From Acidobacteriota bacterium (GTDB taxonomy: Bacteria; Acidobacteriota; Terriglobia; Terriglobales; Acidobacteriaceae): a stretch of DNA of 64,000 bases. The position numbers were made by a program, and so were the translations under genes. The notes under the pieces are model-generated. The model searched no databases. It was not told the origin of the DNA and worked only from the letters and a program-made list of their open reading frames with translations. Where the stretch lies: the NCBI GenBank assembly GCA_013289765.1, contig JABCZI010000010.1, positions 1 through 64,000 on the forward strand, read 5' to 3'. Shown here one piece after another: positions 1-64,000 of this stretch. Within the stretch, counting starts at the first letter, position 1, and each line of letters opens with the position of its first letter.

Positions 1-33
1 CTGCTTCACTGCCACGGTGCTAATCTTTTTCAT
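1..33 (-). CDS. 5' end of a minus-strand gene leaving the window
   Basis: Only the first 11 codons are visible; they read MKKISTVAVKQ and the frame stays open to the window edge. The start is chosen because an AAGGAG ribosome-binding site (complement of 41-46) lies 7 bases upstream of the ATG. Too little protein is present to name a product. The basic N-terminus would suit either a cytosolic protein or the beginning of a signal peptide. Confidence 0.5.
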   Translation of the reverse strand, partial: MKKISTVAVKQ

Positions 34-182
34 TGCCGGTCTCCTTTTTATCTGTGCCTTGAGCACGTCGATAACTTGGGAGCGTACAGCATCCCGTCCG
101 GAGACCGGCCTTCTCATCCCATCTGTTTGCAGAAGTCTGACCCACCGTTGACAAGAATACGTGGCTCGCCTAGCTTCTTCCT

Positions 183-825
183 GTGGAAACCGAAACTCTC
201 GCAACGCTCTATTCGTCCAAGACTGATGATGAGTTGATCGCTCTAGCCGCCGATCCGAACTCCCTTACTGAGGCGGCACAATCTGTTCTGGCGAGCGAAC
301 TCCTTCGCCGGAACGCTGCGCTAACAAAAAGCATCTCCGACCGAGATAAAAACTAAGCAGAGTCACCAGCGCATTGCCAAACTGCTGCAAGCCGCAGGCG
401 CTTTGGTCCTAAATCTTGCGATCGCAATTATCGGCACGGCAGTGATCGAATCACCGATATGGCGCGTGTGGTCGCAAATGGAACGAACTCGCTCAGTACC
501 TAGAATCGAAGCAAGGGAGTGGTTCCTAGGTCTGACAATTGCCGCATTGCTCGGCTTTTTCGTCGGGAGACGACGGGCCACAACTGCAATTTGGGTCTGG
601 ACCGTGCCAGTCGCATTCTTCGGGCTTGGGGCTTTGATGTACATCACTAGGCCGCACAGTGTTTTGGCAAACGACGGTGGTTTTGCTTCGCACTTTTTCG
701 CTCCCAAATGTGTTTTCGACAGTTATGCAGTTGGTGGTAGATTCTTAAGTTATGCAAGCGACAATTCCGCGGGGCTGGTTGGGAGATCAGCGAGGGCGGG
801 GAGTAAAAGTTGGATGTCGTTATAG
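183..825 (+). pseudogene. Small membrane protein, apparently split by a +1 frameshift
   Basis: Two adjacent reading frames look like one gene. Frame one starts at GTG 183 and encodes 57 residues containing LYSSKTDDELIALAADPNSLTEAA-type sequence (given here in part), ending at TAA 354-356. The second frame is open through that point and carries two hydrophobic segments (around 403-460 and 525-655), ending at 825. Skipping one A in the AAAA run at 348-351 joins them into a protein of about 213 residues: a soluble acidic N-terminus, then two membrane helices. From memory, small acidobacterial membrane proteins share this N-terminal motif followed by helices. It could instead be two genes, with the second using TTG 403, or a sequencing error in the homopolymer. 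Function unknown. Confidence 0.5.
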
Positions 826-873
826 GAAGTGCGAGTGCATCCTCGCAAAATCAACACTTGATGGGGGAAGTTA

Positions 874-1581
874 ATGAACCGAGAAAGAGTCAAGAGAATC
901 GCATCAACATTCCTGGCATCAGTTGTCGTGATGAGCATGGCGTGGCAGGCGCAAGCGGAGGACGCCAAAACGCATACGAGTATGGCGCCGCTTGATCAAT
1001 ACCTGATGGCAGATCGGAATGCCGAGATAGCATTAGCACGCAGCGCTGCTCCCGAATCCATCTCACGAGATGCTGAGGTCATGGTCCTCGGACGGCACGG
1101 CTACGAAACCGTGGAGAAGGGTAAGAACGGTTTCGTGTGTATCGTCGAACGATCGTGGATGGCTCCCTTCGACGACCCCGAGTTTTTGAACCCCGATCAG
1201 CGGCTCCCGCTTTGCCTCAATCCGCCCGCCGTGCGATCCCACCTGCCCCTCACTCTCAAGACAACAAAGCTGACATTTGCTGGACTATCCAAAACCCAGA
1301 TCTTCGACGGTATCAAAGCCGCATACGGCAAGAAAGAACTGCCACTGCCGGAGCCCGGTGCTATGTGCTACATGATGTCGAAGCAGCAGTACTTTGGGCG
1401 CAAGTACGGAAATGCGGACCCCCATCTGATGTTTTGGTTTCCCAAAACAGACGACACGTTTTGGGGCGCAGGACTCCACGGTTCCCCCGTGTACGTGCAT
1501 CAATACTCTCCGCAACCAATTACCGAATTCATCATTTCGGTGTCCAAGTGGTCAGATGGAACCGATGCACCGAAGGACTGA
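874..1581 (+). CDS. Secreted protein of unknown function
   Basis: 235 residues. The N-terminus has a basic start, a hydrophobic core (STFLASVVVMSMAWQ) and an AQA signal-peptidase-like site near residue 28, so export is likely. The mature part has several Cys and aromatic residues but no motif I recognise. The ATG at 874 follows a GGGGGAAG ribosome-binding site at 863-870. It stands alone, with non-coding sequence on the downstream side. I do not recognise the family. Confidence 0.7.
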   Translation: MNRERVKRIASTFLASVVVMSMAWQAQAEDAKTHTSMAPLDQYLMADRNAEIALARSAAPESISRDAEVMVLGRHGYETVEKGKNGFVCIVERSWMAPFDDPEFLNPDQRLPLCLNPPAVRSHLPLTLKTTKLTFAGLSKTQIFDGIKAAYGKKELPLPEPGAMCYMMSKQQYFGRKYGNADPHLMFWFPKTDDTFWGAGLHGSPVYVHQYSPQPITEFIISVSKWSDGTDAPKD

Positions 1582-1948
1582 CGCGCGAATCTCGACTCGA
1601 TCAAGTCATAACTTGGCGATAAATCGCGATATCACTCATCGACAGTTCAATGAGCGCTATCGCCCTGTTTTCAACAGTTATTGTTTGCAGTGTTGGGTGA
1701 GGGGAGTGGAACACGTCGTCACCCCAGACAGTGCTGCCCAAGTGCGCGAAGCTGTGCCGTTCGCTCGCGGAAGTTCCATATGGAGGATAAATCTTCACAT
1801 GGGCAGTTTTGCCTGCTCCTGCATTGCCGCTGACAGAGTCGGACTCGGGAAGAGACCAAGCACCGCCTCTAGACGCGTGCCGTAAGCGCCGTGTATCAAT
1901 TCGCCTTCAGGCGCTGGTTTTTACGGCCGCCACTTCCGCTAGGGGCTG
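1582..1948. other. Intergenic region with one copy of a 33-bp repeat
   Basis: No convincing gene. The short frames crossing it are basic and Cys/Arg-rich, as expected of shadow frames. It contains one copy of a 33-bp sequence (1613-1645) that is repeated at 3325-3357. Confidence 0.4.
1613..1645 (+). repeat. 33-bp direct repeat, copy 1 (GCGATAAATCGC core)
   Basis: The first 16 bases, TTGGCGATAAATCGCG, are identical to those at 3325. The rest is similar, with roughly 25 of 33 positions matching by eye. The core is a small inverted repeat, GCGAT-AA-ATCGC. The two copies bracket the HAF-repeat gene in the same orientation. Confidence 0.45.
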
Positions 1949-2992
1949 CTATGGAGTCCGCAGGAAGCCGTGGGGGTTGCTGTTGCCGTTGGCCTGATAG
2001 TAGCCGGCGATCGCTCCAGCCGAGTTGATGCTCTCCGGGAAAATGAGAGTTGCGCCGGGGGCTTCAAAGGTGGTGATGGAACCGTTGGGCCGACGCACGA
2101 ATCCGCGCGAAATGCCCTGCGGGTTGGTGAGGTAGCCGACAATCCTTCCGGCATTATTGATGGCGAATGGAACGGCGATGCTTGAGCCTTGGGTTGGCAA
2201 GAAGGTGGTGATCGAGCCGTCGACGGCGCGGACGAAGTCCGCGACGATGTTGCCGGACGTGTCGTACGTCGTTCCTGTAATCTCCCCGGAGGAGTTCATG
2301 CCGATAGGTTGCGTGTTCTGCCCCTCGATCACAGTGAATGTGGCGAATGTGCCATCCGGAGCGCGCAAGAAGCCGTGAATCAAGTAGCTGGAATCGAGAT
2401 AATAGCCCGCGATCGCGCCTGCCTCGTCGATGGAGTTGGCGACGGTCCCAATAGATGTCGGGGGATCGAAGGTGCTGATAGTGCCGTCAGAATCGCGAAC
2501 GAAACCATGAGAGACTGCGGCCGCAATGTAAAACCCAGTGACCGCCCCGCGCGAATTGATGCTGTAGACGTAAGTGTAATCCGCTGTTGGAGGATCGAAG
2601 GTAGTAATGGCGCCGTCGGGTGCACGCAGGAAGCCGCGAGAGGTGGTGCTCGTAAAGTAATATCCGGTGATCGCCCCGGCGGCGTTGATGCTGGCCGGGA
2701 GGGTTCCGGTCGCGCCTGGGCCGTCGAAGCTGGTAATAGTGCCATCAGGCATTCTCAGAAAGCCGTGAGTCGTGGTTCCATCCGAGTAAGACCCCGTGAT
2801 GGCCCTGCCGGCATTGATGCTCATAGGCATTGTCTGCACCGAGCCCGGTGGATCGAAGGTAATGATAGTAGCCTTCTGCGCAAAGGCAGAGAGGGTGAGG
2901 ATTGAGGCGCATAGAGTCAGGAAAAAAGCGAAGGCCAATTTTCGAGAAATTGTCGGAGCCACGCGGGCCAGAGAAGATTCAGTCGCGGTCAT
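1949..2992 (-). CDS. HAF-repeat beta-propeller-like secreted protein
   Basis: About 347 residues from the ATG at 2992, which has an AGGAG ribosome-binding site (complement of about 2999-3003). Upstream in-frame codons lack such a site. An N-terminal signal peptide (LAFAFFLTLCASILTLSAFAQ) is followed by seven units of about 45 residues with the pattern ITTFDPPG...SINAAGAITGYY...GFLRAPDG. This matches the HAF repeat family of predicted extracellular beta-propeller proteins. Nothing follows the last repeat. The role is unknown; a surface or secreted binding scaffold is the usual guess for the family. Confidence 0.85.
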   Translation of the reverse strand: MTATESSLARVAPTISRKLAFAFFLTLCASILTLSAFAQKATIITFDPPGSVQTMPMSINAGRAITGSYSDGTTTHGFLRMPDGTITSFDGPGATGTLPASINAAGAITGYYFTSTTSRGFLRAPDGAITTFDPPTADYTYVYSINSRGAVTGFYIAAAVSHGFVRDSDGTISTFDPPTSIGTVANSIDEAGAIAGYYLDSSYLIHGFLRAPDGTFATFTVIEGQNTQPIGMNSSGEITGTTYDTSGNIVADFVRAVDGSITTFLPTQGSSIAVPFAINNAGRIVGYLTNPQGISRGFVRRPNGSITTFEAPGATLIFPESINSAGAIAGYYQANGNSNPHGFLRTP

Positions 2993-3797
2993 TGTTAACT
3001 CCTGAACAGAGTGCAAGAAACGCCACGGACTCCGATGCCCGCGGCAGGAAAAAGGTATAGTAACGTTTTCGCGAACCGGCTCGCGCGAGGAAAAAGTTAC
3101 TGGCTCGAAGGTTTTATCGATCTTCCTTGCGACTTTTACTCCGCCTTTAGCAGACTGATTGTTGTCCATCAGAAAACATGTATTCACTTGGTTGCAGGGG
3201 CAAGACCCATCAGTTTTACTTCCGTTCGCTTGACGGGCTAAATGTGAACGATGAAACAAAACAGCCTGAAGCGACCATGTTTAAAGACGCTCCGGAGATC
3301 CTAAGGTTTCAACGAAAAGCTTGATTGGCGATAAATCGCGGTTACGCTTATTGACCGTCGTGCTGTGCTCTGCAATCAGAAAACGGCGGCAGAGCAGACC
3401 AACCGCAACGGCCTTTAGAGCACAGCAAACCCACAAGAGCAGAACACACAAACACTCAACACCTAACAGACACCCGACACATTGACAATTGGCTCTCGCA
3501 TACGGCGACAGTCACCCACACGAATTCGCCCGCCCTGCAGCCCTCAGAGTTGCTGTGACGGCTGCAACCTAGTGGCTTAGAGACGATGGTTAAGTCTTGT
3601 GAGACTTTCTTCTGGAGTCGATTTTTTAGCTTCCGGTGCGGTTTTTCAGGGCTACAATAAAGCTGTCCGAAGAAGTGGATTATGGCATCGAATCCACGGG
3701 CAAGAAATCTGAAGCGAAAGCTTGAGGTTTCGGGCTTCTGAGCCATCTGCCACAAGCACTGGCCGCTTGAGGGATCACCCGGAAGGAATGATTGACT
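2993..3797. other. Long intergenic region between divergent genes
   Basis: About 800 bases separate the starts of the HAF gene (minus) and the OmpA-like gene (plus), so both promoters should lie here. Copy 2 of the 33-bp repeat sits at 3325-3357. No credible protein frame or structured RNA was recognised. Confidence 0.4.
3325..3357 (+). repeat. 33-bp direct repeat, copy 2
   Basis: Second copy of the sequence at 1613-1645, same orientation, with the same GCGAT-AA-ATCGC inverted repeat. Too short and too diverged to be called an insertion-sequence end. Confidence 0.45.
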
Positions 3798-4640
3798 ATG
3801 AAGAACCGAGTATGGATGACGCCGCTTTTGTCTGTTGCAGTTGCGCTTGGTGCATTCGCACAGCAACCTAACTCAAATACAAACGCACAGCCGGCAGGAG
3901 CGAGCGAGCAAAGTGCATCGAGTTCGCAGCCGGCGACGGCCGAGAAGGAACCTTTGCAACCCGCTTCTTCCCAGGATTTTTGGGATGGCGAAGAACCGAG
4001 CCTGGGGTCGCTGCTGCTTCATCCATTCGCCAGCAAGGAATATGTCAGGCGTCATGTTGAGCCCATTCGCGACCGGGTCAACGAGCTCGATGAATTGACT
4101 TCGACGCACAGCAACATGACCAAGGATGTGGACGCTCGCGCGCAGCAGGGAATTCAGATGGCTTCGGCCAAGGTCAGCCTGGCGGATGAGCATGCGCAGG
4201 ATGCCGCCAGGAAGTCTGAGATGGCTCATCAGACGGCGACAGGTCTTGATTCTCGACTCAACGCAGATGAAAAAGTGGTGGGAAACATCGATCAATACAC
4301 GCCGGGATCGCAAACCGAGATTCGCTTTCGACCCGGTCAGACCGTCCTGAGCAAGCAGGCCAAAGACGCGCTCGACGAGATGGCCAACCAACTCAAGAAC
4401 CAGCGCGGCTACATCATCGAAGTGCGGGGCTTCTCCGCGGGTCAGAGCCACGCGGCAATCGCCAGTTCCCGCAACATGGCAGACTCGGTGGTACGTTACC
4501 TGGTATTGAATCACGAGATTCCGGCCTACCGCATTTACACGATCGCGATGGGCAATGCCACCGAGAGCAAGAGCGCCAGCCGCACGCGCGTAGAAGTCAA
4601 CGTGCTGAAGAACGATGTCGACCAGATTGCCAAGCAGTAA
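3798..4640 (+). CDS. OmpA-like domain protein, periplasmic/outer-membrane
   Basis: 280 residues starting at ATG 3798, with a GGAAGGA site at 3781-3787. It has a signal peptide ending near ALGAFAQ, then a Ser/Gln/Ala-rich linker. A helical region (about 85-150: REPIRDRVNELDEL, DEHAQDAARKSEMA) looks coiled-coil. The C-terminal OmpA-like fold (about 160-275) has the pattern IRFRPGQTVLSKQAKDALDEM...IIEVRGFS...RTRVEVNVL. OmpA-like domains bind peptidoglycan. This one keeps the fold pattern, but the usual NxxLSxxRA helix is replaced by ASSRNMADSVVRYLV, so binding is uncertain. A hairpin terminator follows. Confidence 0.8.
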   Translation: MKNRVWMTPLLSVAVALGAFAQQPNSNTNAQPAGASEQSASSSQPATAEKEPLQPASSQDFWDGEEPSLGSLLLHPFASKEYVRRHVEPIRDRVNELDELTSTHSNMTKDVDARAQQGIQMASAKVSLADEHAQDAARKSEMAHQTATGLDSRLNADEKVVGNIDQYTPGSQTEIRFRPGQTVLSKQAKDALDEMANQLKNQRGYIIEVRGFSAGQSHAAIASSRNMADSVVRYLVLNHEIPAYRIYTIAMGNATESKSASRTRVEVNVLKNDVDQIAKQ

Positions 4641-4675
4641 TTAATTAATAACAGGAATTAATAATTAATGAAGAG

Positions 4676-4701
4676 CAGGCCCTCCCCAGGGCCTGTCTGT
4701 T
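4676..4701 (+). terminator. Hairpin downstream of the OmpA-like gene
   Basis: A perfect 8-bp stem (CAGGCCCT / AGGGCCTG) with a CCCC loop, 36 bases after the stop codon. The following T-tract is weak (TCTGTT), so efficiency is uncertain. Confidence 0.5.
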
Positions 4702-4764
4702 CATAGGCGTTAGAGCATTTGTTAGAGCGACATCGGACGCTTGCTTGCGTAGCGATGGAGATGT

Positions 4765-4950
4765 AGTTCCGGGGCTGAAGCCCGAATCTAATCTTGAGGA
4801 TTTACGCGGCGCTGAAGCGCCGCTCTTCCACGGTTGCGCGGGCATTATTGGTTGCGCGAGAACTGTGCGCCGCCGCGGGGCTGGCAGGATCATCTCGCGG
4901 GCCGGCCGGGCTTTGAGTAGGCCGGGACAGCCGAGGCGGCTGTCGCTACG
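4765..4950. repeat. Cluster of three REP-like palindromes
   Basis: Three GC-rich palindromes lie in under 190 bases. GGGCT-GA-AGCCC is at 4772-4783, GCGGCGCT-GA-AGCGCCGC at 4806-4823, and GACAGCC-N5-GGCTGTC at 4926-4944. The first two share the core GCTGAAGC. The third resembles the longer palindrome at 48544-48593. They sit between the convergent ends of two genes, the usual location of REP-type elements. Confidence 0.55.
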
Positions 4951-4978
4951 TGAGCAGTGCGGTCGGGCGAAGTTTGAC

Positions 4979-5818
4979 TCACTGCCGTTTTTGGAGAAGG
5001 AATTCTCCCTTCTTGGGCGGCAGCTTAAAAGGGAATTCAAAGACTTTCCCGCCCAGTGGCAGGCGAAGGACAAAATCTTCCTGGGCTTTCCAGCCTCCGA
5101 GCCATTTCGAGTTGGTGTCGAAGAACAGCCAGCCGCGAACTTCCGGATTCGCACGGTCAAGATGTGCGGTACGCAGGCTATTCTTGCTGAGGAACTCGAT
5201 CAGTTCGTTCGCTGATTTTTGATAATCCTGTAAACGCGTTTCGCGAAGTTGTTTCTCCGCGGGATGCTTCGCTACAGTTCTCCGTGTGTCATCATCGACG
5301 GCATCGGCGTCGGACTGAATTTTCTGGACGTAGGCGTCCGGATCGAGCGCGGTTTGTGTGACCTTGAAGTGCTTCATGAATTGCAGCGTGATTCCGTCTG
5401 GTGCGGTATCGAGGCTGTCGACTCCGCGGTAACGAATGGTGAGTTGAATTCCGAAGATGTGTCCGATGCGTTGGCGGCTGCTTTGCAACTCGCGAGCATC
5501 GACTGCCAGAACTATTCCAATATCGCCGGTCCAGAGCCCGTAGCGATACTTACCGTCAGTACCGCGGGAAAATGTGCACCCCGGCTGCTGTTCGTCCCAA
5601 CGAATGGGAGGTGAAGGGGTGGTTCTAGCTTTGGTTTCGTTATCTCTATCTCTGCTGCTCCGTGGAAAGGGCTGCGCCGACAAAGTGTGAAGCAATTCCG
5701 GGGAAGCAGAGGAAGCGGACAGAGGCAGGCAAGAGGTCGCAATCAATCCCGCAATCAATCCCGAAGTTAAGAACCGCAATCCGAAACGCCGCCATGTAGA
5801 AGTGACCATATCCGACAT
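4979..5818 (-). CDS. Exported protein of unknown function
   Basis: 279 residues. The N-terminus is a basic stretch then a hydrophobic core (FLTSGLIAGLIATSCLPLS) consistent with a signal peptide. The Cys in ATSC is not a standard lipobox. The mature part holds a region around YRYGLWTGDIGIVLAVDARELQ, and a later helical, charged stretch ends in a Lys-rich tail (LPPKKGEFLLQKRQ). Two ATGs (5818, 5809) are possible and neither has a clear ribosome-binding site. No family recognised. Confidence 0.6.
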   Translation of the reverse strand: MSDMVTSTWRRFGLRFLTSGLIAGLIATSCLPLSASSASPELLHTLSAQPFPRSSRDRDNETKARTTPSPPIRWDEQQPGCTFSRGTDGKYRYGLWTGDIGIVLAVDARELQSSRQRIGHIFGIQLTIRYRGVDSLDTAPDGITLQFMKHFKVTQTALDPDAYVQKIQSDADAVDDDTRRTVAKHPAEKQLRETRLQDYQKSANELIEFLSKNSLRTAHLDRANPEVRGWLFFDTNSKWLGGWKAQEDFVLRLPLGGKVFEFPFKLPPKKGEFLLQKRQ

Positions 5819-5884
5819 TGGGTCGCGGGCCTGTCTTTTACTTGCACCTGCACGTGCACCTGCACCTTGTATCAGTTCACGGTA

Positions 5885-6997
5885 TCAGTTCACCGTGACG
5901 CTGACGGTTGCCGCTTCGGCGGTAGTAGTGTTACTCGGTGCTGCACCATTTTCGTCCACGCCCGTCAGGGTGAACGTGTAAGTGTTTTTCGGAGTAGTGG
6001 CGCCGGTAGGAGAGTTCGTTGGTGTGGAACTGCCGCAAGCCGGCAGAAGCAAGATACTGGCAATTGTCAAAAGGAACAAAATCCCCATCAGCTTTTTGCG
6101 GCGATTGGGTCCGCGTGCTCCCAGGAATGCAAGGCCGGGCAGCAACAGCCACAACGCGTAGAACATTCGGGGGGTCCGCAGGCTGGTGGTAGGCGTGGGT
6201 CCGTAAGTGGTGATGGTGAGAGTGGCGGTTGCAGGAGTGCCAGCCGTCACCTGGACCGGCCCAGAGCCAGTGGTGGGCGTGAACGCGCAACTGGGTCCTG
6301 CCGGCACGACCGGAGTAACGGAGAGGCAGGCCAGCGTGACCTGGTGTCCGGAATAGCTGCCGATTGGCGATACGGTAACGGTGGTTGAGGCCACACCTCC
6401 GGCAGTCACCGGGTTGGGGACTGCGGTAACGGGGGAGGCGGAGAGCGTGTAGTCCTCCGACAGAGGCTGAACGCTCAGGCTGAGGGATAGGGTTTGAATA
6501 ATGGGGCCGCTGGTGCCGGTGACGGTGAAGTTGTAGAGTCCCACGGCGGTTGCGTTGGTGGTGGTGATGGTGAGCGAGGCGCTGCCAGGCGGAGTTACCG
6601 TTAGGGGACTGATCGGGCAAAGTGGCGGACTGGTCGTAGCCGGTCCTGAAGAAATGACGCAGGTGAGGGCGACGGGACTATTGAAACCGAGGGTGGAAGT
6701 GAGCTCGATGGTGGCGATTGCCGATCCTCCGGGATCGACTGCGGGCCGATTCAGGCCGAGCGGGATGCTCATATTGAATGTTTGGCCGTGAGCGAGAGAG
6801 ACCGACGCTGCGGAGAGAAAGAAGAGAAATAAAACGAGGAGGCTGGCACGGAAAATCTTCCGGGCGTTGAACATGCTGCGATTGAACAAGCTGCGATTGA
6901 ACAGGCTGGGATTGAACGGGCCGGGGTTGAACGTGCTGAGGTTGAACAGGCCGCAACTGAGCGTGCTGTGTTTGAACATGAGAGGTTGGGAACTCAC
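5885..6997 (-). CDS. Surface protein with Ig-like repeats and C-terminal membrane module
   Basis: 370 residues from GTG 6997, which has GGAGGA 9 bases upstream (complement of 7007-7012). The N-terminus is built of eight pentapeptides (LFNRS-like) encoded by a 15-bp tandem repeat. A signal-like hydrophobic segment follows (SLLVLFLFFLSAASVSLAHG), then two Ig-like repeats with patterns such as FNSPVALTC and GHQVTLAC. The C-terminal about 100 residues are a membrane helix starting FYALWLLLPG, a basic RRKKLMG loop, a second helix ending LLLPACGSS, a Ser/Thr/Pro linker and a final strand ending VSVTVN. The neighbouring gene ends in the same module. Function unknown; a cell-surface role is inferred. 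The downstream 12-bp duplication at 5870-5893 repeats the stop-codon region. Confidence 0.7.
   Translation of the reverse strand: MSSQPLMFKHSTLSCGLFNLSTFNPGPFNPSLFNRSLFNRSMFNARKIFRASLLVLFLFFLSAASVSLAHGQTFNMSIPLGLNRPAVDPGGSAIATIELTSTLGFNSPVALTCVISSGPATTSPPLCPISPLTVTPPGSASLTITTTNATAVGLYNFTVTGTSGPIIQTLSLSLSVQPLSEDYTLSASPVTAVPNPVTAGGVASTTVTVSPIGSYSGHQVTLACLSVTPVVPAGPSCAFTPTTGSGPVQVTAGTPATATLTITTYGPTPTTSLRTPRMFYALWLLLPGLAFLGARGPNRRKKLMGILFLLTIASILLLPACGSSTPTNSPTGATTPKNTYTFTLTGVDENGAAPSNTTTAEAATVSVTVN
6861..6980 (-). repeat. Eight-copy 15-bp tandem repeat (coding)
   Basis: Exactly eight consecutive 15-bp units, e.g. CTGCGATTGAACAAG at 6876-6890 and CTGCGATTGAACAGG at 6891-6905. They encode the pentapeptides MFKHS, TLSCG, LFNLS, TFNPG, PFNPS, LFNRS, LFNRS and MFNAR on the minus strand. 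Copy-number change would stay in frame and alter only the leader ahead of the signal-like helix. Confidence 0.85.
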
Positions 6998-7165
6998 TAC
7001 TTCGATTCCTCCAGCGGCGCAAAAGCTGCCCGAGCCGGCCTAATGAGTGCCGAAAGTTACTCAGTCGCAAAGATAAAATAAAAGAAACGACGGGCTGTCG
7101 CAGAATGTGCCAGAGAGAATCTTAGACTAGAGTCGTCCATCGTGCCAATCGGCGGGTGTGGAGTG

Positions 7166-7199
7166 GAAAAAGATCAGGCCGCCTGCGAGGAGGCGGCCT
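7166..7199 (-). terminator. Rho-independent terminator of the SBBP-repeat gene
   Basis: A 9-bp stem AGGCCGCCT / AGGCGGCCT (7176-7184 and 7191-7199) with a 6-base loop. On the minus strand it is followed by GATCTTTTT. It lies 17 bases past the stop codon. Confidence 0.75.
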
Positions 7200-7215
7200 A
7201 GGGGTTAAGTTGGAG

Positions 7216-10023
7216 TTAATTCACTGTAAGGGTGACTTGAGCAGACTGCGTGATTGCCGCTGCATCGGTACCCGTTCCGGTGATGGTGACAGTGTATGCG
7301 CCGGCGGGCGTGCCGCCACTGCCGCCGCCTCCTCCGCCGCCACTGCTGCTGCCTCCGCAAGCTGGCATGATCAGCAATGTGGTCAAGATCATCCCGAGCA
7401 TCAAAAGGCCCATTAGCTTTCTGCGCCGCTGTTCCTTAGAGGTGAATCCCATTCCCACGAGTGCGATGCCCCCGATAGGCATCCATAGAGCATAAAAAAG
7501 TTTTCGTGGGACGAAGTTCTCGGCGTGATTTGCAGTGGTGGTGATGGTAAGAGTGGAAGTTGCGGCGGGGCTGGCCGGCGTCGCCGGGTTGGGAGAAAAA
7601 CTCGATGCGCCGCTGCAAGCAGGAGCCGGCGATCCGGCGCCAGTTACGGTGCAAGACAAATTCACTGGCGAGCTGTAGCCGTTGTAGGCCGTCAATGAGA
7701 CGGTCGATGTGGCGGACGTGCCGGGAGCGACCGCTGCGGGCGTTGTCGCTGACATGGCGAAGGATTGAGCCAGAGCATACTTAACAACGAAGGCATCGAT
7801 GCCCCCGCCGGGAGTTTGCTGCTCGGCCGAAGTCAACGGGAAATGCGAAGACGAAGTGTTACCGGTCACGTAAATGAAGGCTCCGTTATTATCCACGGCG
7901 ATGCCTCCCAGGCCCAGGTTGTCCTGAGTGCCGGTGCCGCCCAGGTAGGTGGAGAAGAGAAGAAGCGAGCCCGCCGGATTGATCTCACTTACAAAGGCGT
8001 CGATATCTGTCGTGCCGGAAAGAGAAGGTTGGGTAGCGCTGACCACGGGAAAGTTCGCCGAACTGGTGGAACCGGTCACATAAGCGTTGAAGTTCTTATC
8101 AACCGCGATGCCGGAAGCCGAGTCGCTGCCGGTGCCGCCAAGGTACGTCGAGTAAACCAGAGCAGTCCCCGTCGGATTCAACTTCGTCACGAACGCGTCA
8201 TTGTTCGCGCCGTAGGCGGCCTGCAGAGCACCGGTGGTGGCCGGAAAGCCATTCGTCGATGTTGCGGTTGTAGTTGATCCTGTGACGTAAGCGTTTCCGG
8301 CAGAGTCAACAGCGATACCGAAGCCAACGTCGACGCCAGCGCCGCCCAGAAATGTTGAATATACGTAAGTGTTTGTTGTGGGGTTGACAACGGTTACAAA
8401 TGCATCCAAAAGAGGAGTCGAGAGAGTACAACTGCCACACGCAGCCTGGTATGCCCCACTAGTTACGTGGAAGGTGGGGTCTGACGTGGCACCGGTGACG
8501 TAAACATTACCGGACGCATCGAGGGCAATAGCTTTTGCGCCCGCGCCGGTGCTACCACCCGGACCAAGGTAAGTGGAAAATTTCAAATCGCTAGCGCCGT
8601 TGTTGCCAGGATTCAACTCCGCGACGAATCCGTTGTTCGCTCCTCCCGGATAGCCTTGAATAGGGGCTAAGCCGCTAGGGATCGGGAAGTCAATGGACGA
8701 AGTTACCCCCGTAAGGAAGGCGTTTTTTCCCGCACTATCCAAGGCGAGACCGAGCGCGACATCGTCACCGCTTCCGCCCAAGTAGGTGCTGTAAGTAAGT
8801 GTAGTGCCATTTGGACTGAGCTCGAACAAGAAGGAGCTACCGGTATTACCCGTCTTTGGTGCGGCCTGATAAGCGTTGCTGCTGGTGGGGAAATTGGCCG
8901 ACTGAGTGCCCCCTGCGACAAAAGCGTCTCCCAAACTATCCACAGCAATAGCGTTTCCACTTTCCGCGAGGTCTCCGCCAACGTAGGTGGAGTAAATGAG
9001 GCTTGAGCCGTCCGCGGCGATTTTTGTCACAAACGCGTCGGAAGGACCACGCAAGGCATCGGAAGCATGGGGGAAATTGTTGGACGTTGTTTCTCCAGTC
9101 ACGTAAGCGTTGCCGTTGCTGTCAAATGCAATGGCGATGCCATTGTCGTCGCCTGAACCGCCCAGATAAGTCGAGTATGCGTAACTGACTGATGGATCGA
9201 TCACCAGTTCGCGGGTGCGATCGTAGTTGCCTAATTCGAAGCTGACTTGATTGGCGGCTTTGAGAACGAATCGCGCATCGACCGGTTGCCGCGCGCCGTT
9301 CTGTTCCTGGTAGGCGACGGGCTTGTGCAGCAGGACGTTGCCTGCGGAGGAAGAGATAATAAGGTCGCCGGAGTCATCGGTTTTCACGCCCTGGTTGCCG
9401 GAGAACTGGAGTCCGATGGGCGCGGGATTCGCGCCAGGAGCCAGGACAAAATCGAACTCGAGTTCGCGCCCGGAGCCGTGAAAAGCCATATTCACGCCGG
9501 GATAAAGATTCTGGTAAGAGACGCGCGCATATCGTGCGACACCGGTGCGCCATTTACCTGGGTCATTGCCAATAAAATAGTTGGCGGTTCCGGCCGTGGC
9601 GCTGGTTCCTGCAACTGTCGCCTGTGCGTTAGCGCCCAAGAGATGCATGTGAACCACAGCGGACAAATCGTTTTGGTTGTTACTTCGCTCCGCAACTGGC
9701 CGGGAGTGAAGCGAAAACACGGCGTCGTTGGCGGTTAAGAATAAAGTGTATCCGTGGCCTCGGGCCAGGTATTTAACCTGGGGATCGGTCTGCCCCTGAT
9801 TCTGTTCGAACGCCAGCGGAAGAGAGGCATAGGTGTCTTGAATGCGACGGTGCGCAGCAGGCGTCAGGTTTGGAGAAAGCGGAGCCGAGGATCCGGCTGA
9901 AACTGTGGCTGCGACCTTTGGCGTTCTGCCCGGGAAAAGAACCAGCAATGCGGCGGCAATAACGGCGAGCGGGACCAGGTAAAACGCACAAGTCCATCCT
10001 CTTAAGGCGATTGGTTTCGACAA
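7216..10023 (-). CDS. SBBP-repeat (beta-propeller) cell-surface protein
   Basis: About 935 residues. The start is TTG 10023, because a perfect AGGAGG (complement of 10030-10035) lies 6 bases upstream; the longer frame would translate the ribosome-binding site itself. A single hydrophobic helix follows (LVPLAVIAAALLVLF). An N-terminal domain starts PLAFEQNQGQTDPQVKYLARG, the region that commonly precedes SBBP repeats. Then come seven repeats of the form YSTYLGGSGDD...IAVDSAGNAYVTGST...NFP, an Ig-like segment, and the shared C-terminal module (FYALWMPIGG, RRRKLMG, LLIMPACGGS, Gly-rich linker, VTLTVN). The repeats are predicted to form a beta-propeller outside the cell. Ligand unknown. Confidence 0.85.
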   Translation of the reverse strand: MSKPIALRGWTCAFYLVPLAVIAAALLVLFPGRTPKVAATVSAGSSAPLSPNLTPAAHRRIQDTYASLPLAFEQNQGQTDPQVKYLARGHGYTLFLTANDAVFSLHSRPVAERSNNQNDLSAVVHMHLLGANAQATVAGTSATAGTANYFIGNDPGKWRTGVARYARVSYQNLYPGVNMAFHGSGRELEFDFVLAPGANPAPIGLQFSGNQGVKTDDSGDLIISSSAGNVLLHKPVAYQEQNGARQPVDARFVLKAANQVSFELGNYDRTRELVIDPSVSYAYSTYLGGSGDDNGIAIAFDSNGNAYVTGETTSNNFPHASDALRGPSDAFVTKIAADGSSLIYSTYVGGDLAESGNAIAVDSLGDAFVAGGTQSANFPTSSNAYQAAPKTGNTGSSFLFELSPNGTTLTYSTYLGGSGDDVALGLALDSAGKNAFLTGVTSSIDFPIPSGLAPIQGYPGGANNGFVAELNPGNNGASDLKFSTYLGPGGSTGAGAKAIALDASGNVYVTGATSDPTFHVTSGAYQAACGSCTLSTPLLDAFVTVVNPTTNTYVYSTFLGGAGVDVGFGIAVDSAGNAYVTGSTTTATSTNGFPATTGALQAAYGANNDAFVTKLNPTGTALVYSTYLGGTGSDSASGIAVDKNFNAYVTGSTSSANFPVVSATQPSLSGTTDIDAFVSEINPAGSLLLFSTYLGGTGTQDNLGLGGIAVDNNGAFIYVTGNTSSSHFPLTSAEQQTPGGGIDAFVVKYALAQSFAMSATTPAAVAPGTSATSTVSLTAYNGYSSPVNLSCTVTGAGSPAPACSGASSFSPNPATPASPAATSTLTITTTANHAENFVPRKLFYALWMPIGGIALVGMGFTSKEQRRRKLMGLLMLGMILTTLLIMPACGGSSSGGGGGGGSGGTPAGAYTVTITGTGTDAAAITQSAQVTLTVN

Positions 10024-10371
10024 GACGATCCTCCTGTAATGCACCGTGCTGTGATGCACCGTGAAACCCCATTCGGGGAGAAAATACTCTGTAACCTTTT
10101 TATTTCGGAATCGCGTTTTTAGTGGAATCATTGCGAGCCCGAGCCAAGGTTTGTTCGCAATTTCCGGAGACTTAATCGCGAGTATGGTATGGAATCCCCG
10201 CGTTGTCAACGCAACGAGGATAGCAATTTTGATACCACCCACGGCAAGTTACTGAAGTGCTGGAGAGGTCGGGGGCGACGTTCCGGGGCGAAGTGCGGCA
10301 ATATTCCAAAAGAACGACGGTGCTGGCTGCGAAACAGAATCACCGCCAGTTTGGCCGCTTCTATCGTGACC

Positions 10372-11952
10372 TCAAGGTTTTTTCTTGAACATTCCGGACA
10401 GGCCGCCGAGCGGACTTTTCTGTTGTCCAGGTTTGTTTCCACCCAGGGCGTCCTGTAGAAGGCTCCCGGCCATGCCTTTCACGTCGGGAAGGAATTTAGG
10501 ATCGGAAGTGGTTCCGGAGATCACAAACGGAATGTTGTCGGCTTTCATTTTGAAGTCGAGCGCGTTGCTTGGACTCACCGTGCCCGCGCCCGTGGCTGTG
10601 AGCAGCGAAGGCACTACCAGGTTAATATTTTCCGCGCGCGTACCTTCGGGAGCGACGCGAACGTTGGAGCTGAAAGTTTGAATGACCGTATCTTTTTGTT
10701 GTTGCGCAGCCCCTTTACCGGAGAGCGCGGAGATCGCCGACAGTTTTGATCCCAGGTTAAAGTTTGCCAGAGCCGCATTTTCCATCCGAACCGTGCCCGC
10801 AGTAACCGTTTTGTCGACGGGTCCGACGATGGTGAAATTCAGAGCCAGAGTTCCACCTTTGAGCCGCGAACCGGATGGCAGGATCACGCCGACTGCAGGC
10901 AGCACCGCTTCGAGATCATCGACCGGCAAACCCTGTCCTTCTAATTTTAAATTCACGGTGGTGGTCGGATCATGGGCGTCGTAGGTTCCAGTGATGTGAG
11001 CCACCGCGTTCCCCATCTTGATCTCGCCCTGGGATAAAACTCCAGTTTGCTTGACGATGTCATGCGTGACGGTATACAGCACTTCCACCGGCTTTCCCGC
11101 CGGAGCGCCCTTCTTCACCACCTGCAGTTTCTCGGTTTTAAGCGTGCCGCTGGTTTTTGCCAGATGTCCGTCGGACGCGACGGTTCCATCAAAGTCGGCG
11201 ATACCGGAGATGCCGGCGGCGGGATCGATGAAACCAGAAGCCGCCAGATTCGCCTGCTTAATCGTGACTTTGGCTTGCAGCGGTGTGTGGGCGGCATTGT
11301 TGGCGTCGATTGGTCCGGCGTTGCCATCAAGTTTCAGGCTGCCGCCCGCGGGCAGGTTGGCTGACATCTGGAAGGGGAAGGAACTAGTGAGAGAGAAGTT
11401 CTTGACCTCAATCTCTACCTTGTCGTAAACCCGCGGCTGTTGTCCTGAGCCGGCGCGGCTCACTGTAATCCGTCCGTCGCTTACGTTGAGCTTGCCTACT
11501 GAGAAACTCGGCGTACTGCTGCTTGATCCGGGAGTGGGCGCCGGTGCTGCCGTAGCGCTGCTATTACCGAGACTTGAGAAATTCCACTTGTCGCCCTCTT
11601 GGGAGTGGACCAGGTTAATCTCAGGCTGATTGAGAGTCAGGTCGGTCACATTCAACGTTTTGGAAAATATCAGCGGCAAGAGTTCAACGCCGACCTTCAA
11701 CGATTTAGCCTGGACGAAAGGAGTCTTGCTGAAGGCGGGATCGTCGGCGATCGATATATTGTCGGCGGTAACGCCGCCCAACAGCAGCGATAGCGAAAGG
11801 TTGCCCACGGTAGCTTGCCGTCCCAAAGCAGTGGTGAGTTCCGACTCCAACTTCGGCCGGAAGGCATTCGCGTCAATGAAAAACGGAATAGCGATGACGA
11901 TGACGATCAAAACCGCAACAACGATGCCCACGATTTTCAGACGGCGATTCAT
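10372..11952 (-). CDS. AsmA-family inner-membrane-anchored protein
   Basis: 526 residues with AAAGGAG upstream of the ATG. One N-terminal helix (IVGIVVAVLIVIVIAIPFFI) is followed directly by the AsmA signature FRPKLESELTTALGRQATVGNLSLSL (quoted in pieces: DANAFRPKLESEL, GRQATVGNLSL). The large periplasmic part repeats strand-rich segments (LKLDGNAG, GTLALNFTI, RMENAALANF). The family is linked to outer-membrane assembly and lipid transport between membranes. The C-terminal region (DIPFVISGTTSDPKFLPDVKG) is typical of AsmA. It ends in a Lys-rich tail, FKKKP. It is monocistronic here. Confidence 0.85.
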   Translation of the reverse strand: MNRRLKIVGIVVAVLIVIVIAIPFFIDANAFRPKLESELTTALGRQATVGNLSLSLLLGGVTADNISIADDPAFSKTPFVQAKSLKVGVELLPLIFSKTLNVTDLTLNQPEINLVHSQEGDKWNFSSLGNSSATAAPAPTPGSSSSTPSFSVGKLNVSDGRITVSRAGSGQQPRVYDKVEIEVKNFSLTSSFPFQMSANLPAGGSLKLDGNAGPIDANNAAHTPLQAKVTIKQANLAASGFIDPAAGISGIADFDGTVASDGHLAKTSGTLKTEKLQVVKKGAPAGKPVEVLYTVTHDIVKQTGVLSQGEIKMGNAVAHITGTYDAHDPTTTVNLKLEGQGLPVDDLEAVLPAVGVILPSGSRLKGGTLALNFTIVGPVDKTVTAGTVRMENAALANFNLGSKLSAISALSGKGAAQQQKDTVIQTFSSNVRVAPEGTRAENINLVVPSLLTATGAGTVSPSNALDFKMKADNIPFVISGTTSDPKFLPDVKGMAGSLLQDALGGNKPGQQKSPLGGLSGMFKKKP

Positions 11953-12254
11953 GGATTGCTCCTTTTATGCCGAGATTGAGATGCGCTTTCCCCATGAAAA
12001 GATGGTACTCGGCTACGCCATCCCCCACCTTGACGTTTTGGCGCCATTGTACCTTGTCTCGCGGAGGAGATCTCCGACAACGATCCAACTCCCAAGCTAC
12101 GATCGACGCGAGCCAAAAGCACCGATCACATATGTCTGCTTGACACCCGTCTCACTCTCTGCTGTAGTGTCCGCCAACCTCTGCGTGGAATCAAGCATGA
12201 GGTATAAGTGGTTTGGGGATTTTCGCAGTGCGGCGCGCCAAAGGCAATGCTTCG
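11953..12254. other. Intergenic region between divergent asmA-like and lacI-like genes
   Basis: About 300 bases carrying the outward promoters. A strong sigma-70-like candidate for the LacI-type gene is listed separately. No gene seen. Confidence 0.45.
12140..12168 (+). promoter_or_regulatory. Sigma-70-like promoter upstream of the LacI-type regulator
   Basis: TTGACA (12140-12145), a 17-base spacer, then TGTAGT (12163-12168), about 85 bases before the start codon. The -35 is perfect and the spacing ideal; the -10 matches only partly. Confidence 0.5.
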
Positions 12255-13301
12255 ATGGTTACGATTCGCGACGTCGCGAAGGAAAGCGGATTTTCTTCTA
12301 CTACTGTCTCCATTGTTCTGAACAACGCGCCACTGGCACGCTACATTCCGCCGGTGACCAAGAAGCGGATCGAGCGCGCCGCGGAAAAACTGGGATATCG
12401 TCCTAACGAGTTTGCCCGCTCACTTCGCAGCAAGCGCAGCCACACTGTGGGCGTCATGGTTTTTGACATGACCGATCCCTATTGCACTCTGGTATTGCGC
12501 GGCATCGAAAACACGTTGTATCAAGCCTCCTACCTGCCTATCCTCACCGACGTACACAACGAACGCAGCCGCTTCGAGCGCTACCTGGAGATGCTGCTCG
12601 ACCGCCGGGTGGAAGGCCTGGTTGTGCTTGCGAACTGGCTTTTTCTCGATATCAATCTGCTCGCCGATCTGGAAAAGAGCAGCATTCCCACCGCACTCAT
12701 CGACTGCGAACTCAAGGGAGATTCAATGAGTTCGGTCATCGTTGACAACGAACTTGGGGGATACGTCGCTCTGGAGCATTTGCGCTCTCTCGGTCACCGC
12801 AAGATTGCATTTATCCGCGGGCCGAAGACGTTGGCGGATAGCGCTCCGCGGTGGCGCGGGATCCGCAACTGCGCGAAAGCGTGTGGCCTGGAGCTTGATG
12901 CCCGGTTGATTGTTGACCTGCCCGATTCGCGCGATCCGCTGTCGAGTTTCGAGGCTGGTAAAAAACTCACCGAGGCTTTGATCAAGCGGAAGCATCCGTT
13001 CACGGCGTTGCTGGCCTTCGATGACATGACGGCGTTTGGCGCGATCCGCGCTCTGAGCGAAGCCGGCCTGCGAGTGCCAGAGCAATGTTCCGTGACTGGA
13101 TTCGACGATGTGGCAGCCTCGGCGCTATGCACGCCGGCGCTGACCACGGTCCGGCAGCCCATGGAGGCAATGGGTGCGGGCGCAGTCGACATCGTGCTGG
13201 AAGGCATCAAGTCGGTGTTGGAAAAGCGCGAGGTGATCGCGCACCATCGCAAGCTAGCGCCGGAGTTGGTTGTACGGGAGTCCACGCGCAAGCTCTCTTG
13301 A
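12255..13301 (+). CDS. LacI-family transcriptional regulator
   Basis: 348 residues, starting at ATG 12255 so that the helix-turn-helix sits at the N-terminus (VTIRDVAKESGFSSTTVSIVL), as in all LacI-type proteins. The hinge region follows (PNEFARSLRSKRSHTVGVMV), then a periplasmic-binding-protein-like sensor domain with VEGLVVLANW, SVIVDNELGGYVALEHL, RKIAFIRGP and the late motif SVTGFDDVAASALCTPALTTVRQP. Such proteins bind an operator and release it on sugar binding. It lies just upstream of a TonB-dependent receptor in the same direction, suggesting control of uptake of a carbohydrate. The ligand cannot be read from sequence. Confidence 0.92.
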   Translation: MVTIRDVAKESGFSSTTVSIVLNNAPLARYIPPVTKKRIERAAEKLGYRPNEFARSLRSKRSHTVGVMVFDMTDPYCTLVLRGIENTLYQASYLPILTDVHNERSRFERYLEMLLDRRVEGLVVLANWLFLDINLLADLEKSSIPTALIDCELKGDSMSSVIVDNELGGYVALEHLRSLGHRKIAFIRGPKTLADSAPRWRGIRNCAKACGLELDARLIVDLPDSRDPLSSFEAGKKLTEALIKRKHPFTALLAFDDMTAFGAIRALSEAGLRVPEQCSVTGFDDVAASALCTPALTTVRQPMEAMGAGAVDIVLEGIKSVLEKREVIAHHRKLAPELVVRESTRKLS

Positions 13302-13548
13302 AACGAGCGGCAGATAGAGCATCAAGATTCCGGATTCGTCGCAATCGCTTTCGGAGGACATCCCCGCGTTTTCTTCTTGACATGGGATGGGCGATAAAAG
13401 CACTATTCATACGATTTAATACACCATTTTGAAGGTTGCATTCGGGCCATTTGCGCCCGCGCCGAATACCTTCATCGTTCGCAGATGGTGCGCGACAACA
13501 GAGAACAGGTTGAATGTCGGGTTGGACTTTGGCTTGGGAGGCGGTTTG

Positions 13549-16500
13549 ATGAAGAGCAGAAATGCGATAGCGAAGACCATCGGGAATGTTCTTTTGGTTT
13601 GCCTTCTTTTCCTTTGTGCGGATTCTGTCGCGCTTGCCCAGGCCGGCAGAGGAAGCATCAGCGGTCTGGTCTCCGATCCAGGCGGGGCTGTGGTTTCCGG
13701 AGTCCAAGTAGTCCTGCTGAACCACGCAACCGGAGTGACGCTGCACACCGTCACCAACTCCGCGGGACTCTACACTTTCATCTCCCTCAACCCTGGTGTC
13801 TATGAGGTTACCGTCAGCCAAAAGGGCTTTAAAAAGGCGGCCGAGGACAATGTGTCGGTAACAGTGGATCAAGTCAGCACCGTCAATATCACTCTGGAAG
13901 TCGGCGGCGTGAACGAGACAGTTACCGTCACGGAAACGGCCACGCTGGTGGATACGAGCAATTCCACCGTGGGTCAGCTGGTTGATTCAGCCACGATGGA
14001 CCGCGTCCCCTTGCTGGACCGCAACGTTTTCGATCTCATCCAGTTGAGTGCGGGTGTAACTCCGCCCAACGGTTCGCCCAACTCGAGCGATTCGATGCAG
14101 TCGATTCAGAACATTTCGGTTGGACGCCCGGGAGTCGACGTTTCCTCGGCCACGATCAACGGCGCGATTGTCGGCTCGGTCTACTACATGATCGATGGCA
14201 GCCCGATCGGAATTGCGGAAAATAATTCCGCCGCCATCATCCCGGCGATGAATATTCCCGAGGACGGTGTCGAGGAGGTTCGCGTCGAGACCCAGAATAC
14301 GCCGGCGTCGTATCAGAGCGGCGCCGCTGGCGTGATCAGCCTGGTCAGTAAATCCGGAACAAATAAATTTCACGGTGATGTTTTCGGTGTATTCCGGCCT
14401 GACGCCTTGTCCGCCAACGAGTACTTCAACAAGCAAACTCAACTGAGCAGCGGGCTAAGCAATACGCCTCCTAGTTTTCACCGATATCAGGAGGGCGCAG
14501 CGATCGGCGGACCGATTAAGAAAGACAAGCTTTTCTTTTTCGCGGACTACGAGGACACGCAGCAACAGCAGTTCGAGGGCGTCGACTATTTTTCCGTTCC
14601 CACCACGGCTGAAAGGACCGGAGATTTTTCGGCCATGGGTTTTACGATTTACGATCCGACTCAGCCGGACAATCCCGATGGCACGCGGCAGCCGTTTGCT
14701 GGAAACAAAATAACCAATCCGAATCCCATCGCGTTGCTGTATCTGTCGAAAATGCCGAAGTGTAATCTCCCCAGTCCAACGACCTGCGATTCGGCAACCA
14801 GCGACGTCGTCAATAATTACGGTTTGCCGGGTTTGGACCCATTCCATGCGCACAGGTTCGACGTTCGAGTGGATTGGGCCAAGAGCGAGAGGCAGCGCCT
14901 CTTCACCCGCTTTTCCTACGACAAACTAATCTTCTCGACTGCTAATGTCTTTCCCAGCGGGTGGGACCCGAACTATGCCCAGAACACCACTAACGGGCGC
15001 AATGTTCTCATCGCGGACGACCTGACCCTGAATTCCACTACCGTTCTGAACTTGCGTTACTCGTTTACGCGCCACCACGAGAGTCAGGGGGGGCCGCCAT
15101 CGTACCTGAGCAACAATATTACGACTCAGGGTTTTCCCTCGTCGCTGGCTTCGCAGGTGGTTTTCAAACAGTTGCCGTTCATCCTCTTTGACGACGTTAG
15201 CGGAGGCGTCGGTGGCACCGCCGACTACAACAACTTCTCCTATGCCAGCGAGAACAGCGACGTCAACGCCACCATCACGAAAATTCTGGGCAAGCACCAG
15301 ATATCAGTTGGTTTCGAATGGATGAAGCGATATCTCAACGTGGGCCAGCCTCCTACACCCGCGGGTGCGTACGGGTTCGACGTCAGCGCCACCGATCAAA
15401 CCGTTGCCAGCGCCGCCGGTGGCAGCGACTTCGCTTCTCTCCTAGTCGGTATGGGGACTCAGCCCGGCACCGAAACCAATCAAGGCTCTTATCCAAGTTT
15501 CACCAAAGACATCTTCGCCGCTGAGTCCAACCCTTACTATGCCGCCTTTGCCGAAGATACGTTCCACGCTTCGAAGTCTCTGACGATCACGGCCGGCCTG
15601 CGCTGGGACATCTTCGGCGGACGTAACGAACGTTCCAACCGGCAAGAATACTTCAATCCCAATGTCAGCACTTCTGCGAGCGGCGTGCCGTACACCGGAG
15701 CCGAAGTTTACGTCAACAGCAGTAACCGCAGCCCGTTCACGACCAATCTGCATGACTTCGGACCGCGGCTGGGTTTCGCCTGGCAGCCCGTCACCAACTT
15801 AGTCCTGCGAGGTGGGGCAGGGTTCTACTACGGTCCAAGCACGCACAATGTTGCCAGCGCCACGTCTAATTCGGACGGATTTTCTTCTAGTACGACATGG
15901 AACGCGACCTGTTTTAACGCAGACGGAAACACGGTCTTCAACGGCAGCAACCAATGCGGCGCCAATGCAGCGTTGTCCGGTAGTTCAACGACAGCACCCT
16001 ATTCGTTAAGCAACCCGTTTCCCAATGGAGTTGTTCCGGTCTTCGCGACCGCTCCGTCAGGGTTGGCCAACAACCTGGGGACGACCATAAATACGGTCCT
16101 GCGTTCGCAGCGCACACCTGCTACCTATAACTACAACTTTGCTGTGGAGTATGAGTTGCCCCATCAGGTCGTGGTGACTGCCGGCTATGTAGGTAGCCGG
16201 GGTCTCTTCCTGCCGTTCAACAACGTTGATCTGAACCAGCTCGATCTGGGAACGATCGGGAAGTATGGCGCTTCGCTGTGCGTCGACACGTCGAACACGG
16301 CTTGCCAGATGGTGCCTAATGTCTGGGCTCCTATTCAGCCTGCCACGAATGCCAACTCAGGCGCAGCCAACGTACCTTTGTGGGTAGCTTTGCAACAGTA
16401 CCCACAGTATGGCAGCGGCAGCTACGGCGCAGGCCAAGGCGTTGTCGCTCACGGTTATCCCGCCGGCGACTCCTCGTACAACTCTTTGCAAACCAAAGTG

Positions 16501-17238
16501 CAAAAGCGGCTGACCAACCACTTCACCACGCTCGCCACTTTTACCTGGGGAAAGATAATGACCGACGACGGCAATCCTCCTCTGTATTTTGTCGGTAGTC
16601 ACCTCGGCTCTGCTCAGGATTGGAGAAACTTGCAGTATGAACACTCGGTTAGCCCGCAGGATGTGAAGTATCAGTTCACGGGGCAGATGTCCTATGACTT
16701 GCCAGTCGGCAAGGGCAGGGCTGTCAACCTGAATGGCTTCTCCAATGCGGCTCTCGGCGGTTGGACGGTAAATGCCATCGGCTATCTGAGCACGGGCGTT
16801 CCCATCGCCTCGCCGACTTCGGGAGTAAGCCCGTCCTACTTCAATCAACGGGCCGACTTGACTTGCAATCCGGCCAGCGGCGCTCCGCACACAACAGCCG
16901 CATGGTTCAACGACACCTGCTTTGCGATACCGGGGACCGAAAACGGGGGAGGCGGTAATCCTTTTGTGCCTGGAAGTGCCCCCGCCTATCTTGATCACGT
17001 TCGCACCCGGGGCGCCCGCGATTTGGACCTCTCGCTTTTCAAAACATTCCCGATCGGAGAAGCCAAAGCGCTGCGCTTCGATGTCTCCTCCTACAACATC
17101 ACCAACACGCCACAATACGGATATCCAAGTGTGCCGAACATTACTGCTGCGACGCAGCAGGGGGTGCCTTTCGGCCAGGTCACAAACACGATCAACACTC
17201 CACGCCAGTTTCAGTTCGGCGCGCGTTTTACGTTCTAA
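13549..17238 (+). CDS. TonB-dependent receptor, Oar-like
   Basis: 1229 residues from ATG 13549, preceded by GGGAGG and opening with a signal peptide (IGNVLLVCLLFLCADSVALAQ). Residues about 32-115 are a carboxypeptidase-regulatory-like beta-sandwich (GSISGLVSDPGGAVVSGVQV, TNSAGLYTFISLNPGVYEVTV). A plug follows (VDSATMDRVPLLDRNVFDLI, EEVRVETQNTPASYQSGAAG), then a very long beta-barrel ending in the terminal Phe of GARFTF. This architecture is the Oar/SusC-like type abundant in Acidobacteriota and often used for import of large carbohydrates or peptides. A TonB box is not obvious. Its position behind a LacI-type regulator suggests substrate-dependent expression. Confidence 0.92.
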   Translation: MKSRNAIAKTIGNVLLVCLLFLCADSVALAQAGRGSISGLVSDPGGAVVSGVQVVLLNHATGVTLHTVTNSAGLYTFISLNPGVYEVTVSQKGFKKAAEDNVSVTVDQVSTVNITLEVGGVNETVTVTETATLVDTSNSTVGQLVDSATMDRVPLLDRNVFDLIQLSAGVTPPNGSPNSSDSMQSIQNISVGRPGVDVSSATINGAIVGSVYYMIDGSPIGIAENNSAAIIPAMNIPEDGVEEVRVETQNTPASYQSGAAGVISLVSKSGTNKFHGDVFGVFRPDALSANEYFNKQTQLSSGLSNTPPSFHRYQEGAAIGGPIKKDKLFFFADYEDTQQQQFEGVDYFSVPTTAERTGDFSAMGFTIYDPTQPDNPDGTRQPFAGNKITNPNPIALLYLSKMPKCNLPSPTTCDSATSDVVNNYGLPGLDPFHAHRFDVRVDWAKSERQRLFTRFSYDKLIFSTANVFPSGWDPNYAQNTTNGRNVLIADDLTLNSTTVLNLRYSFTRHHESQGGPPSYLSNNITTQGFPSSLASQVVFKQLPFILFDDVSGGVGGTADYNNFSYASENSDVNATITKILGKHQISVGFEWMKRYLNVGQPPTPAGAYGFDVSATDQTVASAAGGSDFASLLVGMGTQPGTETNQGSYPSFTKDIFAAESNPYYAAFAEDTFHASKSLTITAGLRWDIFGGRNERSNRQEYFNPNVSTSASGVPYTGAEVYVNSSNRSPFTTNLHDFGPRLGFAWQPVTNLVLRGGAGFYYGPSTHNVASATSNSDGFSSSTTWNATCFNADGNTVFNGSNQCGANAALSGSSTTAPYSLSNPFPNGVVPVFATAPSGLANNLGTTINTVLRSQRTPATYNYNFAVEYELPHQVVVTAGYVGSRGLFLPFNNVDLNQLDLGTIGKYGASLCVDTSNTACQMVPNVWAPIQPATNANSGAANVPLWVALQQYPQYGSGSYGAGQGVVAHGYPAGDSSYNSLQTKVQKRLTNHFTTLATFTWGKIMTDDGNPPLYFVGSHLGSAQDWRNLQYEHSVSPQDVKYQFTGQMSYDLPVGKGRAVNLNGFSNAALGGWTVNAIGYLSTGVPIASPTSGVSPSYFNQRADLTCNPASGAPHTTAAWFNDTCFAIPGTENGGGGNPFVPGSAPAYLDHVRTRGARDLDLSLFKTFPIGEAKALRFDVSSYNITNTPQYGYPSVPNITAATQQGVPFGQVTNTINTPRQFQFGARFTF

Positions 17239-17269
17239 ATCAGTCGCAAGAAAAATCCCGCAAGAAAAG

Positions 17270-17296
17270 TCCCGGTCGAGCAGGCCGGGATTTTTA
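17270..17296 (+). terminator. Terminator of the TonB receptor gene
   Basis: Stem TCCCGG / CCGGGA (17270-17275, 17285-17290) with a 9-base loop, followed by TTTTTA, 31 bases after the stop codon. Confidence 0.7.
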
Positions 17297-17329
17297 TTTA
17301 AGGCAAGTTGAGCGCTCCGGAAACTGGTG

Positions 17330-18529
17330 CTATCCCACCGTAACCCTCTGCGGCGCGGCCACGGCTTGTAGCGCGTGCTCCAGGTCGTTGACCAGATCAT
17401 CGGCATTCTCAATGCCGACGGAGAGCCGAATCAGTTGTTCAGTCACGCCCATCTTGGCGCGCTCTGCGGCGGGGATCATGGCGTGAGAGGTGAGGATGGG
17501 GATCGACACGAGCGATTCTACTCCGCCTAGACTGGGAGCCAGGGTGAAGAGGCGCATGGCTTCGCTGACACGGCGGGCGTCTTCGCCGGTGCCTTCGACT
17601 TCGAAGCTGACCATGCCGCCTCCGCCGCTCATTTGTGCGCGGGCCACTGCGTACTGAGGATGGCTTTCCAGAAAGGGGTAATGAACTTTTCGAACTTTCG
17701 CATGCTCGGAGAGGAATTCCGCAATGCGGCGCGCGTTCTCGTTCTGGCGCTCGACACGCACCGCCAGAGTCTTGAGCCCGCGCAACAGCAGCCACGAGGC
17801 ATGTGGATCCATGCAGTTGCCAAGCGTGGTTCGCGTTCCCCAGATTTGTTCGATCAATTCATGGCGCGCCGCTACCACACCACAAATCAGGTCAGTGTGG
17901 CCTGCCAGATACTTCGTTCCGGAGTGCATGATCAGGTCGATGCCGAACTCTGCCGGATGCTGGTTGATCGGCGTACCGAATGTTGAATCGACCATGCTGA
18001 GGATTCTATGTTGCTTCGCCAGCGCCGCGGTTTTCTTGAAATCCACTATTCGCAACGTGGGATTGGTAGGTGATTCGAGATGAAGCAGTTTTGTGTTCGG
18101 GCGGATCGCCTGCTCGTACTGCTCATAATCGGTAGTATCGACGAACGTGGTTTCGATTCCCATCTTTGGCAGCCACTGCGATAAGAATTTGCTGACGCCG
18201 CCGTAGATGTCGCGTTGCGCCACAATGTGGTCGCCGCTTTTGAGCAGCGCCATGAGAGTGGTCGTAATCGCGCCCATGCCGGAGGAAAAGGTCAGCGCCG
18301 CATCCATGCCTTCCAAGGCCGCGATTGTTTGTTCGGCAGCCGTATTTGTCGGGTTGCCATAGCGCGTATAGAAGTGGTCGGTGTGCGTGGCTCGCAGTTG
18401 CTCATCGTTATCCGAGACCTCGAAGGTGGAGGTTTGATAGATGGGCGTGGCGAGTGGTCCGTTTTTCTTGTCGAGGTCCGCTGCGCCGTGAACCGCCTTG
18501 GTTTCGGGTTGGTGGGAGCGATGTTTCAT
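17330..18529 (-). CDS. PLP-dependent trans-sulfuration enzyme (cystathionine synthase/lyase type)
   Basis: 399 residues from ATG 18529 with an AAGAAGG site upstream. Motifs of the Cys/Met-metabolism PLP family are present: YTRYGNPT (residues 54-61), FSSGMGAI (81-88), ESPTNPTLRI, and the PLP lysine K206 in MHSGTKYLAGH. The C-terminal SLGGVESLVSIP and ERAKMGVTEQLIRLSVGIE motifs are complete. These distinguish the family but not cystathionine gamma-synthase from gamma-lyase or O-acetylhomoserine sulfhydrylase. Divergent to a gene set that includes thrC and thrB, it may act at the same homoserine branch point, toward methionine. Confidence 0.85.
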   Translation of the reverse strand: MKHRSHQPETKAVHGAADLDKKNGPLATPIYQTSTFEVSDNDEQLRATHTDHFYTRYGNPTNTAAEQTIAALEGMDAALTFSSGMGAITTTLMALLKSGDHIVAQRDIYGGVSKFLSQWLPKMGIETTFVDTTDYEQYEQAIRPNTKLLHLESPTNPTLRIVDFKKTAALAKQHRILSMVDSTFGTPINQHPAEFGIDLIMHSGTKYLAGHTDLICGVVAARHELIEQIWGTRTTLGNCMDPHASWLLLRGLKTLAVRVERQNENARRIAEFLSEHAKVRKVHYPFLESHPQYAVARAQMSGGGGMVSFEVEGTGEDARRVSEAMRLFTLAPSLGGVESLVSIPILTSHAMIPAAERAKMGVTEQLIRLSVGIENADDLVNDLEHALQAVAAPQRVTVG

Positions 18530-18617
18530 AGTGTGTACCTTCTTCAACAGATTAATTGCGGCTGAGAACTCCCGCAAGCGAAGGAATAGGCGGCGCACCG
18601 TTTATAATTCCTGCTTC

Positions 18618-19406
18618 ATGAACTTGGGCCTGAAAGACCGGGTTGCACTTGTCGCCGCATCCAGTCAGGGAATTGGCCGGGCTACCGCCGAGGCATTCGC
18701 TGCGGAAGGTTGCCGAGTGGCAATGTGCGCTCGCAATCAGCAGACGCTGCAGGCTGCCGCAGACAAGATCAGAAAGCAGTACGGCGTCGACGTTCTCGCC
18801 GAGGCATTCGACGTTACAGACGCCGGCGCTGTGAGTCGCTTCGTTGCCGCAACCGCTCAGAAATTTGGCAGCGTCGACATTTGCGTCACCAATGCGGGTG
18901 GCCCTCCAGCCAAAGGATTTCTTGCCGCCAGCCTCGATGAGTGGCAACGCGCACTAGATCTGAACTTTCTCAGCACTGTGTATTTTGCGCGCGAGGTAAT
19001 TCCTCACATGCAGCGGAAGCAGTGGGGGCGGATCATTACACTTACTTCGATCACGACGAAGCAGCCGGTGACCGATCTTGTGCTCTCGAATGCGGTGCGC
19101 GCGGCGGTGGTTGGCCTGGTCAAGAGCCTGGCCAATGAATTTGGCAAAGATGGAATTCTGGTTAACAACGTTGGTCCCGGATTCACGGCGACCGACCGGT
19201 TAAAAGAATTAGCAACCGCGCGCGCTTCCTCATCCGGGAAGACTGAGCAGGAGATTTTCGATAGCTGGGCGGCCGATGCTCCGTTGAAACGCCTGGGCGA
19301 GCCACGGGAAGTCGCCGAGACCATTGTTTGGCTGGCTTCCGAGCGAGCGTCCTATATCACCGGACAGACCGTCCTCGTCGATGGCGGCATGTATAAAGGG
19401 TTATAG
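18618..19406 (+). CDS. SDR-family protein lacking the usual catalytic Tyr/Lys
   Basis: 262 residues from ATG 18618. The Rossmann N-terminus is LVAASSQGIGRATAEAF instead of the standard TGxxxGIG, and NAGG is at 92-95. Ser144 is present, but the YxxxK pair is replaced: the equivalent stretch reads LVLSNAVRAAVVG, with Ser157 and Arg161. The tail DAPLKRLGEPREVAE and the GQTVLVDGG motif are normal. This resembles the BKR-like subgroup of classical SDRs known for imperfect cofactor and catalytic motifs, so reductase activity should not be assumed. It is followed after 14 bases by an aminotransferase, probably as an operon. Confidence 0.85.
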   Translation: MNLGLKDRVALVAASSQGIGRATAEAFAAEGCRVAMCARNQQTLQAAADKIRKQYGVDVLAEAFDVTDAGAVSRFVAATAQKFGSVDICVTNAGGPPAKGFLAASLDEWQRALDLNFLSTVYFAREVIPHMQRKQWGRIITLTSITTKQPVTDLVLSNAVRAAVVGLVKSLANEFGKDGILVNNVGPGFTATDRLKELATARASSSGKTEQEIFDSWAADAPLKRLGEPREVAETIVWLASERASYITGQTVLVDGGMYKGL

Positions 19407-19420
19407 GTTTCGGAGACTGA

Positions 19421-20608
19421 ATGCGATCCATAGCATCTCGAATGTCGGTGATGACCGGCGAAGGCGCACTCTCGGTGTATGCCCGCGCTAAAGAATTGGA
19501 GAGCCAGGGCCATTCGATTATTCATCTCGAACTGGGAGAGCCGGATTTCCACCCTGGTCCTTCGGTGATCGAGTCCGCCACCAGAGCTCTTGCGGAGGGT
19601 AAAGACCGGTATTGTGCGGTTGCGGGCCTTCCGGCGCTCCGCGAAGAAATTGCTGCTTACCTCAAACGCACACGAAACATCGATGTTTCGGCCGCGAACA
19701 TTGTGACCGCTCCCGGGTGCAAAGCGGCGCTGTTTTTCGCCATGATGGCTTTGCTTGAACCGGGGGACGAGGTGCTTTATCCCGATCCTGGATTTCCGGG
19801 TTACGCTTCGATTGCGCTCGGACTGGGTGCGGTCCCGGTTCCTTTCGAACTTTCATCCCGCAATCATTTCCAGCCCAACCCGTCTGAAATTGCCGGAAAG
19901 ATCACGCGCCGCACGCGCATGATGATTACCAACTCGCCTGGCAATCCGACGGGGACGGTATATACCGATGCGGTGCAGCGTGCTTTGGCAGAGATTGCCG
20001 TGAAGCACGATCTCTGGGTTCTTTCCGACGAAATCTACGCCCGCATCATTTACGGGAGCGAGTATATTTCCATGCTCAGGTATCCGGGGATGGAGGAGCG
20101 CACGCTGATCATCGACGGCTTCTCGAAAAGCTTTGCGATGACTGGATGGCGACTGGGTTACACGGTGGCGCCGCCGGAGGTCGTGTCCGCGCTGCTGATG
20201 ATGGCAGTGAACACCTACACCTGCGTCAATGAATTCGTACAATATGGCGCCATCGACGCAATGCGCGATCGAGAAGGGAGCACGCCGCGAATGGTGGCCG
20301 AGTTCGCGCGCCGGCGGGAGCGGTTCGTCCATAATCTGAACCAAGTTCCTGGATTTCAATGTGAGGCTCCAGAGGGTGCTTTCTATGCGTGGGTTGATAT
20401 TCGCGGCACGGGTACGAGCGCTGAGGAAATCTGCAGAGTCCTGCTGGAAGATGGCGGTGTAGCTGCTATTCCAGGAGCTGCCTTCGGTCCGTCGGGCAGG
20501 GACTTTGTGCGCTTTTCGTTTGCTTCGTCGGTAGAAAACCTGGATGAGGCTGCGGCGCGCATCAAGAGGGCCTCGACGGTCTGGCAGGGAACTCTGGCGG
20601 AAAGATAA
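19421..20608 (+). CDS. Class I/II PLP aminotransferase
   Basis: 395 residues. Fold-type I motifs: ELGEPDFHP (37-45), NSPGNPTGTV (171-180), SDEIYARI (202-209), and the PLP lysine K236 in FSKSFAMTGWRLGY. The closest known types are aspartate/alanine-like aminotransferases of the I-gamma group. A substrate call from motifs alone is not safe. It starts 14 bases after the SDR gene with a CGGAG site, so the two are likely cotranscribed, and the following amidohydrolase starts 43 bases downstream. Confidence 0.88.
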   Translation: MRSIASRMSVMTGEGALSVYARAKELESQGHSIIHLELGEPDFHPGPSVIESATRALAEGKDRYCAVAGLPALREEIAAYLKRTRNIDVSAANIVTAPGCKAALFFAMMALLEPGDEVLYPDPGFPGYASIALGLGAVPVPFELSSRNHFQPNPSEIAGKITRRTRMMITNSPGNPTGTVYTDAVQRALAEIAVKHDLWVLSDEIYARIIYGSEYISMLRYPGMEERTLIIDGFSKSFAMTGWRLGYTVAPPEVVSALLMMAVNTYTCVNEFVQYGAIDAMRDREGSTPRMVAEFARRRERFVHNLNQVPGFQCEAPEGAFYAWVDIRGTGTSAEEICRVLLEDGGVAAIPGAAFGPSGRDFVRFSFASSVENLDEAAARIKRASTVWQGTLAER

Positions 20609-20651
20609 ACCCGGCGGAACAATAAACAAAGTGGAGAGACGGCAAGCGTTT

Positions 20652-21992
20652 ATGAATCAGATTATTCTTGTTGCTTGGGTCGCAGCGAGCCTCTTATTTT
20701 TCGTTTCTTCCGGTGGTGCTCAGGCGCGACCGTTCCCTGGCCCCGATGTTCAGCAGATCTATCAGCGGTTGCTACCGCAGATTGAAAAGATTCCGGCTTT
20801 TGACCACCACGCTCATCCGGGATTTGCGGACGACCCTGACGTTGACGCGATGGCTGCGCCTCCCGATGCCAGCGAGGCCCTTCGCACGCGCGATGATAAT
20901 CCTGAACTGATCGCCGCCGCCAAAGCTCTGTTCGGATATCCCTATGCGGACCTTTCGCCAGAACATGCCAAATGGCTTGTCGCCAAAAAAGCCGAAGTTA
21001 AAAAGGAAAATCCTGGTACGGCGTATTTCAATTTAATTCTGGATAAGATCAACACGGAGAGTTCGGTCGCCAATCGCGCCATGATGCCGGATTATCTCGA
21101 TCCAAAGCGTTTTCCCTGGGTGTTTTTCGCCGACTCTTTTATGTGGCCGTTTAACAATGAGCGCGAGACGGGTCGCAACCCAGACGAGGGAGTATTTATT
21201 CCCCTACAAGAAAAGATGCTGCACCGTTGGATGCAACAGGAGAATGTCACTAAGCTCCCAGTCAAGTTCGACGATTACCTGGAGTTCATCGTGCGAGTGC
21301 TTGCCGACAACCAGAAAAAGGGCGGCATTGCGATGAAGTTTGAAGTGGCATACTTCCGGCCCACGACGTTCTCAGATCCAACACGAGATCAAGCGAAAGA
21401 CATTTATCAGCAGTACGTCTCGGGCAGCGTTCCCAGCGAGAAAGAGTACCGCACTTTTCAAGATTACATCTTCCGCTTCCTCGTCAGCCTCGGAGGTCGC
21501 CTGAGCATTCCGGTGCACATTCATACCGCGGTGGGTATCGGCGATTATTTCAACCTGTCGCAAAGTAACATCATGAATCTGGAGAGCGTGCTGCGCGATC
21601 CGCGCTACCGCGACACAACGTTTGTGATGATTCATGGCGGATATCCTCTCGAGCGCGAGGCGGTTTGGCTGGCTGCCATGAAAAATGTTTATCTGGATTC
21701 TTCCTTTGGAGAGCTAGCCCAATATCCATCGGCATTTAAAGATACGCTGAAGATGTGGCTGGAAACTTTTCCGGATAAGATCACCTTCGGCACGGACTGT
21801 TTCCCGTACAATCAGGTTCTGGGCGCTGAAGAAAGCTACTGGCTGGGAGCACAGTCATCCCGGATGGCTCTGGCCGCGGCACTGGCCGAGATGATCTCGG
21901 AAAATGAAATTACCGAAGTCCGGGCGCTCGAACTCGCTCATGGTTATCTGCATGACAACGCTGTAAAGCTGTACCAGGGGAGAGTCCAGTAA
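20652..21992 (+). CDS. Exported amidohydrolase-superfamily protein
   Basis: 446 residues from ATG 20652, placing a signal peptide at the N-terminus (LVAWVAASLLFFVSSGGAQA). It shows TIM-barrel metallohydrolase features: DHHAHPGF (51-58) as the first metal site, then KFEVAYFRP, a central SIPVHIHTAVG histidine pair, VMIHGGYPLE, and TFGTDCFPYN near the C-terminus supplying the late Asp. This order fits the amidohydrolase-2 (decarboxylase/lactonase-like) branch. A secreted member suggests periplasmic hydrolysis; substrate unknown. It continues the plus-strand run. Confidence 0.85.
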   Translation: MNQIILVAWVAASLLFFVSSGGAQARPFPGPDVQQIYQRLLPQIEKIPAFDHHAHPGFADDPDVDAMAAPPDASEALRTRDDNPELIAAAKALFGYPYADLSPEHAKWLVAKKAEVKKENPGTAYFNLILDKINTESSVANRAMMPDYLDPKRFPWVFFADSFMWPFNNERETGRNPDEGVFIPLQEKMLHRWMQQENVTKLPVKFDDYLEFIVRVLADNQKKGGIAMKFEVAYFRPTTFSDPTRDQAKDIYQQYVSGSVPSEKEYRTFQDYIFRFLVSLGGRLSIPVHIHTAVGIGDYFNLSQSNIMNLESVLRDPRYRDTTFVMIHGGYPLEREAVWLAAMKNVYLDSSFGELAQYPSAFKDTLKMWLETFPDKITFGTDCFPYNQVLGAEESYWLGAQSSRMALAAALAEMISENEITEVRALELAHGYLHDNAVKLYQGRVQ

Positions 21993-22019
21993 TCACATCA
22001 AAAGTTAAGGGATGAAGCA

Positions 22020-22481
22020 ATGGCAAAGAAAGTAAAGGCGAAGGCTACCCGCAGCAAGAAGGCACCTGCGAAATCTCGTTCCCGCGCCCGGCGCGCTGTT
22101 ACGAAACACGCGATCAGCAAAGCCCAGCATCAATATGTTCCGTGGCATACGATCCCGCTCGAAGAATTGAATCCACTACTGCAGCGTCAGTTCGTTGTCG
22201 GACAGGAAATTATGCTGGCACGTGTCCTTTTGAAAAAGGGCTGCATCGTGCCCGAGCATAGCCATCACAACGAGCAGCTGACCTACATTCTGGATGGAGC
22301 GTTGAAATTTTGGATCGCCGGTAAAGAACTTGTTGTCCATGCCGGCGAAGTGCTGTGCATTCCCGCGCACATGCCGCACAAGGCCGAAGCGCTCGAAGAT
22401 ACCGTTGATCTGGATGTGTTTAATCCTCCGCGCGCCGACTGGATTAACAAAACGGATCAATATCTGCGAGGAACGAAATAG
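22020..22481 (+). CDS. Cupin-domain protein with a Lys/Arg-rich N-terminal tail
   Basis: 153 residues. The first 35 or so are strongly basic (KKVKAKATRSKKAPAKSRSR), resembling histone-like tails. The rest is a single cupin: motif 1 GCIVPEHSHHNEQLTYILDG and motif 2 GEVLCIPAHMPHKAEA supply the metal-binding His/Glu set. Small cupins are often sugar- or acid-binding proteins or dioxygenases; the activity cannot be inferred. It starts 27 bases after the amidohydrolase and ends 11 bases before the next gene. The basic tail may bind nucleic acid or be only a linker. Confidence 0.85.
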   Translation: MAKKVKAKATRSKKAPAKSRSRARRAVTKHAISKAQHQYVPWHTIPLEELNPLLQRQFVVGQEIMLARVLLKKGCIVPEHSHHNEQLTYILDGALKFWIAGKELVVHAGEVLCIPAHMPHKAEALEDTVDLDVFNPPRADWINKTDQYLRGTK

Positions 22482-22492
22482 CCTTCAACTCC

Positions 22493-23893
22493 ATGCCTTC
22501 TGTCACCGGTTCCGAGAAAAGTTCTGGCACCACTCTGCCGCAAGTCACATTTTGTTTCCGCTGCATTGGGTGCGGTTCTGTCGCGAGCGAGGCCTCTCAC
22601 GATTTTCGTTGCTCGCAATGCGGTAACTTACTGGAGATCAGTGATCCGGGCTGGAAGGCGTCCGGCCTTAGCGCCTCAGCCTTGAAGTCCGTGTGGCGCG
22701 AGCGGCGTTCGTCGAACGCCGTCCTCGATCTAAGCGGTGTCTGGCGATTCCGCGAGCTTCTTCCCATGCCTGCTTCGGAGACGCAAATCGTCACGCTGCG
22801 TGAAGGCAACACTCCGCTGTACGAACTTTCTCAGGCTTCGCGCAACACCGGAGTCTCGCGCCTGTATGCGAAACATCAGGGCATGAACCCGACTGGCTCA
22901 TTCAAAGACACCGGAATGACAGTGGCCGCAACCTTTGCCCGGCAGGCCGGGTATCGCTGGGTGGCATGCGCCTCTACGGGAAATACTTCGGCATCAATGG
23001 CCGCCTATGCCGCGCGGGGCGGCGTGCGCAGCCTGGTACTCGTACCTGAGGGCAAGATTTCGTGGAGCAAACTATCGCAAGCGCTCGACTACGGCGCCCT
23101 GACCTGCCAGCTGCGCGCTGATTTCGATGGCTGTCTACGCCTGTTGCAGGAACTCGTGCGGCAAGCTCCTGTCTATCAGTTGAATTCCATCAATCCGTTC
23201 CGTCTTGAGGGGCAGAAGACTGTCGCAATTGAATTGCTGGAGCAAATGGATTGGCAAGAACCGGATCACATCATTGTGCCAGGCGGAAACCTGGGCAACA
23301 GCTCGGCGATCGGCAAGGCTTTGCTGGAAATGCGCGAAATTGGTTTGATCCAGCGTCTGCCTAAGTTGTCTGTGATTCAGGCGGAAGGAGCCAATGCGCT
23401 GGTTCGCACTGTGCGTGCGGGCGGCAGGCAGTTGGTAAATATGGAGCCGGAAACTCGGGCTACGGCGATTCGCATCGGCAATCCGGCTTCGTGGGAAAAA
23501 GCTGTCAGGGTTCTTGAAGCAACCGGCGGCGCATGTGAACAAGTAAGCGAAGTTGAGATCGCTCAGGCCAAGGCGGAAATCGGCGCGGAAGGAATTGGCT
23601 GTGAGCCCGCCTCGGCCGTGACGCTTGCTGGCTTGAAGAAATTGTTGCAACAAGGGTTCGTGAAAAAAGATGAGACCGTCGTCCTGATTCTCACCGGCAA
23701 TCTGCTCAAGGATCCCGACTTCACAATGGACTTCCACCAGGGCCAGTTATTTCAGGGAACCGCTGACGACAAGGAAGGCGACAAGTTGAAGCCGTTTCGC
23801 CATCCCCCCATCGTTCTCGATGCCACCCTGGATGCCGTGGTTACGGCTTTGAATGAAGCGGAACAATCTGAGCGAACGCACTCGAATGCCTAA
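22493..23893 (+). CDS. thrC: Threonine synthase
   Basis: 466 residues. It converts O-phosphohomoserine to threonine with PLP. An N-terminal zinc-ribbon-like segment has C24xxC27 and C40xxC43, as in the long threonine synthases. The PLP lysine is K138 in MNPTGSFKDTGM. ACASTGNTSASMAAYAARGG binds the phosphate, and VVLILTGNLLKDP is near the C-terminus. An extra tail of about 50 residues follows. The homoserine kinase gene overlaps its end by 8 bases, which supports the assignment and translational coupling. Confidence 0.93.
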   Translation: MPSVTGSEKSSGTTLPQVTFCFRCIGCGSVASEASHDFRCSQCGNLLEISDPGWKASGLSASALKSVWRERRSSNAVLDLSGVWRFRELLPMPASETQIVTLREGNTPLYELSQASRNTGVSRLYAKHQGMNPTGSFKDTGMTVAATFARQAGYRWVACASTGNTSASMAAYAARGGVRSLVLVPEGKISWSKLSQALDYGALTCQLRADFDGCLRLLQELVRQAPVYQLNSINPFRLEGQKTVAIELLEQMDWQEPDHIIVPGGNLGNSSAIGKALLEMREIGLIQRLPKLSVIQAEGANALVRTVRAGGRQLVNMEPETRATAIRIGNPASWEKAVRVLEATGGACEQVSEVEIAQAKAEIGAEGIGCEPASAVTLAGLKKLLQQGFVKKDETVVLILTGNLLKDPDFTMDFHQGQLFQGTADDKEGDKLKPFRHPPIVLDATLDAVVTALNEAEQSERTHSNA

Positions 23894-24836
23894 GAGCAAG
23901 AAGAAGAACGTCAGCCCAAGTGCGCTGCATCTCGCCCTGCCAGCCACATCAGCCAATCTAGGTCCCGCGTTCGATGCCGCCGCACTGGCGATGGATCTCT
24001 ACATCGCCGTTGATGCCCGCCCCTCTGCCAGTTTTTCAATTCGCGCGACCGGACGCGATGAAGCGATCTGCCAGGCGCTGGAGGATCATTTGATCCTCAC
24101 GACTTATCGCGAGGTCCTGGAATCGCAGGGCGAAAAGATTATTCCTCTCTCTCTTTCGATCAAGAATGATATTCCCATCGGCAAGGGCTGCGGTTCTTCC
24201 GCTGCGGCGCGGCTCGCAGGTATCGCGCTTGCTAGCCATTTCGGCGGTTTGCGCTGGAGCGATGCACAAATTATTGGCGAGGCCTCGCGCCGCGAGCACC
24301 ATCCCGATAATGCCTCCGCTTGCTGGATGGGTGGTCTTACCGTCGCCCGTATGCCCAGCGAAGGGGAGGCGCAGGTCGTCTGCATTCGTCCAAAAGGGAA
24401 GTGGCCTTTACTGTTAGCCATTCCGGATCAGGCGTTATCGACTGAAGAGGCTCGCCGGGTGCTCCCTGCGCAATATTCTCGTGCCGATACCGTGGCAAAT
24501 ATTCAGAATTCGATGCTGCTGCTCGCTACCTTCACTGAGGGCCGCCGCGAGTTGTTGTCTTCGGCACTGCAGGATCGGATTCATCAGCCTTATCGCGCTC
24601 CACTCTGCCCCCTATTACCTGGCCTGCAGGAATTGACAGGGAAGCGAGGGGTGCTCGGAGTGGCGCTGAGCGGAGCTGGACCAGCGGTCATCGTTTTTCT
24701 CGATCCAGAGTCATCCGCACAGAAGACGCGCAAATCTGTCGCTTCCCATCTTGCCAGCCACGGACTCCGCGCCGAACTCCTTCTCACGTCCATCACACTT
24801 CGCGGCGCCCGCCGAGGCACAACACATTCCAGATAA
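23886..24836 (+). CDS. thrB: Homoserine kinase
   Basis: 316 residues from ATG 23886, inside the last codons of thrC (8-base overlap). GHMP kinase motifs: LALPATSANLGPAFDAA near the N-terminus, the ATP loop IPIGKGCGSSAAARLAG (96-112), and the C-terminal GVALSGAGPAVIVFL. It phosphorylates homoserine to make the ThrC substrate, so the two genes give consecutive last steps of threonine synthesis. Homoserine dehydrogenase is not in the window. An initial MPKSKKKN basic tail is a minor oddity. Confidence 0.93.
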   Translation: MPKSKKKNVSPSALHLALPATSANLGPAFDAAALAMDLYIAVDARPSASFSIRATGRDEAICQALEDHLILTTYREVLESQGEKIIPLSLSIKNDIPIGKGCGSSAAARLAGIALASHFGGLRWSDAQIIGEASRREHHPDNASACWMGGLTVARMPSEGEAQVVCIRPKGKWPLLLAIPDQALSTEEARRVLPAQYSRADTVANIQNSMLLLATFTEGRRELLSSALQDRIHQPYRAPLCPLLPGLQELTGKRGVLGVALSGAGPAVIVFLDPESSAQKTRKSVASHLASHGLRAELLLTSITLRGARRGTTHSR

Positions 24837-24943
24837 CTGGTGAATTTCGGCAGGGCGCAACTTTCCCAAGGCACTTGTGTTCACGTCAGGAGGGTAGTTC
24901 GCCGCTTCACCGGATTAAGCTAGCTTCTCTGGGATAAGCAGGA

Positions 24944-25159
24944 ATGAAGTCGAAGATGCATCAACAGGTCCAGCCGCCTGAGTTCCTCTTCCAATGCAAT
25001 CAGCGAGCGGAGGAAGAGCTGCTCACTTTTCAGTTGGCGGTCGCTTCCTATCCCGACCGTGCTTCAAAAGAACCAGACGTCAGCTTCCGCCAACACCTTC
25101 GGAGCTTCCTAGCGACCATACGTGAAGGTCGTGACAACTGCTCCAGTCTGCGCCGATAG
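24944..25159 (+). CDS. Small hypothetical protein
   Basis: 71 residues, hydrophilic, with a central helix (QRAEEELLTFQLAVAS). Start ATG 24944 after AGCAGGA. I recall similar small acidobacterial proteins with an AEREL..F..AV pattern, but the match is weak. It could be a chance frame. It ends just before the convergent DinB-like gene. Confidence 0.4.
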   Translation: MKSKMHQQVQPPEFLFQCNQRAEEELLTFQLAVASYPDRASKEPDVSFRQHLRSFLATIREGRDNCSSLRR

Positions 25160-25175
25160 CGTTAATCCCCTAAGT

Positions 25176-25742
25176 CTAGCGGCTGGCGGGCGGAACGATA
25201 CCGTTCATTCGCAGGTATTCCACCATCTGTCCATAATGATCGAAGCCGTGCCATGCCACAGTGGTGGCCAGGCCCAGGCGGCTGACTTTCCCCTCCCCAA
25301 ATGGACTCTTCACGGTCTCGACAAGATTCTTATCGTTAATCGTCTGCACCGCCTTGTGGACATACGCGAAAGAATCGTTGAGGTATTTCAGGATGTCGGC
25401 CTTGGTCGTGATAGAAGCCGGCCCGGATTCATCACCAATATCGGCGGGAGGTTTCTCCTCCAGGATTGCGGCTCCAAGTTCATAGTTCACGGCTGCCACG
25501 TGTTTGATCTGTTGGGCAAAGGTCCGCACGCCTTTGAATTCGCCATTCGTAGGTGCAAATCCGAATTTGTCTTCCGGCATTGCCTCGGCCGCAGGAACAA
25601 ATTCATGCTCCATATTCGAAACCGTTTGATTCAGCACGTGGGTAACCGAGCGATGTTCATCTTTCATCTTTGTGTCCTGCGCTGCGGAGAGAACTCCCAG
25701 CGCCAGCACGCAGGATGCGATACCTCTAAAGGTCTTTCTCAT
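25176..25742 (-). CDS. Exported DinB-like four-helix protein
   Basis: 188 residues with a signal peptide (GIASCVLALGVLSAAQ). The mature part fits the DinB/YfiT-like fold: long helices with the metal-type histidines in TFAQQIKHVAAVNYELG and AWHGFDHYGQMVEYLRMNGIVPP at the C-terminus. Members include metal-binding thiol transferases and proteins of unknown role. Secretion of a DinB-like domain is common in Acidobacteriota. The gene is followed by an amino-acid permease upstream on the same strand. Function unknown. Confidence 0.8.
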   Translation of the reverse strand: MRKTFRGIASCVLALGVLSAAQDTKMKDEHRSVTHVLNQTVSNMEHEFVPAAEAMPEDKFGFAPTNGEFKGVRTFAQQIKHVAAVNYELGAAILEEKPPADIGDESGPASITTKADILKYLNDSFAYVHKAVQTINDKNLVETVKSPFGEGKVSRLGLATTVAWHGFDHYGQMVEYLRMNGIVPPASR

Positions 25743-25799
25743 ATTGCTTTCTCCGTTTGAATAAAAGAACGATATTCGGTTCGAACCGTCATGAATCGG

Positions 25800-27269
25800 C
25801 TATGGCGAAGAATTCACTGCGGCAAAGGGCCACTGCCGGCCTCTCCACGCCCGAACCATGTAGATCAGCAAGCCCGCCAGCAATATCACCGCAGCGTAAC
25901 GCACTTCCTTTTGCCAGTGTTCGCGATTAAACAAGATAAAGAGAAAACCAGCAATAGCGAGCAGAGCGGGCAGGGGGTACAGCCACATACGAAATGGGCG
26001 TGGCATCTCCGGCTGGCGCACTCGTAAGACAATTACTCCAACAGCTTGCACAACAAACTGTATGACGATTCGAATCACCACCAGCGCTGCAATAGCATCC
26101 TTCAGCCGAAGGAAGCAGAACGCCGCCGCCACCACTGCCAATGCCAAGAGCGAGATATGGGGAAACCGGTAAACGGGATGCACTTTCGCCAGCGCCCTAA
26201 AATAATTCCCATCTTTCGCGGCCGCGTAGGGCACGCGCGAATAGCCCAGCATCAGCGAAAACACCGAGGCGAATGCCGTCAGCATTACCAGCGCTGTAAC
26301 CAATCGCGCCGCCCAAGGCCCGTAGATCTTTTGCATGAATAATGACACCACATACAACCCGCCGTTGTTCTGTCCGCCCTGCACGATTTCCCGCCACGGC
26401 ACGACGGCCAGAATGCAGACATTCATCACCAGATATAGACACGCCACAAGAGCAATGGAAAGCAGCAAGGCTCGAGGAATATTTCGCTCGGGGTCTTTGA
26501 CTTCGTCGCCCAGGAAAGCCACATTGTAATAACCCCAGTAATCGTAGGTAGCCACCAGCATCGCGCCGCCCAGCCCGGTGAAGAATCCGCGCGAGAGCGT
26601 GAAAGCGCCCGCCGGGAAATCGAAAGCCTGAGCCGCGTTGAAGTGCGTGAGTCCGGCGAAAATAATCCAGCCGATGGTCCCCATCACGCCGATCCAAAGA
26701 ACCTTCGATAATCTTCCGATCACGGTGATGCGGCGGTAGAGCAATAGGGTCGCGAGAGCGCATACACCAATGGCTAGTGCGGTCCCCGGAGTAACGATCC
26801 AGCTCACCTGCAGATCGCCCGCCCAGGGAATGTGTACAACGGCGTTGCGTGCGGCATATACAGTTTCGAGATTCGGCCAATAATAGGCCGCATAGCCCGC
26901 CAGGCCAATGCAACCGGTGGCAATGGAGAGCGGGGCGCTGAAGGAAAGTTGCCAGATGAACAGGAACGAAATCAGCCGTCCCATCTTTTGCGGCCCGTAA
27001 ATCTCTTTGAGATAGAGATACGAGCCGCCGGATCCCGGCATCGCCGCGCCCAGTTCCGCCCAAACCAATCCGTCACACACTGCAAACAGAGCTCCCACCA
27101 TCCAGCCCAGCATGGCCTGCGGCCCGCCCATTGCGCCCAAGATAAGAGGCATGGTGATGAACGGCCCGACGCCGATCATGTCGATCATGTTGAGCGCGGT
27201 CGCGCTTCCGAGGCCCATCCCGCGGATCAGGCCGGGCGAACTCGAATTATCTTGCGAAGGAGCCCGCAT
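25800..27269 (-). CDS. APC-family amino-acid permease
   Basis: 489 residues with about twelve hydrophobic helices. The first conserved APC stretch is clear (GLGSATALNMIDMIGVGPFI), followed by AAMPGSGGSYLYLKEIYGP in helix 2-3, both hallmark regions of the amino acid-polyamine-organocation superfamily. Further helices include SWIVTPGTALAIGVCALATL, SRGFFTGLGGAMLVATYDYW and ISLLALAVVAAAFCFL. The LAT/amino-acid permease type is likely; the transported amino acid is not determinable. It is inner-membrane and probably proton-coupled. Confidence 0.88.
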   Translation of the reverse strand: MRAPSQDNSSSPGLIRGMGLGSATALNMIDMIGVGPFITMPLILGAMGGPQAMLGWMVGALFAVCDGLVWAELGAAMPGSGGSYLYLKEIYGPQKMGRLISFLFIWQLSFSAPLSIATGCIGLAGYAAYYWPNLETVYAARNAVVHIPWAGDLQVSWIVTPGTALAIGVCALATLLLYRRITVIGRLSKVLWIGVMGTIGWIIFAGLTHFNAAQAFDFPAGAFTLSRGFFTGLGGAMLVATYDYWGYYNVAFLGDEVKDPERNIPRALLLSIALVACLYLVMNVCILAVVPWREIVQGGQNNGGLYVVSLFMQKIYGPWAARLVTALVMLTAFASVFSLMLGYSRVPYAAAKDGNYFRALAKVHPVYRFPHISLLALAVVAAAFCFLRLKDAIAALVVIRIVIQFVVQAVGVIVLRVRQPEMPRPFRMWLYPLPALLAIAGFLFILFNREHWQKEVRYAAVILLAGLLIYMVRAWRGRQWPFAAVNSSP

Positions 27270-27317
27270 CTGGTGGAAGGATCGTGACTGAAACGAATGA
27301 CGACTGACAACGGACGA

Positions 27318-30218
27318 CTAGCGACCGCCTTCATGTCCCGCGCCCAACAGATTTACGTAGAGCCGCACCGCCCCCGGCACTCCCGCAGGCAGTTGGCGGA
27401 AAAATGCGTATCCCGTGTAGATGTACGTTCCCTTGCCATACTGCGCTTTGAGCAACCCGCCCTTTTGCGCGTCCTCCCCGGGATCGTGACACGCTAGCAG
27501 CGGCTTGAAGTGCTCGTCCCATTTGTCCATGAAATAGAGTCCGCGTTCCTGCACCCAGCCGTCGAAGTCGTGCGCTGTAATCTCATTCGGGTAATGAAAT
27601 ATTCCATCCTCAGGCGCCAGAATTTCGACCGGAGCTTCTTCCAGCGAAACCCGCGCCCGGCTGAGCTCCGCAGAGTAAGGAGTGAAGTGCCCGCTGTTGA
27701 AATCAGGCACGCTGGCATTGTACTGCACCACCAGAGTTCCTCCGGCGGCGACAAAGTCGAGCAGCTTCTTGTTATTCGCCGCCACAGTTTTCTGCGTATC
27801 GTAGGCACGAATTCCCAGGACGATCGTTTCGTATTGACTTAGATCCGCGCTCGCGAGGCTGTCCGGCGGAATCAGAGTCACGTTCATTCCCACTTGCTTG
27901 AGCACGGTAGGAATGTCGTCCCCGGCTCCCATGATGTAGCCGACTTTCAGGTCATGCGGGACCTTCACGTCGACAATGCTCACTCGTTGCAGCGCCGGCT
28001 GATAATAGTAGAAACTGCCTAAGTCTTCGCGGGTCACCAGCGTGTAACCCTCGGTGAACTTCTCGCCGCTAGCGTCCAGAACTGCTCGAACCTTGGCTCT
28101 TCCTTCGTGCAAATCAGAAGGGAAGACCTTGAACCTGAAATCTTGCTTCTCTCCGCGCTGAGTAAAGTCCGCCACGAACTGTGCTGGTTCTGATCGCCAG
28201 CCAGCCGGCACGTCCAATCGAAGCACACCGTGTGAACTTTGAGCTAGATTGCTGGTCACGCCAACTTCTACCGTCGAACTCGCGCCATTGTGGGTTGAGA
28301 TGACCTGCGTGCCTGGTTCCAGTGCGACTGAGAATGCCGGCACTACAGCCAGCGGACGCGCACGCTCTTTCCCAGAGTCGTCTTTGAATTTCGTGACTAC
28401 GGTCGCGCCGATCTCGCTTCTCGTATCTTTGCCCCCGATGCCAGAGGAATACTCTGCTCTCGCCCGCAGGACTGGAGGGGGAAACGGCAAGGTCGCATAT
28501 CTTTCATCGTCGATATGATTGACGCTCTCCGTCTCAGGATTATCGCGATGCCAGTAGGGGCGCGTGTACGCTGCATTTTTAGGAACAGTCAATCGGAATA
28601 CCACATGCTCACTTCCGCCGGGTGAGATAGCAACGCGCTTCGTTTTATCGGAGGTCGTGCCCCACCCTTCCGGCGCTTGCAGCTTCAGGCCGTCAAGGAA
28701 CAGACTGCGATTGGATCCGTTGCGCAAATCCACCGCGACGATAAATTCCTGGCCCGGAGAAACTGTGGTCAATGCCGCAGCTTCTTTTTTTGCGACGTCC
28801 TTTACAGCTTCACCATCTGGCCCGACCCTGGAAACCACAGCCGCTTCCAGCGATACGTTCAGTGCTTCGTTGAGCGCCGTTTCCGCTTGCTCTCGCTTCT
28901 CTTTCAGGCGATCCAACAGGTCGGATTTCACTCTTAAATCGAGCGCGCTCTTGCCGACTTCGATGCGCGCTCGCTCCAGGCCCTCCAAAACTTTCGCAAG
29001 AGGGGCCTCCGCCGCAGACAAATCGTTCCCTGTCGCATTCTTACCGGCTTCGGCATTCTGCCTCGCAATTTCCGTCAATTCCTTGCGCAATTGCGGAACC
29101 TTCGACTCTTCCGCTCCCAACCGCGCCGCCAGGCCTGGCAGACTTGTATCGATGCCATCGAAGAAGTCTTTCTCGTGCCCGTCTTTGTCCAGCTTCGCCG
29201 GCTGGATGGAATCCACAAGCTTGTAAAAGGTAAATCGGTCTCCGGGTTCTACAGTCCAGTTGGCGGACCCTTGTGATAGCTGATGCCGCAATCCCTGCAT
29301 CGCGAACTGCACATACGACCCTCCCAGGTCCGGGTCCGGCTCGCCTGTATTCAGTTTCACTGTCCAATTTGCGTCGGGGCATGTCATCGCGCCAAATCCG
29401 CAAACATTGCCGAGGTAGAGCTTCTTCGCCTGCCAGGGAAGAAGACCTTGCGCGATCTGCTCGGGAAACCGTTTGGGGTCGGCCGCGGCACGAAACGCTT
29501 CTTGGGTCAGGATGCTCGAAGCCTGGTGGTGCCCATGCCCATCACGCTGGGTGCCGGAAAATCTCGCTATCAGAACATCCGGCCGAAAAGTTCGAATCAC
29601 ACGCACCATATCTCCCAGCGCCGGGTCGTGTCCGTTCCACTTCGCGAAAGTCTCGTCGGCGCTTTTGGAAAATCCAAAGTCGGCAACGCGTGAGAACCGT
29701 TGCTGCACGCCATAATATTCGTCTGCCGCCAGCAGTTCCAGCGTCCGCAGCACCCCCAGCACATCCGACAAATTGCTTCCGACTTTATTCTGCCCACCCT
29801 CGCCACGATTCAACGTCATCAACAAAACGCTGGCTCCGCGACCCCGCGATTCCAGCGTGAGCATTCCACCATCTTCATCGTCCGGGTGCGCTACCGTCTG
29901 CATCAGGTGCGCGGTCGTGCCGAGCCGGCGCAGTGTCTGCCGCAGTCCCACAACGCCCTGATCCTGCGGAAGTTCTGGGGGAGTTCCCTGATAAGGAAGC
30001 TGAGGAAAGTTCGTTATAGCAGCCTCGCGATTCGCAGTTTGCTGGGAAGAAGCCGAAGCTGCCGAGTTCTCCGCACCCTGCTGCGGCCCCGCAACGAGCA
30101 ACAGGGGAATCGCCAGAAATGAAAACATATAGGAGGTGCGAATGATTGAGGTTTGGATGAAATCACGGACGAATCGTCCCATCCCGTTTAAAAGGTGTTT
30201 GATTGCCAGTTGGCTCAC
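27318..30218 (-). CDS. Secreted PIG-L (LmbE-like) deacetylase, multidomain
   Basis: About 966 residues from GTG 30218, which lacks a clear ribosome-binding site; later starts such as ATG at the MFSFLAIPLLLV signal-like segment are possible. The catalytic PIG-L domain occupies about 100-290: AHPDDEDGGML (H111, D113, D114) and DGHGHHQASSILTQEAF give the zinc site. A long helical linker follows (GLERARIEVGKSALDL), then immunoglobulin-like sandwiches (SPGQEFIVAVDLRNGSNRSLF, VEVGVTSNLAQSS) and a C-terminal glutamine-amidotransferase-like domain (QYETIVLGIRAYDT, TLVVQYNAS). PIG-L enzymes remove N-acetyl groups from sugars, so this may be an exported glycan deacetylase; the substrate is unknown. Confidence 0.85.
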   Translation of the reverse strand: MSQLAIKHLLNGMGRFVRDFIQTSIIRTSYMFSFLAIPLLLVAGPQQGAENSAASASSQQTANREAAITNFPQLPYQGTPPELPQDQGVVGLRQTLRRLGTTAHLMQTVAHPDDEDGGMLTLESRGRGASVLLMTLNRGEGGQNKVGSNLSDVLGVLRTLELLAADEYYGVQQRFSRVADFGFSKSADETFAKWNGHDPALGDMVRVIRTFRPDVLIARFSGTQRDGHGHHQASSILTQEAFRAAADPKRFPEQIAQGLLPWQAKKLYLGNVCGFGAMTCPDANWTVKLNTGEPDPDLGGSYVQFAMQGLRHQLSQGSANWTVEPGDRFTFYKLVDSIQPAKLDKDGHEKDFFDGIDTSLPGLAARLGAEESKVPQLRKELTEIARQNAEAGKNATGNDLSAAEAPLAKVLEGLERARIEVGKSALDLRVKSDLLDRLKEKREQAETALNEALNVSLEAAVVSRVGPDGEAVKDVAKKEAAALTTVSPGQEFIVAVDLRNGSNRSLFLDGLKLQAPEGWGTTSDKTKRVAISPGGSEHVVFRLTVPKNAAYTRPYWHRDNPETESVNHIDDERYATLPFPPPVLRARAEYSSGIGGKDTRSEIGATVVTKFKDDSGKERARPLAVVPAFSVALEPGTQVISTHNGASSTVEVGVTSNLAQSSHGVLRLDVPAGWRSEPAQFVADFTQRGEKQDFRFKVFPSDLHEGRAKVRAVLDASGEKFTEGYTLVTREDLGSFYYYQPALQRVSIVDVKVPHDLKVGYIMGAGDDIPTVLKQVGMNVTLIPPDSLASADLSQYETIVLGIRAYDTQKTVAANNKKLLDFVAAGGTLVVQYNASVPDFNSGHFTPYSAELSRARVSLEEAPVEILAPEDGIFHYPNEITAHDFDGWVQERGLYFMDKWDEHFKPLLACHDPGEDAQKGGLLKAQYGKGTYIYTGYAFFRQLPAGVPGAVRLYVNLLGAGHEGGR

Positions 30219-30276
30219 TCTCTAAGGATGGGGCCTAACCCCTCCTTGACGCAAATTCTTTCCCGATAGGCAGCGG

Positions 30277-30426
30277 TTACTCCAGCGGGTCTACGCGGAG
30301 AGTCGGCGGGATAAACCAGTACGTCAACAGAGCCCCGGCCATCAGCATCGCTGCGATGGCGTACAAGGCAGCGGAAGGATCCGACGAAAAATGTTTCGTC
30401 GAAATTACGAATATTAGGTCAAACAC
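30277..30426 (-). CDS. 49-residue membrane protein or remnant of a transporter
   Basis: Read from GTG 30426, which has AAGGAG only 4 bases upstream (complement of 30431-30436). The peptide has one strong helix (AALYAIAAMLMAGALLTYWF) and ends PPTLRVDPLE. It looks like the last helix and tail of a larger transporter, so it may be a decayed fragment rather than a functional small protein. It lies between the PIG-L gene and the kinase gene. Confidence 0.4.
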   Translation of the reverse strand: MFDLIFVISTKHFSSDPSAALYAIAAMLMAGALLTYWFIPPTLRVDPLE

Positions 30427-30494
30427 ATCGCTCCTTCTTGAGGTTCTATTACCTAGACAAATTGGAGCGAGACAATTGGAGCGAGGCCGCTGCT

Positions 30495-32903
30495 CTACTG
30501 TCCCCGCCCTTGTTTTAAGGTCTCTTGACAAGCGCTCGCGGCAGTCAGGACTTGATTGAAGGCCGTTGCCCTGCGTAAGTCCTTCAACAGCGGATCTGCC
30601 AGAAGGGCAGAATAGGCGCAATAGTTTTGTTGGACTGCGGCTTTCAACAGGCGCAGCGCGGCGTCTCGCTGGCCACAGTAAGCCATCAGGGCGCCTATGC
30701 GATACCACTCCTCCGGATCGGGCTCTGTCATGACTGAGGTTTCAGCGTCGCGCACGATTTTCTCCAGATCGGCGGGCGGTTGCGCTTGCGTGCACGCCAC
30801 CAGCAAGTCGCGATGATAGAACGGAGCCTTCGCCACTTCTTTCGCGCTCTGCCTGGCCTGCGTCAGATTTCCGGCAGCAAGATGAACGTAGGGCGTGGCC
30901 CATGCCGCCCATTCCGAGCCAGCGTCGAGATGAACGAAATCCATCGCCCGGTCGGTTTTGCCTAGCTCCAGAAACGCCCATGCGCATGAGCGGAAGTTGA
31001 AATTTCCCGGATCCAGCGATCGGGCCGTGTTGCATTCCTGGATTGCTTGCTCCTGCATGCCTGCGTAACGCAGTACGTAGCTAAGCGCGAAGTGGGCGTC
31101 GGCACTTTGTGGCCGGCGCCGCACCAGGTCTGTAGCCGCATCGTAGGCGCGGCCGAGTTCGCCCCGCTCGACGCGGTTCGTTATAAGATTGCTGGCCCCG
31201 GCTACGCGGTTCGGATCGAGCGAAAGGGCCCGCTCATACGCGGCATTCGAACGCTGGAACATCGCTTCGCCGCCCCCGCCATAATAAGAGTCGAAGTAAT
31301 AGCGTTGTCCCAGAGCTTCCCATGCGGGAGCGTAACCAGGGTCCACCCCGACTACATGTTCCAACACCGCAATCGCATCTTTATTTGGCTCTGGATCATG
31401 CGGCAGCGCCAAACTGTGCAGATAAAGATCGTAGGCTTCCTGACTCTGCGGCCGGGATGCCGTATTGTAGGCTCCGCCTGCACCGCCGAGTACCGGCAAC
31501 AACCCCTGCTGAACCTGCGTACTCAATTGACTCTGTAAGGAAATCAAATCATTTACAGGCGCCGAAGCGGTCGCCTCCCAAAGCAGGCGATCGTTGGACA
31601 CATCAATCGCTTCGAGCGTGACGCTTAATTTATCGTCCACGCGCGTGAAGTGCCCGGTCAGCAGCCGGCCGACATGCAATTGTTGGCCGAGTACGCGGGG
31701 ATCCAAATCCGCTCCTACATACTTCCGTGTTGCCGAGGAAGGTCGAACCTCGAGCGATCGCGAATAGGTGAGCACGCTGGTCAACTCGTCCGCCAACGCA
31801 AAGCGCAGGTAGTCCACGGCGTAATCGCCATTGATATTCTGTAGCGGCAAGACGGCAATGGCATTCTGCTGTTCGGCATTTGCCATCGACCGGTGTTTCA
31901 CCCAATAGGCTCCAACTGCCGCAAGCACCGTCACCAGCAACGCCGCGGTTCCTCCCAGCAGCCAGAATAGCCAACGGTTGCTCCCCGCCCGCCCGAAAGT
32001 CTTGCTGGCGACTCGCAGCTTCGCATTATGAAATCCACTCTTGATCTGCCCGGACTCAGACTCACGCTTAAGCTGCTGCAGGTCCGCCTTCATCTGAGTG
32101 GCGCTTTGATAGCGCTCTTTGCGATCTTTTTCCATCGCCTTGCCGATGATGCCTTCCAGCTCTACCGGCATCTTCGGATTTAATTCGCCCGGCGGGACTG
32201 GCTTCGTATGCAATACCGAATCCAGCGTCATCAACGAGTTCTTGCCCGTAAAAGGTTTCTTTCCCGTCGACATTTCGTACATCACAACACCGAAGGAGAA
32301 CAGATCGCTGCGGAAATCGATTTCCTCGCTGCGCGCCTGTTCCGGTGACATGTAGACCGCCGTGCCCGGAATTACTCCGACGGCAGTTAATGAATCGTCG
32401 ATGGCGCTGCCGTCACTATCGGTGCCTAGGTTGTGGACGAGTTTAGCTAGCCCGAAATCGAGTACTTTTACCTGACCGCCTGGAGTCAGGAAAATATTTG
32501 CCGGCTTGATATCCCGATGCACGATCCCCTTGGCGTGCGAGGCAGCCAGCGCGTCCGCTACTTGAATGCTGATGTCAAGCACGCGCTCGGTCGGCATCGC
32601 CTGGCCCGCGATGGATTGCTTCAGGCTCTCGCCCTCGAGCTTCTCCATCACGATGAAGGGATGCCCGTTGTTGTCCTCTATGCCATGGATGGTGCAGATG
32701 TTGGGGTGGTTCAGGAGCGAGGCAGCCCTGGCTTCACGCTCGAAGCGTTCCAGCGACTTGGGGTCGCCGACGAGATTTTCAGGAATGAACTTGAGGGCAA
32801 CGTGGCGCCCAAGCTTCAGGTCCTCAGCCTCATAAACCACGCCCATGCCACCGCCCCCGAGTTTCCCCAGAATGCGATAGTGGGATACGGTCTGGCCAAT
32901 CAT
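30495..32903 (-). CDS. Transmembrane Ser/Thr protein kinase with TolB-like and TPR regions
   Basis: 802 residues. The kinase domain is at 1-280: a Gly-rich loop (KLGGGGMGVVYEA), Lys38, HRD at 129-131, DFG at 149-151 and PEQARSEEIDFRSDLFSFGVV. All catalytic residues are present. A single membrane helix (about 315-335, WLFWLLGGTAALLVTVLAAV) leads to an extracytoplasmic TolB-N-like domain (LADELTSVLTYSRSLEVR, GRLLTGHFTRVDDKLSV). TPR-like repeats then extend to the end (YERALSLDPNRVAG, CNTARSLDPGNFNF). This is a common acidobacterial sensor-kinase layout. The signal and substrates are unknown. Confidence 0.92.
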   Translation of the reverse strand: MIGQTVSHYRILGKLGGGGMGVVYEAEDLKLGRHVALKFIPENLVGDPKSLERFEREARAASLLNHPNICTIHGIEDNNGHPFIVMEKLEGESLKQSIAGQAMPTERVLDISIQVADALAASHAKGIVHRDIKPANIFLTPGGQVKVLDFGLAKLVHNLGTDSDGSAIDDSLTAVGVIPGTAVYMSPEQARSEEIDFRSDLFSFGVVMYEMSTGKKPFTGKNSLMTLDSVLHTKPVPPGELNPKMPVELEGIIGKAMEKDRKERYQSATQMKADLQQLKRESESGQIKSGFHNAKLRVASKTFGRAGSNRWLFWLLGGTAALLVTVLAAVGAYWVKHRSMANAEQQNAIAVLPLQNINGDYAVDYLRFALADELTSVLTYSRSLEVRPSSATRKYVGADLDPRVLGQQLHVGRLLTGHFTRVDDKLSVTLEAIDVSNDRLLWEATASAPVNDLISLQSQLSTQVQQGLLPVLGGAGGAYNTASRPQSQEAYDLYLHSLALPHDPEPNKDAIAVLEHVVGVDPGYAPAWEALGQRYYFDSYYGGGGEAMFQRSNAAYERALSLDPNRVAGASNLITNRVERGELGRAYDAATDLVRRRPQSADAHFALSYVLRYAGMQEQAIQECNTARSLDPGNFNFRSCAWAFLELGKTDRAMDFVHLDAGSEWAAWATPYVHLAAGNLTQARQSAKEVAKAPFYHRDLLVACTQAQPPADLEKIVRDAETSVMTEPDPEEWYRIGALMAYCGQRDAALRLLKAAVQQNYCAYSALLADPLLKDLRRATAFNQVLTAASACQETLKQGRGQ

Positions 32904-33134
32904 GAGAACACTAAGCCCCCGAACGCGGTAATGTTAGGCGCGTCAGCCACTCCGGTCAACCTGCGCCACCCAAGTTACACGTTAGATTCCGGCCTTCAAC
33001 GAGGTCGGCCGATGTTCGCGCCGGCATTTGAGTTCCCAAACTGACAACGGCCGCTTCCTTTTGTGTCGGCATCGTGTTCCAGGTTGCGCGAATCGCGAAT
33101 ACTATTACTCTAGCAATTGGGGAGGCGGTTTCAT

Positions 33135-33488
33135 ATGGCGCAGAAGTCTGAGGGCCATTCTTCTGAGATGCTGAAAGCGATCCGTCGGCGCGCCACCGAG
33201 CTTTATGAGAACCGCGGCGTCGAAGGTCACGACGCCGAAAACTGGTACCAGGCGGAAGCCGAGATCATTCGCGAATCGGCCATGCACTTGGCTCGGCGGG
33301 CTGTCGTCATCAACGTCCAGGGAGTAGTCTACACCGGCGAGTATGAGTGCAGCGCTGCTGATGGCTACACTCCGGGCGAATGGAAGCCCGGAGATCCCAT
33401 TCCCATTCGGCTGGCGGGCGATAAGCTCTACCTTCGACGCAGCAACGGCCGCGAACTCAAGACCACCATCGTCAGGAGAATAGGTTAG
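33135..33488 (+). CDS. DUF2934-type protein
   Basis: 117 residues from ATG 33135 with GGGGAGG 9-10 bases upstream. The first half has the DUF2934 pattern: IRRRATELYENRG, GHDAENWYQAEAEI. The second half is a beta-rich tail (QGVVYTGEYECSA, GDPIPIRLAGDKLYLRR). Function of the domain is unknown. It converges on the last gene of the amidoligase locus. Confidence 0.75.
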   Translation: MAQKSEGHSSEMLKAIRRRATELYENRGVEGHDAENWYQAEAEIIRESAMHLARRAVVINVQGVVYTGEYECSAADGYTPGEWKPGDPIPIRLAGDKLYLRRSNGRELKTTIVRRIG

Positions 33489-33497
33489 AGACGCGGG

Positions 33498-34703
33498 CTA
33501 GCCGCGTGTGTACAACCCTGCGGATGCTCCCACCCATTCCATATTCTTGTTGTGATCCACTCCCATCATCAAGCCACGCCCCATGCGAATGATCGTCAGC
33601 ACAGCCTGCAACTCCTCTTGCCACACATACATCACTCGCACTTCAGCCTTGGTTCCGCCAAACGGCGTCTCGATCACCGGCTCGAAGTGCAGCCGCTCCT
33701 GCAGGATGTAATCTTTCCGTTTGTCGGCGGGGATTGCTCGAATGTCTTCTTTCGTCGGCGCAATTACCACGCCCAGCCCGGCGAAAGAATACAGCGGCTT
33801 AAGCGCATAGTTCTGCAAGTCGTCAGGAATTTGATCCAGGCGATCAAGGAACCAGGTTCTCGGTACCGATTCATGGCGCAAATACGGAATTGAAAATTTG
33901 CTAATCCGAAAATACCAGTTCGGATGACCCGCCCACTCCACGTCAAGATCGTCACGCCAATCGAATGCGAGCTTCACATTCTTGCGCTGCAACTCGTCCA
34001 CAATCGCCCGGTTGTAAATCCGCCGGATCGGCACCCGGGTCCCTTCACGCTCGTAGTAGAGCTGCGACCCTTGTTTCTTGATCGCCTGGATATCTACGGT
34101 CTTTATCCCTAGCATCTTTTCGGTGAGCAGAAAATCCGGCAGCGTTTTCTGTTCCTGCGGGTGAATCTCCATGAGGATCACGTTATCCGGATCATGTGCG
34201 CCCACAATCGCTTGCCGCAAGAGTTCAGAGTAGGACTTCTCATCCAACCCGCTCAAAAAGAACTGCAGCCCGTCGCCGCCTTCGAACCGAGTCAGTTCGA
34301 AAACATCAATGTAGCTCTGCGCCAGCGTCACCTGATAAGCGTAGAGGGAAGGGAAGGCTTGTAGTTCAACCAGCTTGGGTTGCAACTCTCCGGCTGAATC
34401 GCGGACCAGGCCAAAATCGACTTGCACGAACATTGGGTGATTCGGCTCATTCGGAACGCGAAATTCCGCTGGAATTGACTGGTCCGATAGCGTTCGATAT
34501 TCAGGACTCTCGACCAGTTGCCGGATCAATACTTTCCCATTCGCCGCCATTCGCTCAAGCAGTGACTGTGGGAAGAAACAGGGAGTCTCCGACAACCGGA
34601 ATTGGACATGAGTTCCGCACGCGTCATCAATTCGCCGCAAGAATGTCTGATATTTCTGGGGGGTAAAGCCGGCGTTAAATTGCTTACGGAGAGGAGGAAT
34701 CAT
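33498..34703 (-). CDS. ATP-grasp-like ligase candidate (last gene of amidoligase locus)
   Basis: 401 residues. The N-terminal half contains KLVELQAFPSLYAYQVTLAQ, resembling the acidic substrate/metal segment of ATP-grasp enzymes. The C-terminal half has ALKPLYSFAGLGVVIAP, DYILQERLHFEPVIE and TKAEVRVMYVW, matching the ATP-grasp nucleotide Lys, Gly-rich loop and terminal metal-binding strand. It ends with MGRGLMMGVDHNKN. Such enzymes join a carboxylate to an amine via acyl phosphate. No named family is claimed. It starts 49 bases after the M29 peptidase stop and is the last gene of the run. Confidence 0.6.
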   Translation of the reverse strand: MIPPLRKQFNAGFTPQKYQTFLRRIDDACGTHVQFRLSETPCFFPQSLLERMAANGKVLIRQLVESPEYRTLSDQSIPAEFRVPNEPNHPMFVQVDFGLVRDSAGELQPKLVELQAFPSLYAYQVTLAQSYIDVFELTRFEGGDGLQFFLSGLDEKSYSELLRQAIVGAHDPDNVILMEIHPQEQKTLPDFLLTEKMLGIKTVDIQAIKKQGSQLYYEREGTRVPIRRIYNRAIVDELQRKNVKLAFDWRDDLDVEWAGHPNWYFRISKFSIPYLRHESVPRTWFLDRLDQIPDDLQNYALKPLYSFAGLGVVIAPTKEDIRAIPADKRKDYILQERLHFEPVIETPFGGTKAEVRVMYVWQEELQAVLTIIRMGRGLMMGVDHNKNMEWVGASAGLYTRG

Positions 34704-34752
34704 CGTGAACGGTGATACTAGCGATGACCACTAAGAATCGAAATGAAAAAGC

Positions 34753-35835
34753 TTACGCTTCAAGCAAGAATGTTCCGTCTTGCATAATCTGCTGCTCATC
34801 TACCCAAATGTTGAATTTGCGTCCCACTACATCGATATGAGTCGAAGAATCCCAATCCGCTCCGGTGTGCGCGCCGTACGGGTTTCCGAAGGCAATGTGC
34901 ACGCCGGGATACTTCTCGTCCTGCAGAATTTGTCCAATGACGTCTTTCAAATCGATGTTGGTTCCAATGGCAAACTCGCCGACGCGGTCGCTGTTCTCAT
35001 CGGTATGCGTGTACTTCCAGAAATCGTCTTCAAGTTCGCGATTCTCTGAATGAGCCTCAGTCAGGCGATTTTTCTTGATGTGGATGGTCAGAGGGTTCTC
35101 GCGCAAGCTCCCAAACTTCGCGCACAAATAGTCTCCCACCACGCCGTCAATTACGAAAGTGCCGTTAACTTCGCCCGGAGTCGTAAAAATTTCCCCGCCC
35201 GGCAGGTTTCCCCACTTTTCCGGAGTGATCAGGCCGCTCGTCTTCAGCCAGCGATAGTTGTGATTCAGTTCGGCAGTCAAATCTGTTCCTGCCGCCGTGG
35301 TCGCGCGCACCCGCTGCGCTTTGCGCACCAGGTCCACAACCTTGGCGCTCAATCGATCAACTTTCTGAAAGTCCGCCCGCATCCCTTCCATCATGATCTG
35401 GCGGTTAATGTTCACCATGTGCGCATGCCGGATTTTCTTGCGGTTCACCATATCCGTCATCTGCATGCGTGAACGGAGTTCATTCCGCTGTGCCTGCACC
35501 GCAAAAATCGAGACTTGGCTAGTTTCCAAATCGTCGATAACTTCTTCAGGCAGATCTTGCAAGGGTCTGGGAGCCAGATCTTCGAGCACCCAAACGTTGT
35601 GGGGTGAGCCCACTGTTTCCAGTTCACTTACAATCGAAGCGGCAATTTCAAGCGTGACCTCGTCGGTGATCACGCAAACCTTCTCCTGAGGTTGCACCCG
35701 CAAGCAAACGCCCACCGCGTTCCGCGCACCCGGTGTGAACTCAGGATCGAAAGAGATGGCGTTCCGTGCACCCCACCCTTGGAGTTGTTTGCGAGGGGAG
35801 GAAGGCATTCTGACTTGGTCCGCAGGAATAGTCAT
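34753..35835 (-). CDS. M29-family (thermophilic-type) aminopeptidase
   Basis: 360 residues. It resembles the PepS/AmpT group: ATTAAGTDLTAELN in the middle, NLPGGEIFTTP as a Glu metal ligand, and IAFGNPYGAHTGADWDSSTHIDVV with the C-terminal His/Asp ligands. It starts with ATG 35835 and shares one base with the GCS2 stop (TGATG), implying translational coupling. In this locus it could trim a peptide made by the ligases or recycle it. Exact substrate unknown. Confidence 0.8.
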   Translation of the reverse strand: MTIPADQVRMPSSPRKQLQGWGARNAISFDPEFTPGARNAVGVCLRVQPQEKVCVITDEVTLEIAASIVSELETVGSPHNVWVLEDLAPRPLQDLPEEVIDDLETSQVSIFAVQAQRNELRSRMQMTDMVNRKKIRHAHMVNINRQIMMEGMRADFQKVDRLSAKVVDLVRKAQRVRATTAAGTDLTAELNHNYRWLKTSGLITPEKWGNLPGGEIFTTPGEVNGTFVIDGVVGDYLCAKFGSLRENPLTIHIKKNRLTEAHSENRELEDDFWKYTHTDENSDRVGEFAIGTNIDLKDVIGQILQDEKYPGVHIAFGNPYGAHTGADWDSSTHIDVVGRKFNIWVDEQQIMQDGTFLLEA

Positions 35836-36974
35836 CAGCCTACTCTTCTTTCCGAAACTGGTTCATCTGCTTCCAGCCCGGTCTCGGTTTCTTCAATAAT
35901 GTAATCGACAACTTTTTTCAAATCCCCAGTCTCTTGAAACACCTGCAGCTGCCGGTCGGCGCCACTGCCGCGCTCAAGCATGGTATGGATGTAGTTCAGC
36001 TCTTCCCGAGAATCTAATTCGTCGGCTACGTCATCGACAAATTCCAGATACTCGCGAATCAAATCGCGGGCTGGCACTTCTGTTTGCTTGCCAAAATCGA
36101 TCAGTTTGCCGTTCATTCCGTAGCGCGCCGCCCGCCACTTATTCTCCATTAGAAGCGCACGCCGGTACAAACGGAATCCCTGATTCGCGGTATGCAGTTT
36201 ATACAGTTTCGCCACAGTGGCCTGAATCAGCGCCGCCAGGGCAATCGTTTCATCCGCCCGCATCGGAATGTCGCACACCCGGAATTCGATGGTGTTAAAG
36301 AAGGGATGCGGCCGGATGTCCCACCAGATCTTTTTTGCGTTGTCGATGCAGTTGGTCTTGATCAGCAGCTTGATAAAGTTTTCGTATTCGCCCCAGCTGG
36401 GAAAATAATCCGGAATATTAGTCCGGGGGAATTTATCAAAAACTTTGCATCGATAAGACTTGAGGCCACTATCCATACCCAGCCAGAACGGCGAGTTGGT
36501 GGATAATGCGAGCAAGTGCGGCAGAAAATACCGCGCGTGGTTCATCATGTGGATCGCGGTCTCGCGGTCCTCAATCCCTATGTGCACGTGCAGCCCAAAA
36601 ATAAGATTCGCCCGCGCTACCAACTGCATATCCTCGACAATATTCTTGTAGCGTTCGTCGGGATGAATCTCCTGCACTCGCCAGTCGGCAAACGGATGGG
36701 TCGCGACCGACGCGAGCTTCAGCCCATTCTCATTGGCAAGCCTGATAATATCGCGCCGCAGCATCTTCACTTCTGCTTTAGCTTCCTTGATGTTTTTGCA
36801 GACCCCAGTCCCTACTTCCACCACGGACTGATGCATCTCCGCCTTCACCCGCTCTTGCAGGATGAGCTTGCCCTTCTCAAGGATCTCCGCCTGGATATGC
36901 GACCGCAGATCCCGCGTCTCCGGATCTACCGTCTGATATTCCTCTTCGATCCCGATGCTGAATGTAGGTTTCAT
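35835..36974 (-). CDS. GCS2-type carboxylate-amine ligase (YbdK-like)
   Basis: 379 residues. The N-terminal SIGIEEEYQTVDP has the metal-binding Glu triplet of glutamate-cysteine-ligase-2 proteins. Further motifs are EMHQSVVEVGTGV, LASVATHPFADW, ANLIFGLHVHIGIEDRETAI and HPFFNTIEFRVCDIPM. The family ligates an amine to a carboxylate, typically a gamma-glutamyl group, with ATP. Canonical glutathione synthesis is unlikely, since the neighbours are an aminopeptidase, ATP-grasp proteins and an esterase rather than GshB. It is the best-defined amide ligase of the locus. Confidence 0.85.
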   Translation of the reverse strand: MKPTFSIGIEEEYQTVDPETRDLRSHIQAEILEKGKLILQERVKAEMHQSVVEVGTGVCKNIKEAKAEVKMLRRDIIRLANENGLKLASVATHPFADWRVQEIHPDERYKNIVEDMQLVARANLIFGLHVHIGIEDRETAIHMMNHARYFLPHLLALSTNSPFWLGMDSGLKSYRCKVFDKFPRTNIPDYFPSWGEYENFIKLLIKTNCIDNAKKIWWDIRPHPFFNTIEFRVCDIPMRADETIALAALIQATVAKLYKLHTANQGFRLYRRALLMENKWRAARYGMNGKLIDFGKQTEVPARDLIREYLEFVDDVADELDSREELNYIHTMLERGSGADRQLQVFQETGDLKKVVDYIIEETETGLEADEPVSERRVG

Positions 36975-37075
36975 CGCATGATTTCGGAAGGTTGAATCAG
37001 CCCATCGTTTCGTATTCTTTGCAAAAGGATAGGTAAATCAGCCCAATCAGTATAGCAACCGGAACAAAAGCCCGA

Positions 37076-37447
37076 TCAGAAGCTGTGGTGATCCTGAAAC
37101 CAGGACAGCCACAGGAAAAGACCGACGAGAAGCAGCATCAACAAGCCCAGGCCGATGGAGACGAAAGAGAATACATTGCGCACCCAGTGTCCCGCGGACA
37201 ATGATCGAGACAACAGGATGATCGCCGTGACTTGTCCGATAAGAATCGCTCCGATACCCCAGACGACGAATAGCTCAGTCAGACCTCCAGCGACTGCATC
37301 GATTCCTGTTGCCTTGTGTTTCGCAATATCTCGCAGTGTCATGGCAAGACCGATCGCAACTGGAATCCACGGACACCATACTAGAAGCGCGCCCCATCGG
37401 AGCCGCTTTCTATTGATCTCGTCCATCGGTTCCGGTGGATTCTCCAC
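37076..37447 (-). CDS. Small membrane protein of the amidoligase locus
   Basis: 123 residues with three or four hydrophobic helices (GALLVWCPWIPVAIGLAM, LFVVWGIGAILIGQVTAIIL, FVSIGLGLLMLLLVGLFLW). The GTG start at 37447 directly abuts the TAA stop of the preceding ATP-grasp gene (TAAGTG), indicating coupled translation. An ATG at residue 8 is an alternative. No family recognised; it may anchor or export the product. Confidence 0.6.
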   Translation of the reverse strand: MENPPEPMDEINRKRLRWGALLVWCPWIPVAIGLAMTLRDIAKHKATGIDAVAGGLTELFVVWGIGAILIGQVTAIILLSRSLSAGHWVRNVFSFVSIGLGLLMLLLVGLFLWLSWFQDHHSF

Positions 37448-38458
37448 TTACTTCGCCGCCTTTCCCCGCTTCCGCTGCGCCACCCATGCCGGCTCGCCCT
37501 TACGAGATTGCTTCGCGGGCGCCTTCCCAGCCAGAAAACTAGCCCAGCGCATTTCCCGCGCTGGATCCTCCCCGGTCACGGCCATCTTCACTGCCATTTC
37601 TGCAACCGCATTCACGATCCAATCAAAGTTCTCCGCGCCGACCGATGTAATCTCCGCATCCGGCGCTGGATTCAGAAAATCAATCGCGTATGGCACTCCA
37701 CCCTCTACCGCAAACTCCACCGTGTTCAAGTCATACCCGAGCACACGGCACAGAGTCAGCGCGTCTTTTTCAATCCTGGCCCGCAACGCCTCTGACGAGG
37801 GCGGAGGATTCCCCTTCACATACCGCTCATGATGCGGCAGCCGGGGGTCGTATTTCATGATGTGCACTTTCTCCTGCCCCACCACGTAGCAGCGGTAATA
37901 CTCTTCAAAGACCACGCCGTGCTGCAATGTCATGCACAAATCACCGGTCTGATTGTAGTGCTGAAAAAATTCTTCCGGCGAATGCACGTGGTAGACATGC
38001 TTCCACCCGCCGCCGGAATAAGGTTTCAAGAAAGCAGGGAAGCCGACATAGTCGAACAGTTCCTGCCAGTTCAACGGAAAGATCAGGTTTCGCATCGACC
38101 GGTCCGTCGTTCCTTCGGGATGCTTGTTGTGCGGAAGAATCACGGTCGGTGGAATCGCCACGGCCAGCTTCGAGGCGAGAGCGTAATTGAAAAACTTGTC
38201 GTCCGCCGTCCACCAGAACGGGTTGTTCACCACAATGGTCCCGTGCAGAGCCGCGTTTTTCAGGTATGCACGGTAGAACGGGATATCCTGCGAAATGCGG
38301 TCAATGATGACGGAATATTTCTGGGGTTCGTCCATGCGCACCCCGCCCACCTGGACGAACTCCGCGACTACGTCGTCAACCTTCATGGCGTTGATCTTCT
38401 CCACCAGCGCTGGTGGAAACGTATTCTCCATACCAAATAGAATTCCAATCTTCTTCAC
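37448..38458 (-). CDS. ATP-grasp ligase (D-Ala-D-Ala-ligase-like)
   Basis: 336 residues from GTG 38458, with GGAG 9-10 bases upstream; an in-frame TTG at 38476 is less likely. KKIGILFGMENTFP opens the N-terminal domain. VGFPAFLKPYSGGGWKHVY carries the ATP-binding Lys and Gly-rich loop, FEEYYRCYVVGQEKVHI the central strand, and TVEFAVEGGVPYAIDFLNPAPDAE the metal-binding E..D/N motif. This is a clear ATP-grasp carboxylate-amine ligase. Its neighbours (GCS2, a second ATP-grasp-like protein and an aminopeptidase) suggest peptide synthesis outside the ribosome. Confidence 0.8.
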   Translation of the reverse strand: MKKIGILFGMENTFPPALVEKINAMKVDDVVAEFVQVGGVRMDEPQKYSVIIDRISQDIPFYRAYLKNAALHGTIVVNNPFWWTADDKFFNYALASKLAVAIPPTVILPHNKHPEGTTDRSMRNLIFPLNWQELFDYVGFPAFLKPYSGGGWKHVYHVHSPEEFFQHYNQTGDLCMTLQHGVVFEEYYRCYVVGQEKVHIMKYDPRLPHHERYVKGNPPPSSEALRARIEKDALTLCRVLGYDLNTVEFAVEGGVPYAIDFLNPAPDAEITSVGAENFDWIVNAVAEMAVKMAVTGEDPAREMRWASFLAGKAPAKQSRKGEPAWVAQRKRGKAAK

Positions 38459-38484
38459 GGATTCATCTCCAAGCAAAAATTGTC

Positions 38485-38580
38485 ATCCTTAAAGTTGTCA
38501 TCCTGAGCGAAGTGATTGTTTCGCGAAGCGAAGCAGTCACGCAGTCGAAGGACCCCTACCACCGGTCTCTCTCGACCGCA
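38485..38580. repeat. Dispersed-repeat-like sequence (GTCATCCTGAGCG type)
   Basis: Contains TTGTCATCC twice (38480-38488, 38496-38504), a palindrome-like stretch around 38513-38540 (GTGATTG...CAGTCAC with imperfect arms and a TTCGCGAAGCGAA centre), and GTCGAAGGACCCCTACC. Sequences like this are familiar as abundant intergenic repeats in acidobacterial genomes (from memory). It separates the esterase stop from the ATP-grasp start and may be transcribed. Confidence 0.5.
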
Positions 38581-38644
38581 GCCGCAAGGCATTCTCCCCT
38601 TACTTTCGACTTCGGCGACCAAGGGCTAACGACTAACGACTGCC

Positions 38645-39355
38645 CTAAAAATACTTCCCCGCCATGTTTAGCCACAACGGCCAGTCGTGCTTCGAGTTGT
38701 CCCCGTAAACATCCAGCCAGTGCGGTACGGCTTTGCTGTTTAGAATCGCCGAAAGTTTCACGTTCTGGTCCAGACAGATATCCCAGTTGGCCGAGCCCAG
38801 CACGATTGTCATCTGCCGGTAGCGACTAAGAAACCAGTCGTCGTTCTGGTTCGGCAGATAATCCGGCGGGCAGTTGAAGTAGCAGTCGTCATCGTAATAT
38901 CCATCCAGGAATTGATGAATATCAAATGCTCCGCTCATGCTCACACAGTGAGTTACGACATCCGGATGCTTCAGGGCAAAGTTTACCGCCTGATACGCCC
39001 CGAAGCTGCACCCGGTCATTGCTAGCCCTGGACTCTGGTTCTTCCAGCGGATGAAAGGCACAAACTCGTGCAGAATGTAACGCTCAAACTGCAGGTGTCG
39101 CAGCACCCGCACCTTGGGATTCACGCCCTTGTTGTACCAGCTTTCCGTGTCGACCGCGTCCGTGCAAAATACCTGCAGCTCACCGCGTTCGATTTTTGGG
39201 GCGAGCACGCCGATCATTCCGCGGTCTTCATACTCGAAGAACTTTCCCATGGAAGTAGGAAACACCAGCAGCGGCGTGCCCGCATGCCCGAAAACCAGGG
39301 CTTCCATTTCGCGGCAAAGTTCCTGGCTGTAGGCTTTGTGATATTCGCGGTTCAT
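38645..39355 (-). CDS. Esterase-family alpha/beta hydrolase (amidoligase locus)
   Basis: 236 residues from ATG 39355 (MNREYHKAYSQEL), the usual beginning for this small esterase group. Upstream in-frame ATGs at 39454 and further would extend it into the divergent gene's start. Motifs: LVFGHAGTPLLVFPTSMG, EYEDRGMIGVLAP, the nucleophile TGCSFGAYQAV (Ser in GCSFG), an acid near LDVYGDN and a His in SKHDWPLW. A complete triad is plausible. It is the first gene of the minus-strand run ending at 33498. Confidence 0.78.
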   Translation of the reverse strand: MNREYHKAYSQELCREMEALVFGHAGTPLLVFPTSMGKFFEYEDRGMIGVLAPKIERGELQVFCTDAVDTESWYNKGVNPKVRVLRHLQFERYILHEFVPFIRWKNQSPGLAMTGCSFGAYQAVNFALKHPDVVTHCVSMSGAFDIHQFLDGYYDDDCYFNCPPDYLPNQNDDWFLSRYRQMTIVLGSANWDICLDQNVKLSAILNSKAVPHWLDVYGDNSKHDWPLWLNMAGKYF

Positions 39356-39470
39356 TCTAGGGACGGCCCCCTCCTGCTGCATTTTCTTGCGGACGAAGTA
39401 TCTTACCTGAGATTTCCCCAGACTTACATTTGTCCCGGGCCCACTTTCGCTCATCGCAGAAGATGATATC

Positions 39471-40652
39471 GTGATACGAGATATGTCGTGGAGGCTCCCA
39501 AAACTAGTTCCGCGCTCCGCGCCGGTCATTCTGCTGGTTCTAACCCTCGCCGCTGCCACTGGGTTCGCCGCCGTCGGCCATCTGGTCGCTCGCTACAATG
39601 CCAATCAGCAGTCGCGCGGACGCAAGCTGTACGCGCAAGGAGTAGCTGACACCAGCGCCGGTCGTTACGATGAGGCCATCGCTGCTTTTCGGGCTGCCCT
39701 CACTTGCGAGCCGACGAACTCGCAGTATCAGCTGAGCCTTGCGCGTGCCTTGCGCGACAGCAACGATCCCCGCCGCCTTGACGAGGCCGAATCATATCTC
39801 GTGGCCCTCTGGCAGCGCAGCCCACAGGACGCGGCCGTAAATCTGGCGCTTGCCCGCGTCGCCGCCCACCGTGGTTCTATCGAAGATGCCACCCGCTATT
39901 ATCACAATGCCATGTACGGCGTGTGGAATTCCGATCCCGACTCGAATCGAAGCAAAGCACGCATCGAACTTATCCAGTTTCTGCTCAAGAAGGGCGCTAC
40001 CGCCAACGCTGAGGCAGAGCTCATGGCCCTCTCCACTTCCTTGCCGCCCGATCCCGCAACGCACTTAAAGGCCGCTCGACTTTTCGCGGAGGCTCAGGAC
40101 TATTCTGGCGCGCTGGCGCAGTATCGCGAAGTCCTTCATCTCGATCCCTCAAATTCGGCTGCTCTTGTCGGCGCCGGCGAGGCCGCCTACAACGCTGGTA
40201 ATTACGCCGTCGCCCAGCACTATTTGCAGGAGGCACTGAACAGAAATCCTCAAGATGCCAACGCCCGCCAGCTCCTCGCAACCACCGAGCTCATTGTTCG
40301 TACGAATCCCTTTCGCAGTCACCTCTCGGATGTCGAACGCAACCGCCGCATTGTCAGTGCTTTCTCTCAGGCAGAGAAGAGGCTCACTGAGTGCGCCCAG
40401 CAAACCGGAGTTGATCTGAATGCAAGCGCTGCTTCAGCATCGTCTCCGCTCGTTGGCCTGCAATCGCGTTGGACGGCGACCAAGCCGGAACTTGATCGCC
40501 TCCGCTCTCCCGCGGAAACCGATCTTCCCGACACAATCATGGACGTCGTATTCCAGATCGAGCAGGAGACTGCTTCCGTTTGTGGGCAGCCGCAAGCCTT
40601 GGACCTGGCGCTCTTTCTGATTTCTCAGAAACGCGAGGCCGCAATCCAATGA
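39471..40652 (+). CDS. TPR protein with N-terminal membrane anchor
   Basis: 393 residues. GTG 39471 or ATG 39483 could start it; neither has a strong site. One helix (SAPVILLVLTLAAATGFAAVG) is followed by several TPR units: AAFRAALTCEPTNSQYQLSLA, AALVGAGEAAYNAGNYAVAQH, LQEALNRNPQDANARQLLAT. The C-terminal part is not repetitive. The stop overlaps the start of the chloride channel gene by ATGA, so the two are coupled. A scaffold or assembly role is inferred only. Confidence 0.8.
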   Translation: MIRDMSWRLPKLVPRSAPVILLVLTLAAATGFAAVGHLVARYNANQQSRGRKLYAQGVADTSAGRYDEAIAAFRAALTCEPTNSQYQLSLARALRDSNDPRRLDEAESYLVALWQRSPQDAAVNLALARVAAHRGSIEDATRYYHNAMYGVWNSDPDSNRSKARIELIQFLLKKGATANAEAELMALSTSLPPDPATHLKAARLFAEAQDYSGALAQYREVLHLDPSNSAALVGAGEAAYNAGNYAVAQHYLQEALNRNPQDANARQLLATTELIVRTNPFRSHLSDVERNRRIVSAFSQAEKRLTECAQQTGVDLNASAASASSPLVGLQSRWTATKPELDRLRSPAETDLPDTIMDVVFQIEQETASVCGQPQALDLALFLISQKREAAIQ

Positions 40653-42424
40653 GCGATCTCGTTTCCATGGCTAGTTACCCAGAACCGTCGCCCACAACGT
40701 CCGTGGTGCGGCTGCGCACTACGCAACGTCTTTTTTCGACTATCGAGGGCGTGTTCCACGAAGAAGTCTTCTTTCTGATTCTGTCGGTATTCATAGGCAT
40801 CTTCTCCGGTCTCGCGGTAGTCTGCTTTCGACTGGCCATCGACTGGATGCATCTTGCTCTGCTGGGGCCACTTCCTGAAACCCACAGTTGGAGACTCTTC
40901 GCTGTTCCCTCACTGGCGGGCCTGGTCGTGGCAGTGCTGGTGCTCCATGTGTTTCCGGGGATCCGCGGCAGCGGGGTGAACCAAACTAAGGCAGCTCTCT
41001 ACATCTTCAACGGCTACATCCCCTTTCGCACCGCAGTAGGAAAATTTATCTGTGCGGCAATCGCCATCGGTTCCGGCCAGTCTCTCGGTCCGGAGGATCC
41101 GTCACTTCAGATCGGCGCCTCTATCGCTTCCGCTCTCGGCCGCCAACTTGAAATCTCCCGCGAGAAACTACGCCTGATGGCTCCAGTAGGTGCGGCTGCC
41201 GGCCTCGCCGCGGCTTTCAACGCCCCAATCTCCGCAGTACTCTTCGTCATCGAAGAAGTTATCGGACGCTGGAGCGCCGGTATTCTCGGTTCTGTCGTAC
41301 TTTCCGCCGTCTCCAGCGTCGTGATCGTGCGCTGGTTTCTTGGAAGTGAACCGCTCTTTCGTATTCCTGTAACCACCTTCAAGCGTCCCACCGAACTTAT
41401 CGCTTATGCCGTCCTCGGAATTGTGGGAGGTCTGGCATCGGTTGCGTTCGCCAAATCGATTGGCTACTTGCGGCCGCGGCTCAAAGGTTTGCCTCGCTGG
41501 ACGCAATATTTCCAACCCGCGTTCGCCGGACTTCTCCTCGGCCTGATTGCTTTCCTAGGAGCTCCGCAGATTATGGGCGCGGGCTACGATGCCATGGACC
41601 AGGCGATGCACGGCCAATATGCCTGGAAGGTCCTCGCAATTCTCGCCGTTCTGAAGATTGTTGCGACGACCTTTTCCTTTGTCAGCGGTACGCCGGGTGG
41701 AATGTTCGCCCCCACTCTGTTCATCGGGGCGATGCTCGGAGGTGCGGTCGGTGATATCGAACGCATGTTCTTCCCTCATCTCACCGGATCCACTGGAACG
41801 TACGTTCTGGTCGGCATGGGGGTTCTGTTTGCTGGATTCCTGCGTGTCCCCATGACATCTGTTTTCATGGTTCTCGAGGTCAGCGGAAACTACGAAATTG
41901 TCGTTCCGGTTATTGTGGCGAACACTTTCTCTTACCTTGTCTCTCGCAGCTTGCAAAGCGTTCCCATCTTCGATCTTTTGACTCGCCAGGATGGGCTTAT
42001 CCTGCCTTCGCTCGAAGAGGAACGCGAAGAAGCCATCCTTCGCGTTGAAGACGCCATGCTTCCCGTGCCTGCGATCATCCTCAACTCGGAAGATTCTGTA
42101 GACGCCAACGCACGCCGCATTGAGAGTTCCAACGATCCGGCTTTTCTCGTGCGGATGCGCTCTAGCGGCTGGAGTACGATCACGCGAGAGCAACTCCAGC
42201 GCCTGGCTCACGAGGGGAAAGGTGAAGTCACGCTCGCGTCGGTCCTTCCTTCGCAGACAGTGCCCAGTTTGTATCCTGATCTTTCGCTCGATTCTGCGCT
42301 GCGCTACGTGAACAATTACGCACTGATTCCCGTGGTCAATCGCGCCAATCTTCTCAAACTGGAAGGCGTCATCTCAAGCGAATCCGTTTTCCAAAAATAC
42401 GGAACGCGCTCCAAGCAGGATTGA
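40649..42424 (+). CDS. ClC-family chloride channel/antiporter with C-terminal CBS-like region
   Basis: 591 residues from ATG 40649, overlapping the TPR stop as ATGA. About ten to twelve helices. ClC signature positions: GSGVNQ at 107-112 (Ser kept, usual GSGIPE altered), GPEDPSLQIG at 147-156 (the gating Glu at 149 is kept although GREGP is changed), IEEV at 201-204 (the internal proton Glu at 203 is kept), and GTPGGMFAPTLFIGA. Keeping both Glu residues favours a Cl-/H+ exchanger. The last 120 residues form a regulatory CBS-like region. Confidence 0.88.
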   Translation: MSDLVSMASYPEPSPTTSVVRLRTTQRLFSTIEGVFHEEVFFLILSVFIGIFSGLAVVCFRLAIDWMHLALLGPLPETHSWRLFAVPSLAGLVVAVLVLHVFPGIRGSGVNQTKAALYIFNGYIPFRTAVGKFICAAIAIGSGQSLGPEDPSLQIGASIASALGRQLEISREKLRLMAPVGAAAGLAAAFNAPISAVLFVIEEVIGRWSAGILGSVVLSAVSSVVIVRWFLGSEPLFRIPVTTFKRPTELIAYAVLGIVGGLASVAFAKSIGYLRPRLKGLPRWTQYFQPAFAGLLLGLIAFLGAPQIMGAGYDAMDQAMHGQYAWKVLAILAVLKIVATTFSFVSGTPGGMFAPTLFIGAMLGGAVGDIERMFFPHLTGSTGTYVLVGMGVLFAGFLRVPMTSVFMVLEVSGNYEIVVPVIVANTFSYLVSRSLQSVPIFDLLTRQDGLILPSLEEEREEAILRVEDAMLPVPAIILNSEDSVDANARRIESSNDPAFLVRMRSSGWSTITREQLQRLAHEGKGEVTLASVLPSQTVPSLYPDLSLDSALRYVNNYALIPVVNRANLLKLEGVISSESVFQKYGTRSKQD

Positions 42425-42479
42425 TCGGCGGCTCCGCTGATTCGATCGAGATCTTCGACCGCGCTTTCTCGATGGAAAG

Positions 42480-42507
42480 AAAAAACCCGCCCCTCGCGGA
42501 GCGGGCC
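42480..42507 (-). terminator. Terminator of the first HEVGEW-protein gene
   Basis: On the minus strand a GC-rich stem (42486-42505, one mismatch, 4-base loop) is followed by a TTTTTT tract (42480-42485), 29 bases past the stop codon at 42536. Confidence 0.75.
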
Positions 42508-42535
42508 ACTGCGCGTTAAAAGGGAAAGCCTGCTT

Positions 42536-43636
42536 CTACGATCCGTTCTGGCAGACAGACAGCGTTTCACCCTGGAACGTGAACCAGTTGTTGACTGTGG
42601 TGCTCGGGGGCGCTCCGAAATAGGGCAGCGTTACCAAATCCTGCAGGTTGTAAGTAAATCCGTGCAGAGAATAATGGTAAGAGCCATAGTTCGGATTATT
42701 CTCGAGAGGATCGCCTACCTCAAGAATTCCGCAAGGGGTGTTATTTCCGTTGTAGTTGACGGTGAGTGGATCGTCCGCCCACTCGCCCACTTCGTGGGAC
42801 AACGCCGATACGTCCTGGGAGAACGCGCCGACATGGTCTACATAGGTCGCCTCCGAATACGACTGTGGATTACTCACGCTGCCCTCGGAGCTGTGATAAC
42901 CGCCAATGCAGCACCCGTTATTTTGCGTCAGGTAGACGTCATAGGTGAGAAAGATGGGGAACGAATTCGGCTGAATCCCCAGGTTGCTCATGATGGCCGG
43001 TAGTTGGGCGTCGAACCAATTGATGTCCACTTCGCCGGCGGTGAATCCGAATGGCGTTCCGGTCTTTCCGTAGGTTCGCGATGGACTGAGGGTCTGCTCC
43101 GCCAAGACCGTGGCTCCCAGTAGCAGATGGTAGTTGGTCGCGGTCTTTACCGTGCCCCAGAAATTCGCGCGCTGAAATGCGTCTATATATTGAGTTGTTC
43201 CCACGTCGACCCCACCCTGCGTGTAGGTTGTGCTGGAGTCGAATATCGGCGAGTCGACCGTGTTTGTTGTTACCGTGTTTCCGTTCGACAGGACATGCGA
43301 AGGATCGAACGTTGTCTTCGATCCGCTACGAGACGTGATCACAATTTTCACCGGAATGATGTAAGTCGGTATCGTAGTGGACGTATTAGTCGAGGGCGCT
43401 GTGCCCACCATGTTGTAGGTGTAGTTCGAGCCGCTGTAAGTGAACGAACCGTTCCAACTGGGCAGCGATGCGGCGGGTGGCGCAATATCAGGATGTAAGT
43501 GTCCTGGTAAGGTTACGAACATCGCGCGCGGTTTTTCGGCCCTTTGACTATCATCCTGGGCATATACGGTGCTGGCGAGGGAGGCCAGCATCACGAGGGT
43601 AGCGAGCAAAATGGGGGAGAAACTACTTCTAGTCAT
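42536..43636 (-). CDS. Secreted HEVGEW-motif protein (paralog A)
   Basis: 366 residues with a signal peptide (SPILLATLVMLASLASTVYAQ) and an AAGGAG site. Conserved blocks shared with the neighbouring paralog are LHPDIAPPAASLPSWNGSF, TYNMVGTAP, TTQYIDAFQRANFWG, FLTYDVYLTQ, GCCIGGYHSS and DVSALSHEVGEWADDPL. The HExxEW..DP stretch looks like a short zinc-metalloprotease (HExxx) site, but no third ligand can be assigned with confidence. The Cys pair in GCCIGG and a Cys near the C-terminus may form disulfides. No named family claimed. Confidence 0.75.
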   Translation of the reverse strand: MTRSSFSPILLATLVMLASLASTVYAQDDSQRAEKPRAMFVTLPGHLHPDIAPPAASLPSWNGSFTYSGSNYTYNMVGTAPSTNTSTTIPTYIIPVKIVITSRSGSKTTFDPSHVLSNGNTVTTNTVDSPIFDSSTTYTQGGVDVGTTQYIDAFQRANFWGTVKTATNYHLLLGATVLAEQTLSPSRTYGKTGTPFGFTAGEVDINWFDAQLPAIMSNLGIQPNSFPIFLTYDVYLTQNNGCCIGGYHSSEGSVSNPQSYSEATYVDHVGAFSQDVSALSHEVGEWADDPLTVNYNGNNTPCGILEVGDPLENNPNYGSYHYSLHGFTYNLQDLVTLPYFGAPPSTTVNNWFTFQGETLSVCQNGS

Positions 43637-44007
43637 CGGATTCGGCTCCTTGGAAATTAACTAAGCGGCGTGACTTGGAGAACTCGACTTTGGTTGGCAG
43701 CTAGCACCCTCGCCACGGTGGCGAAAGGCTGCTGGGATTCCTGTTTATTAATACGCGCGTGAAACCAAGTCAACGCACAAATGCTCTAAGCCTTGATCCT
43801 GTTCTGATTTTGTAAATGGCGTGGCGAATTTCGCTTTTCGTAAATTTTTAAAGTGGAAACTGCGAGGCGTTTTGTACGGTTTATTCCTTGCTCTGCATTC
43901 GCTCATGAAAACGTAACTGGCGGGAGCGATTCCGGTGCAGTTATTTGTCCCAAACAAAAATAAAACCCACCCCTGAGGATGGGTTTTATTACTGACGAAC
44001 GAGTACT
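43637..44007. other. Intergenic region between the two HEVGEW paralogs
   Basis: About 370 bases, AT-richer than the genes around it. It holds the promoter of paralog A and the terminator of paralog B; no gene recognised. Confidence 0.45.
43959..43990. terminator. Bidirectional-looking terminator
   Basis: A perfect 11-bp stem AATAAAACCCA / TGGGTTTTATT with a 10-base loop, rich in A on one side and T on the other. It lies 18 bases after the stop of the gene at 44008-45096. Confidence 0.85.
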
Positions 44008-45096
44008 CTAGCCACCGTTATTGCAGATGCCCAGACCGAAAGGATTTCCTTGGAAGGTTTCCCAGCTATTCGCTGAAGTTCCAGCGGCGGCTCCAAAATA
44101 AGGCAGCCACACCAGATCTTGAAGAGTGTATGTAAAGCCGCCGAGTGTGTAGGGGAAGCCGCCGTAGTTGGTGAATCCTTCTTCCGGATCGCCAACTTCG
44201 AGGATGCCGCAAACTACCGGATTGCCGCCTGTGTTCACGACCAGAGGATCATCCGCCCACTCTCCAACTTCATGCGAGAGTGCCGAGACGTTCTGCGAGA
44301 AGACGGGGTGGTCGATATAGGTGAAGTGTGCGTAGGCCTGAGGAGCGGTGATGCTGCCCGTCGAGCTGTGATAGCCACCGATGCAGCAGCCACCTTGCGT
44401 GAGGTACACATCGTAAGTAATGAAAATCGGCAAAGTGTTCGGGTGAATGCTAGTGAATTTGGTGATGAGCGTCTGCAGTTGAGCGTCAAACCAGTTGATG
44501 TCGGCCAAGCCCACCTTTACTCCAAACTCAGTACCGATCGAGCCGTCCACTGCAGGAACTACGAAGGTCTGTATCGGTAGCACCTTCGGTGCGCCCAGCA
44601 GCAGGTGGTATCCCGGAGCCTTCGATACCTTGCTCCAGAAGTTTCCCCGCTGAAAGGCGTCGATGTATTGGGTGTTGCCCAAGTCGGTTCCACCTTGGTT
44701 GAAATCGATGCCGGTTTGGAAGATAGGCGATGCCACGGTATTCGCGATCACCGTCTGCCCGTTCGATAGCTTGTGCGCAGGGCTGAACGTCCTCGTGGTT
44801 GTCCCACTCTTGTATTGCAATGCGATGGGAATCAAGAATGCCGGAACCGTTGTTGAAGCTCCGGTGCCGGGAGCTTTTCCGACCATGTTGTACTTGTAAG
44901 TCTGGCCACCGTAAGTAAATGATCCATTCCACGTGGTCAGAGGAGTGGCGGGGGGCGCGATGTCACTGCGAAGATGCGGGGTGAGCCGCGCGTAGCGTGG
45001 ATGAGCTGGTAAAGTATCGGTTGCGTCCTGGGTAAATGCCGTACCCGCCACCAGAAGCGTAGCCAGGAAGGCGAGAGCTGCAGATCGCTTTTTCAT
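44008..45096 (-). CDS. Secreted HEVGEW-motif protein (paralog B)
   Basis: 362 residues with AAGGAG upstream and a signal peptide (ALAFLATLLVAGTAFTQ). It is a clear paralog of the gene at 42536-43636, sharing LRSDIAPPATPLTTWNGSF, NTQYIDAFQRGNFW, FITYDVYLTQGGCCIGGYHSS, NVSALSHEVGEWADDPLVVN and GGFTYTLQDLVWLPYFGA. The two genes form a tandem duplication on the same strand, each with its own terminator. The HExxEW..DP stretch is a candidate zinc site. Role unknown; extracellular hydrolysis is a guess. Confidence 0.75.
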   Translation of the reverse strand: MKKRSAALAFLATLLVAGTAFTQDATDTLPAHPRYARLTPHLRSDIAPPATPLTTWNGSFTYGGQTYKYNMVGKAPGTGASTTVPAFLIPIALQYKSGTTTRTFSPAHKLSNGQTVIANTVASPIFQTGIDFNQGGTDLGNTQYIDAFQRGNFWSKVSKAPGYHLLLGAPKVLPIQTFVVPAVDGSIGTEFGVKVGLADINWFDAQLQTLITKFTSIHPNTLPIFITYDVYLTQGGCCIGGYHSSTGSITAPQAYAHFTYIDHPVFSQNVSALSHEVGEWADDPLVVNTGGNPVVCGILEVGDPEEGFTNYGGFPYTLGGFTYTLQDLVWLPYFGAAAGTSANSWETFQGNPFGLGICNNGG

Positions 45097-45308
45097 GTAT
45101 AGGAGTCTCCTTAGGGTCTTGACACCACTGCCAACAACAAACGATGAAGCCCGCAGAAAGCTTGTTGAAAGCCAGCGTTAGCTGGAAGCAGGGGAGAACA
45201 AGATCGGATGATTCTCCTTGCATTTCAGGGAAGTGTCAACTGTGCAAATTCCTTCACATTTTCTTTGTCCGCCGAAGCCGAATACTGGCGAAAGAAAGAA
45301 GGCGCCCC

Positions 45309-46103
45309 TCACGGCACGGCCCGCTTGTAGCCGGTGTATTTAATGGTCTCGCGCACTCGCACCGAGCCCGCTCTGAACCGCAGCGCGTCATCGGAACGCG
45401 TGTAAGCTGGAAACCAATAATGGCCGTCAACCTCCTGGCGATAGGTGACAAATGTGGGATGGAGATCGGGCCGCTCACCCTTCTTCTTTGAAATTTTATC
45501 GGGGCCGCTTTTACCGCACGCTTTCACGATCTGAAAGTCCTGCGCCTCCACCCAGATCCGGCCTTGAAAATATCGCCGTCCCTTTTCCTCGTTCTTTGGC
45601 TCGATGTGGAATACATAGGTATCCAAGTCATCTACGTGCTGTTGCCCGGCATACGTAAGGTTGTATTGCGGCAGATCTTCGCTGCTCAGTAGCAGCGGCA
45701 TGAATACGCGAATGTCTTCCATGTCTTCCGCTGTGAGTTGAATTCCGCGCAACGAATTTTGCGCCGCGAACGTGACTTCCTCTTTTCGCCTGCCTTTTTC
45801 GTCATAGGAAACATTTGTGACCTCGTGGAACTCGCCTGTCACATCTTTGCCGCTGAGCGTCTGCATGAGCACCTCCTGCCTGAAGGTGTAACGCTGGCGT
45901 GCTTGCTTCGCAGCAGATTCGGCTGCACCAAATTGCCGAATTAGGTCTGGTACGCTGACTGACTTTGGTGGAGCGAAATCCAGTAGTCCGTTGCCCGCTT
46001 CGCAGTCGGTTTGTCCCTGCAACCTGGTAGGCAGTACGAGCGCACATAAAAGACAGCCGATATTCGCTGCCAACAGAGTCGAGTGCTGATATCTCCTCCG
46101 CAT
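45309..46103 (-). CDS. Exported LolA-like lipoprotein-sorting-type protein
   Basis: 264 residues from ATG 46103, which gives a signal peptide (LLAANIGCLLCALVLPTRLQG). The mature protein alternates strands and charged turns in the LolA/LolB-like half-barrel style: NVSYDEKGRRKEEVTF, LDTYVFHIEPKNEEKGRRYF, GRIWVEAQDFQIVKACG and HYWFPAYTRSDDALRF. Related acidobacterial proteins are usually annotated as LolA-like outer-membrane sorting proteins. Lack of the neighbouring lol genes leaves the actual role open. Another start at 46121 is possible. Confidence 0.65.
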   Translation of the reverse strand: MRRRYQHSTLLAANIGCLLCALVLPTRLQGQTDCEAGNGLLDFAPPKSVSVPDLIRQFGAAESAAKQARQRYTFRQEVLMQTLSGKDVTGEFHEVTNVSYDEKGRRKEEVTFAAQNSLRGIQLTAEDMEDIRVFMPLLLSSEDLPQYNLTYAGQQHVDDLDTYVFHIEPKNEEKGRRYFQGRIWVEAQDFQIVKACGKSGPDKISKKKGERPDLHPTFVTYRQEVDGHYWFPAYTRSDDALRFRAGSVRVRETIKYTGYKRAVP

Positions 46104-46444
46104 GGGGCGAAAACATAGCATCGGGCAGCGGAAGAGGCAAGTAATTTGGATCGACCTGGGCTCCCAAAACCAAATTGTGGGTAATGCGTACAGACCTTTC
46201 GCCGGTCGTTGATTCGCGATTAATGTTCGAGTGCTAGGGTAAAGCACTGATCCACCTGCAATTCATGTCCGGACATCAGAACACAAGAGCTTTACAGCTC
46301 TCCCATCTTGATAGTAGAGGGGGCGACCGCTGGCATTGTGTCGTCAAGGTTCGGTTTTGGCACCTCCAATGTTGATCAAGGGTAATACCTGAGCGTCCGA
46401 AAATCGGATTTTGGCATCTAACTAAAGAGGAAGGCCGGGAACTC
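46104..46444. other. Intergenic region between divergent genes, with a short palindrome
   Basis: About 340 bases. Contains the perfect palindrome AAAATC-G-GATTTT (46400-46412), about 32 bases upstream of the next start, a possible operator. No gene or RNA recognised. Confidence 0.4.
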
Positions 46445-46633
46445 ATGTCAGTATTCGACGAAAAATATCGAGTCGTGGGTATTGAGGGCAACCGCCTTCT
46501 GCTGCGTGGAATTCACAGTGGGGCCGTGCTGACGATTCTGAACTCTGCGCCTGAAAATCCTCTTAGCCATGAAGATTATCCGATCGGTAAATTGATAGCC
46601 CTTAGCGATCCGGCCGGCGCACCTCGGAATTGA
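46445..46633 (+). CDS. Small conserved-looking protein of unknown function
   Basis: 62 residues: MSVFDEKYRVVGIEGNR then LLLRGIHSGAVLTILN and a YPIGKLIALSDP tail. It looks like a small beta-barrel-type protein, and I recall acidobacterial homologues of the same length. An AGGAAGG site lies about 10 bases upstream. Role unknown. Confidence 0.55.
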   Translation: MSVFDEKYRVVGIEGNRLLLRGIHSGAVLTILNSAPENPLSHEDYPIGKLIALSDPAGAPRN

Positions 46634-46761
46634 AAGAGGCCAGCATTTCAAATGCGATGTTCGGTTTGCCGGTTTCGTTCGAAGAGGAATCTGCTTCGTA
46701 CTGGCGAGAGCAGGGTTGGCGGAGTTAATCTAAATGCAGTTATTTCTTAAGGAGCATGACG

Positions 46762-48030
46762 ATGCGCTGCGGACGATGCGGCAACGACAACGCTGATGCC
46801 AACCGCTTCTGCGGAACGTGCGGAGCGCCTCTGGCCGCTCAGCCTCAATCCGCTGCGCAATCCCCAAGTGTTGCTCCCGTGGGAATCCCTGCGCCGCCAG
46901 AGTCCAAGCCAGCGATTCGGAATTCGCAAATCGCGCTCCAGAGTTTCGATCCAGCCCCCGCCTCCCGCAGGCCGGCGCCCTTGTCCTCTCCTCGACCCGA
47001 ACCTCGCAGGGAACCAGTAATTACCGGACCGTCATTTCTTGGACTGAACAGAGCTTCCCCTGGAGCCGACGGCGAGGCCTATCGCAACCACCACGATGAT
47101 TCTATCGGACACGGGCCGCTGCAAGCGTCCTCCAGCAGTCTGGACTATCTTCTTGAAGACGAGGAAGAACCTAAGAGCGGAGGCTGGAAGCTGAGTCTGA
47201 TTTTGATCGTGCTTGCCTTGGCCGTAGGATTCGGCTATCTGCGCTGGAAGCGGGGTGGCTTCGAGGGGTTGGGTGATTGGCTGGCTAGTAAGAAGGCGGC
47301 GGTAACCAATCCTGCGCCGGATTCTGCCCCGAACAGTTCCGACTCTAGCCCCTCAGCCACAGGCACAAGCTCAGCCCCGAACTCTACCGCTCAAACATCG
47401 TCATCGAGTCCGTCTGTGACCCCGATCCCGACCGACGGCCCTGCTCCGAATCCGGCGAATCCCGCGAATTCCGACGCGCCGAATGCGGGTTCTACCCCGG
47501 CCGCTGCGCAGGCCGCGACTGCACCTCCGATTGCCGATGCAACACAGTCAGCCCAGCCGGCGACGCCTGCCAACTCCGGCCCGGCAGCGGATTCTGCGTC
47601 GCGCACTTCGGCTTCTAATTCGGAACAGGATTCCGATGAGGAACAGCCTGCAGCTCCAGCGAAGCCAGTTGCGCGTAAGGCCCTGGCTGCCAAGCCTTCC
47701 GCCGCGAAGCCTCTTGCCGCCATGTCTAACAATTCCGTGGCTGAAGCGGAACGCTACATTTATGGCCGCGGCATCGCTCAGGACTGTGACCGCGGACTGC
47801 GGCTGCTGAAGCCCGCCGCCGAACAGTCCAACCCCAAGGCGATGATTTCCCTTGGCGCGCTCTACTCAACCGGAACGTGCACCCCTCGCGACTTACCTAC
47901 TGCTTACCGCTGGTTTGCTTTGGCTTTGCACAAGCAGCCGGACAATCTAGTGCTACAGGATAACCTGCAGAAATTGTGGAGCCAGATGACGCAGCCAGAG
48001 CGTCAACTCGCCATCAAGCTGAGCCAGTAA
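46762..48030 (+). CDS. Zinc-ribbon, single-helix, Sel1-repeat protein
   Basis: 422 residues. The start is ATG 46762, because AAGGAG (46749-46754) lies 7 bases before it; ATG 46756 would be only 1 base away. An N-terminal zinc ribbon (MRCGRCGNDN, FCGTCGAPL: two CxxC pairs) precedes a Pro-rich linker. A single helix (LSLILIVLALAVGFGYL) leads to a roughly 160-residue Ala/Ser/Pro/Asn low-complexity stretch and a C-terminal Sel1-like repeat pair (EAERYIYGRGIAQDCDRGLRL, SLGALYSTGTCTPRDLPTAY). Cytosolic zinc ribbon, membrane anchor and periplasmic Sel1 domain are inferred from topology. Function unknown. Confidence 0.8.
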   Translation: MRCGRCGNDNADANRFCGTCGAPLAAQPQSAAQSPSVAPVGIPAPPESKPAIRNSQIALQSFDPAPASRRPAPLSSPRPEPRREPVITGPSFLGLNRASPGADGEAYRNHHDDSIGHGPLQASSSSLDYLLEDEEEPKSGGWKLSLILIVLALAVGFGYLRWKRGGFEGLGDWLASKKAAVTNPAPDSAPNSSDSSPSATGTSSAPNSTAQTSSSSPSVTPIPTDGPAPNPANPANSDAPNAGSTPAAAQAATAPPIADATQSAQPATPANSGPAADSASRTSASNSEQDSDEEQPAAPAKPVARKALAAKPSAAKPLAAMSNNSVAEAERYIYGRGIAQDCDRGLRLLKPAAEQSNPKAMISLGALYSTGTCTPRDLPTAYRWFALALHKQPDNLVLQDNLQKLWSQMTQPERQLAIKLSQ

Positions 48031-48116
48031 AATCCCAATATTCTTGCGAGGCATAATTACCTCTTGAGTCCGCGGCGCGGACATTCGTCGCTTCTGCCTT
48101 AATCGCCACGAACGCT

Positions 48117-48479
48117 TTAGATGTCCCGATGCACCGTCTCCATAGAAAAAGCAGGAAGACAAACAGCAATGTATTCTGCACCGTCTTCGTGGGGTGTTGA
48201 GTAACGAATCCATTCGCCGGCATGCGCGATGACTGCCTGCCCGGCGCCTACGTCGAAAGAACCAGATTTGTATTCGACGCGAAGAGTGCCATTCAGAACC
48301 ACCGTGAACTCGTCGAACGCCGGAGTCTGGCCGGGCTCGATCCATCCCGAGGGGCTGCGCATGTGGGCAACGCTAGCGGCCGAGGTTTCGGAGTTGACGC
48401 GCCCAATGTATTCGTCGATCAGCTTAGGCTTGTTCCCGGCGGATTGAATGCGCGTAGGTTGCGCGATTAGGGTTGGCAT
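48117..48479 (-). CDS. Small cupin-domain protein
   Basis: 120 residues forming one cupin barrel: SPSGWIEPGQTPAFDEFTVV as motif 1 region, TLRVEYKSGSFDVGAGQAVIAH, and WIRYSTPHEDGAEYIAVCLP. Motif 1 lacks the usual His pair (PGQTPAFDE), so metal binding is doubtful and a ligand-binding role is more likely. It stands alone on the minus strand, convergent with the zinc-ribbon gene. Confidence 0.8.
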   Translation of the reverse strand: MPTLIAQPTRIQSAGNKPKLIDEYIGRVNSETSAASVAHMRSPSGWIEPGQTPAFDEFTVVLNGTLRVEYKSGSFDVGAGQAVIAHAGEWIRYSTPHEDGAEYIAVCLPAFSMETVHRDI

Positions 48480-48543
48480 GAGTTTTGTGTTTACCCAGCT
48501 TATTAAAACACGTCAGGGTTGGACTAGACCCTCGTTGCGCTTA

Positions 48544-48593
48544 GGGGACAGCCGAGAGCCTGACCTGAGCGCGGTCGAAGGGAGGCTGTCCCC
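48544..48593. repeat. Long palindromic repeat, GGGGACAGCC arms
   Basis: Perfect 10-bp arms GGGGACAGCC (48544-48553) and GGCTGTCCCC (48584-48593) around a 30-base middle containing CCTGACCTGAGCGC. It shares the GACAGCC/GGCTGTC core with the palindrome at 4926-4944. Located after the frameshifted gene's reconstructed stop. Confidence 0.6.
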
Positions 48594-48623
48594 ACACATT
48601 CTGGATCGGGTAATCGCATCCTT

Positions 48624-49703
48624 TTACGGGCAGGGATGCGCAATCGGCGGCATGGCGGGAATGCCGGGGATGTGAATGGACGGAGTGCCGGGAGAATCGC
48701 CGACGGGGGCGTTCCCGGGATATCCGTGTCGGGTGTGCCGGGAGTGCCTGGCGTGTAGCAAGTGCCGGGATCGGAGTCGGTCGGCGGCGGCGAGTAACGC
48801 GGCCACTGAGCGACGGGTTGCTCCGGTACTAGGTGCTCCTCGAAGCGCTGAACCGCGTCAGCGACTTCGTCTTGCGGCAGCATCAACGGATGTTGCAAGA
48901 GCATCTCGACGGGCGAACCTACGTCGATAAAGAAATTGTGGCTGTTCACCAGCAAAGCGATTGACGCGACAGCTCCGACGGCTCCGCCCACGGCCGCGCC
49001 AATGACGGTCCCTTTTCCTGAATTGCCGGGAGTGGTCAGGCTTTGCGACGGAGGATTCATACATCCCGGCGTAGGCACGCCGCAGAACGGCGGTGGAGTG
49101 GTGGTAATGGTAGTGCTTTGGGGATTGGAGGCAAAGTGGCCGATCAATGCGCCCAGTCCAGCCCCGCCGGCGGGCAGCGCAACTGCTGCGAGGGTGCGGC
49201 CCGGTCCTGGATCTTTTACCGCGTAGCCATCGGGACTGACCAAGGTCATTGGTCCGGGGACTGGAATTGTATAGCCATCGGGAAAGGTTATCGACATGGA
49301 TTCCAAACGTATCTCTCCGCGTCCGCCGTGACGTTCGATCTTGTCAACTTTCCCTTGAACGAACGTCCCCGGCGGAATTACAACTTCATTGCCCGCCGTG
49401 ACCGGAGAAACAATTTGCGCATATATATCGTCGCCGCGATGGATATAGCGAGTCTGAATTGGCTGGGTGAGTACCAGAGCGAATCTGGTGCCAGCAGGAA
49501 CGGCAATGCTTTGCAGCGGTGCCTGCGATTGCAACCTGGGAGTCATCGGATGGACTGGACTGTGACGGCGTTGAACTCTGTTGGGCGAAAGTTAATGCAG
49601 CGATGAGTAGCGTGATGGTTAGGCTGATACCTTGGCTGATTGTTGTTCTTGATAGTTTGAAAAAGGCAGGCGAGAAGCGAAGACGAAGATTGTTCGGAGA
49701 CAT
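48624..49703 (-). pseudogene. Exported TrbI/VirB10-like fold protein with two frameshifts
   Basis: A clear start (ATG 49703 with AGGAGGT 8 bases upstream) leads into a signal peptide (GISLTITLLIAALTFAQ), but that frame ends at 49386. The next frame begins near 49546 with LQSIAVPAGTRFALVLTQP, HRGDDIYAQIVSPV and GNEVVIPPGTFVQGKVDKI, the pattern typical of such proteins, and a Gly-zipper helix (GTVIGAAVGGAVGAVASIAL). One extra base around 49538-49540 would join them. Near the end a Gly-Thr-Pro-rich stretch continues sensibly only in another frame if the G run at 48705-48709 had one more base; it then ends at 48624. Either a decaying gene or homopolymer sequence errors. Confidence 0.6.
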
Positions 49704-49925
49704 CGGTGATACCTCCTGAAAGCCTGAAGCCTTCCGTTCGACGGCGCTAGAGCCTTAAATCGCTCTCTGCATTAGTAAACCTATAGCCAGCGTCGAAGTT
49801 GCATGCAGATTGGTGAAGAATTGAAAAAGTGAATGGAGATTTGTAAAGGCTGCGTCATCGGTAGCAATCGCAGGTGCCGATGGTCGCATCCTGCGTGTTC
49901 GCGCCATCGGTTACAATCCTCGCTT

Positions 49926-50663
49926 ATGTTCTATCGCTCAGATAATCGCGTTGTTGACCAGTTGCGGCCTGTCGTGATCACTCCGGAATTTATTCCGACA
50001 GCGGAGGGGTCGGTGCTGATTGAGGTGGGCAACACGCGCGTCATCTGTACCGCCTCGATTGAAGAAACAGTGCCGTCATTCATGCGGAACTCCGGCAAAG
50101 GATGGATCTCAAGCGAGTACGCGATGATTCCGCGAGCGACTCTGACGCGAACATCCCGGGAAGTGTCGAAGGGGAGAGCGAGTGGCCGGACACACGAGAT
50201 CCAGCGGCTTATTGGGCGGTCGTTGCGCGCGGTCACTGACCTTGCGCGGCTGGGGGAACGAACGATCTGGATTGACTGCGACGTGATTCAGGCTGACGGA
50301 GGGACGCGTACCGCTTCAATTACAGGAGCGTTCGTTGCGCTCGGCTTGGCTCTCGAGAAGTTGGTGGGAGCGGGAACTTTGACTTCGGTTCCGTTGCGAG
50401 ATTTCGTAGCAGCGGTGAGTGTGGGAATTGTGGACGGAGAAGTCTTGCTCGATCTTTGTTATGAAGAAGACTCGCGCGCCGATGTGGATATGAACTTTGT
50501 GATGACGGCGGGACACAAAATGGTGGAAGTGCAGGCCACTGCAGAGCGGCAGGCCTTCGATGAAGCTCAGTTCGCGAAAATGATGGCGTACGCGCGCCAG
50601 GGAGTTCAAGCGCTCATCGCAAAGCAGCAAGCAGTGTTGAGCGGTCTCACTTTGAGGCAGTAG
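49926..50663 (+). CDS. rph: Ribonuclease PH
   Basis: 245 residues from ATG 49926. It is a phosphorolytic 3'-5' exoribonuclease that trims tRNA 3' ends. Family motifs: [88 protein letters not shown], and [19 protein letters not shown]. Length and motifs are those of a full functional enzyme, including the Arg-rich phosphate-binding region. It is usually followed by an rdgB-like gene; here it is monocistronic. Confidence 0.95.
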
Positions 50664-50907
50664 TGTTTTAGTTGCGCTCGGCGGGACGCTGCCTTTCGTC
50701 CCTCGTACGTACTGCGAGTCAGACGAATTTTTCCCGAAATGGAATCAGCTCTTGATCCTCCCATCCGCATTTCAAGAATAAGGTCGGAAAGTTGTCGTAA
50801 ATTGGTTATATGGCTCGATCACGCATTGTGTTTTTTGTGAATCGGTTCAGGCCGTCCGCCTCAGTTTCGGGCTTGTTACGTTTTCGGAACAGAAACCCAG
50901 CGAAGCC

Positions 50908-53900
50908 TTGATCCCACCCAGCTCGCGCGATAATCGCTTTGGGGGTCAGTTTAGCCTGGACCCCCATCGGCGCACATTCTTGACTCTTGAATCCAGACGA
51001 AAAGCAGACTTGAAGGAGTCCCGCGAGGTTCGGAACTGGAGGCTGTTCTCGGGCGCAGCGAGCGCGGCAGTTGTGCTTGTCGGAAGCCTAACTCTGGTGG
51101 GGTGGTTGCTAGGCATACGGGCACTCATGAGCGTTTTGCCTGGGCTGGCCACCATGAAGCCTATTGCCGCCCTATGCTTCGCGCTGGCCGGAGTCTCTCT
51201 CTGGCTGATTCAGCTGAACTCCAGTGAACAGGGCAACCCTGATCACCGTATCCATGCTGCTCGAGGTTTGAGCGGCCTGGTTGGATTGGTGGGGGTGCTG
51301 ACCCTGTCCGAGCATCTTTTCCAGTTGAATCTAGGCATGGATGAGGTTTTGTTTCGCAGGACCTTGCAGGCTACCGGAATTCTGCATCCCGGACGCATGG
51401 CAGCCCCGACCGCACTTGGCTTTGTCCTGCTGAGTGTCAGCGTCCTGTTAGCGACTACCGGCAAGGCTTATTCAGCCCAAATTTTCGCCTTGCTGACATC
51501 TCTTAACGGATTTATCCCATGCATCGGTTACCTTCTCGGCGTGCGTTCGCTCTATAACGTTGCGGCCTATTCTTCGATGGCGCTGCACAGCGCGATTTTA
51601 TTCGTCGTGCTGGGACTGGCCACGCTTGCGGCGCGGCCCCGCCTTGGGCTGATGGCCGCCATTACCAGCGAGTATCTGGGTGGTGCGATGGCCCGGCGAG
51701 TACTGCCGCTGGTGCTGGCTTTACCGATATTTTTTGGTTGGCTACGGTGGCGCGGTGCGCTTACCGGATTCTATGGCTCGGAATTTGGCATCGCGTTCCT
51801 CACGGTTGGCGAGGTTCTAACCTTCGGCGCAATGGTGTGGACGAGTGCAATGTGGCTCAACAGGGCTGATGAAGATTGCCGTAATTCCGAACGGCGCAAC
51901 TTCCACTTAGCGGCCATAGTGGACTCGTCCAACGACGCCATTTTCAGCAAGAATATGTCCGGCACAATCATTAGCTGGAACCAAGGCGCTGAACGGCTCT
52001 ACGGGTATAGCGCGGCTGAAATGATTGGCAAACCGATCACAACCCTTATTCCACGTGAACTCCATGAGGAAGCAATGCAATTCCTGCCGGAGATTGCCGC
52101 CGGGCGGCGCGTGACTCGCGAGGAGATTGCGCGCCGGCGCAAGGATGGAAGCCAGATCCATGTCTCGCTGATCATTTCGCCGATGCGGGATCGGGAAGGT
52201 GAGATCGTGGGTGCGTCGATTATTGCGCAGGATGTCAGCGGACGGAAGCAGGCTGAGGAGAGTCTGCGGGAATACGAGAGAGTTGTAGAAGGCTTAGAGG
52301 AACTGATCGTGGTGGTCGACCGGGAATACCGCTACGTGATCGCGAATCGCGCCTTCCTGAAATCTCGGGATGTGGAGAGAGCGCAGGTCATAGGCCATCG
52401 GGTAGACGAAGTCGTGAGTAAAAAAGTCTTTGAGACGGTAATCAAAGCAAAGATGGACGAATGCTTTCTGGGCAAAATTATCCACTACGATCTCAGATAC
52501 GAATTTTCCGAAGGGGGCGAGAGAGAATTGTACGCGTCGTATTTTCCGATCGAGGGTCCCGCCGGAATAGATCGAATCGCGTGCGTCTTGCAGGACATCA
52601 CGGAGGCGCGGCGCGGAGAGGAAGAGTTGCGCAAGTCAGAAGAGAGGTTCAGCAAAGCCTTTCGCAGCAGTCCGGTAGCAATCACGATATCGACAGAAGA
52701 GGAAGAGCGATATCTGGACGTAAACGACGCATTTCTCGAGATGCTCGGATGCCAGCGCGAAGATGTGATTGGCCGCACTGCTTCGGAGCTGTGCTTCTGG
52801 GCGCGCCCCTCGAGTCGCGCTGAGATGCTGCGGCTTTTAGCGGAAAGCGGACGGGTGACGGAATTCCGTGCGCAGTACAAAACCTGCAGGGGAGAGATTC
52901 GAGACTCAGACGTATCGGCGGAGTTGATCGAGTTAGAGGGACAAGCCTGCGTGCTGGCTATCATTCGCGATATTACCGAAACCTTGCGTTTGGAAACGCA
53001 GTTCCGCCAAGCGCAGAAGATGGAGGCCGTAGGGCGTTTGGCAGGTGGAGTCGCACATGATTTCAATAATATGCTGAGCGTGATTATTGGCTACACCGAT
53101 CTCTCGCTGGGTTTGGTTGCGCCGGAAAGTCTGGTGAACGGCCATCTTGAGCAAATCAGGAAAGCTTCGAACCGGGCGGTTGTAATCACGCGTCAACTGC
53201 TGGCGTTCAGCCGGCAGCAGGTTGTGTTTCCGAAGATATTGGACCTGAACGAAGTGGTGAATAACGTCACCAGTATGTTGCAGCGAATGGTCAGCGAGGA
53301 TATCGCGATTTCGTTCCGGCCGATCACCCCGATTGATAGCATCAATGCCGACCCCGGCCAGATCGAGCAAGTGCTGATGAACCTGGTGGTAAATGCCCGG
53401 GATGCAATGACGAACGGAGGAGAGATAATTATCGAGACCGGGCATGCTGAACTGGACGATGATTACGTTGCCCAGCATCCTGGGTCCCGTGCTGGACAGT
53501 GTGTGACTCTTACCGTTACCGACACCGGTGGCGGCATGGATCAAAACACCAAATCGCAAATCTTCGAGCCTTTCTTTACCACCAAGGGTATTGGGCAAGG
53601 AACCGGCCTCGGACTCTCGACCGTGTACGGAATTGTGAAGCAGAACGGGGGTAGCGTCTCGGTCGACAGCGAACTTGGCAAGGGTACGACGTTTAAGATT
53701 TATTTTCCGCGAATGGTCGCAAAAGCCGAACACTTGGAGCCATCCCCTGACGAAGGGGAGCTTCCGGGAGGATCGGAAACTATCTTGGTGGTAGAAGATG
53801 ATGAGCCATTGCGCAGCCTCACCGTGCGCCTTCTGCGGGCCGCCGGGTACAAAGTTATCGAAGCAAAAAATGCGGAAGCCGCGCTCGCCCTCCTAAATGT

Positions 53901-54162
53901 TTCAGAATTAGGAATCGATCTGCTGCTAACGGATGTCATCATGCCCGGAAAGAGCGGGGTTGAGCTTTTGGATCAGGCTAAGCTCATTTGTCCGAATCTG
54001 CATTCGTTATTCATGTCGGGATACACCGGCGACCTGCTTGCTCTGCGTGGCGCTCTGCTGCCGGAAGCGGCGTTCTTGGTGAAGCCGTTCACCAGGAGGG
54101 CATTGCTCAAGAAAGTTCGGTCGGCATTGCAAGTTGAGATAGCGAAAGGGCAGACGAATTAA
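50908..54162 (+). CDS. Hybrid sensor histidine kinase with three PAS domains and receiver
   Basis: 1084 residues from TTG 50908; the start is uncertain, and no strong site was found. The N-terminus has several membrane helices (about 45-310: AAVVLVGSLTLVGWLLG, LFALLTSL-like and AVLGL-like stretches). PAS1 is near 331, PAS2 near 460 and PAS3 near 578. A HisKA dimerisation box has its phospho-His about 715 in GGVAHDFNNMLSVIIGY. The HATPase domain contains NLVVNARDAM, DTGGGMDQ and GTGLGLSTVYGIV. A receiver domain (from about 955) has VVEDDEPLR, the phospho-Asp near 1009 in LLLTDVIMPGKSG, and the Lys in FLVKPF. No DNA-binding output, so it must signal through a partner. Confidence 0.9.
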   Translation: MIPPSSRDNRFGGQFSLDPHRRTFLTLESRRKADLKESREVRNWRLFSGAASAAVVLVGSLTLVGWLLGIRALMSVLPGLATMKPIAALCFALAGVSLWLIQLNSSEQGNPDHRIHAARGLSGLVGLVGVLTLSEHLFQLNLGMDEVLFRRTLQATGILHPGRMAAPTALGFVLLSVSVLLATTGKAYSAQIFALLTSLNGFIPCIGYLLGVRSLYNVAAYSSMALHSAILFVVLGLATLAARPRLGLMAAITSEYLGGAMARRVLPLVLALPIFFGWLRWRGALTGFYGSEFGIAFLTVGEVLTFGAMVWTSAMWLNRADEDCRNSERRNFHLAAIVDSSNDAIFSKNMSGTIISWNQGAERLYGYSAAEMIGKPITTLIPRELHEEAMQFLPEIAAGRRVTREEIARRRKDGSQIHVSLIISPMRDREGEIVGASIIAQDVSGRKQAEESLREYERVVEGLEELIVVVDREYRYVIANRAFLKSRDVERAQVIGHRVDEVVSKKVFETVIKAKMDECFLGKIIHYDLRYEFSEGGERELYASYFPIEGPAGIDRIACVLQDITEARRGEEELRKSEERFSKAFRSSPVAITISTEEEERYLDVNDAFLEMLGCQREDVIGRTASELCFWARPSSRAEMLRLLAESGRVTEFRAQYKTCRGEIRDSDVSAELIELEGQACVLAIIRDITETLRLETQFRQAQKMEAVGRLAGGVAHDFNNMLSVIIGYTDLSLGLVAPESLVNGHLEQIRKASNRAVVITRQLLAFSRQQVVFPKILDLNEVVNNVTSMLQRMVSEDIAISFRPITPIDSINADPGQIEQVLMNLVVNARDAMTNGGEIIIETGHAELDDDYVAQHPGSRAGQCVTLTVTDTGGGMDQNTKSQIFEPFFTTKGIGQGTGLGLSTVYGIVKQNGGSVSVDSELGKGTTFKIYFPRMVAKAEHLEPSPDEGELPGGSETILVVEDDEPLRSLTVRLLRAAGYKVIEAKNAEAALALLNVSELGIDLLLTDVIMPGKSGVELLDQAKLICPNLHSLFMSGYTGDLLALRGALLPEAAFLVKPFTRRALLKKVRSALQVEIAKGQTN

Positions 54163-54166
54163 AACC

Positions 54167-55531
54167 TTAAGCGATCGAGACCGTTTTTATATTCATGAAC
54201 TCGCGGATGCCATTGGCGGAAAGCTCACGGCCGTGGCCGGATTGCTTGACGCCGCCGAAGGGAATGCGCGGGTCGGAAGCGACCATCTTGTTGATGAAGA
54301 CCATGCCGGACTCGAGTTCGTTGATGAAGCGTTCGCGCTCGCGATCGTCGTTGGTCCAGGCGCTGGCGCCAAGTCCGAAGCGGCTGTCATTGGCTAGATG
54401 GATTGCTTCATCGATGTCCTTCACCCGGAACAGTGACGCGACTGGCCCAAAAAATTCTTCGCGATAAGCGGGCGATTCTTTCGGAATGTCGGTTAAAACG
54501 GTAGGTGCATAGAAGTTGCCAGGCTGTTTGAGGGGATGGCCTCCGGTTAACAGTTTCCCTCCAGCTTTAATAGTCTTTTGCACGTCGGCATCGAGAGATT
54601 TCACGGCGTCGGCGGTGGCTAAGGGACCGAGTTCGGTCTTCTCGTCGAACGGATCGCCCACGCGCAGGTTCTTCATGCGATCCACAAATTTCTGTTGAAA
54701 CTCGTCGGCAATCGGCTCGGCCACGATAAAGCGCTTCGCCGCGATGCAGGATTGGCCGTTATTGAGCACGCGGGCCTCGACGGCGGTCGCAACAGCGGAT
54801 TCAAGATCGGCGCTCGGCATCACGATAAACGGATCGCTTCCGCCGAGTTCGAGCACAACTTTCTTGATCCGCTTCGCAGCGGCGATGCCCACCTGGATGC
54901 CAGCTTGCTCGCTACCCGTGAGCGTGGCAGCGACCACTCGCGGGTCATTGAGGATGGCGTCCACTTGCTGCGCGCCGATGAGCAGAGTCTGGAATGCGCC
55001 TTGGGGAAATCCGGCTTCGAGGAAAATCTTTTCGATGGCCAGTGCGCACTGTGGAACGTTGGACGCGTGCTTGAGTAGCCCGACGTTGCCAGCCATCAGC
55101 GCGGGAGCGGCAAAGCGAATTACCTGCCAGAAAGGAAAGTTCCATGGCATTACGGCGAGAATGGGGCCGATAGGAAGGTAACGCACAAAACTTTTCTTGG
55201 CGCCGGTTTCGATGAATTCGTCAGCCAGGAAGTGCTCGGCGTTGTCGGCATAATAGCGGCAACCTCCTGCGCACTTTACGGCCTCCGCAACCGCAGCTTT
55301 GTAAGGCTTGCCCATTTCGAGAGTCATCAGGTGGGCGAATTTGTCTTTGTCGCGTTCGAGGATGTCGGCCGCCTTGCGCATGCGGCGGGCGCGCTCGGCA
55401 AAAGGAGTCTGGCGCTCGGCGCGGAAGGCAGTGACGGCTAGCTGGAGTTTCTGCTCGATTTGTGCGTCGGAAACCGGTTCAAAGGTTTGCACGACTTCGC
55501 CGGTGGCGGGATTAGTGGTTGCGATGGGCAT
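54167..55531 (-). CDS. NAD(P)-dependent aldehyde dehydrogenase, succinate-semialdehyde type
   Basis: 454 residues. The oxidoreductase catalytic set is complete: Asn131 in MPWNFPFWQ, Lys154 in LLKHASN, Glu228 in [11 protein letters not shown], Cys262 in [12 protein letters not shown], and Glu in [26 protein letters not shown] near the end fits the succinate-semialdehyde dehydrogenase subgroup (Sad/GabD-like), though substrate specificity cannot be proved. It converges with the histidine kinase gene, only 4 bases apart, and is the sole gene in its transcript. Confidence 0.9.
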
Positions 55532-55605
55532 GATGGCAGTGCCTTTCGAAAAAAGTGGTCATACCACGATACCACTTGAGGAGTGGCCTGACGATAAGTC
55601 CACGC

Positions 55606-55647
55606 TTGTGATCCGAGCCGCCAGATGTATATACTGTATGTATATAC
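55606..55647 (+). promoter_or_regulatory. VapBC promoter with twin palindromes (probable operator)
   Basis: TTGTGA (55606-55611), 18-base spacer, TATACT (55630-55635). The -10 lies inside the first of two GTATATAC palindromes (55627-55634 and 55640-55647), separated by 5 bases. A GGAGG site follows. VapB-type antitoxins commonly autorepress by binding such paired palindromes over the promoter. Confidence 0.65.
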
Positions 55648-55661
55648 GTTGGAGGATGGTC

Positions 55662-55892
55662 ATGACAATCGCCAAGGTATTCCGGTCTGGCAACAGCCAG
55701 GCGGTTCGGCTGCCCAAGGAGTTCCGCTTCAAGGGAAAAGAGGTCGAAATTTTTCGCCGCGGAGATGAAGTGATTCTGCGGGAGAAAGAGCGAAGCCTCG
55801 CGCGTGCCTTCGAACTCATTGCCGACCTGCCCGATGATTTCGATATTCCCGGCCGCCACACCGACTATCCACAGAAGCGGAAAGGCTTGTGA
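55662..55892 (+). CDS. vapB: VapB/AbrB-fold antitoxin
   Basis: 76 residues from ATG 55662, 6 bases after GGAGG; the earlier ATG 55656 abuts the site. SpoVT/AbrB DNA-binding fold: [20 protein letters not shown], then [21 protein letters not shown]-terminal tail ([20 protein letters not shown]) would be the toxin-binding part. The VapC start overlaps its stop (TGATG). It likely represses its own promoter through the paired GTATATAC palindromes. Confidence 0.88.
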
Positions 55893-56299
55893 TGGAGATG
55901 CGATTCCTGCTCGACACAGATATTTTCATCTTCATTCGACAAAAGAGGCCGGAGAACGTTTTTCAGCGCTTTCGAAGCCTCCAGCCTGGCGAGGCCGCGA
56001 TTTCGATCATTACGTACGGTGAGCTTTTCTACGGCGCCGCCAAGAGCATGCGCCGTACCGAGGCCTTCGCGCGACTGGGCGCGATTACTGAATTACTGGC
56101 CATTCTGCCCCTTCCGAAATCCGCAGGCGAGTCCTATGGTGAAATCCGAGCCGAGCTTGAATCCAACGGGGAGATGATCGGCAACAACGATCTCTGGATA
56201 GCCGCTCACGCACTAGCTTCAGGTCTAACGCTGGTTACCAATAGCGAGAAGGAGTTTCGACGGGTGCGCGGATTGAAAGTGCAGAATTGGGCTGCGTAG
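55892..56299 (+). CDS. vapC: VapC PIN-domain ribonuclease toxin
   Basis: 135 residues. PIN-domain acidic residues are visible: LLDTDIFIF (Asp8, Asp10), ITYGELFYGA (Glu), and IGNNDLWIAAHALASG (Asp), followed by LVTNSEKEFRRVRGL. VapC toxins cleave RNA, often initiator tRNA, when VapB is lost. The start is taken as ATG 55892, overlapping the vapB stop; ATG 55898 is an alternative. The catalytic set is intact. Confidence 0.9.
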   Translation: MEMRFLLDTDIFIFIRQKRPENVFQRFRSLQPGEAAISIITYGELFYGAAKSMRRTEAFARLGAITELLAILPLPKSAGESYGEIRAELESNGEMIGNNDLWIAAHALASGLTLVTNSEKEFRRVRGLKVQNWAA

Positions 56300-56315
56300 C
56301 CGATAGACGCCGGGT

Positions 56316-57227
56316 TTAGAACCTGCTGAGGTCGGAATGCGCAAGGGTCGCCTGCGATAGTGTGTCTTGAATGCTCGCTCTTGCCAGGCGCCGAAAGGCG
56401 CAAATCGCAAGAATAGTAAATACGACCGATTGCGCGACGTGGATCCAAAACCAAGACTCTGTTCCTGCATTCGCAAGCAGCGGTCTTGCGGCATCCTGGG
56501 GCCAAATCAGGGTGAAAAAAATCAACAGTCCCACGAAGTGGACGGGGATGGCGGGCAGGATTGAATTGGTGAGGTAAGCTATGGCGCCAAACGTTACGCC
56601 AACCAGAAAGTAGAAGAGGAGCTTGGGCCACAGAAAACCTTGGGTGGGGCCGTGAGCCAGAGCGAATATCAGCGATGAGATGGCGATAGCGAGCGGGGCG
56701 CGAAGCTGGTGTTCGAGGGCAACTTGAAAATATCCGCGGAAGGCGGCCTCTTCCATCAGAGGAGCAACCAGCGATCCCATCAAGATCATGAGTCCTACGG
56801 TGAATCGAGGGTAGGCGGACACATCGGAGAAGGCGTTGGGCGGCATCTTGACTAACTGGAACAGCGCAATCCAGTATCCAGCCAGGGCGATCACCGCGAG
56901 GCCACCTGCGATCGAGGCCCACAGATAGACGCGCACTGGTTTTGGATTGGCGCGCAGATAATGCCGGCGGGCCTCTGAGGTGCTGCGTGGCCAGCCCTTG
57001 CCACCAAGGTAGCTCCATGCCAGCCAGAGCAGAAGGGCCATCGCGGGAACGGACCAGGGAACCGCAGGAGCGGTTTGCAGATTGGTGATGAGCAGCCCAG
57101 CCCAGATACCGCCAGCGAGAGTCGTGATGGCAACTGCCAGCAGGGCGAAGCCGATCAGCTTGAGGGTGCTGGTTGCACGGGAAAGATCTTTTTCCATCCG
57201 ATCTTTTTCCATCGGATCCGTTTCCAT
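56316..57227 (-). CDS. CPBP-family intramembrane metalloprotease
   Basis: 303 residues with about eight helices. The CPBP/Abi motifs are all present: APLMEEAAFRGYFQVALE (motif 1 EExxxR), SLIFALAHGPTQGF (motif 2 His) and ILPAIPVHFVG (motif 3 His). The family includes CAAX prenyl proteases and bacteriocin-immunity proteins; substrates are unknown. The N-terminus is a triple METDP-MEKDR-MEKDL repeat in which each unit begins with ATG, so three in-frame starts (57227, 57212, 57197) exist. Confidence 0.88.
   Translation of the reverse strand: METDPMEKDRMEKDLSRATSTLKLIGFALLAVAITTLAGGIWAGLLITNLQTAPAVPWSVPAMALLLWLAWSYLGGKGWPRSTSEARRHYLRANPKPVRVYLWASIAGGLAVIALAGYWIALFQLVKMPPNAFSDVSAYPRFTVGLMILMGSLVAPLMEEAAFRGYFQVALEHQLRAPLAIAISSLIFALAHGPTQGFLWPKLLFYFLVGVTFGAIAYLTNSILPAIPVHFVGLLIFFTLIWPQDAARPLLANAGTESWFWIHVAQSVVFTILAICAFRRLARASIQDTLSQATLAHSDLSRF
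57183..57227 (-). repeat. Three-copy 15-bp repeat spanning alternative start codons
   Basis: Units ATGGAAACGGATCCG, ATGGAAAAAGATCGG and ATGGAAAAAGATCTT on the minus strand. Each begins with an in-frame ATG and encodes METDP, MEKDR and MEKDL. Repeat-number change would add or remove start codons and five residues. Confidence 0.8.
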
Positions 57228-57428
57228 CCGACCTCCGAGCGCTTCCCGAGATCAGGTTGCAATTTAAGCACTTTGCGCGGCCGCAGTCACTGGAAATTCG
57301 CGGACGAACTCGGATCCGGACAATGGGCACGGTTTGGATCGTCTAATCTAGGGATTCAATCGCACGGTGGTGGTTTACAATTAACTGTTTTCGGGCATTC
57401 ATCTTGTCATGCAGTCCTGGAGGAACCT

Positions 57429-58436
57429 ATGAAGCTTACCCCTGGCAAACTTGCGGGTCTCAAGAAAGTCTCGAATGAGCGCGGAGTGATTGCGGCGGCG
57501 GCGATGGATCAGCGTGGGTCACTGCAGAAATCGCTGAGCAAAGAAAAAGGCGGAGAGATAAGCGATGCCATGATGGAGGAGTTCAAGACGCTGGTGGCCG
57601 AAGTTTTGACTCCGCACGCCAGCGCGATTCTGCTCGATCCGGAGTGGGGCCTGCCGGCTTCAAAGCGCCGGGCGAAGAACGCCGGGCTGCTGCTCGCATA
57701 TGAGAAAACGGGTTACGACAAGACCGGACCCGGCCGCCTCGGCGATTTGCTGGATCATTGGTCGGCGCGGCGATTGAAGGAAGCGGGCGCAGACTGCGTG
57801 AAGATTCTGCTTTATTACTCCCCGTTCGATCCTAAAGACGTGAATGATAAAAAACATGCCTGGGTAGAACGCATCGGCGATGAGTGCCGTGCCAATGACA
57901 TCCCTTATTTTCTGGAGTTTGTTGGCTATGAAGAAGGTGCGGACGAGAAGGGATTGGATTATGCGAAGAAGAAGCCGCAGATCGTTACTGAGAGCATGCG
58001 GGAGTTCAGCAAGGATCGCTATGGCGTGGATGTGTTGAAGGTCGAAGTGCCAGTGAATATGAAGTTCGTCGAGGGGACGAAGTCGTTCGGCGGACAGAAG
58101 GCTTATTCAAAGAAGGAAGCGATCGATCTGTTTCACAAGGCGGCGAACGTCGCCACCAAGCCGTTCATTTATCTTTCGGCGGGCGTAAGTAATTCGGAGT
58201 TCAGCGAGACGCTGGAGTTGGCCGGCGAATCAGGAGTGAAGTTCAACGGCGTGCTGTGCGGCCGCGCGACGTGGAAAGAAGGCATTCCGATCTACGCCAA
58301 GCAGGGCGCCGCGGCATTCCGCAAATGGCTGGAGACCGAGGGCGTAAAGAACATCAACAACGTCAACGAGAAACTGAAGGCTGCGACTTCATGGTATTCA
58401 ATTTACCAAGTCGAGCCGGCGCTGCAGGGCGCGTAA
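57429..58436 (+). CDS. lacD: Tagatose-1,6-bisphosphate aldolase (LacD-type class I aldolase)
   Basis: 335 residues from ATG 57429 with GGAGGAA upstream. Features of the LacD aldolases: AAAMDQRGSLQKSL, AILLDPEWGLPASKR, DCVKILLYYSPFDP, VDVLKVEVPVNMKFVEG (Schiff-base Lys region) and KPFIYLSAGVSNSEFSE. It would cleave tagatose-1,6-bisphosphate into triose phosphates. No other lac/tagatose genes are nearby, so it may serve another sugar phosphate. The end is followed by a GC-rich hairpin. Confidence 0.85.
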   Translation: MKLTPGKLAGLKKVSNERGVIAAAAMDQRGSLQKSLSKEKGGEISDAMMEEFKTLVAEVLTPHASAILLDPEWGLPASKRRAKNAGLLLAYEKTGYDKTGPGRLGDLLDHWSARRLKEAGADCVKILLYYSPFDPKDVNDKKHAWVERIGDECRANDIPYFLEFVGYEEGADEKGLDYAKKKPQIVTESMREFSKDRYGVDVLKVEVPVNMKFVEGTKSFGGQKAYSKKEAIDLFHKAANVATKPFIYLSAGVSNSEFSETLELAGESGVKFNGVLCGRATWKEGIPIYAKQGAAAFRKWLETEGVKNINNVNEKLKAATSWYSIYQVEPALQGA

Positions 58437-58453
58437 TTCCGATTGGTTGTGTG

Positions 58454-58482
58454 GGCGCGGGCGACTCGCCCGCGCCATTTCT
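58454..58482. terminator. Perfect GC palindrome, terminator or dispersed repeat
   Basis: GGCGCGGGCG-ACT-CGCCCGCGCC (58454-58476), followed by ATTTCT, 18 bases after the aldolase stop. Such GCGGGCGACTCGCCCGC elements recur in acidobacterial genomes (from memory). Confidence 0.6.
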
Positions 58483-58520
58483 ATGCAGTCACCGCTCCGC
58501 CAGGATGGATGCGCGGCCCA

Positions 58521-59006
58521 CTAGAACGGAATATCTTCATCCGTAATCGGCCCTGCGCTGGCTCCTGCGTGCTCAGGCTCAGGCATCCGCTGATCGAAGT
58601 TGTTGCCGCCGCCGGATGCTGCGCCGCGCGAGCTGCTGAGATCTCCTCCACCGCCCGCGCCTTCGCCCCGTCCGCCGAGCAAGACCAGATCATTCACCAC
58701 GATCTCTGTCATGTACTTCTTTTGACCACTCGTCTTGTCGTCCCAGGAATGGGTTCGCAAGCTGCCTTCGATATAGACTTTGCTGCCCTTCTTTACATAC
58801 TCACCAATAATTTCCGCGGTACGCGCCCACGCGGTAATGTTGTGCCACTCGGTGCGGTCCTGCCATTGGCCCTCTTTGTCCTTAAACCGTTCGTTGGTTG
58901 CCAGGCTGAACTTGGCCACCGGGGTTCCGCTGGGCGTGAATTTCACTTCCGGATCCTTGCCAAGGTTGCCGATGAGGATGACTTTGTTTACGCTTTTTCC
59001 TGCCAT
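58521..59006 (-). CDS. ssb: Single-stranded DNA-binding protein
   Basis: 161 residues from ATG 59006 with AAGGAG upstream. The N-terminal OB fold is clear: SVNKVILIGNLGKDPEV, TPVAKFSLATNERFKD, TEWHNITAWARTAEI, KVYIEGSLRTHSW. A Gly-rich linker (GGRGEGAGGGGDL) leads to the acidic tip DEDIPF that recruits partner proteins. A standard full-length bacterial SSB, divergent from a ferredoxin gene. Confidence 0.95.
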   Translation of the reverse strand: MAGKSVNKVILIGNLGKDPEVKFTPSGTPVAKFSLATNERFKDKEGQWQDRTEWHNITAWARTAEIIGEYVKKGSKVYIEGSLRTHSWDDKTSGQKKYMTEIVVNDLVLLGGRGEGAGGGGDLSSSRGAASGGGNNFDQRMPEPEHAGASAGPITDEDIPF

Positions 59007-59158
59007 GGATGCTCCTTCGCAGGGGTTCACTATAGCAGAATCGGTCGCGTGGAAATTGTATTCAGTATCACAATGGTTGCGGCCAGTGCCGTTTTGGTTC
59101 ATGGGGCCAGCGCACGGCAGCGGCTGCAAATTTGACGATTCGGGTTATAATCGCGGCT

Positions 59159-59539
59159 ATGCCTCCTGCACCCGGCGCCGCCAAAGCTGTCGGCATGGTT
59201 CCTGACGAGATGAAGGCCGAACCGAAGTCCAAGGGACTTACTACGCCGCGAAAGAAAAAGCCGAAAGAGTTGGCCGTGATTACCGAGTGCTGCACCGGAT
59301 GCGCCGGATCGCCGGCGTGCGTGGAATATTGTCCGGTGGAAGATTGCATGTTCTGGGTGGCGGACGAAGACAGTACGCCGTTCGGGCGTATCGCAGTGGA
59401 TCCCATTCTCTGCATTGGCTGCAAGAAATGCCTCAGCAAAGGGCCCGACGGTTGCTTTCTCGACGGCTGCCCTTGGGACGCCATCGCCATGGTTGACATT
59501 GCTGAAGTGGAAAAAGAAGTCGGCCCCATGGCGATTTGA
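59159..59539 (+). CDS. Ferredoxin-like 4Fe-4S protein
   Basis: 126 residues from ATG 59159. A basic, Lys/Pro-rich N-terminus (TTPRKKKPKELAVI) precedes a Cys-rich ferredoxin region: ECCTGCAGSPACVEYCPVED and DPILCIGCKKCLSKGPDGCF, then GCPWDAIAMV. The Cys spacings fit two 4Fe-4S clusters, with unusual extra Cys. It is probably a small electron carrier. The partner enzyme is not in the window. Confidence 0.85.
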   Translation: MPPAPGAAKAVGMVPDEMKAEPKSKGLTTPRKKKPKELAVITECCTGCAGSPACVEYCPVEDCMFWVADEDSTPFGRIAVDPILCIGCKKCLSKGPDGCFLDGCPWDAIAMVDIAEVEKEVGPMAI

Positions 59540-59624
59540 GGGGGAGCTTCTAGCGGCTTACTTCAGGCTCGAATCCCAAGGCCGGAGTCGGAACGCCCGA
59601 GGCCTCTGCGGGTCGCCTCAGGCT

Positions 59625-59846
59625 TCACCGCTTACTTCGCTGGCTCGCCTTCTTCGGTGGACGTTCACCTGAATGTTCCGGACTTGCTCCAGGTTCGGGG
59701 AAGTCTGAATCAGCATCCTTGATCCGCGGATCCTGATCGCGATGTCCAAGTTGCTCGGACAGGGCAAGGTTCCCGTCGTGATGATGTTCTTCGCCTTCGG
59801 TTGCGCCCTTGGCGCGGTCGGGATCGTTGTCAGAAATCTTAGTCAT
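59625..59846 (-). CDS. Small hydrophilic protein of unknown function
   Basis: 73 residues from ATG 59846 (GAGG 6 bases upstream), highly charged and His/Glu/Lys-rich (GATEGEEHHHDGN) with a basic tail (KKASQRSKR). Probably disordered. It lies just after the cpoB stop on the same strand. It could be a chance frame, though the ribosome-binding site supports it. Confidence 0.45.
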   Translation of the reverse strand: MTKISDNDPDRAKGATEGEEHHHDGNLALSEQLGHRDQDPRIKDADSDFPEPGASPEHSGERPPKKASQRSKR

Positions 59847-59870
59847 CATGAACCTCATTGGAGGAACAAA

Positions 59871-60728
59871 CTATTCGCCGGAACGACCCGAAACACCCAG
59901 CTTTTTTAGCCGCTCTCGCGCCTGTAGCGCCTCATTCGACCGCGGGTAGCGCTGGATCACACGCCGCAGTTCTACCACTCCGTCTTCCTGCTTACCCAGT
60001 TCAATCAGCGCGAAGCCTTTCTTCAACTCAGCCGACGCGGTTTTGTTTCCGGTGGGAAAGTTCTGCAGAACCTGATCGTAGCTTTGTGCGGCCTGCTGGT
60101 AATTTCCCTGGCGGAACTGAATTTCGCCAAGATAGAAATAGCAGTTTCCCGCCAGGTCGGTGTTGGGATAAAACTTCACGTAGTCGGAAAATTCCTGAGT
60201 GGCAAGATCATTCTTGTCGCCGTTGTAATCACGCAGAGCGTTGTTATAGAGCACGTCGGGGGGCGGAGCCGAAGCGACCGCCTGCTGTTGCGCTTGTTGC
60301 TGGGCCTGCTGCGCAGCCTGGCTTTGCTGGGAGGATTGCATGTCCTCAAGCTGCTTGCTGACTTTTGCCAGGCGCGCCTTCAGTTCGTCGAGCGTGTCAT
60401 TCAATGATTGGATCTGCCCCGATAGTTGTTCGACATGGCCCGAGGAATCGCCTTGTTGCTTTTGCAATGAGTTCTGCAACGCGGTGAGCGCGGAGGCGAC
60501 CTTATTCACCGCGTCGGTGTCCTGCTCAACCAGATTCTTCATGACTCCCATGCGCTCGTCGAAACTGCGCTGCATGGCGGTCATCTGCTCCTGCAGTTGC
60601 TGAACCTGGGTTTGCAGTTGAATCATTTCTTTGTTGACACCCCAGGCTGGCGTGGCGGCGAGCCAAAGTGTGCCGAGCAGGACGAAAACAGCGGTCAGTC
60701 GTCGATGTGTCATAAGCGGATTTCTCAT
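59871..60728 (-). CDS. cpoB: Tol-Pal system protein CpoB (YbgF)
   Basis: 285 residues with a signal peptide (VFVLLGTLWLAATPAWG). Residues about 33-130 form a coiled coil (MIQLQTQVQQLQEQM, LSGQIQSLNDTLDELKARL). A Gln/Ala-rich linker is followed by C-terminal TPRs (YNNALRDYNGDKNDLATQEF, AQSYDQVLQNFPTGNKTASA). This matches CpoB, which coordinates Tol-Pal with peptidoglycan synthesis at division. It follows pal, the usual order. The start may be ATG 60713. Confidence 0.92.
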   Translation of the reverse strand: MRNPLMTHRRLTAVFVLLGTLWLAATPAWGVNKEMIQLQTQVQQLQEQMTAMQRSFDERMGVMKNLVEQDTDAVNKVASALTALQNSLQKQQGDSSGHVEQLSGQIQSLNDTLDELKARLAKVSKQLEDMQSSQQSQAAQQAQQQAQQQAVASAPPPDVLYNNALRDYNGDKNDLATQEFSDYVKFYPNTDLAGNCYFYLGEIQFRQGNYQQAAQSYDQVLQNFPTGNKTASAELKKGFALIELGKQEDGVVELRRVIQRYPRSNEALQARERLKKLGVSGRSGE

Positions 60729-60823
60729 AATCTGAGGATGTCTAAGCTAGACAAGTCTATTTTAGACGGATTGGGAGCGTTGCGGGTTGTGAAGATAATG
60801 CTTCGAGAAACCAGGAGAAAGGG

Positions 60824-60847
60824 CAGGGGCGGATTTCGCCGCCCCTG
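60824..60847 (-). terminator. Hairpin between pal and cpoB
   Basis: Perfect 9-bp stem CAGGGGCGG / CCGCCCCTG with a 6-base loop, just after the pal stop. The T-tract on the minus strand is short and interrupted (CCCTTTCT), so it may only attenuate transcription into cpoB or protect the mRNA end. Confidence 0.55.
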
Positions 60848-60857
60848 AACAAAATGA

Positions 60858-61607
60858 CTACTTCTGATAAACGAAATGCCCCCGGCGGTTTTGCTGCCAG
60901 CAGCTTTCATTGGATTCCATGCAGAACGGCTTTTCCTTGCCGTAGCTGATGGTCTTAATCCGGCTAGCGCTTACTCCAGCCGATACCAACGCGTTCTTCA
61001 CGGATGAAGCCCGCTGGTCGCCCAGTGCCAGGTTATATTCCGTGGAACCACGCTCGTCGCAGTGCCCCTCAATCGTAAAGCTAATATTCGAGTGCTGACT
61101 GAGGAATTGCGCATCGGCCTGCACCGACGCCTGCTGCGAGCCGCTGATATCCGACTTGTCATAATCGAAGTAGATGTCCTTTACCGTTTGCCCGAACAGA
61201 TCTTCCTCCGTAGGCGAGGGAGGGGGTGCAGCCTGAGCTTGCGGCGCCGCTACTGTCAGGCGCGTAGTAGCCTCTTGAGTTCCGCCCGAACCCTTGGCCA
61301 CGAGGTGATAAGTGGTTGAGTCGGAGGGGCTCACCTGCTGCGATCCGCTGGCTTGGACCGCTCCAATGCCGTCGATGGAAACATCGGTGGCGCCGGAGGT
61401 CTGCCAGCTTAATGTCGCGGATTGTCCCGTTTGAATCGTATCAGGGCTCACCGAGATGGAAGCGGTGGGTGTTGGCGGCGGTGGAGGCGGCGGTGGAGGC
61501 GGCGGAGCCGCTTTCTTTTTGCAAGCGCCCAGCATCATAATCGCGCACAATGCGAGTAAAGTAGCGAGCGCCTTCAGTGTGTGTTGAGCGGAGTTACTTT
61601 TTTTCAC
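60858..61607 (-). CDS. pal: Peptidoglycan-associated lipoprotein Pal with an inserted Ig-like domain
   Basis: 249 residues from GTG 61607. TTG 61622 with a perfect AGGAGG 7 bases upstream is an equally good start, adding five residues. The signal peptide ends in a lipobox, MMLGAC with Cys29. Then comes a run of 11 prolines, and an Ig-like domain (SPDTIQTGQSATLSWQTSG, SDSTTYHLVAKGSGG) between the lipid anchor and the OmpA domain. The latter has IYFDYDKSDISG, TIEGHCDERGSTEYNLALGD and RIKTISYGKEKPF. Pal anchors the outer membrane to peptidoglycan and binds TolB. Confidence 0.93.
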   Translation of the reverse strand: MKKSNSAQHTLKALATLLALCAIMMLGACKKKAAPPPPPPPPPPPTPTASISVSPDTIQTGQSATLSWQTSGATDVSIDGIGAVQASGSQQVSPSDSTTYHLVAKGSGGTQEATTRLTVAAPQAQAAPPPSPTEEDLFGQTVKDIYFDYDKSDISGSQQASVQADAQFLSQHSNISFTIEGHCDERGSTEYNLALGDQRASSVKNALVSAGVSASRIKTISYGKEKPFCMESNESCWQQNRRGHFVYQK

Positions 61608-61690
61608 GTTTGTTCCCTTCAATTTGAGTCCTCCTGCGAACCCGAAAAACAATATCGAGTCCCGACGAAGTGTTTTTGATTTCTAACTGA

Positions 61691-63070
61691 TTACTTCCAA
61701 CTCCAATTCGGTTGCGAGTTCCGACCCGTAAAAGTCAATTGATGCAGCTTGGTGCCGTCGGCCAGCATTTCCCAGATTTCTTCCTTGCCCGAGCGCGCCG
61801 ACTGAAAGACGATATGGCGTCCGTCGGGCGACCACGAAGGAAAATCGTTGCGTCCGCCATCATGGGTCAGCTGAACCCACTGTTTGCTGGCAATATCCAT
61901 CAGATAAATGTCCGAGGACCCCGGCTCGCCTGGACCATACTTGCGAATCCATGCCAAGGTAAGAAACTGCCCGTTCGGCGACCAGTTGGGCGAAACCGCA
62001 TAGCCTTGATCCGTCATGCGCTGCTGATTTGTCCCGTCCGCCTCCATGGTATAGACCTGCGGCAGTCCGGTGCTTCCGCTGACGAACGCAATTTGGGCGC
62101 CGGTCTTGCGATTCCACACTGGAGACACGTCCGGGCCTTTGCCGCTGGTAATGCGATGAAAGTTGCCGCCGCTGGCATCGCTCTCATAGATCTGGGAATT
62201 ACCCCCGCGCGAGGAAGACAGCGCAAGTTTCGCCCCGTCGGGCGACCACGCCGGCGCCAGATTGGTGCCCCCGAACCTCGGAAAACTCACCAGACGGTTT
62301 AGGTCGATCGAGTACATCAATATGTCCCAGCCAGATTTTGTAAGGGAACTGAATGCCAGACGAGAGCCGTCCGGTGAGATGCGCGGCGAAAGAGAGATTG
62401 AACCCTGATGAGTCAGTTGCCGCTGATTGGAGCCATCGTAATCCATCACCCAGATTTCTTTGTGGCCGGAACGGTCACTGACGAAATAAATCTTGCTCTC
62501 CGCAATGCCTGGAACGCCGCCGCCTAAACGGAAGATAATCTCGTCGGCGAATTTATGCGCGATAACGCGGGCCGCTTCGTCCGTGGCATTGTCCGCATAT
62601 TGCTTGCCGAGAACCTGCGGCGAAGCCGTGTTCTTAACGTCGTAGAGCCAACCTTGAACCGTCACTTTTCCGTTGACTACAGCCAGATTGCCGAAGGCTA
62701 GCATCGCGGCATTGGGTGGAGGAGAACTCCAAGCCGGAAAGGTAATCTCGGTCGGCTGCCCCGGTACCTGCAAAGGATAAAAACTCTTCGAGACGAGTTC
62801 GACGACGCCGGAATTGTCCAGGTCATTCCAGAAAGTGTCGTTAAAAACCTTGAGCAGAGCCGTGTTCTGCGGATCGCCGCTGGATGGCTTGAAATCAGGA
62901 ACAGCGAGTCGTACTTTCTCGACCCCTAGCCCGGAACCGGTGCGAACCCAATCCTGAGCAAAGCTCGTAGAAGTTAACAGGGAAGAGAACAGGATTACGA
63001 AAGACACCACGCTCACAAGCCGCGCGGCAATCAGGCCAAGGTGCGGAAATATTTTATGTCCTTCGTCCAT
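61691..63070 (-). CDS. tolB: Tol-Pal system protein TolB
   Basis: 459 residues from ATG 63070. Signal peptide (VVSFVILFSSLLTSTSFAQ), then the N-terminal domain (LAVPDFKPSSGDPQNTALLK, LAVVNGKVTVQGWLYDV). The six-bladed propeller shows repeated SPDG blades: RISPDGSRLAFSS, AWSPDGAKLALSS, NWSPNGQFLTLAW, SWSPDGRHIVFQSARSGK. TolB links TolA and Pal in the periplasm. Gene order TolA-like, TolB, Pal, CpoB is the standard tol-pal arrangement. Confidence 0.93.
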   Translation of the reverse strand: MDEGHKIFPHLGLIAARLVSVVSFVILFSSLLTSTSFAQDWVRTGSGLGVEKVRLAVPDFKPSSGDPQNTALLKVFNDTFWNDLDNSGVVELVSKSFYPLQVPGQPTEITFPAWSSPPPNAAMLAFGNLAVVNGKVTVQGWLYDVKNTASPQVLGKQYADNATDEAARVIAHKFADEIIFRLGGGVPGIAESKIYFVSDRSGHKEIWVMDYDGSNQRQLTHQGSISLSPRISPDGSRLAFSSLTKSGWDILMYSIDLNRLVSFPRFGGTNLAPAWSPDGAKLALSSSRGGNSQIYESDASGGNFHRITSGKGPDVSPVWNRKTGAQIAFVSGSTGLPQVYTMEADGTNQQRMTDQGYAVSPNWSPNGQFLTLAWIRKYGPGEPGSSDIYLMDIASKQWVQLTHDGGRNDFPSWSPDGRHIVFQSARSGKEEIWEMLADGTKLHQLTFTGRNSQPNWSWK

Positions 63071-63285
63071 CCGGTTGGATCCGCTGCAGAAACTCGTGCA
63101 AGAAGATACCGTATGCGACAGTATCGTAGGCCGACATGTTCTCATTGGCAAGTCACGTTCGATCATAATCGGAATATGGAACCTAAAGAATAATCACGTA
63201 GATGCTCGGCGTTTTAATCCGGTGGATCGCCAGTTCCGGAATTCCTGTCTCGATGGATGCCTTCAACGGGCTGATTTCATCTATT

Positions 63286-64000
63286 TTATTTCTTGCTGTA
63301 GTCGAACCAATATTCTACTGAGATCTTGCTGCCGCTGTAGTCCTGCGGCAGCGGCCCAAATGTGTCGATGCGTTGCAAGGCGCGCGTCGCTGAGACGTCC
63401 AGCGAAGGTACGCCGCTGGACTGCTCGACTCTCACATTGAAGGGATGTCCATCGCGCGCCACGTCAAAGGTGATGTAAACCCGCTGCGCGCTGGTGATCC
63501 GCGGATCAACTTCATACTTCAACCAGTTCTCCGATACTTTTCGCTGCACGATCTGGACGTAATAGGCGTACTTCGTTCCAAAGTCTCCGCCACTGCCCGT
63601 GATGCCGAATCCGCCTTTAGCGCCACCGGACGCGAAGCTGCCGTAAGGACCACTGACCGGTCCGCCCTCGCCGAACGCAACCTGGTTGGTCTCTTCCTCG
63701 GGCGCGGACTTCGGTTTTTCCTTGGTCGGAGTCGGAAGTTTCTTAGGCTTGATCTTAGTATTCTTGCCCTGGATCGCGATCGCGTCGGGCTCTTTCTCCT
63801 CAATCTTCGGTTGAGATTTGGTCACGCCTTTCGATTCGTTCGCCAGCACGTTCTCGGTTTTTGCCGCGGACGCAGGCAACGGTACGGAACTTACCATCGT
63901 GACGCCGATGGCCGAACCTCCTCCTCCGCCTCCCCAGTTGTTGCCGCGCGGTCCCGCGGACACGACCAAGTAAAGCAGAATGACGGCTGCAACCGCGACG
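63286..64000 (-). CDS. TolA/TonB-type energy-transducing protein, 5' end outside the window
   Basis: About 238 residues visible; the frame is open at the edge. It begins with a membrane helix (VAVAAVILLYLVV). A Gly/Lys/Pro-rich spanning region follows (KTENVLANESKGVTKSQ, KIKPKKLPTPTKEKPK), then a TonB/TolA-type C-terminal domain (YYVQIVQRKVSENWLKYEVD, VYITFDVARDGHPFNVRVEQSSG, PLPQDYSGSKISVEYWF). Sitting directly upstream of tolB, it is probably the TolA counterpart. A TonB for the receptor at 13549 cannot be excluded. Confidence 0.85.
   Translation of the reverse strand, partial: VAVAAVILLYLVVSAGPRGNNWGGGGGGSAIGVTMVSSVPLPASAAKTENVLANESKGVTKSQPKIEEKEPDAIAIQGKNTKIKPKKLPTPTKEKPKSAPEEETNQVAFGEGGPVSGPYGSFASGGAKGGFGITGSGGDFGTKYAYYVQIVQRKVSENWLKYEVDPRITSAQRVYITFDVARDGHPFNVRVEQSSGVPSLDVSATRALQRIDTFGPLPQDYSGSKISVEYWFDYSKK

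Follow-up and report, generated by a model that had tools for sequence, protein, structure and literature searches.

The window examined here, a 64,000-nucleotide stretch of DNA from an Acidobacteriota bacterium, carries six minus-strand genes that the initial annotation read as an uncharacterised amide-ligase locus, and they raise the question of whether their products act in one pathway and, if so, what kind of compound such a pathway might make. All six open reading frames are present where they had been placed, along with a repeat copy in one spacer:

38645 to 39355, minus strand: EST, putative esterase, an alpha/beta hydrolase of 236 aa (PF00756-like; Pfam Esterase)
38497 to 38512, minus strand: copy of a dispersed genomic repeat in the EST-GRASP1 spacer (43 matches in its own genome at no more than one mismatch)
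37448 to 38458, minus strand: GRASP1, predicted ATP-grasp ligase of canonical topology (profile, structure model, Foldseek)
37076 to 37447, minus strand: MEM, small hydrophobic protein of 123 aa, apparently accessory
35835 to 36974, minus strand: GCS2, predicted YbdK-type carboxylate-amine ligase of 379 aa with a collinear domain (PF04107)
34753 to 35835, minus strand: M29-type metallo-aminopeptidase-like protein of 360 aa (PF02073, E value of 5.9e-15)
33498 to 34703, minus strand: GRASP2, predicted circularly permuted ATP-grasp protein of 401 aa with the glutathione-synthetase/glutathionylspermidine-synthetase (GSS/GspS) fold (structure model, Foldseek)

The start of EST at ATG 39355 is supported by its M1, which is at least 97% conserved (60 rows). 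The called frame of GRASP1 begins at TTG 38476, and the start is probably GTG 38458, six codons inside, where the aligned relatives show M-K-K/R-I-G. The TGATG at 35837 to 35833 is indeed the GCS2 stop overlapping the called start of M29, which is uncertain because the alignment with relatives from other genera begins only near residue 25 to 28; the TAAGTG junction is likewise real but lies at 37450 to 37445, not at 37447 to 37450 as first reported. The repeat in the EST-GRASP1 spacer, for which a reversed control gave no own-genome matches at up to one mismatch, is not thought to be functional in the pathway.

Ligases of the GCS2/YbdK type join a carboxylate (usually the gamma-carboxylate of Glu) to an amine in an ATP-dependent reaction. 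GCS2 matches PF04107 over profile positions 2 to 290 (1.4e-65, 222 bits) in collinear, not permuted, form, scores 556.7 bits against the NCBIfam model NF010039/PRK13515 (cut-off, 371), has the YbdK-type structures 1tt4 and 1r8g as relatives, and is the sole PF04107 match at E <= 0.001 in its own genome. Its full-length collinear domain and its acidic and His motifs (E10-E11-E12, E46, H48, E53, H129-V-H131, E230, R232, and D235, all at least 97% conserved in 77 rows) mark it as a predicted member of the YbdK family, and it is from this family that we infer a gamma-glutamyl product, as had been proposed.

Neither ATP-grasp protein has a Pfam match at E <= 1. The profile of GRASP1 matches Ddl and biotin carboxylase, and its structure model (pLDDT, 83.8) has Ddl (E value of 3.7e-13), LysX/ArgX, and RimK as Foldseek neighbours. 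These proteins share a common fold, but the identity of GRASP1 to the 50 Foldseek matches listed is just 12 to 18%, and its D-F-L-N motif has E-V-N as the Ddl counterpart. Residues K151, Q185, R195, E254, D266, and N269 (numbered from TTG 38476) are at least 97% conserved in 120 rows, and E254, D266, and N269 align with D, E, and N in Ddl, with D266 beside a one-residue gap. With this fold, an ATP lysine, and metal-type acidic and Asn residues in the C-terminal lobe, GRASP1 can be assigned to the ATP-grasp ligases as a likely member.

In GRASP2, the metal-type motif (D96...E113-x-Q115) is N-terminal to the K302-P-L-x-S-F-A-G-x-G loop. Its structure model (pLDDT, 93.6) finds human GSH synthetase 8fbz as the best Foldseek match (3.6e-15), followed by 1m0w, 3n6x, 2io7, 9cjn, and 7uka, and all 27 PDB matches at E <= 0.001 are of the GSS, GSS-like effector, GspS, YgiC/YjfC, or Cp1B type. 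The three-domain fold and the order of motifs point to a permuted ATP-grasp protein of the GSS/GspS type, and yet a sequence search of GSS and GspS proteins in PDB gave no match at E <= 1 except YgiC at 0.86. GRASP2 is also related to the Pfam CP_ATPgrasp proteins (CPG; hhalign E value of 2.4e-5, probability of 75.6%), most of which carry the magnesium motif E-x-N, whereas the E113-x-Q115 of GRASP2 is invariant in 34 of 34 rows; with Glu retained and Gln in place of Asn, its metal site may be altered. The GRASP2 of locus L053, which has a stop within the stretch, was left out of alignment A3; of the eligible named-locus sequences, alignment A4 contains 33 of 33 and alignment A5 34 of 78. Profile comparison gave no sign that GRASP1 is directly homologous to GRASP2 or CPG, and that idea was rejected.

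Among the remaining products, EST scores above the Pfam Esterase cut-off (1.2e-6; 29 bits versus 22) and has a G115-x-S117-x-G119 motif and an H223-D-W-P-x-W end, with S117 and H223 at least 97% conserved (60 rows). The two-metal and catalytic set of peptidase family M29 consists of E, E, H, Y, H, and D. The M29 protein appears to retain this entire set as E215, E287, H313, Y320, H333, and D335 (all at least 97% conserved, 56 rows): the first four align to E, E, H, and Y of AmpS (1zjc), and H333-x-D335, outside that alignment, falls on H-L-D of 2,5-dihydroxypyridine dioxygenase (NicX), the best single PDB match. A NicX-like function was rejected, as NicX has F, P, N, and P at the positions of E215, E287, H313, and Y320, and the two proteins share just H-x-D in a weak alignment with uncertain columns. 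MEM has no significant family match in Pfam or NCBIfam, its Pfam matches being far below cut-off, and a homologue was found in only 1 of the 120 loci fetched around GRASP1 (L074; 52% identity over 115 aa), where it occupies the same position between GRASP1 and GCS2. It therefore looks like a real but accessory gene; it was rejected as a core exporter, and the membrane export suggested in the initial annotation has little support, since MEM is not part of the core.

Conservation of gene order was assessed in the same 120 loci, which include duplicates (L032/L073, L036/L098) and are not independent, by tblastn with the window proteins, counting matches anywhere within a locus. EST was found in 64 loci, GCS2 in 80, M29 in 57, and GRASP2 in 49. 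Genes flanking the set in the window were found in far fewer (TPR, 5; CLC and DUF2934, 4 each; STK, a common kinase type, 12), so the association exceeds chance. Sufficient flanking sequence was available for 48 of the 80 named loci; EST lies on the same strand no more than 1.6 kb upstream of GRASP1 in 19 of these 48, all four partners are in order in 14, and another 14 have none nearby. Many Acidobacteriota retain the gene order, as do some records from Ignavibacteria/Bacteroidota; the full EST-GRASP1-GCS2-M29-GRASP2 set is present, for example, in the Bryocella elongata DSM 22489 record (L113). Thus, the amide-ligase reading holds on both points on which it had been staked: conservation of the order extends past the genus and, in some records, past the phylum, the partnerless loci notwithstanding, and GRASP1 and GRASP2 both appear to keep ATP/metal-type residues and the fold. 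Of the six genes grouped at the outset, EST, GRASP1, GCS2, M29, and GRASP2 belong together, and the membrane protein does not.

Other genes near the cluster include an aldo-keto reductase, at or beside it in 10 of the 80 named loci (two members tested), aminotransferases (L040, L135), an M19 dipeptidase (L080), and an RraA-like protein (L096). Such neighbours were rejected as clues to the substrate, as none is present in most loci. A Mur-type ligase beside GRASP1 in one genome (G098) was also rejected as a replacement for GCS2; it is MurF-like by NCBIfam, and its position is therefore probably coincidental.

Co-occurrence was examined in 297 genomes of the phylum, where GRASP1 is found in 24 families and the counts are not phylogenetically independent. 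GRASP1 is present in all 62 genomes with the best-scoring GCS2, a band whose lower line, between G145 (476 bits) and G263 (474 bits), both at 57% identity, was drawn after GRASP1 status and the end of the association had been seen, so that shared ancestry and this late cut inflate the figure. The corresponding fractions are 65 of 69 genomes at 55% identity or more and 66 of 98 for any GCS2 match at E <= 1e-10. A permuted ATP-grasp protein (GRASP2 or CPG, counted as equivalent solely on their distant profile relation and common motif order) is encoded in 72 of the 78 GRASP1 genomes versus 3 of the 219 others, or 12 of 219 when nine weaker CPG matches (below 350 bits, eight in one family) in genomes without a strong GRASP1 are counted. 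These counts leave out GRASP1 matches below 240 bits (26 of 104 genomes, ten of them at 100 to 140 bits), the GRASP2 matches of G132 and G213, the nine CPG genomes below 350 bits, and eight GCS2 genomes with less than 48% identity or a partial match, including G151. GRASP1 is the commonest member of the set, and the distribution of the three ligases is mostly nested: of the 78 GRASP1 genomes, 61 have both others, 4 have a permuted ATP-grasp and a lower-scoring GCS2, 7 have a permuted ATP-grasp and no GCS2, 5 have neither, and 1 has GCS2 without a permuted ATP-grasp. Two genomes (G187, G289) carry CPG without GRASP1. Among the 31 genomes of the organism's own family, GCS2 and GRASP2 are jointly present in the same 16 and jointly missing from the same 15, GRASP2 sometimes being far off on the chromosome.

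From these computed genes, family and fold matches, residues, gene order, co-occurrence, and distribution, we infer the activities, substrates, order of steps, and product as follows. With modest confidence, the locus is read as an NRPS-independent stepwise route to a small gamma-glutamyl-type pseudopeptide, made with up to three ATP-dependent amide-bond ligases of different folds. Such a pathway would need neither ribosome nor NRPS. GRASP1, being Ddl/LysX-like, would phosphorylate a carboxylate and couple an amine to it, giving a core dipeptide-like unit; GRASP2, being of the glutathione-synthetase type, would add an amino acid or amine at a carboxyl end of that unit; and GCS2 would add a gamma-glutamyl or similar acyl group. 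EST could cleave or make an ester/acyl bond on the GRASP1 product, and the M29 aminopeptidase could trim or recycle the final product. It is a more tentative proposal, and a doubtful one, that the product is a widespread, unrecognised small pseudopeptide, serving as a cofactor, protectant, or signal and assembled in the fixed order GRASP1, GRASP2/CPG, GCS2 in Acidobacteriota and Ignavibacteria/Chlorobiota/Calditrichota-type lineages, the nested distribution reflecting lineages that stop at successive intermediates.

Gene neighbourhoods of amidoligases were reportedly predicted by comparative genomics by Iyer, Abhiman, Burroughs and Aravind in 2009, the best-known set being said to combine a permuted GS-like ligase, an NTN-hydrolase, and an alpha-helical domain. 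The present locus resembles those sets in joining several ATP-dependent amide ligases of different folds with peptidases and hydrolases. However, it does not have the makeup of the permuted ATP-grasp/permuted GS-like ligase/NTN-hydrolase tagging system: GCS2 is collinear, M29 and an alpha/beta hydrolase take the hydrolase places, and none of the six proteins matches an NTN-hydrolase model of Pfam or NCBIfam above its cut-off. A closer parallel for GRASP2 is Cp1B (9cjn, a Foldseek match), a ligase of related fold that forms the pseudodipeptide in the E-64 pathway; according to PMC12568646, it is a stand-alone amide-forming ATP-grasp of (homo)glutathione-synthetase architecture in an NRPS-independent pathway, but it is fungal and has an oxygenase and an ANL-type amide synthetase as partners, not GCS2 and a Ddl-like ATP-grasp.

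In glutathione biosynthesis, GCS and a dedicated glutathione synthetase produce gamma-Glu-Cys-Gly. Like the synthesis of glutathione, homoglutathione, or glutathionylspermidine (GCS with GSS or GspS; YgiC, YjfC), the locus pairs a GCS-superfamily ligase with a permuted ATP-grasp of the GSS/GspS fold, so that GCS2 could make gamma-glutamylcysteine and GRASP2 add a third residue, with GRASP1 ancillary. Such a thiol route would agree with the glutathione synthetases that head the structural matches of GRASP2 (homoglutathione synthetases are lower in the list), with the lack of any match at E <= 0.001 to the GshB-type synthetase (TIGR01380) in the same genome, and with a DinB-superfamily gene near GRASP1 in 8 of the 80 named loci, the tested member of which (L128) is below the cut-off for a YfiT-type bacillithiol transferase. 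The locus differs from the known systems in its third, canonical ATP-grasp and in the E-x-Q motif of GRASP2. The thiol route is unlikely: GRASP1, for which glutathione synthesis has no use, is the commonest member of the set, GRASP2 lacks the sequence match to glutathione synthetases noted above, and the bacillithiol gene bshC is found in 57 of 60 genomes of the family (53 over the cut-off), in all 48 of good quality, and in this genome, so that one low-molecular-weight thiol is to be expected in any case.

In its behaviour, the set divides into two sub-modules (EST-GRASP1 and GCS2-M29-GRASP2), which might be independent units that are neighbours by history rather than parts of one pathway. 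Four own-family genomes retain EST-GRASP1 without GCS2 and GRASP2, which, together with the 14 partnerless loci, indicates that not every genome requires all three ligases at once; G151 carries GRASP2, M29, and part of GCS2 but no GRASP1; and in G249 the GCS2-M29-GRASP2 unit lies ~35 kb from GRASP1. We consider such independence quite unlikely, as the presence of GRASP1 in all 62 best-scoring GCS2 genomes, even if inflated, is hard to explain without functional dependence. Of the 23 named loci that have no GCS2 close by, 16 were checked: 13 of these 16 genomes hold a GCS2 homologue elsewhere (12 at 57 to 68% identity, one at 40%), and 12 of the 16 have GRASP2.

Finally, the suggestion that the locus tags a protein or carrier with amino acids through RimK/LysX-like GRASP1 and GCS2, with M29 removing them, is distinctly improbable: RimK and LysX/ArgX, which act on protein-borne carboxylates, are structural neighbours of GRASP1, which weakly matches a RimK-family profile of NCBIfam (21 bits; cut-off, 143), and a single LysW-like match on another contig of the genome (C12) stays below its cut-off (29 bits against 53.2), but Ddl, a free-amino-acid ligase, is an equally good match, no carrier gene was recognised among the neighbouring ORFs of at least 90 to 100 aa, and the ten widest groups in a crude small-ORF check, which chopped longer frames into pieces, appear to be fragments or shadows of two larger genes in the neighbourhood, so that a small carrier may yet be present.

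No description of this gene set was found in the titles and abstract openings of the literature matches listed, which cover few subscription papers. GRASP1 and GRASP2, lacking Pfam matches, could represent new ligase families for biocatalytic amide formation, and the mostly nested distribution gives what was an orphan gene set the shape of an ordered pathway open to testing. If the pseudopeptide reading is correct, a large group of poorly cultured bacteria would make a peptide-like metabolite likely to escape standard cluster finders, which search for NRPS or precursor peptides.

The locus at 33498-39355 comprises six open reading frames, all on the minus strand, as the initial annotation had it. 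In transcription order, these are:

39355-38645, minus strand: EST, an esterase-like protein (first)
38476 or, likelier, 38458 to 37448, minus strand: GRASP1, an ATP-grasp protein of canonical topology (second)
37447-37076, minus strand: MEM, a small membrane protein (third)
36974-35835, minus strand: GCS2, a putative carboxylate-amine ligase (fourth)
35835-34753, minus strand: M29, a metallo-aminopeptidase-like protein (fifth)
34703-33498, minus strand: GRASP2, a predicted circularly permuted ATP-grasp protein (sixth)

The host genome (4.8 Mb) is 97.6% complete. The closest named records to the locus, among the matches listed, are Acidobacteriaceae MAGs and Candidatus Sulfotelmatobacter, which makes an acidobacterial host probable. 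Both of the start/stop junctions described previously are real, although the coordinates of one were off. The EST-GRASP1 spacer contains a 16-base motif (38497-38512) that is a dispersed repeat, with 43 matches at no more than one mismatch in this genome versus 0 for the reversed control. A divergent DUF2934 gene (33117-33488) adjoins the locus, and the 966-aa protein encoded at 27318-30218 carries an AHPDDE motif similar to that of PIG-L/LmbE deacetylases.

GCS2, by family match a collinear YbdK-type carboxylate-amine ligase, is the sole PF04107 match in its genome; M29 matches PF02073, and the match of EST to PF00756 is weak yet above the cutoff. Alignment columns conserved at ≥97% include E10-E12, E46, H48, E53, H129, H131, E230, R232, and D235 of GCS2 (77 rows), E215, E287, H313, Y320, H333, and D335 of M29 (56 rows), and S117 and H223 of EST (60 rows). 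Neither GRASP1 nor GRASP2 matched any Pfam model at an E value of ≤1. A 20-sequence GRASP1 profile matches D-alanine-D-alanine ligase and biotin carboxylase, and an AlphaFold2 model of GRASP1 (mean pLDDT, 83.8) has Ddl, LysX/ArgX, and RimK as structural matches. The confident GRASP2 model (pLDDT, 93.6) yielded 27 PDB matches at an E value of ≤0.001, all of them glutathione and homoglutathione synthetases, nematode glutathione-synthetase-like proteins, glutathionylspermidine-synthetase relatives (2io7, 3n6x, YjfC, and YgiC), and the fungal ligase Cp1B. Its motifs (D96, E113-x-Q115, and then K302-P-L-x-S-F-A-G) follow the circularly permuted ATP-grasp order. GRASP2 also aligns with the Pfam CP_ATPgrasp proteins (here CPG; hhalign E value, 2.4e-5; probability, 75.6%), which occur in sister clusters. 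A point of caution is that most CPG members carry Asn where the GRASP2 metal motif has Gln. Absence of all ATP and metal residues from either ATP-grasp candidate would have spoken against an amide-ligase locus; neither lacks all such residues, as the columns conserved at ≥97% include K151, Q185, R195, E254, D266, and N269 in GRASP1 (120 rows; numbered from 38476) and D96, E113, Q115, K302, E354, R356, R373, D383, and N385 in GRASP2 (44 rows).

GRASP1 matches were found in 104 of 297 genomes of the phylum at an E value of ≤0.001, 78 of them at ≥240 bits. A contig scan returned at least 595 stretches, 590 of which were confirmed; the best 80 loci include Ignavibacteria, Kapaibacterium, Chlorobiota, Bacteroidota, and Calditrichaeota records. 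Gene order is conserved in part of these relatives. Among the 48 of 80 loci that extend ≥1.5 kb upstream and ≥6 kb downstream of the GRASP1 start, same-strand downstream partners are GCS2 (within 2.5 kb) in 31, M29 (within 5 kb) in 28, and GRASP2 (within 6 kb) in 20, with EST ≤1.6 kb upstream in 19; all four occur in order in 14 loci and none in another 14. M29 is missing from two loci with EST-GRASP1-GCS2-GRASP2 (L143 and L148) and two with GRASP1-GCS2-GRASP2 (L149 and L151). Flanking control genes match in few of the 120 GRASP1-centered, partly redundant loci (TPR, 5; CLC, 4; DUF2934, 4; STK, 12). MEM, previously counted in the set, was removed from the core.

The partners also appear to be inherited together when unlinked. 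GCS2 is not nearby in 23 named loci; in the 16 genomes searched for it, a homologue lies elsewhere in 13 (12 at 57 to 68% identity and one at 40%), and GRASP2 is present in 12. Of the 31 genomes of the host's own family, 16 have GCS2 together with GRASP2 and the other 15 have neither; GRASP1 occurs in the same 16 and in 4 more, where EST adjoins it. Among the 297 genomes, GRASP1 accompanies GCS2 in all 62 genomes that score best for GCS2 (≥476 bits, a line drawn afterwards), in 4 of the next 28 (48 to 57% identity), in 65 of 69 at ≥55% identity, and in 66 of 98 for any match at an E value of ≤1e-10. A permuted ATP-grasp is found in 72 of 78 GRASP1 genomes versus 3 of 219 others (12 of 219 when nine CPG matches of <350 bits are counted); five genomes have both GRASP2 and CPG. 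Fisher values for co-occurrence are very small but were computed ignoring shared ancestry. In one genome (G249), a GCS2-M29-GRASP2 block sits ~35 kb from GRASP1, which suggests that the locus consists of two sub-modules.

This distribution is mostly nested. The 78 GRASP1 genomes include 61 with a permuted ATP-grasp and a close GCS2, 4 with a permuted ATP-grasp and a lower-scoring GCS2, 7 with a permuted ATP-grasp alone, 5 with neither, and a single genome, of one family, with GCS2 and no permuted ATP-grasp. Exceptions are G151 (GRASP2, M29, and a GCS2 fragment without GRASP1) and G187 and G289 (CPG without GRASP1). The pattern by family is similar: 24 families carry GRASP1, two more are without it, and some have GRASP1 and a permuted ATP-grasp without GCS2. 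Were each step to depend on the one before it, GRASP1 would open the sequence, the permuted ATP-grasp would follow, and GCS2 would close it; differential loss could also produce the nested picture.

Several related arrangements were observed. Distant GRASP1 relatives (27 to 29% identity, ~420 aa) share a neighbor family, F80, in all five fetched loci (L066 to L070; e.g., L070:7455-10918), possibly a sister system; the one F80 member tested, from L070, has a cyanophycinase-like Peptidase_S51 match, and a PF00756 esterase lies between it and the GRASP1 relative. CPG, a second family of permuted ATP-grasps (PF14403/PF04174; two members tested), is directly 3' of GRASP1 in L044, L046, L048, L051, L054, and L071, and is paired with GCS2 on a different contig from GRASP1 in L163/L164. 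Two CPG genes flank a gene for a 705- to 706-aa TPR protein whose C terminus carries a TlpA/ResA-like thioredoxin domain (L164:8379-10493 and L062:4508-6625); L164 also has GCS2. A DinB-superfamily gene lies near GRASP1, mostly upstream, in eight named loci (e.g., L128:4247-4774), and the one member tested has a below-cutoff match to YfiT-type bacillithiol transferases.

A glutathione-like thiol product, a minority reading, would fit the modeled glutathione-synthetase fold of GRASP2 and the absence of a GshB-type match from the genome, but it leaves the role of GRASP1 unexplained, and this genome carries the bacillithiol gene bshC, as do all 48 good-quality genomes of the family. Tagging of a protein or carrier is another possibility, given the resemblance of GRASP1 to LysX/RimK and one short LysW-like match on another contig, outside the window (G000:C12:20285-20416; 29 bits against a cutoff of 53.2), but no carrier was recognized at the locus by neighbor analyses that could overlook a small one. 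The E-64 study (PMC12568646) shows that stand-alone amide ligation can be carried out by an ATP-grasp with the architecture of glutathione synthetases, and it cites YgiC/YjfC as peptide-polyamine ligases. No account of the exact gene set was found in the literature searched (titles and abstract openings). The observed gene set stands, and the amide-ligase reading is largely borne out, with GRASP2 as a predicted permuted glutathione-synthetase type and MEM outside the core. The locus is a putative orphan multi-ligase pathway, and under the best-supported mechanism a small pseudopeptide would be made stepwise in an ATP-dependent, NRPS-independent manner, which M29 and EST may trim or recycle.
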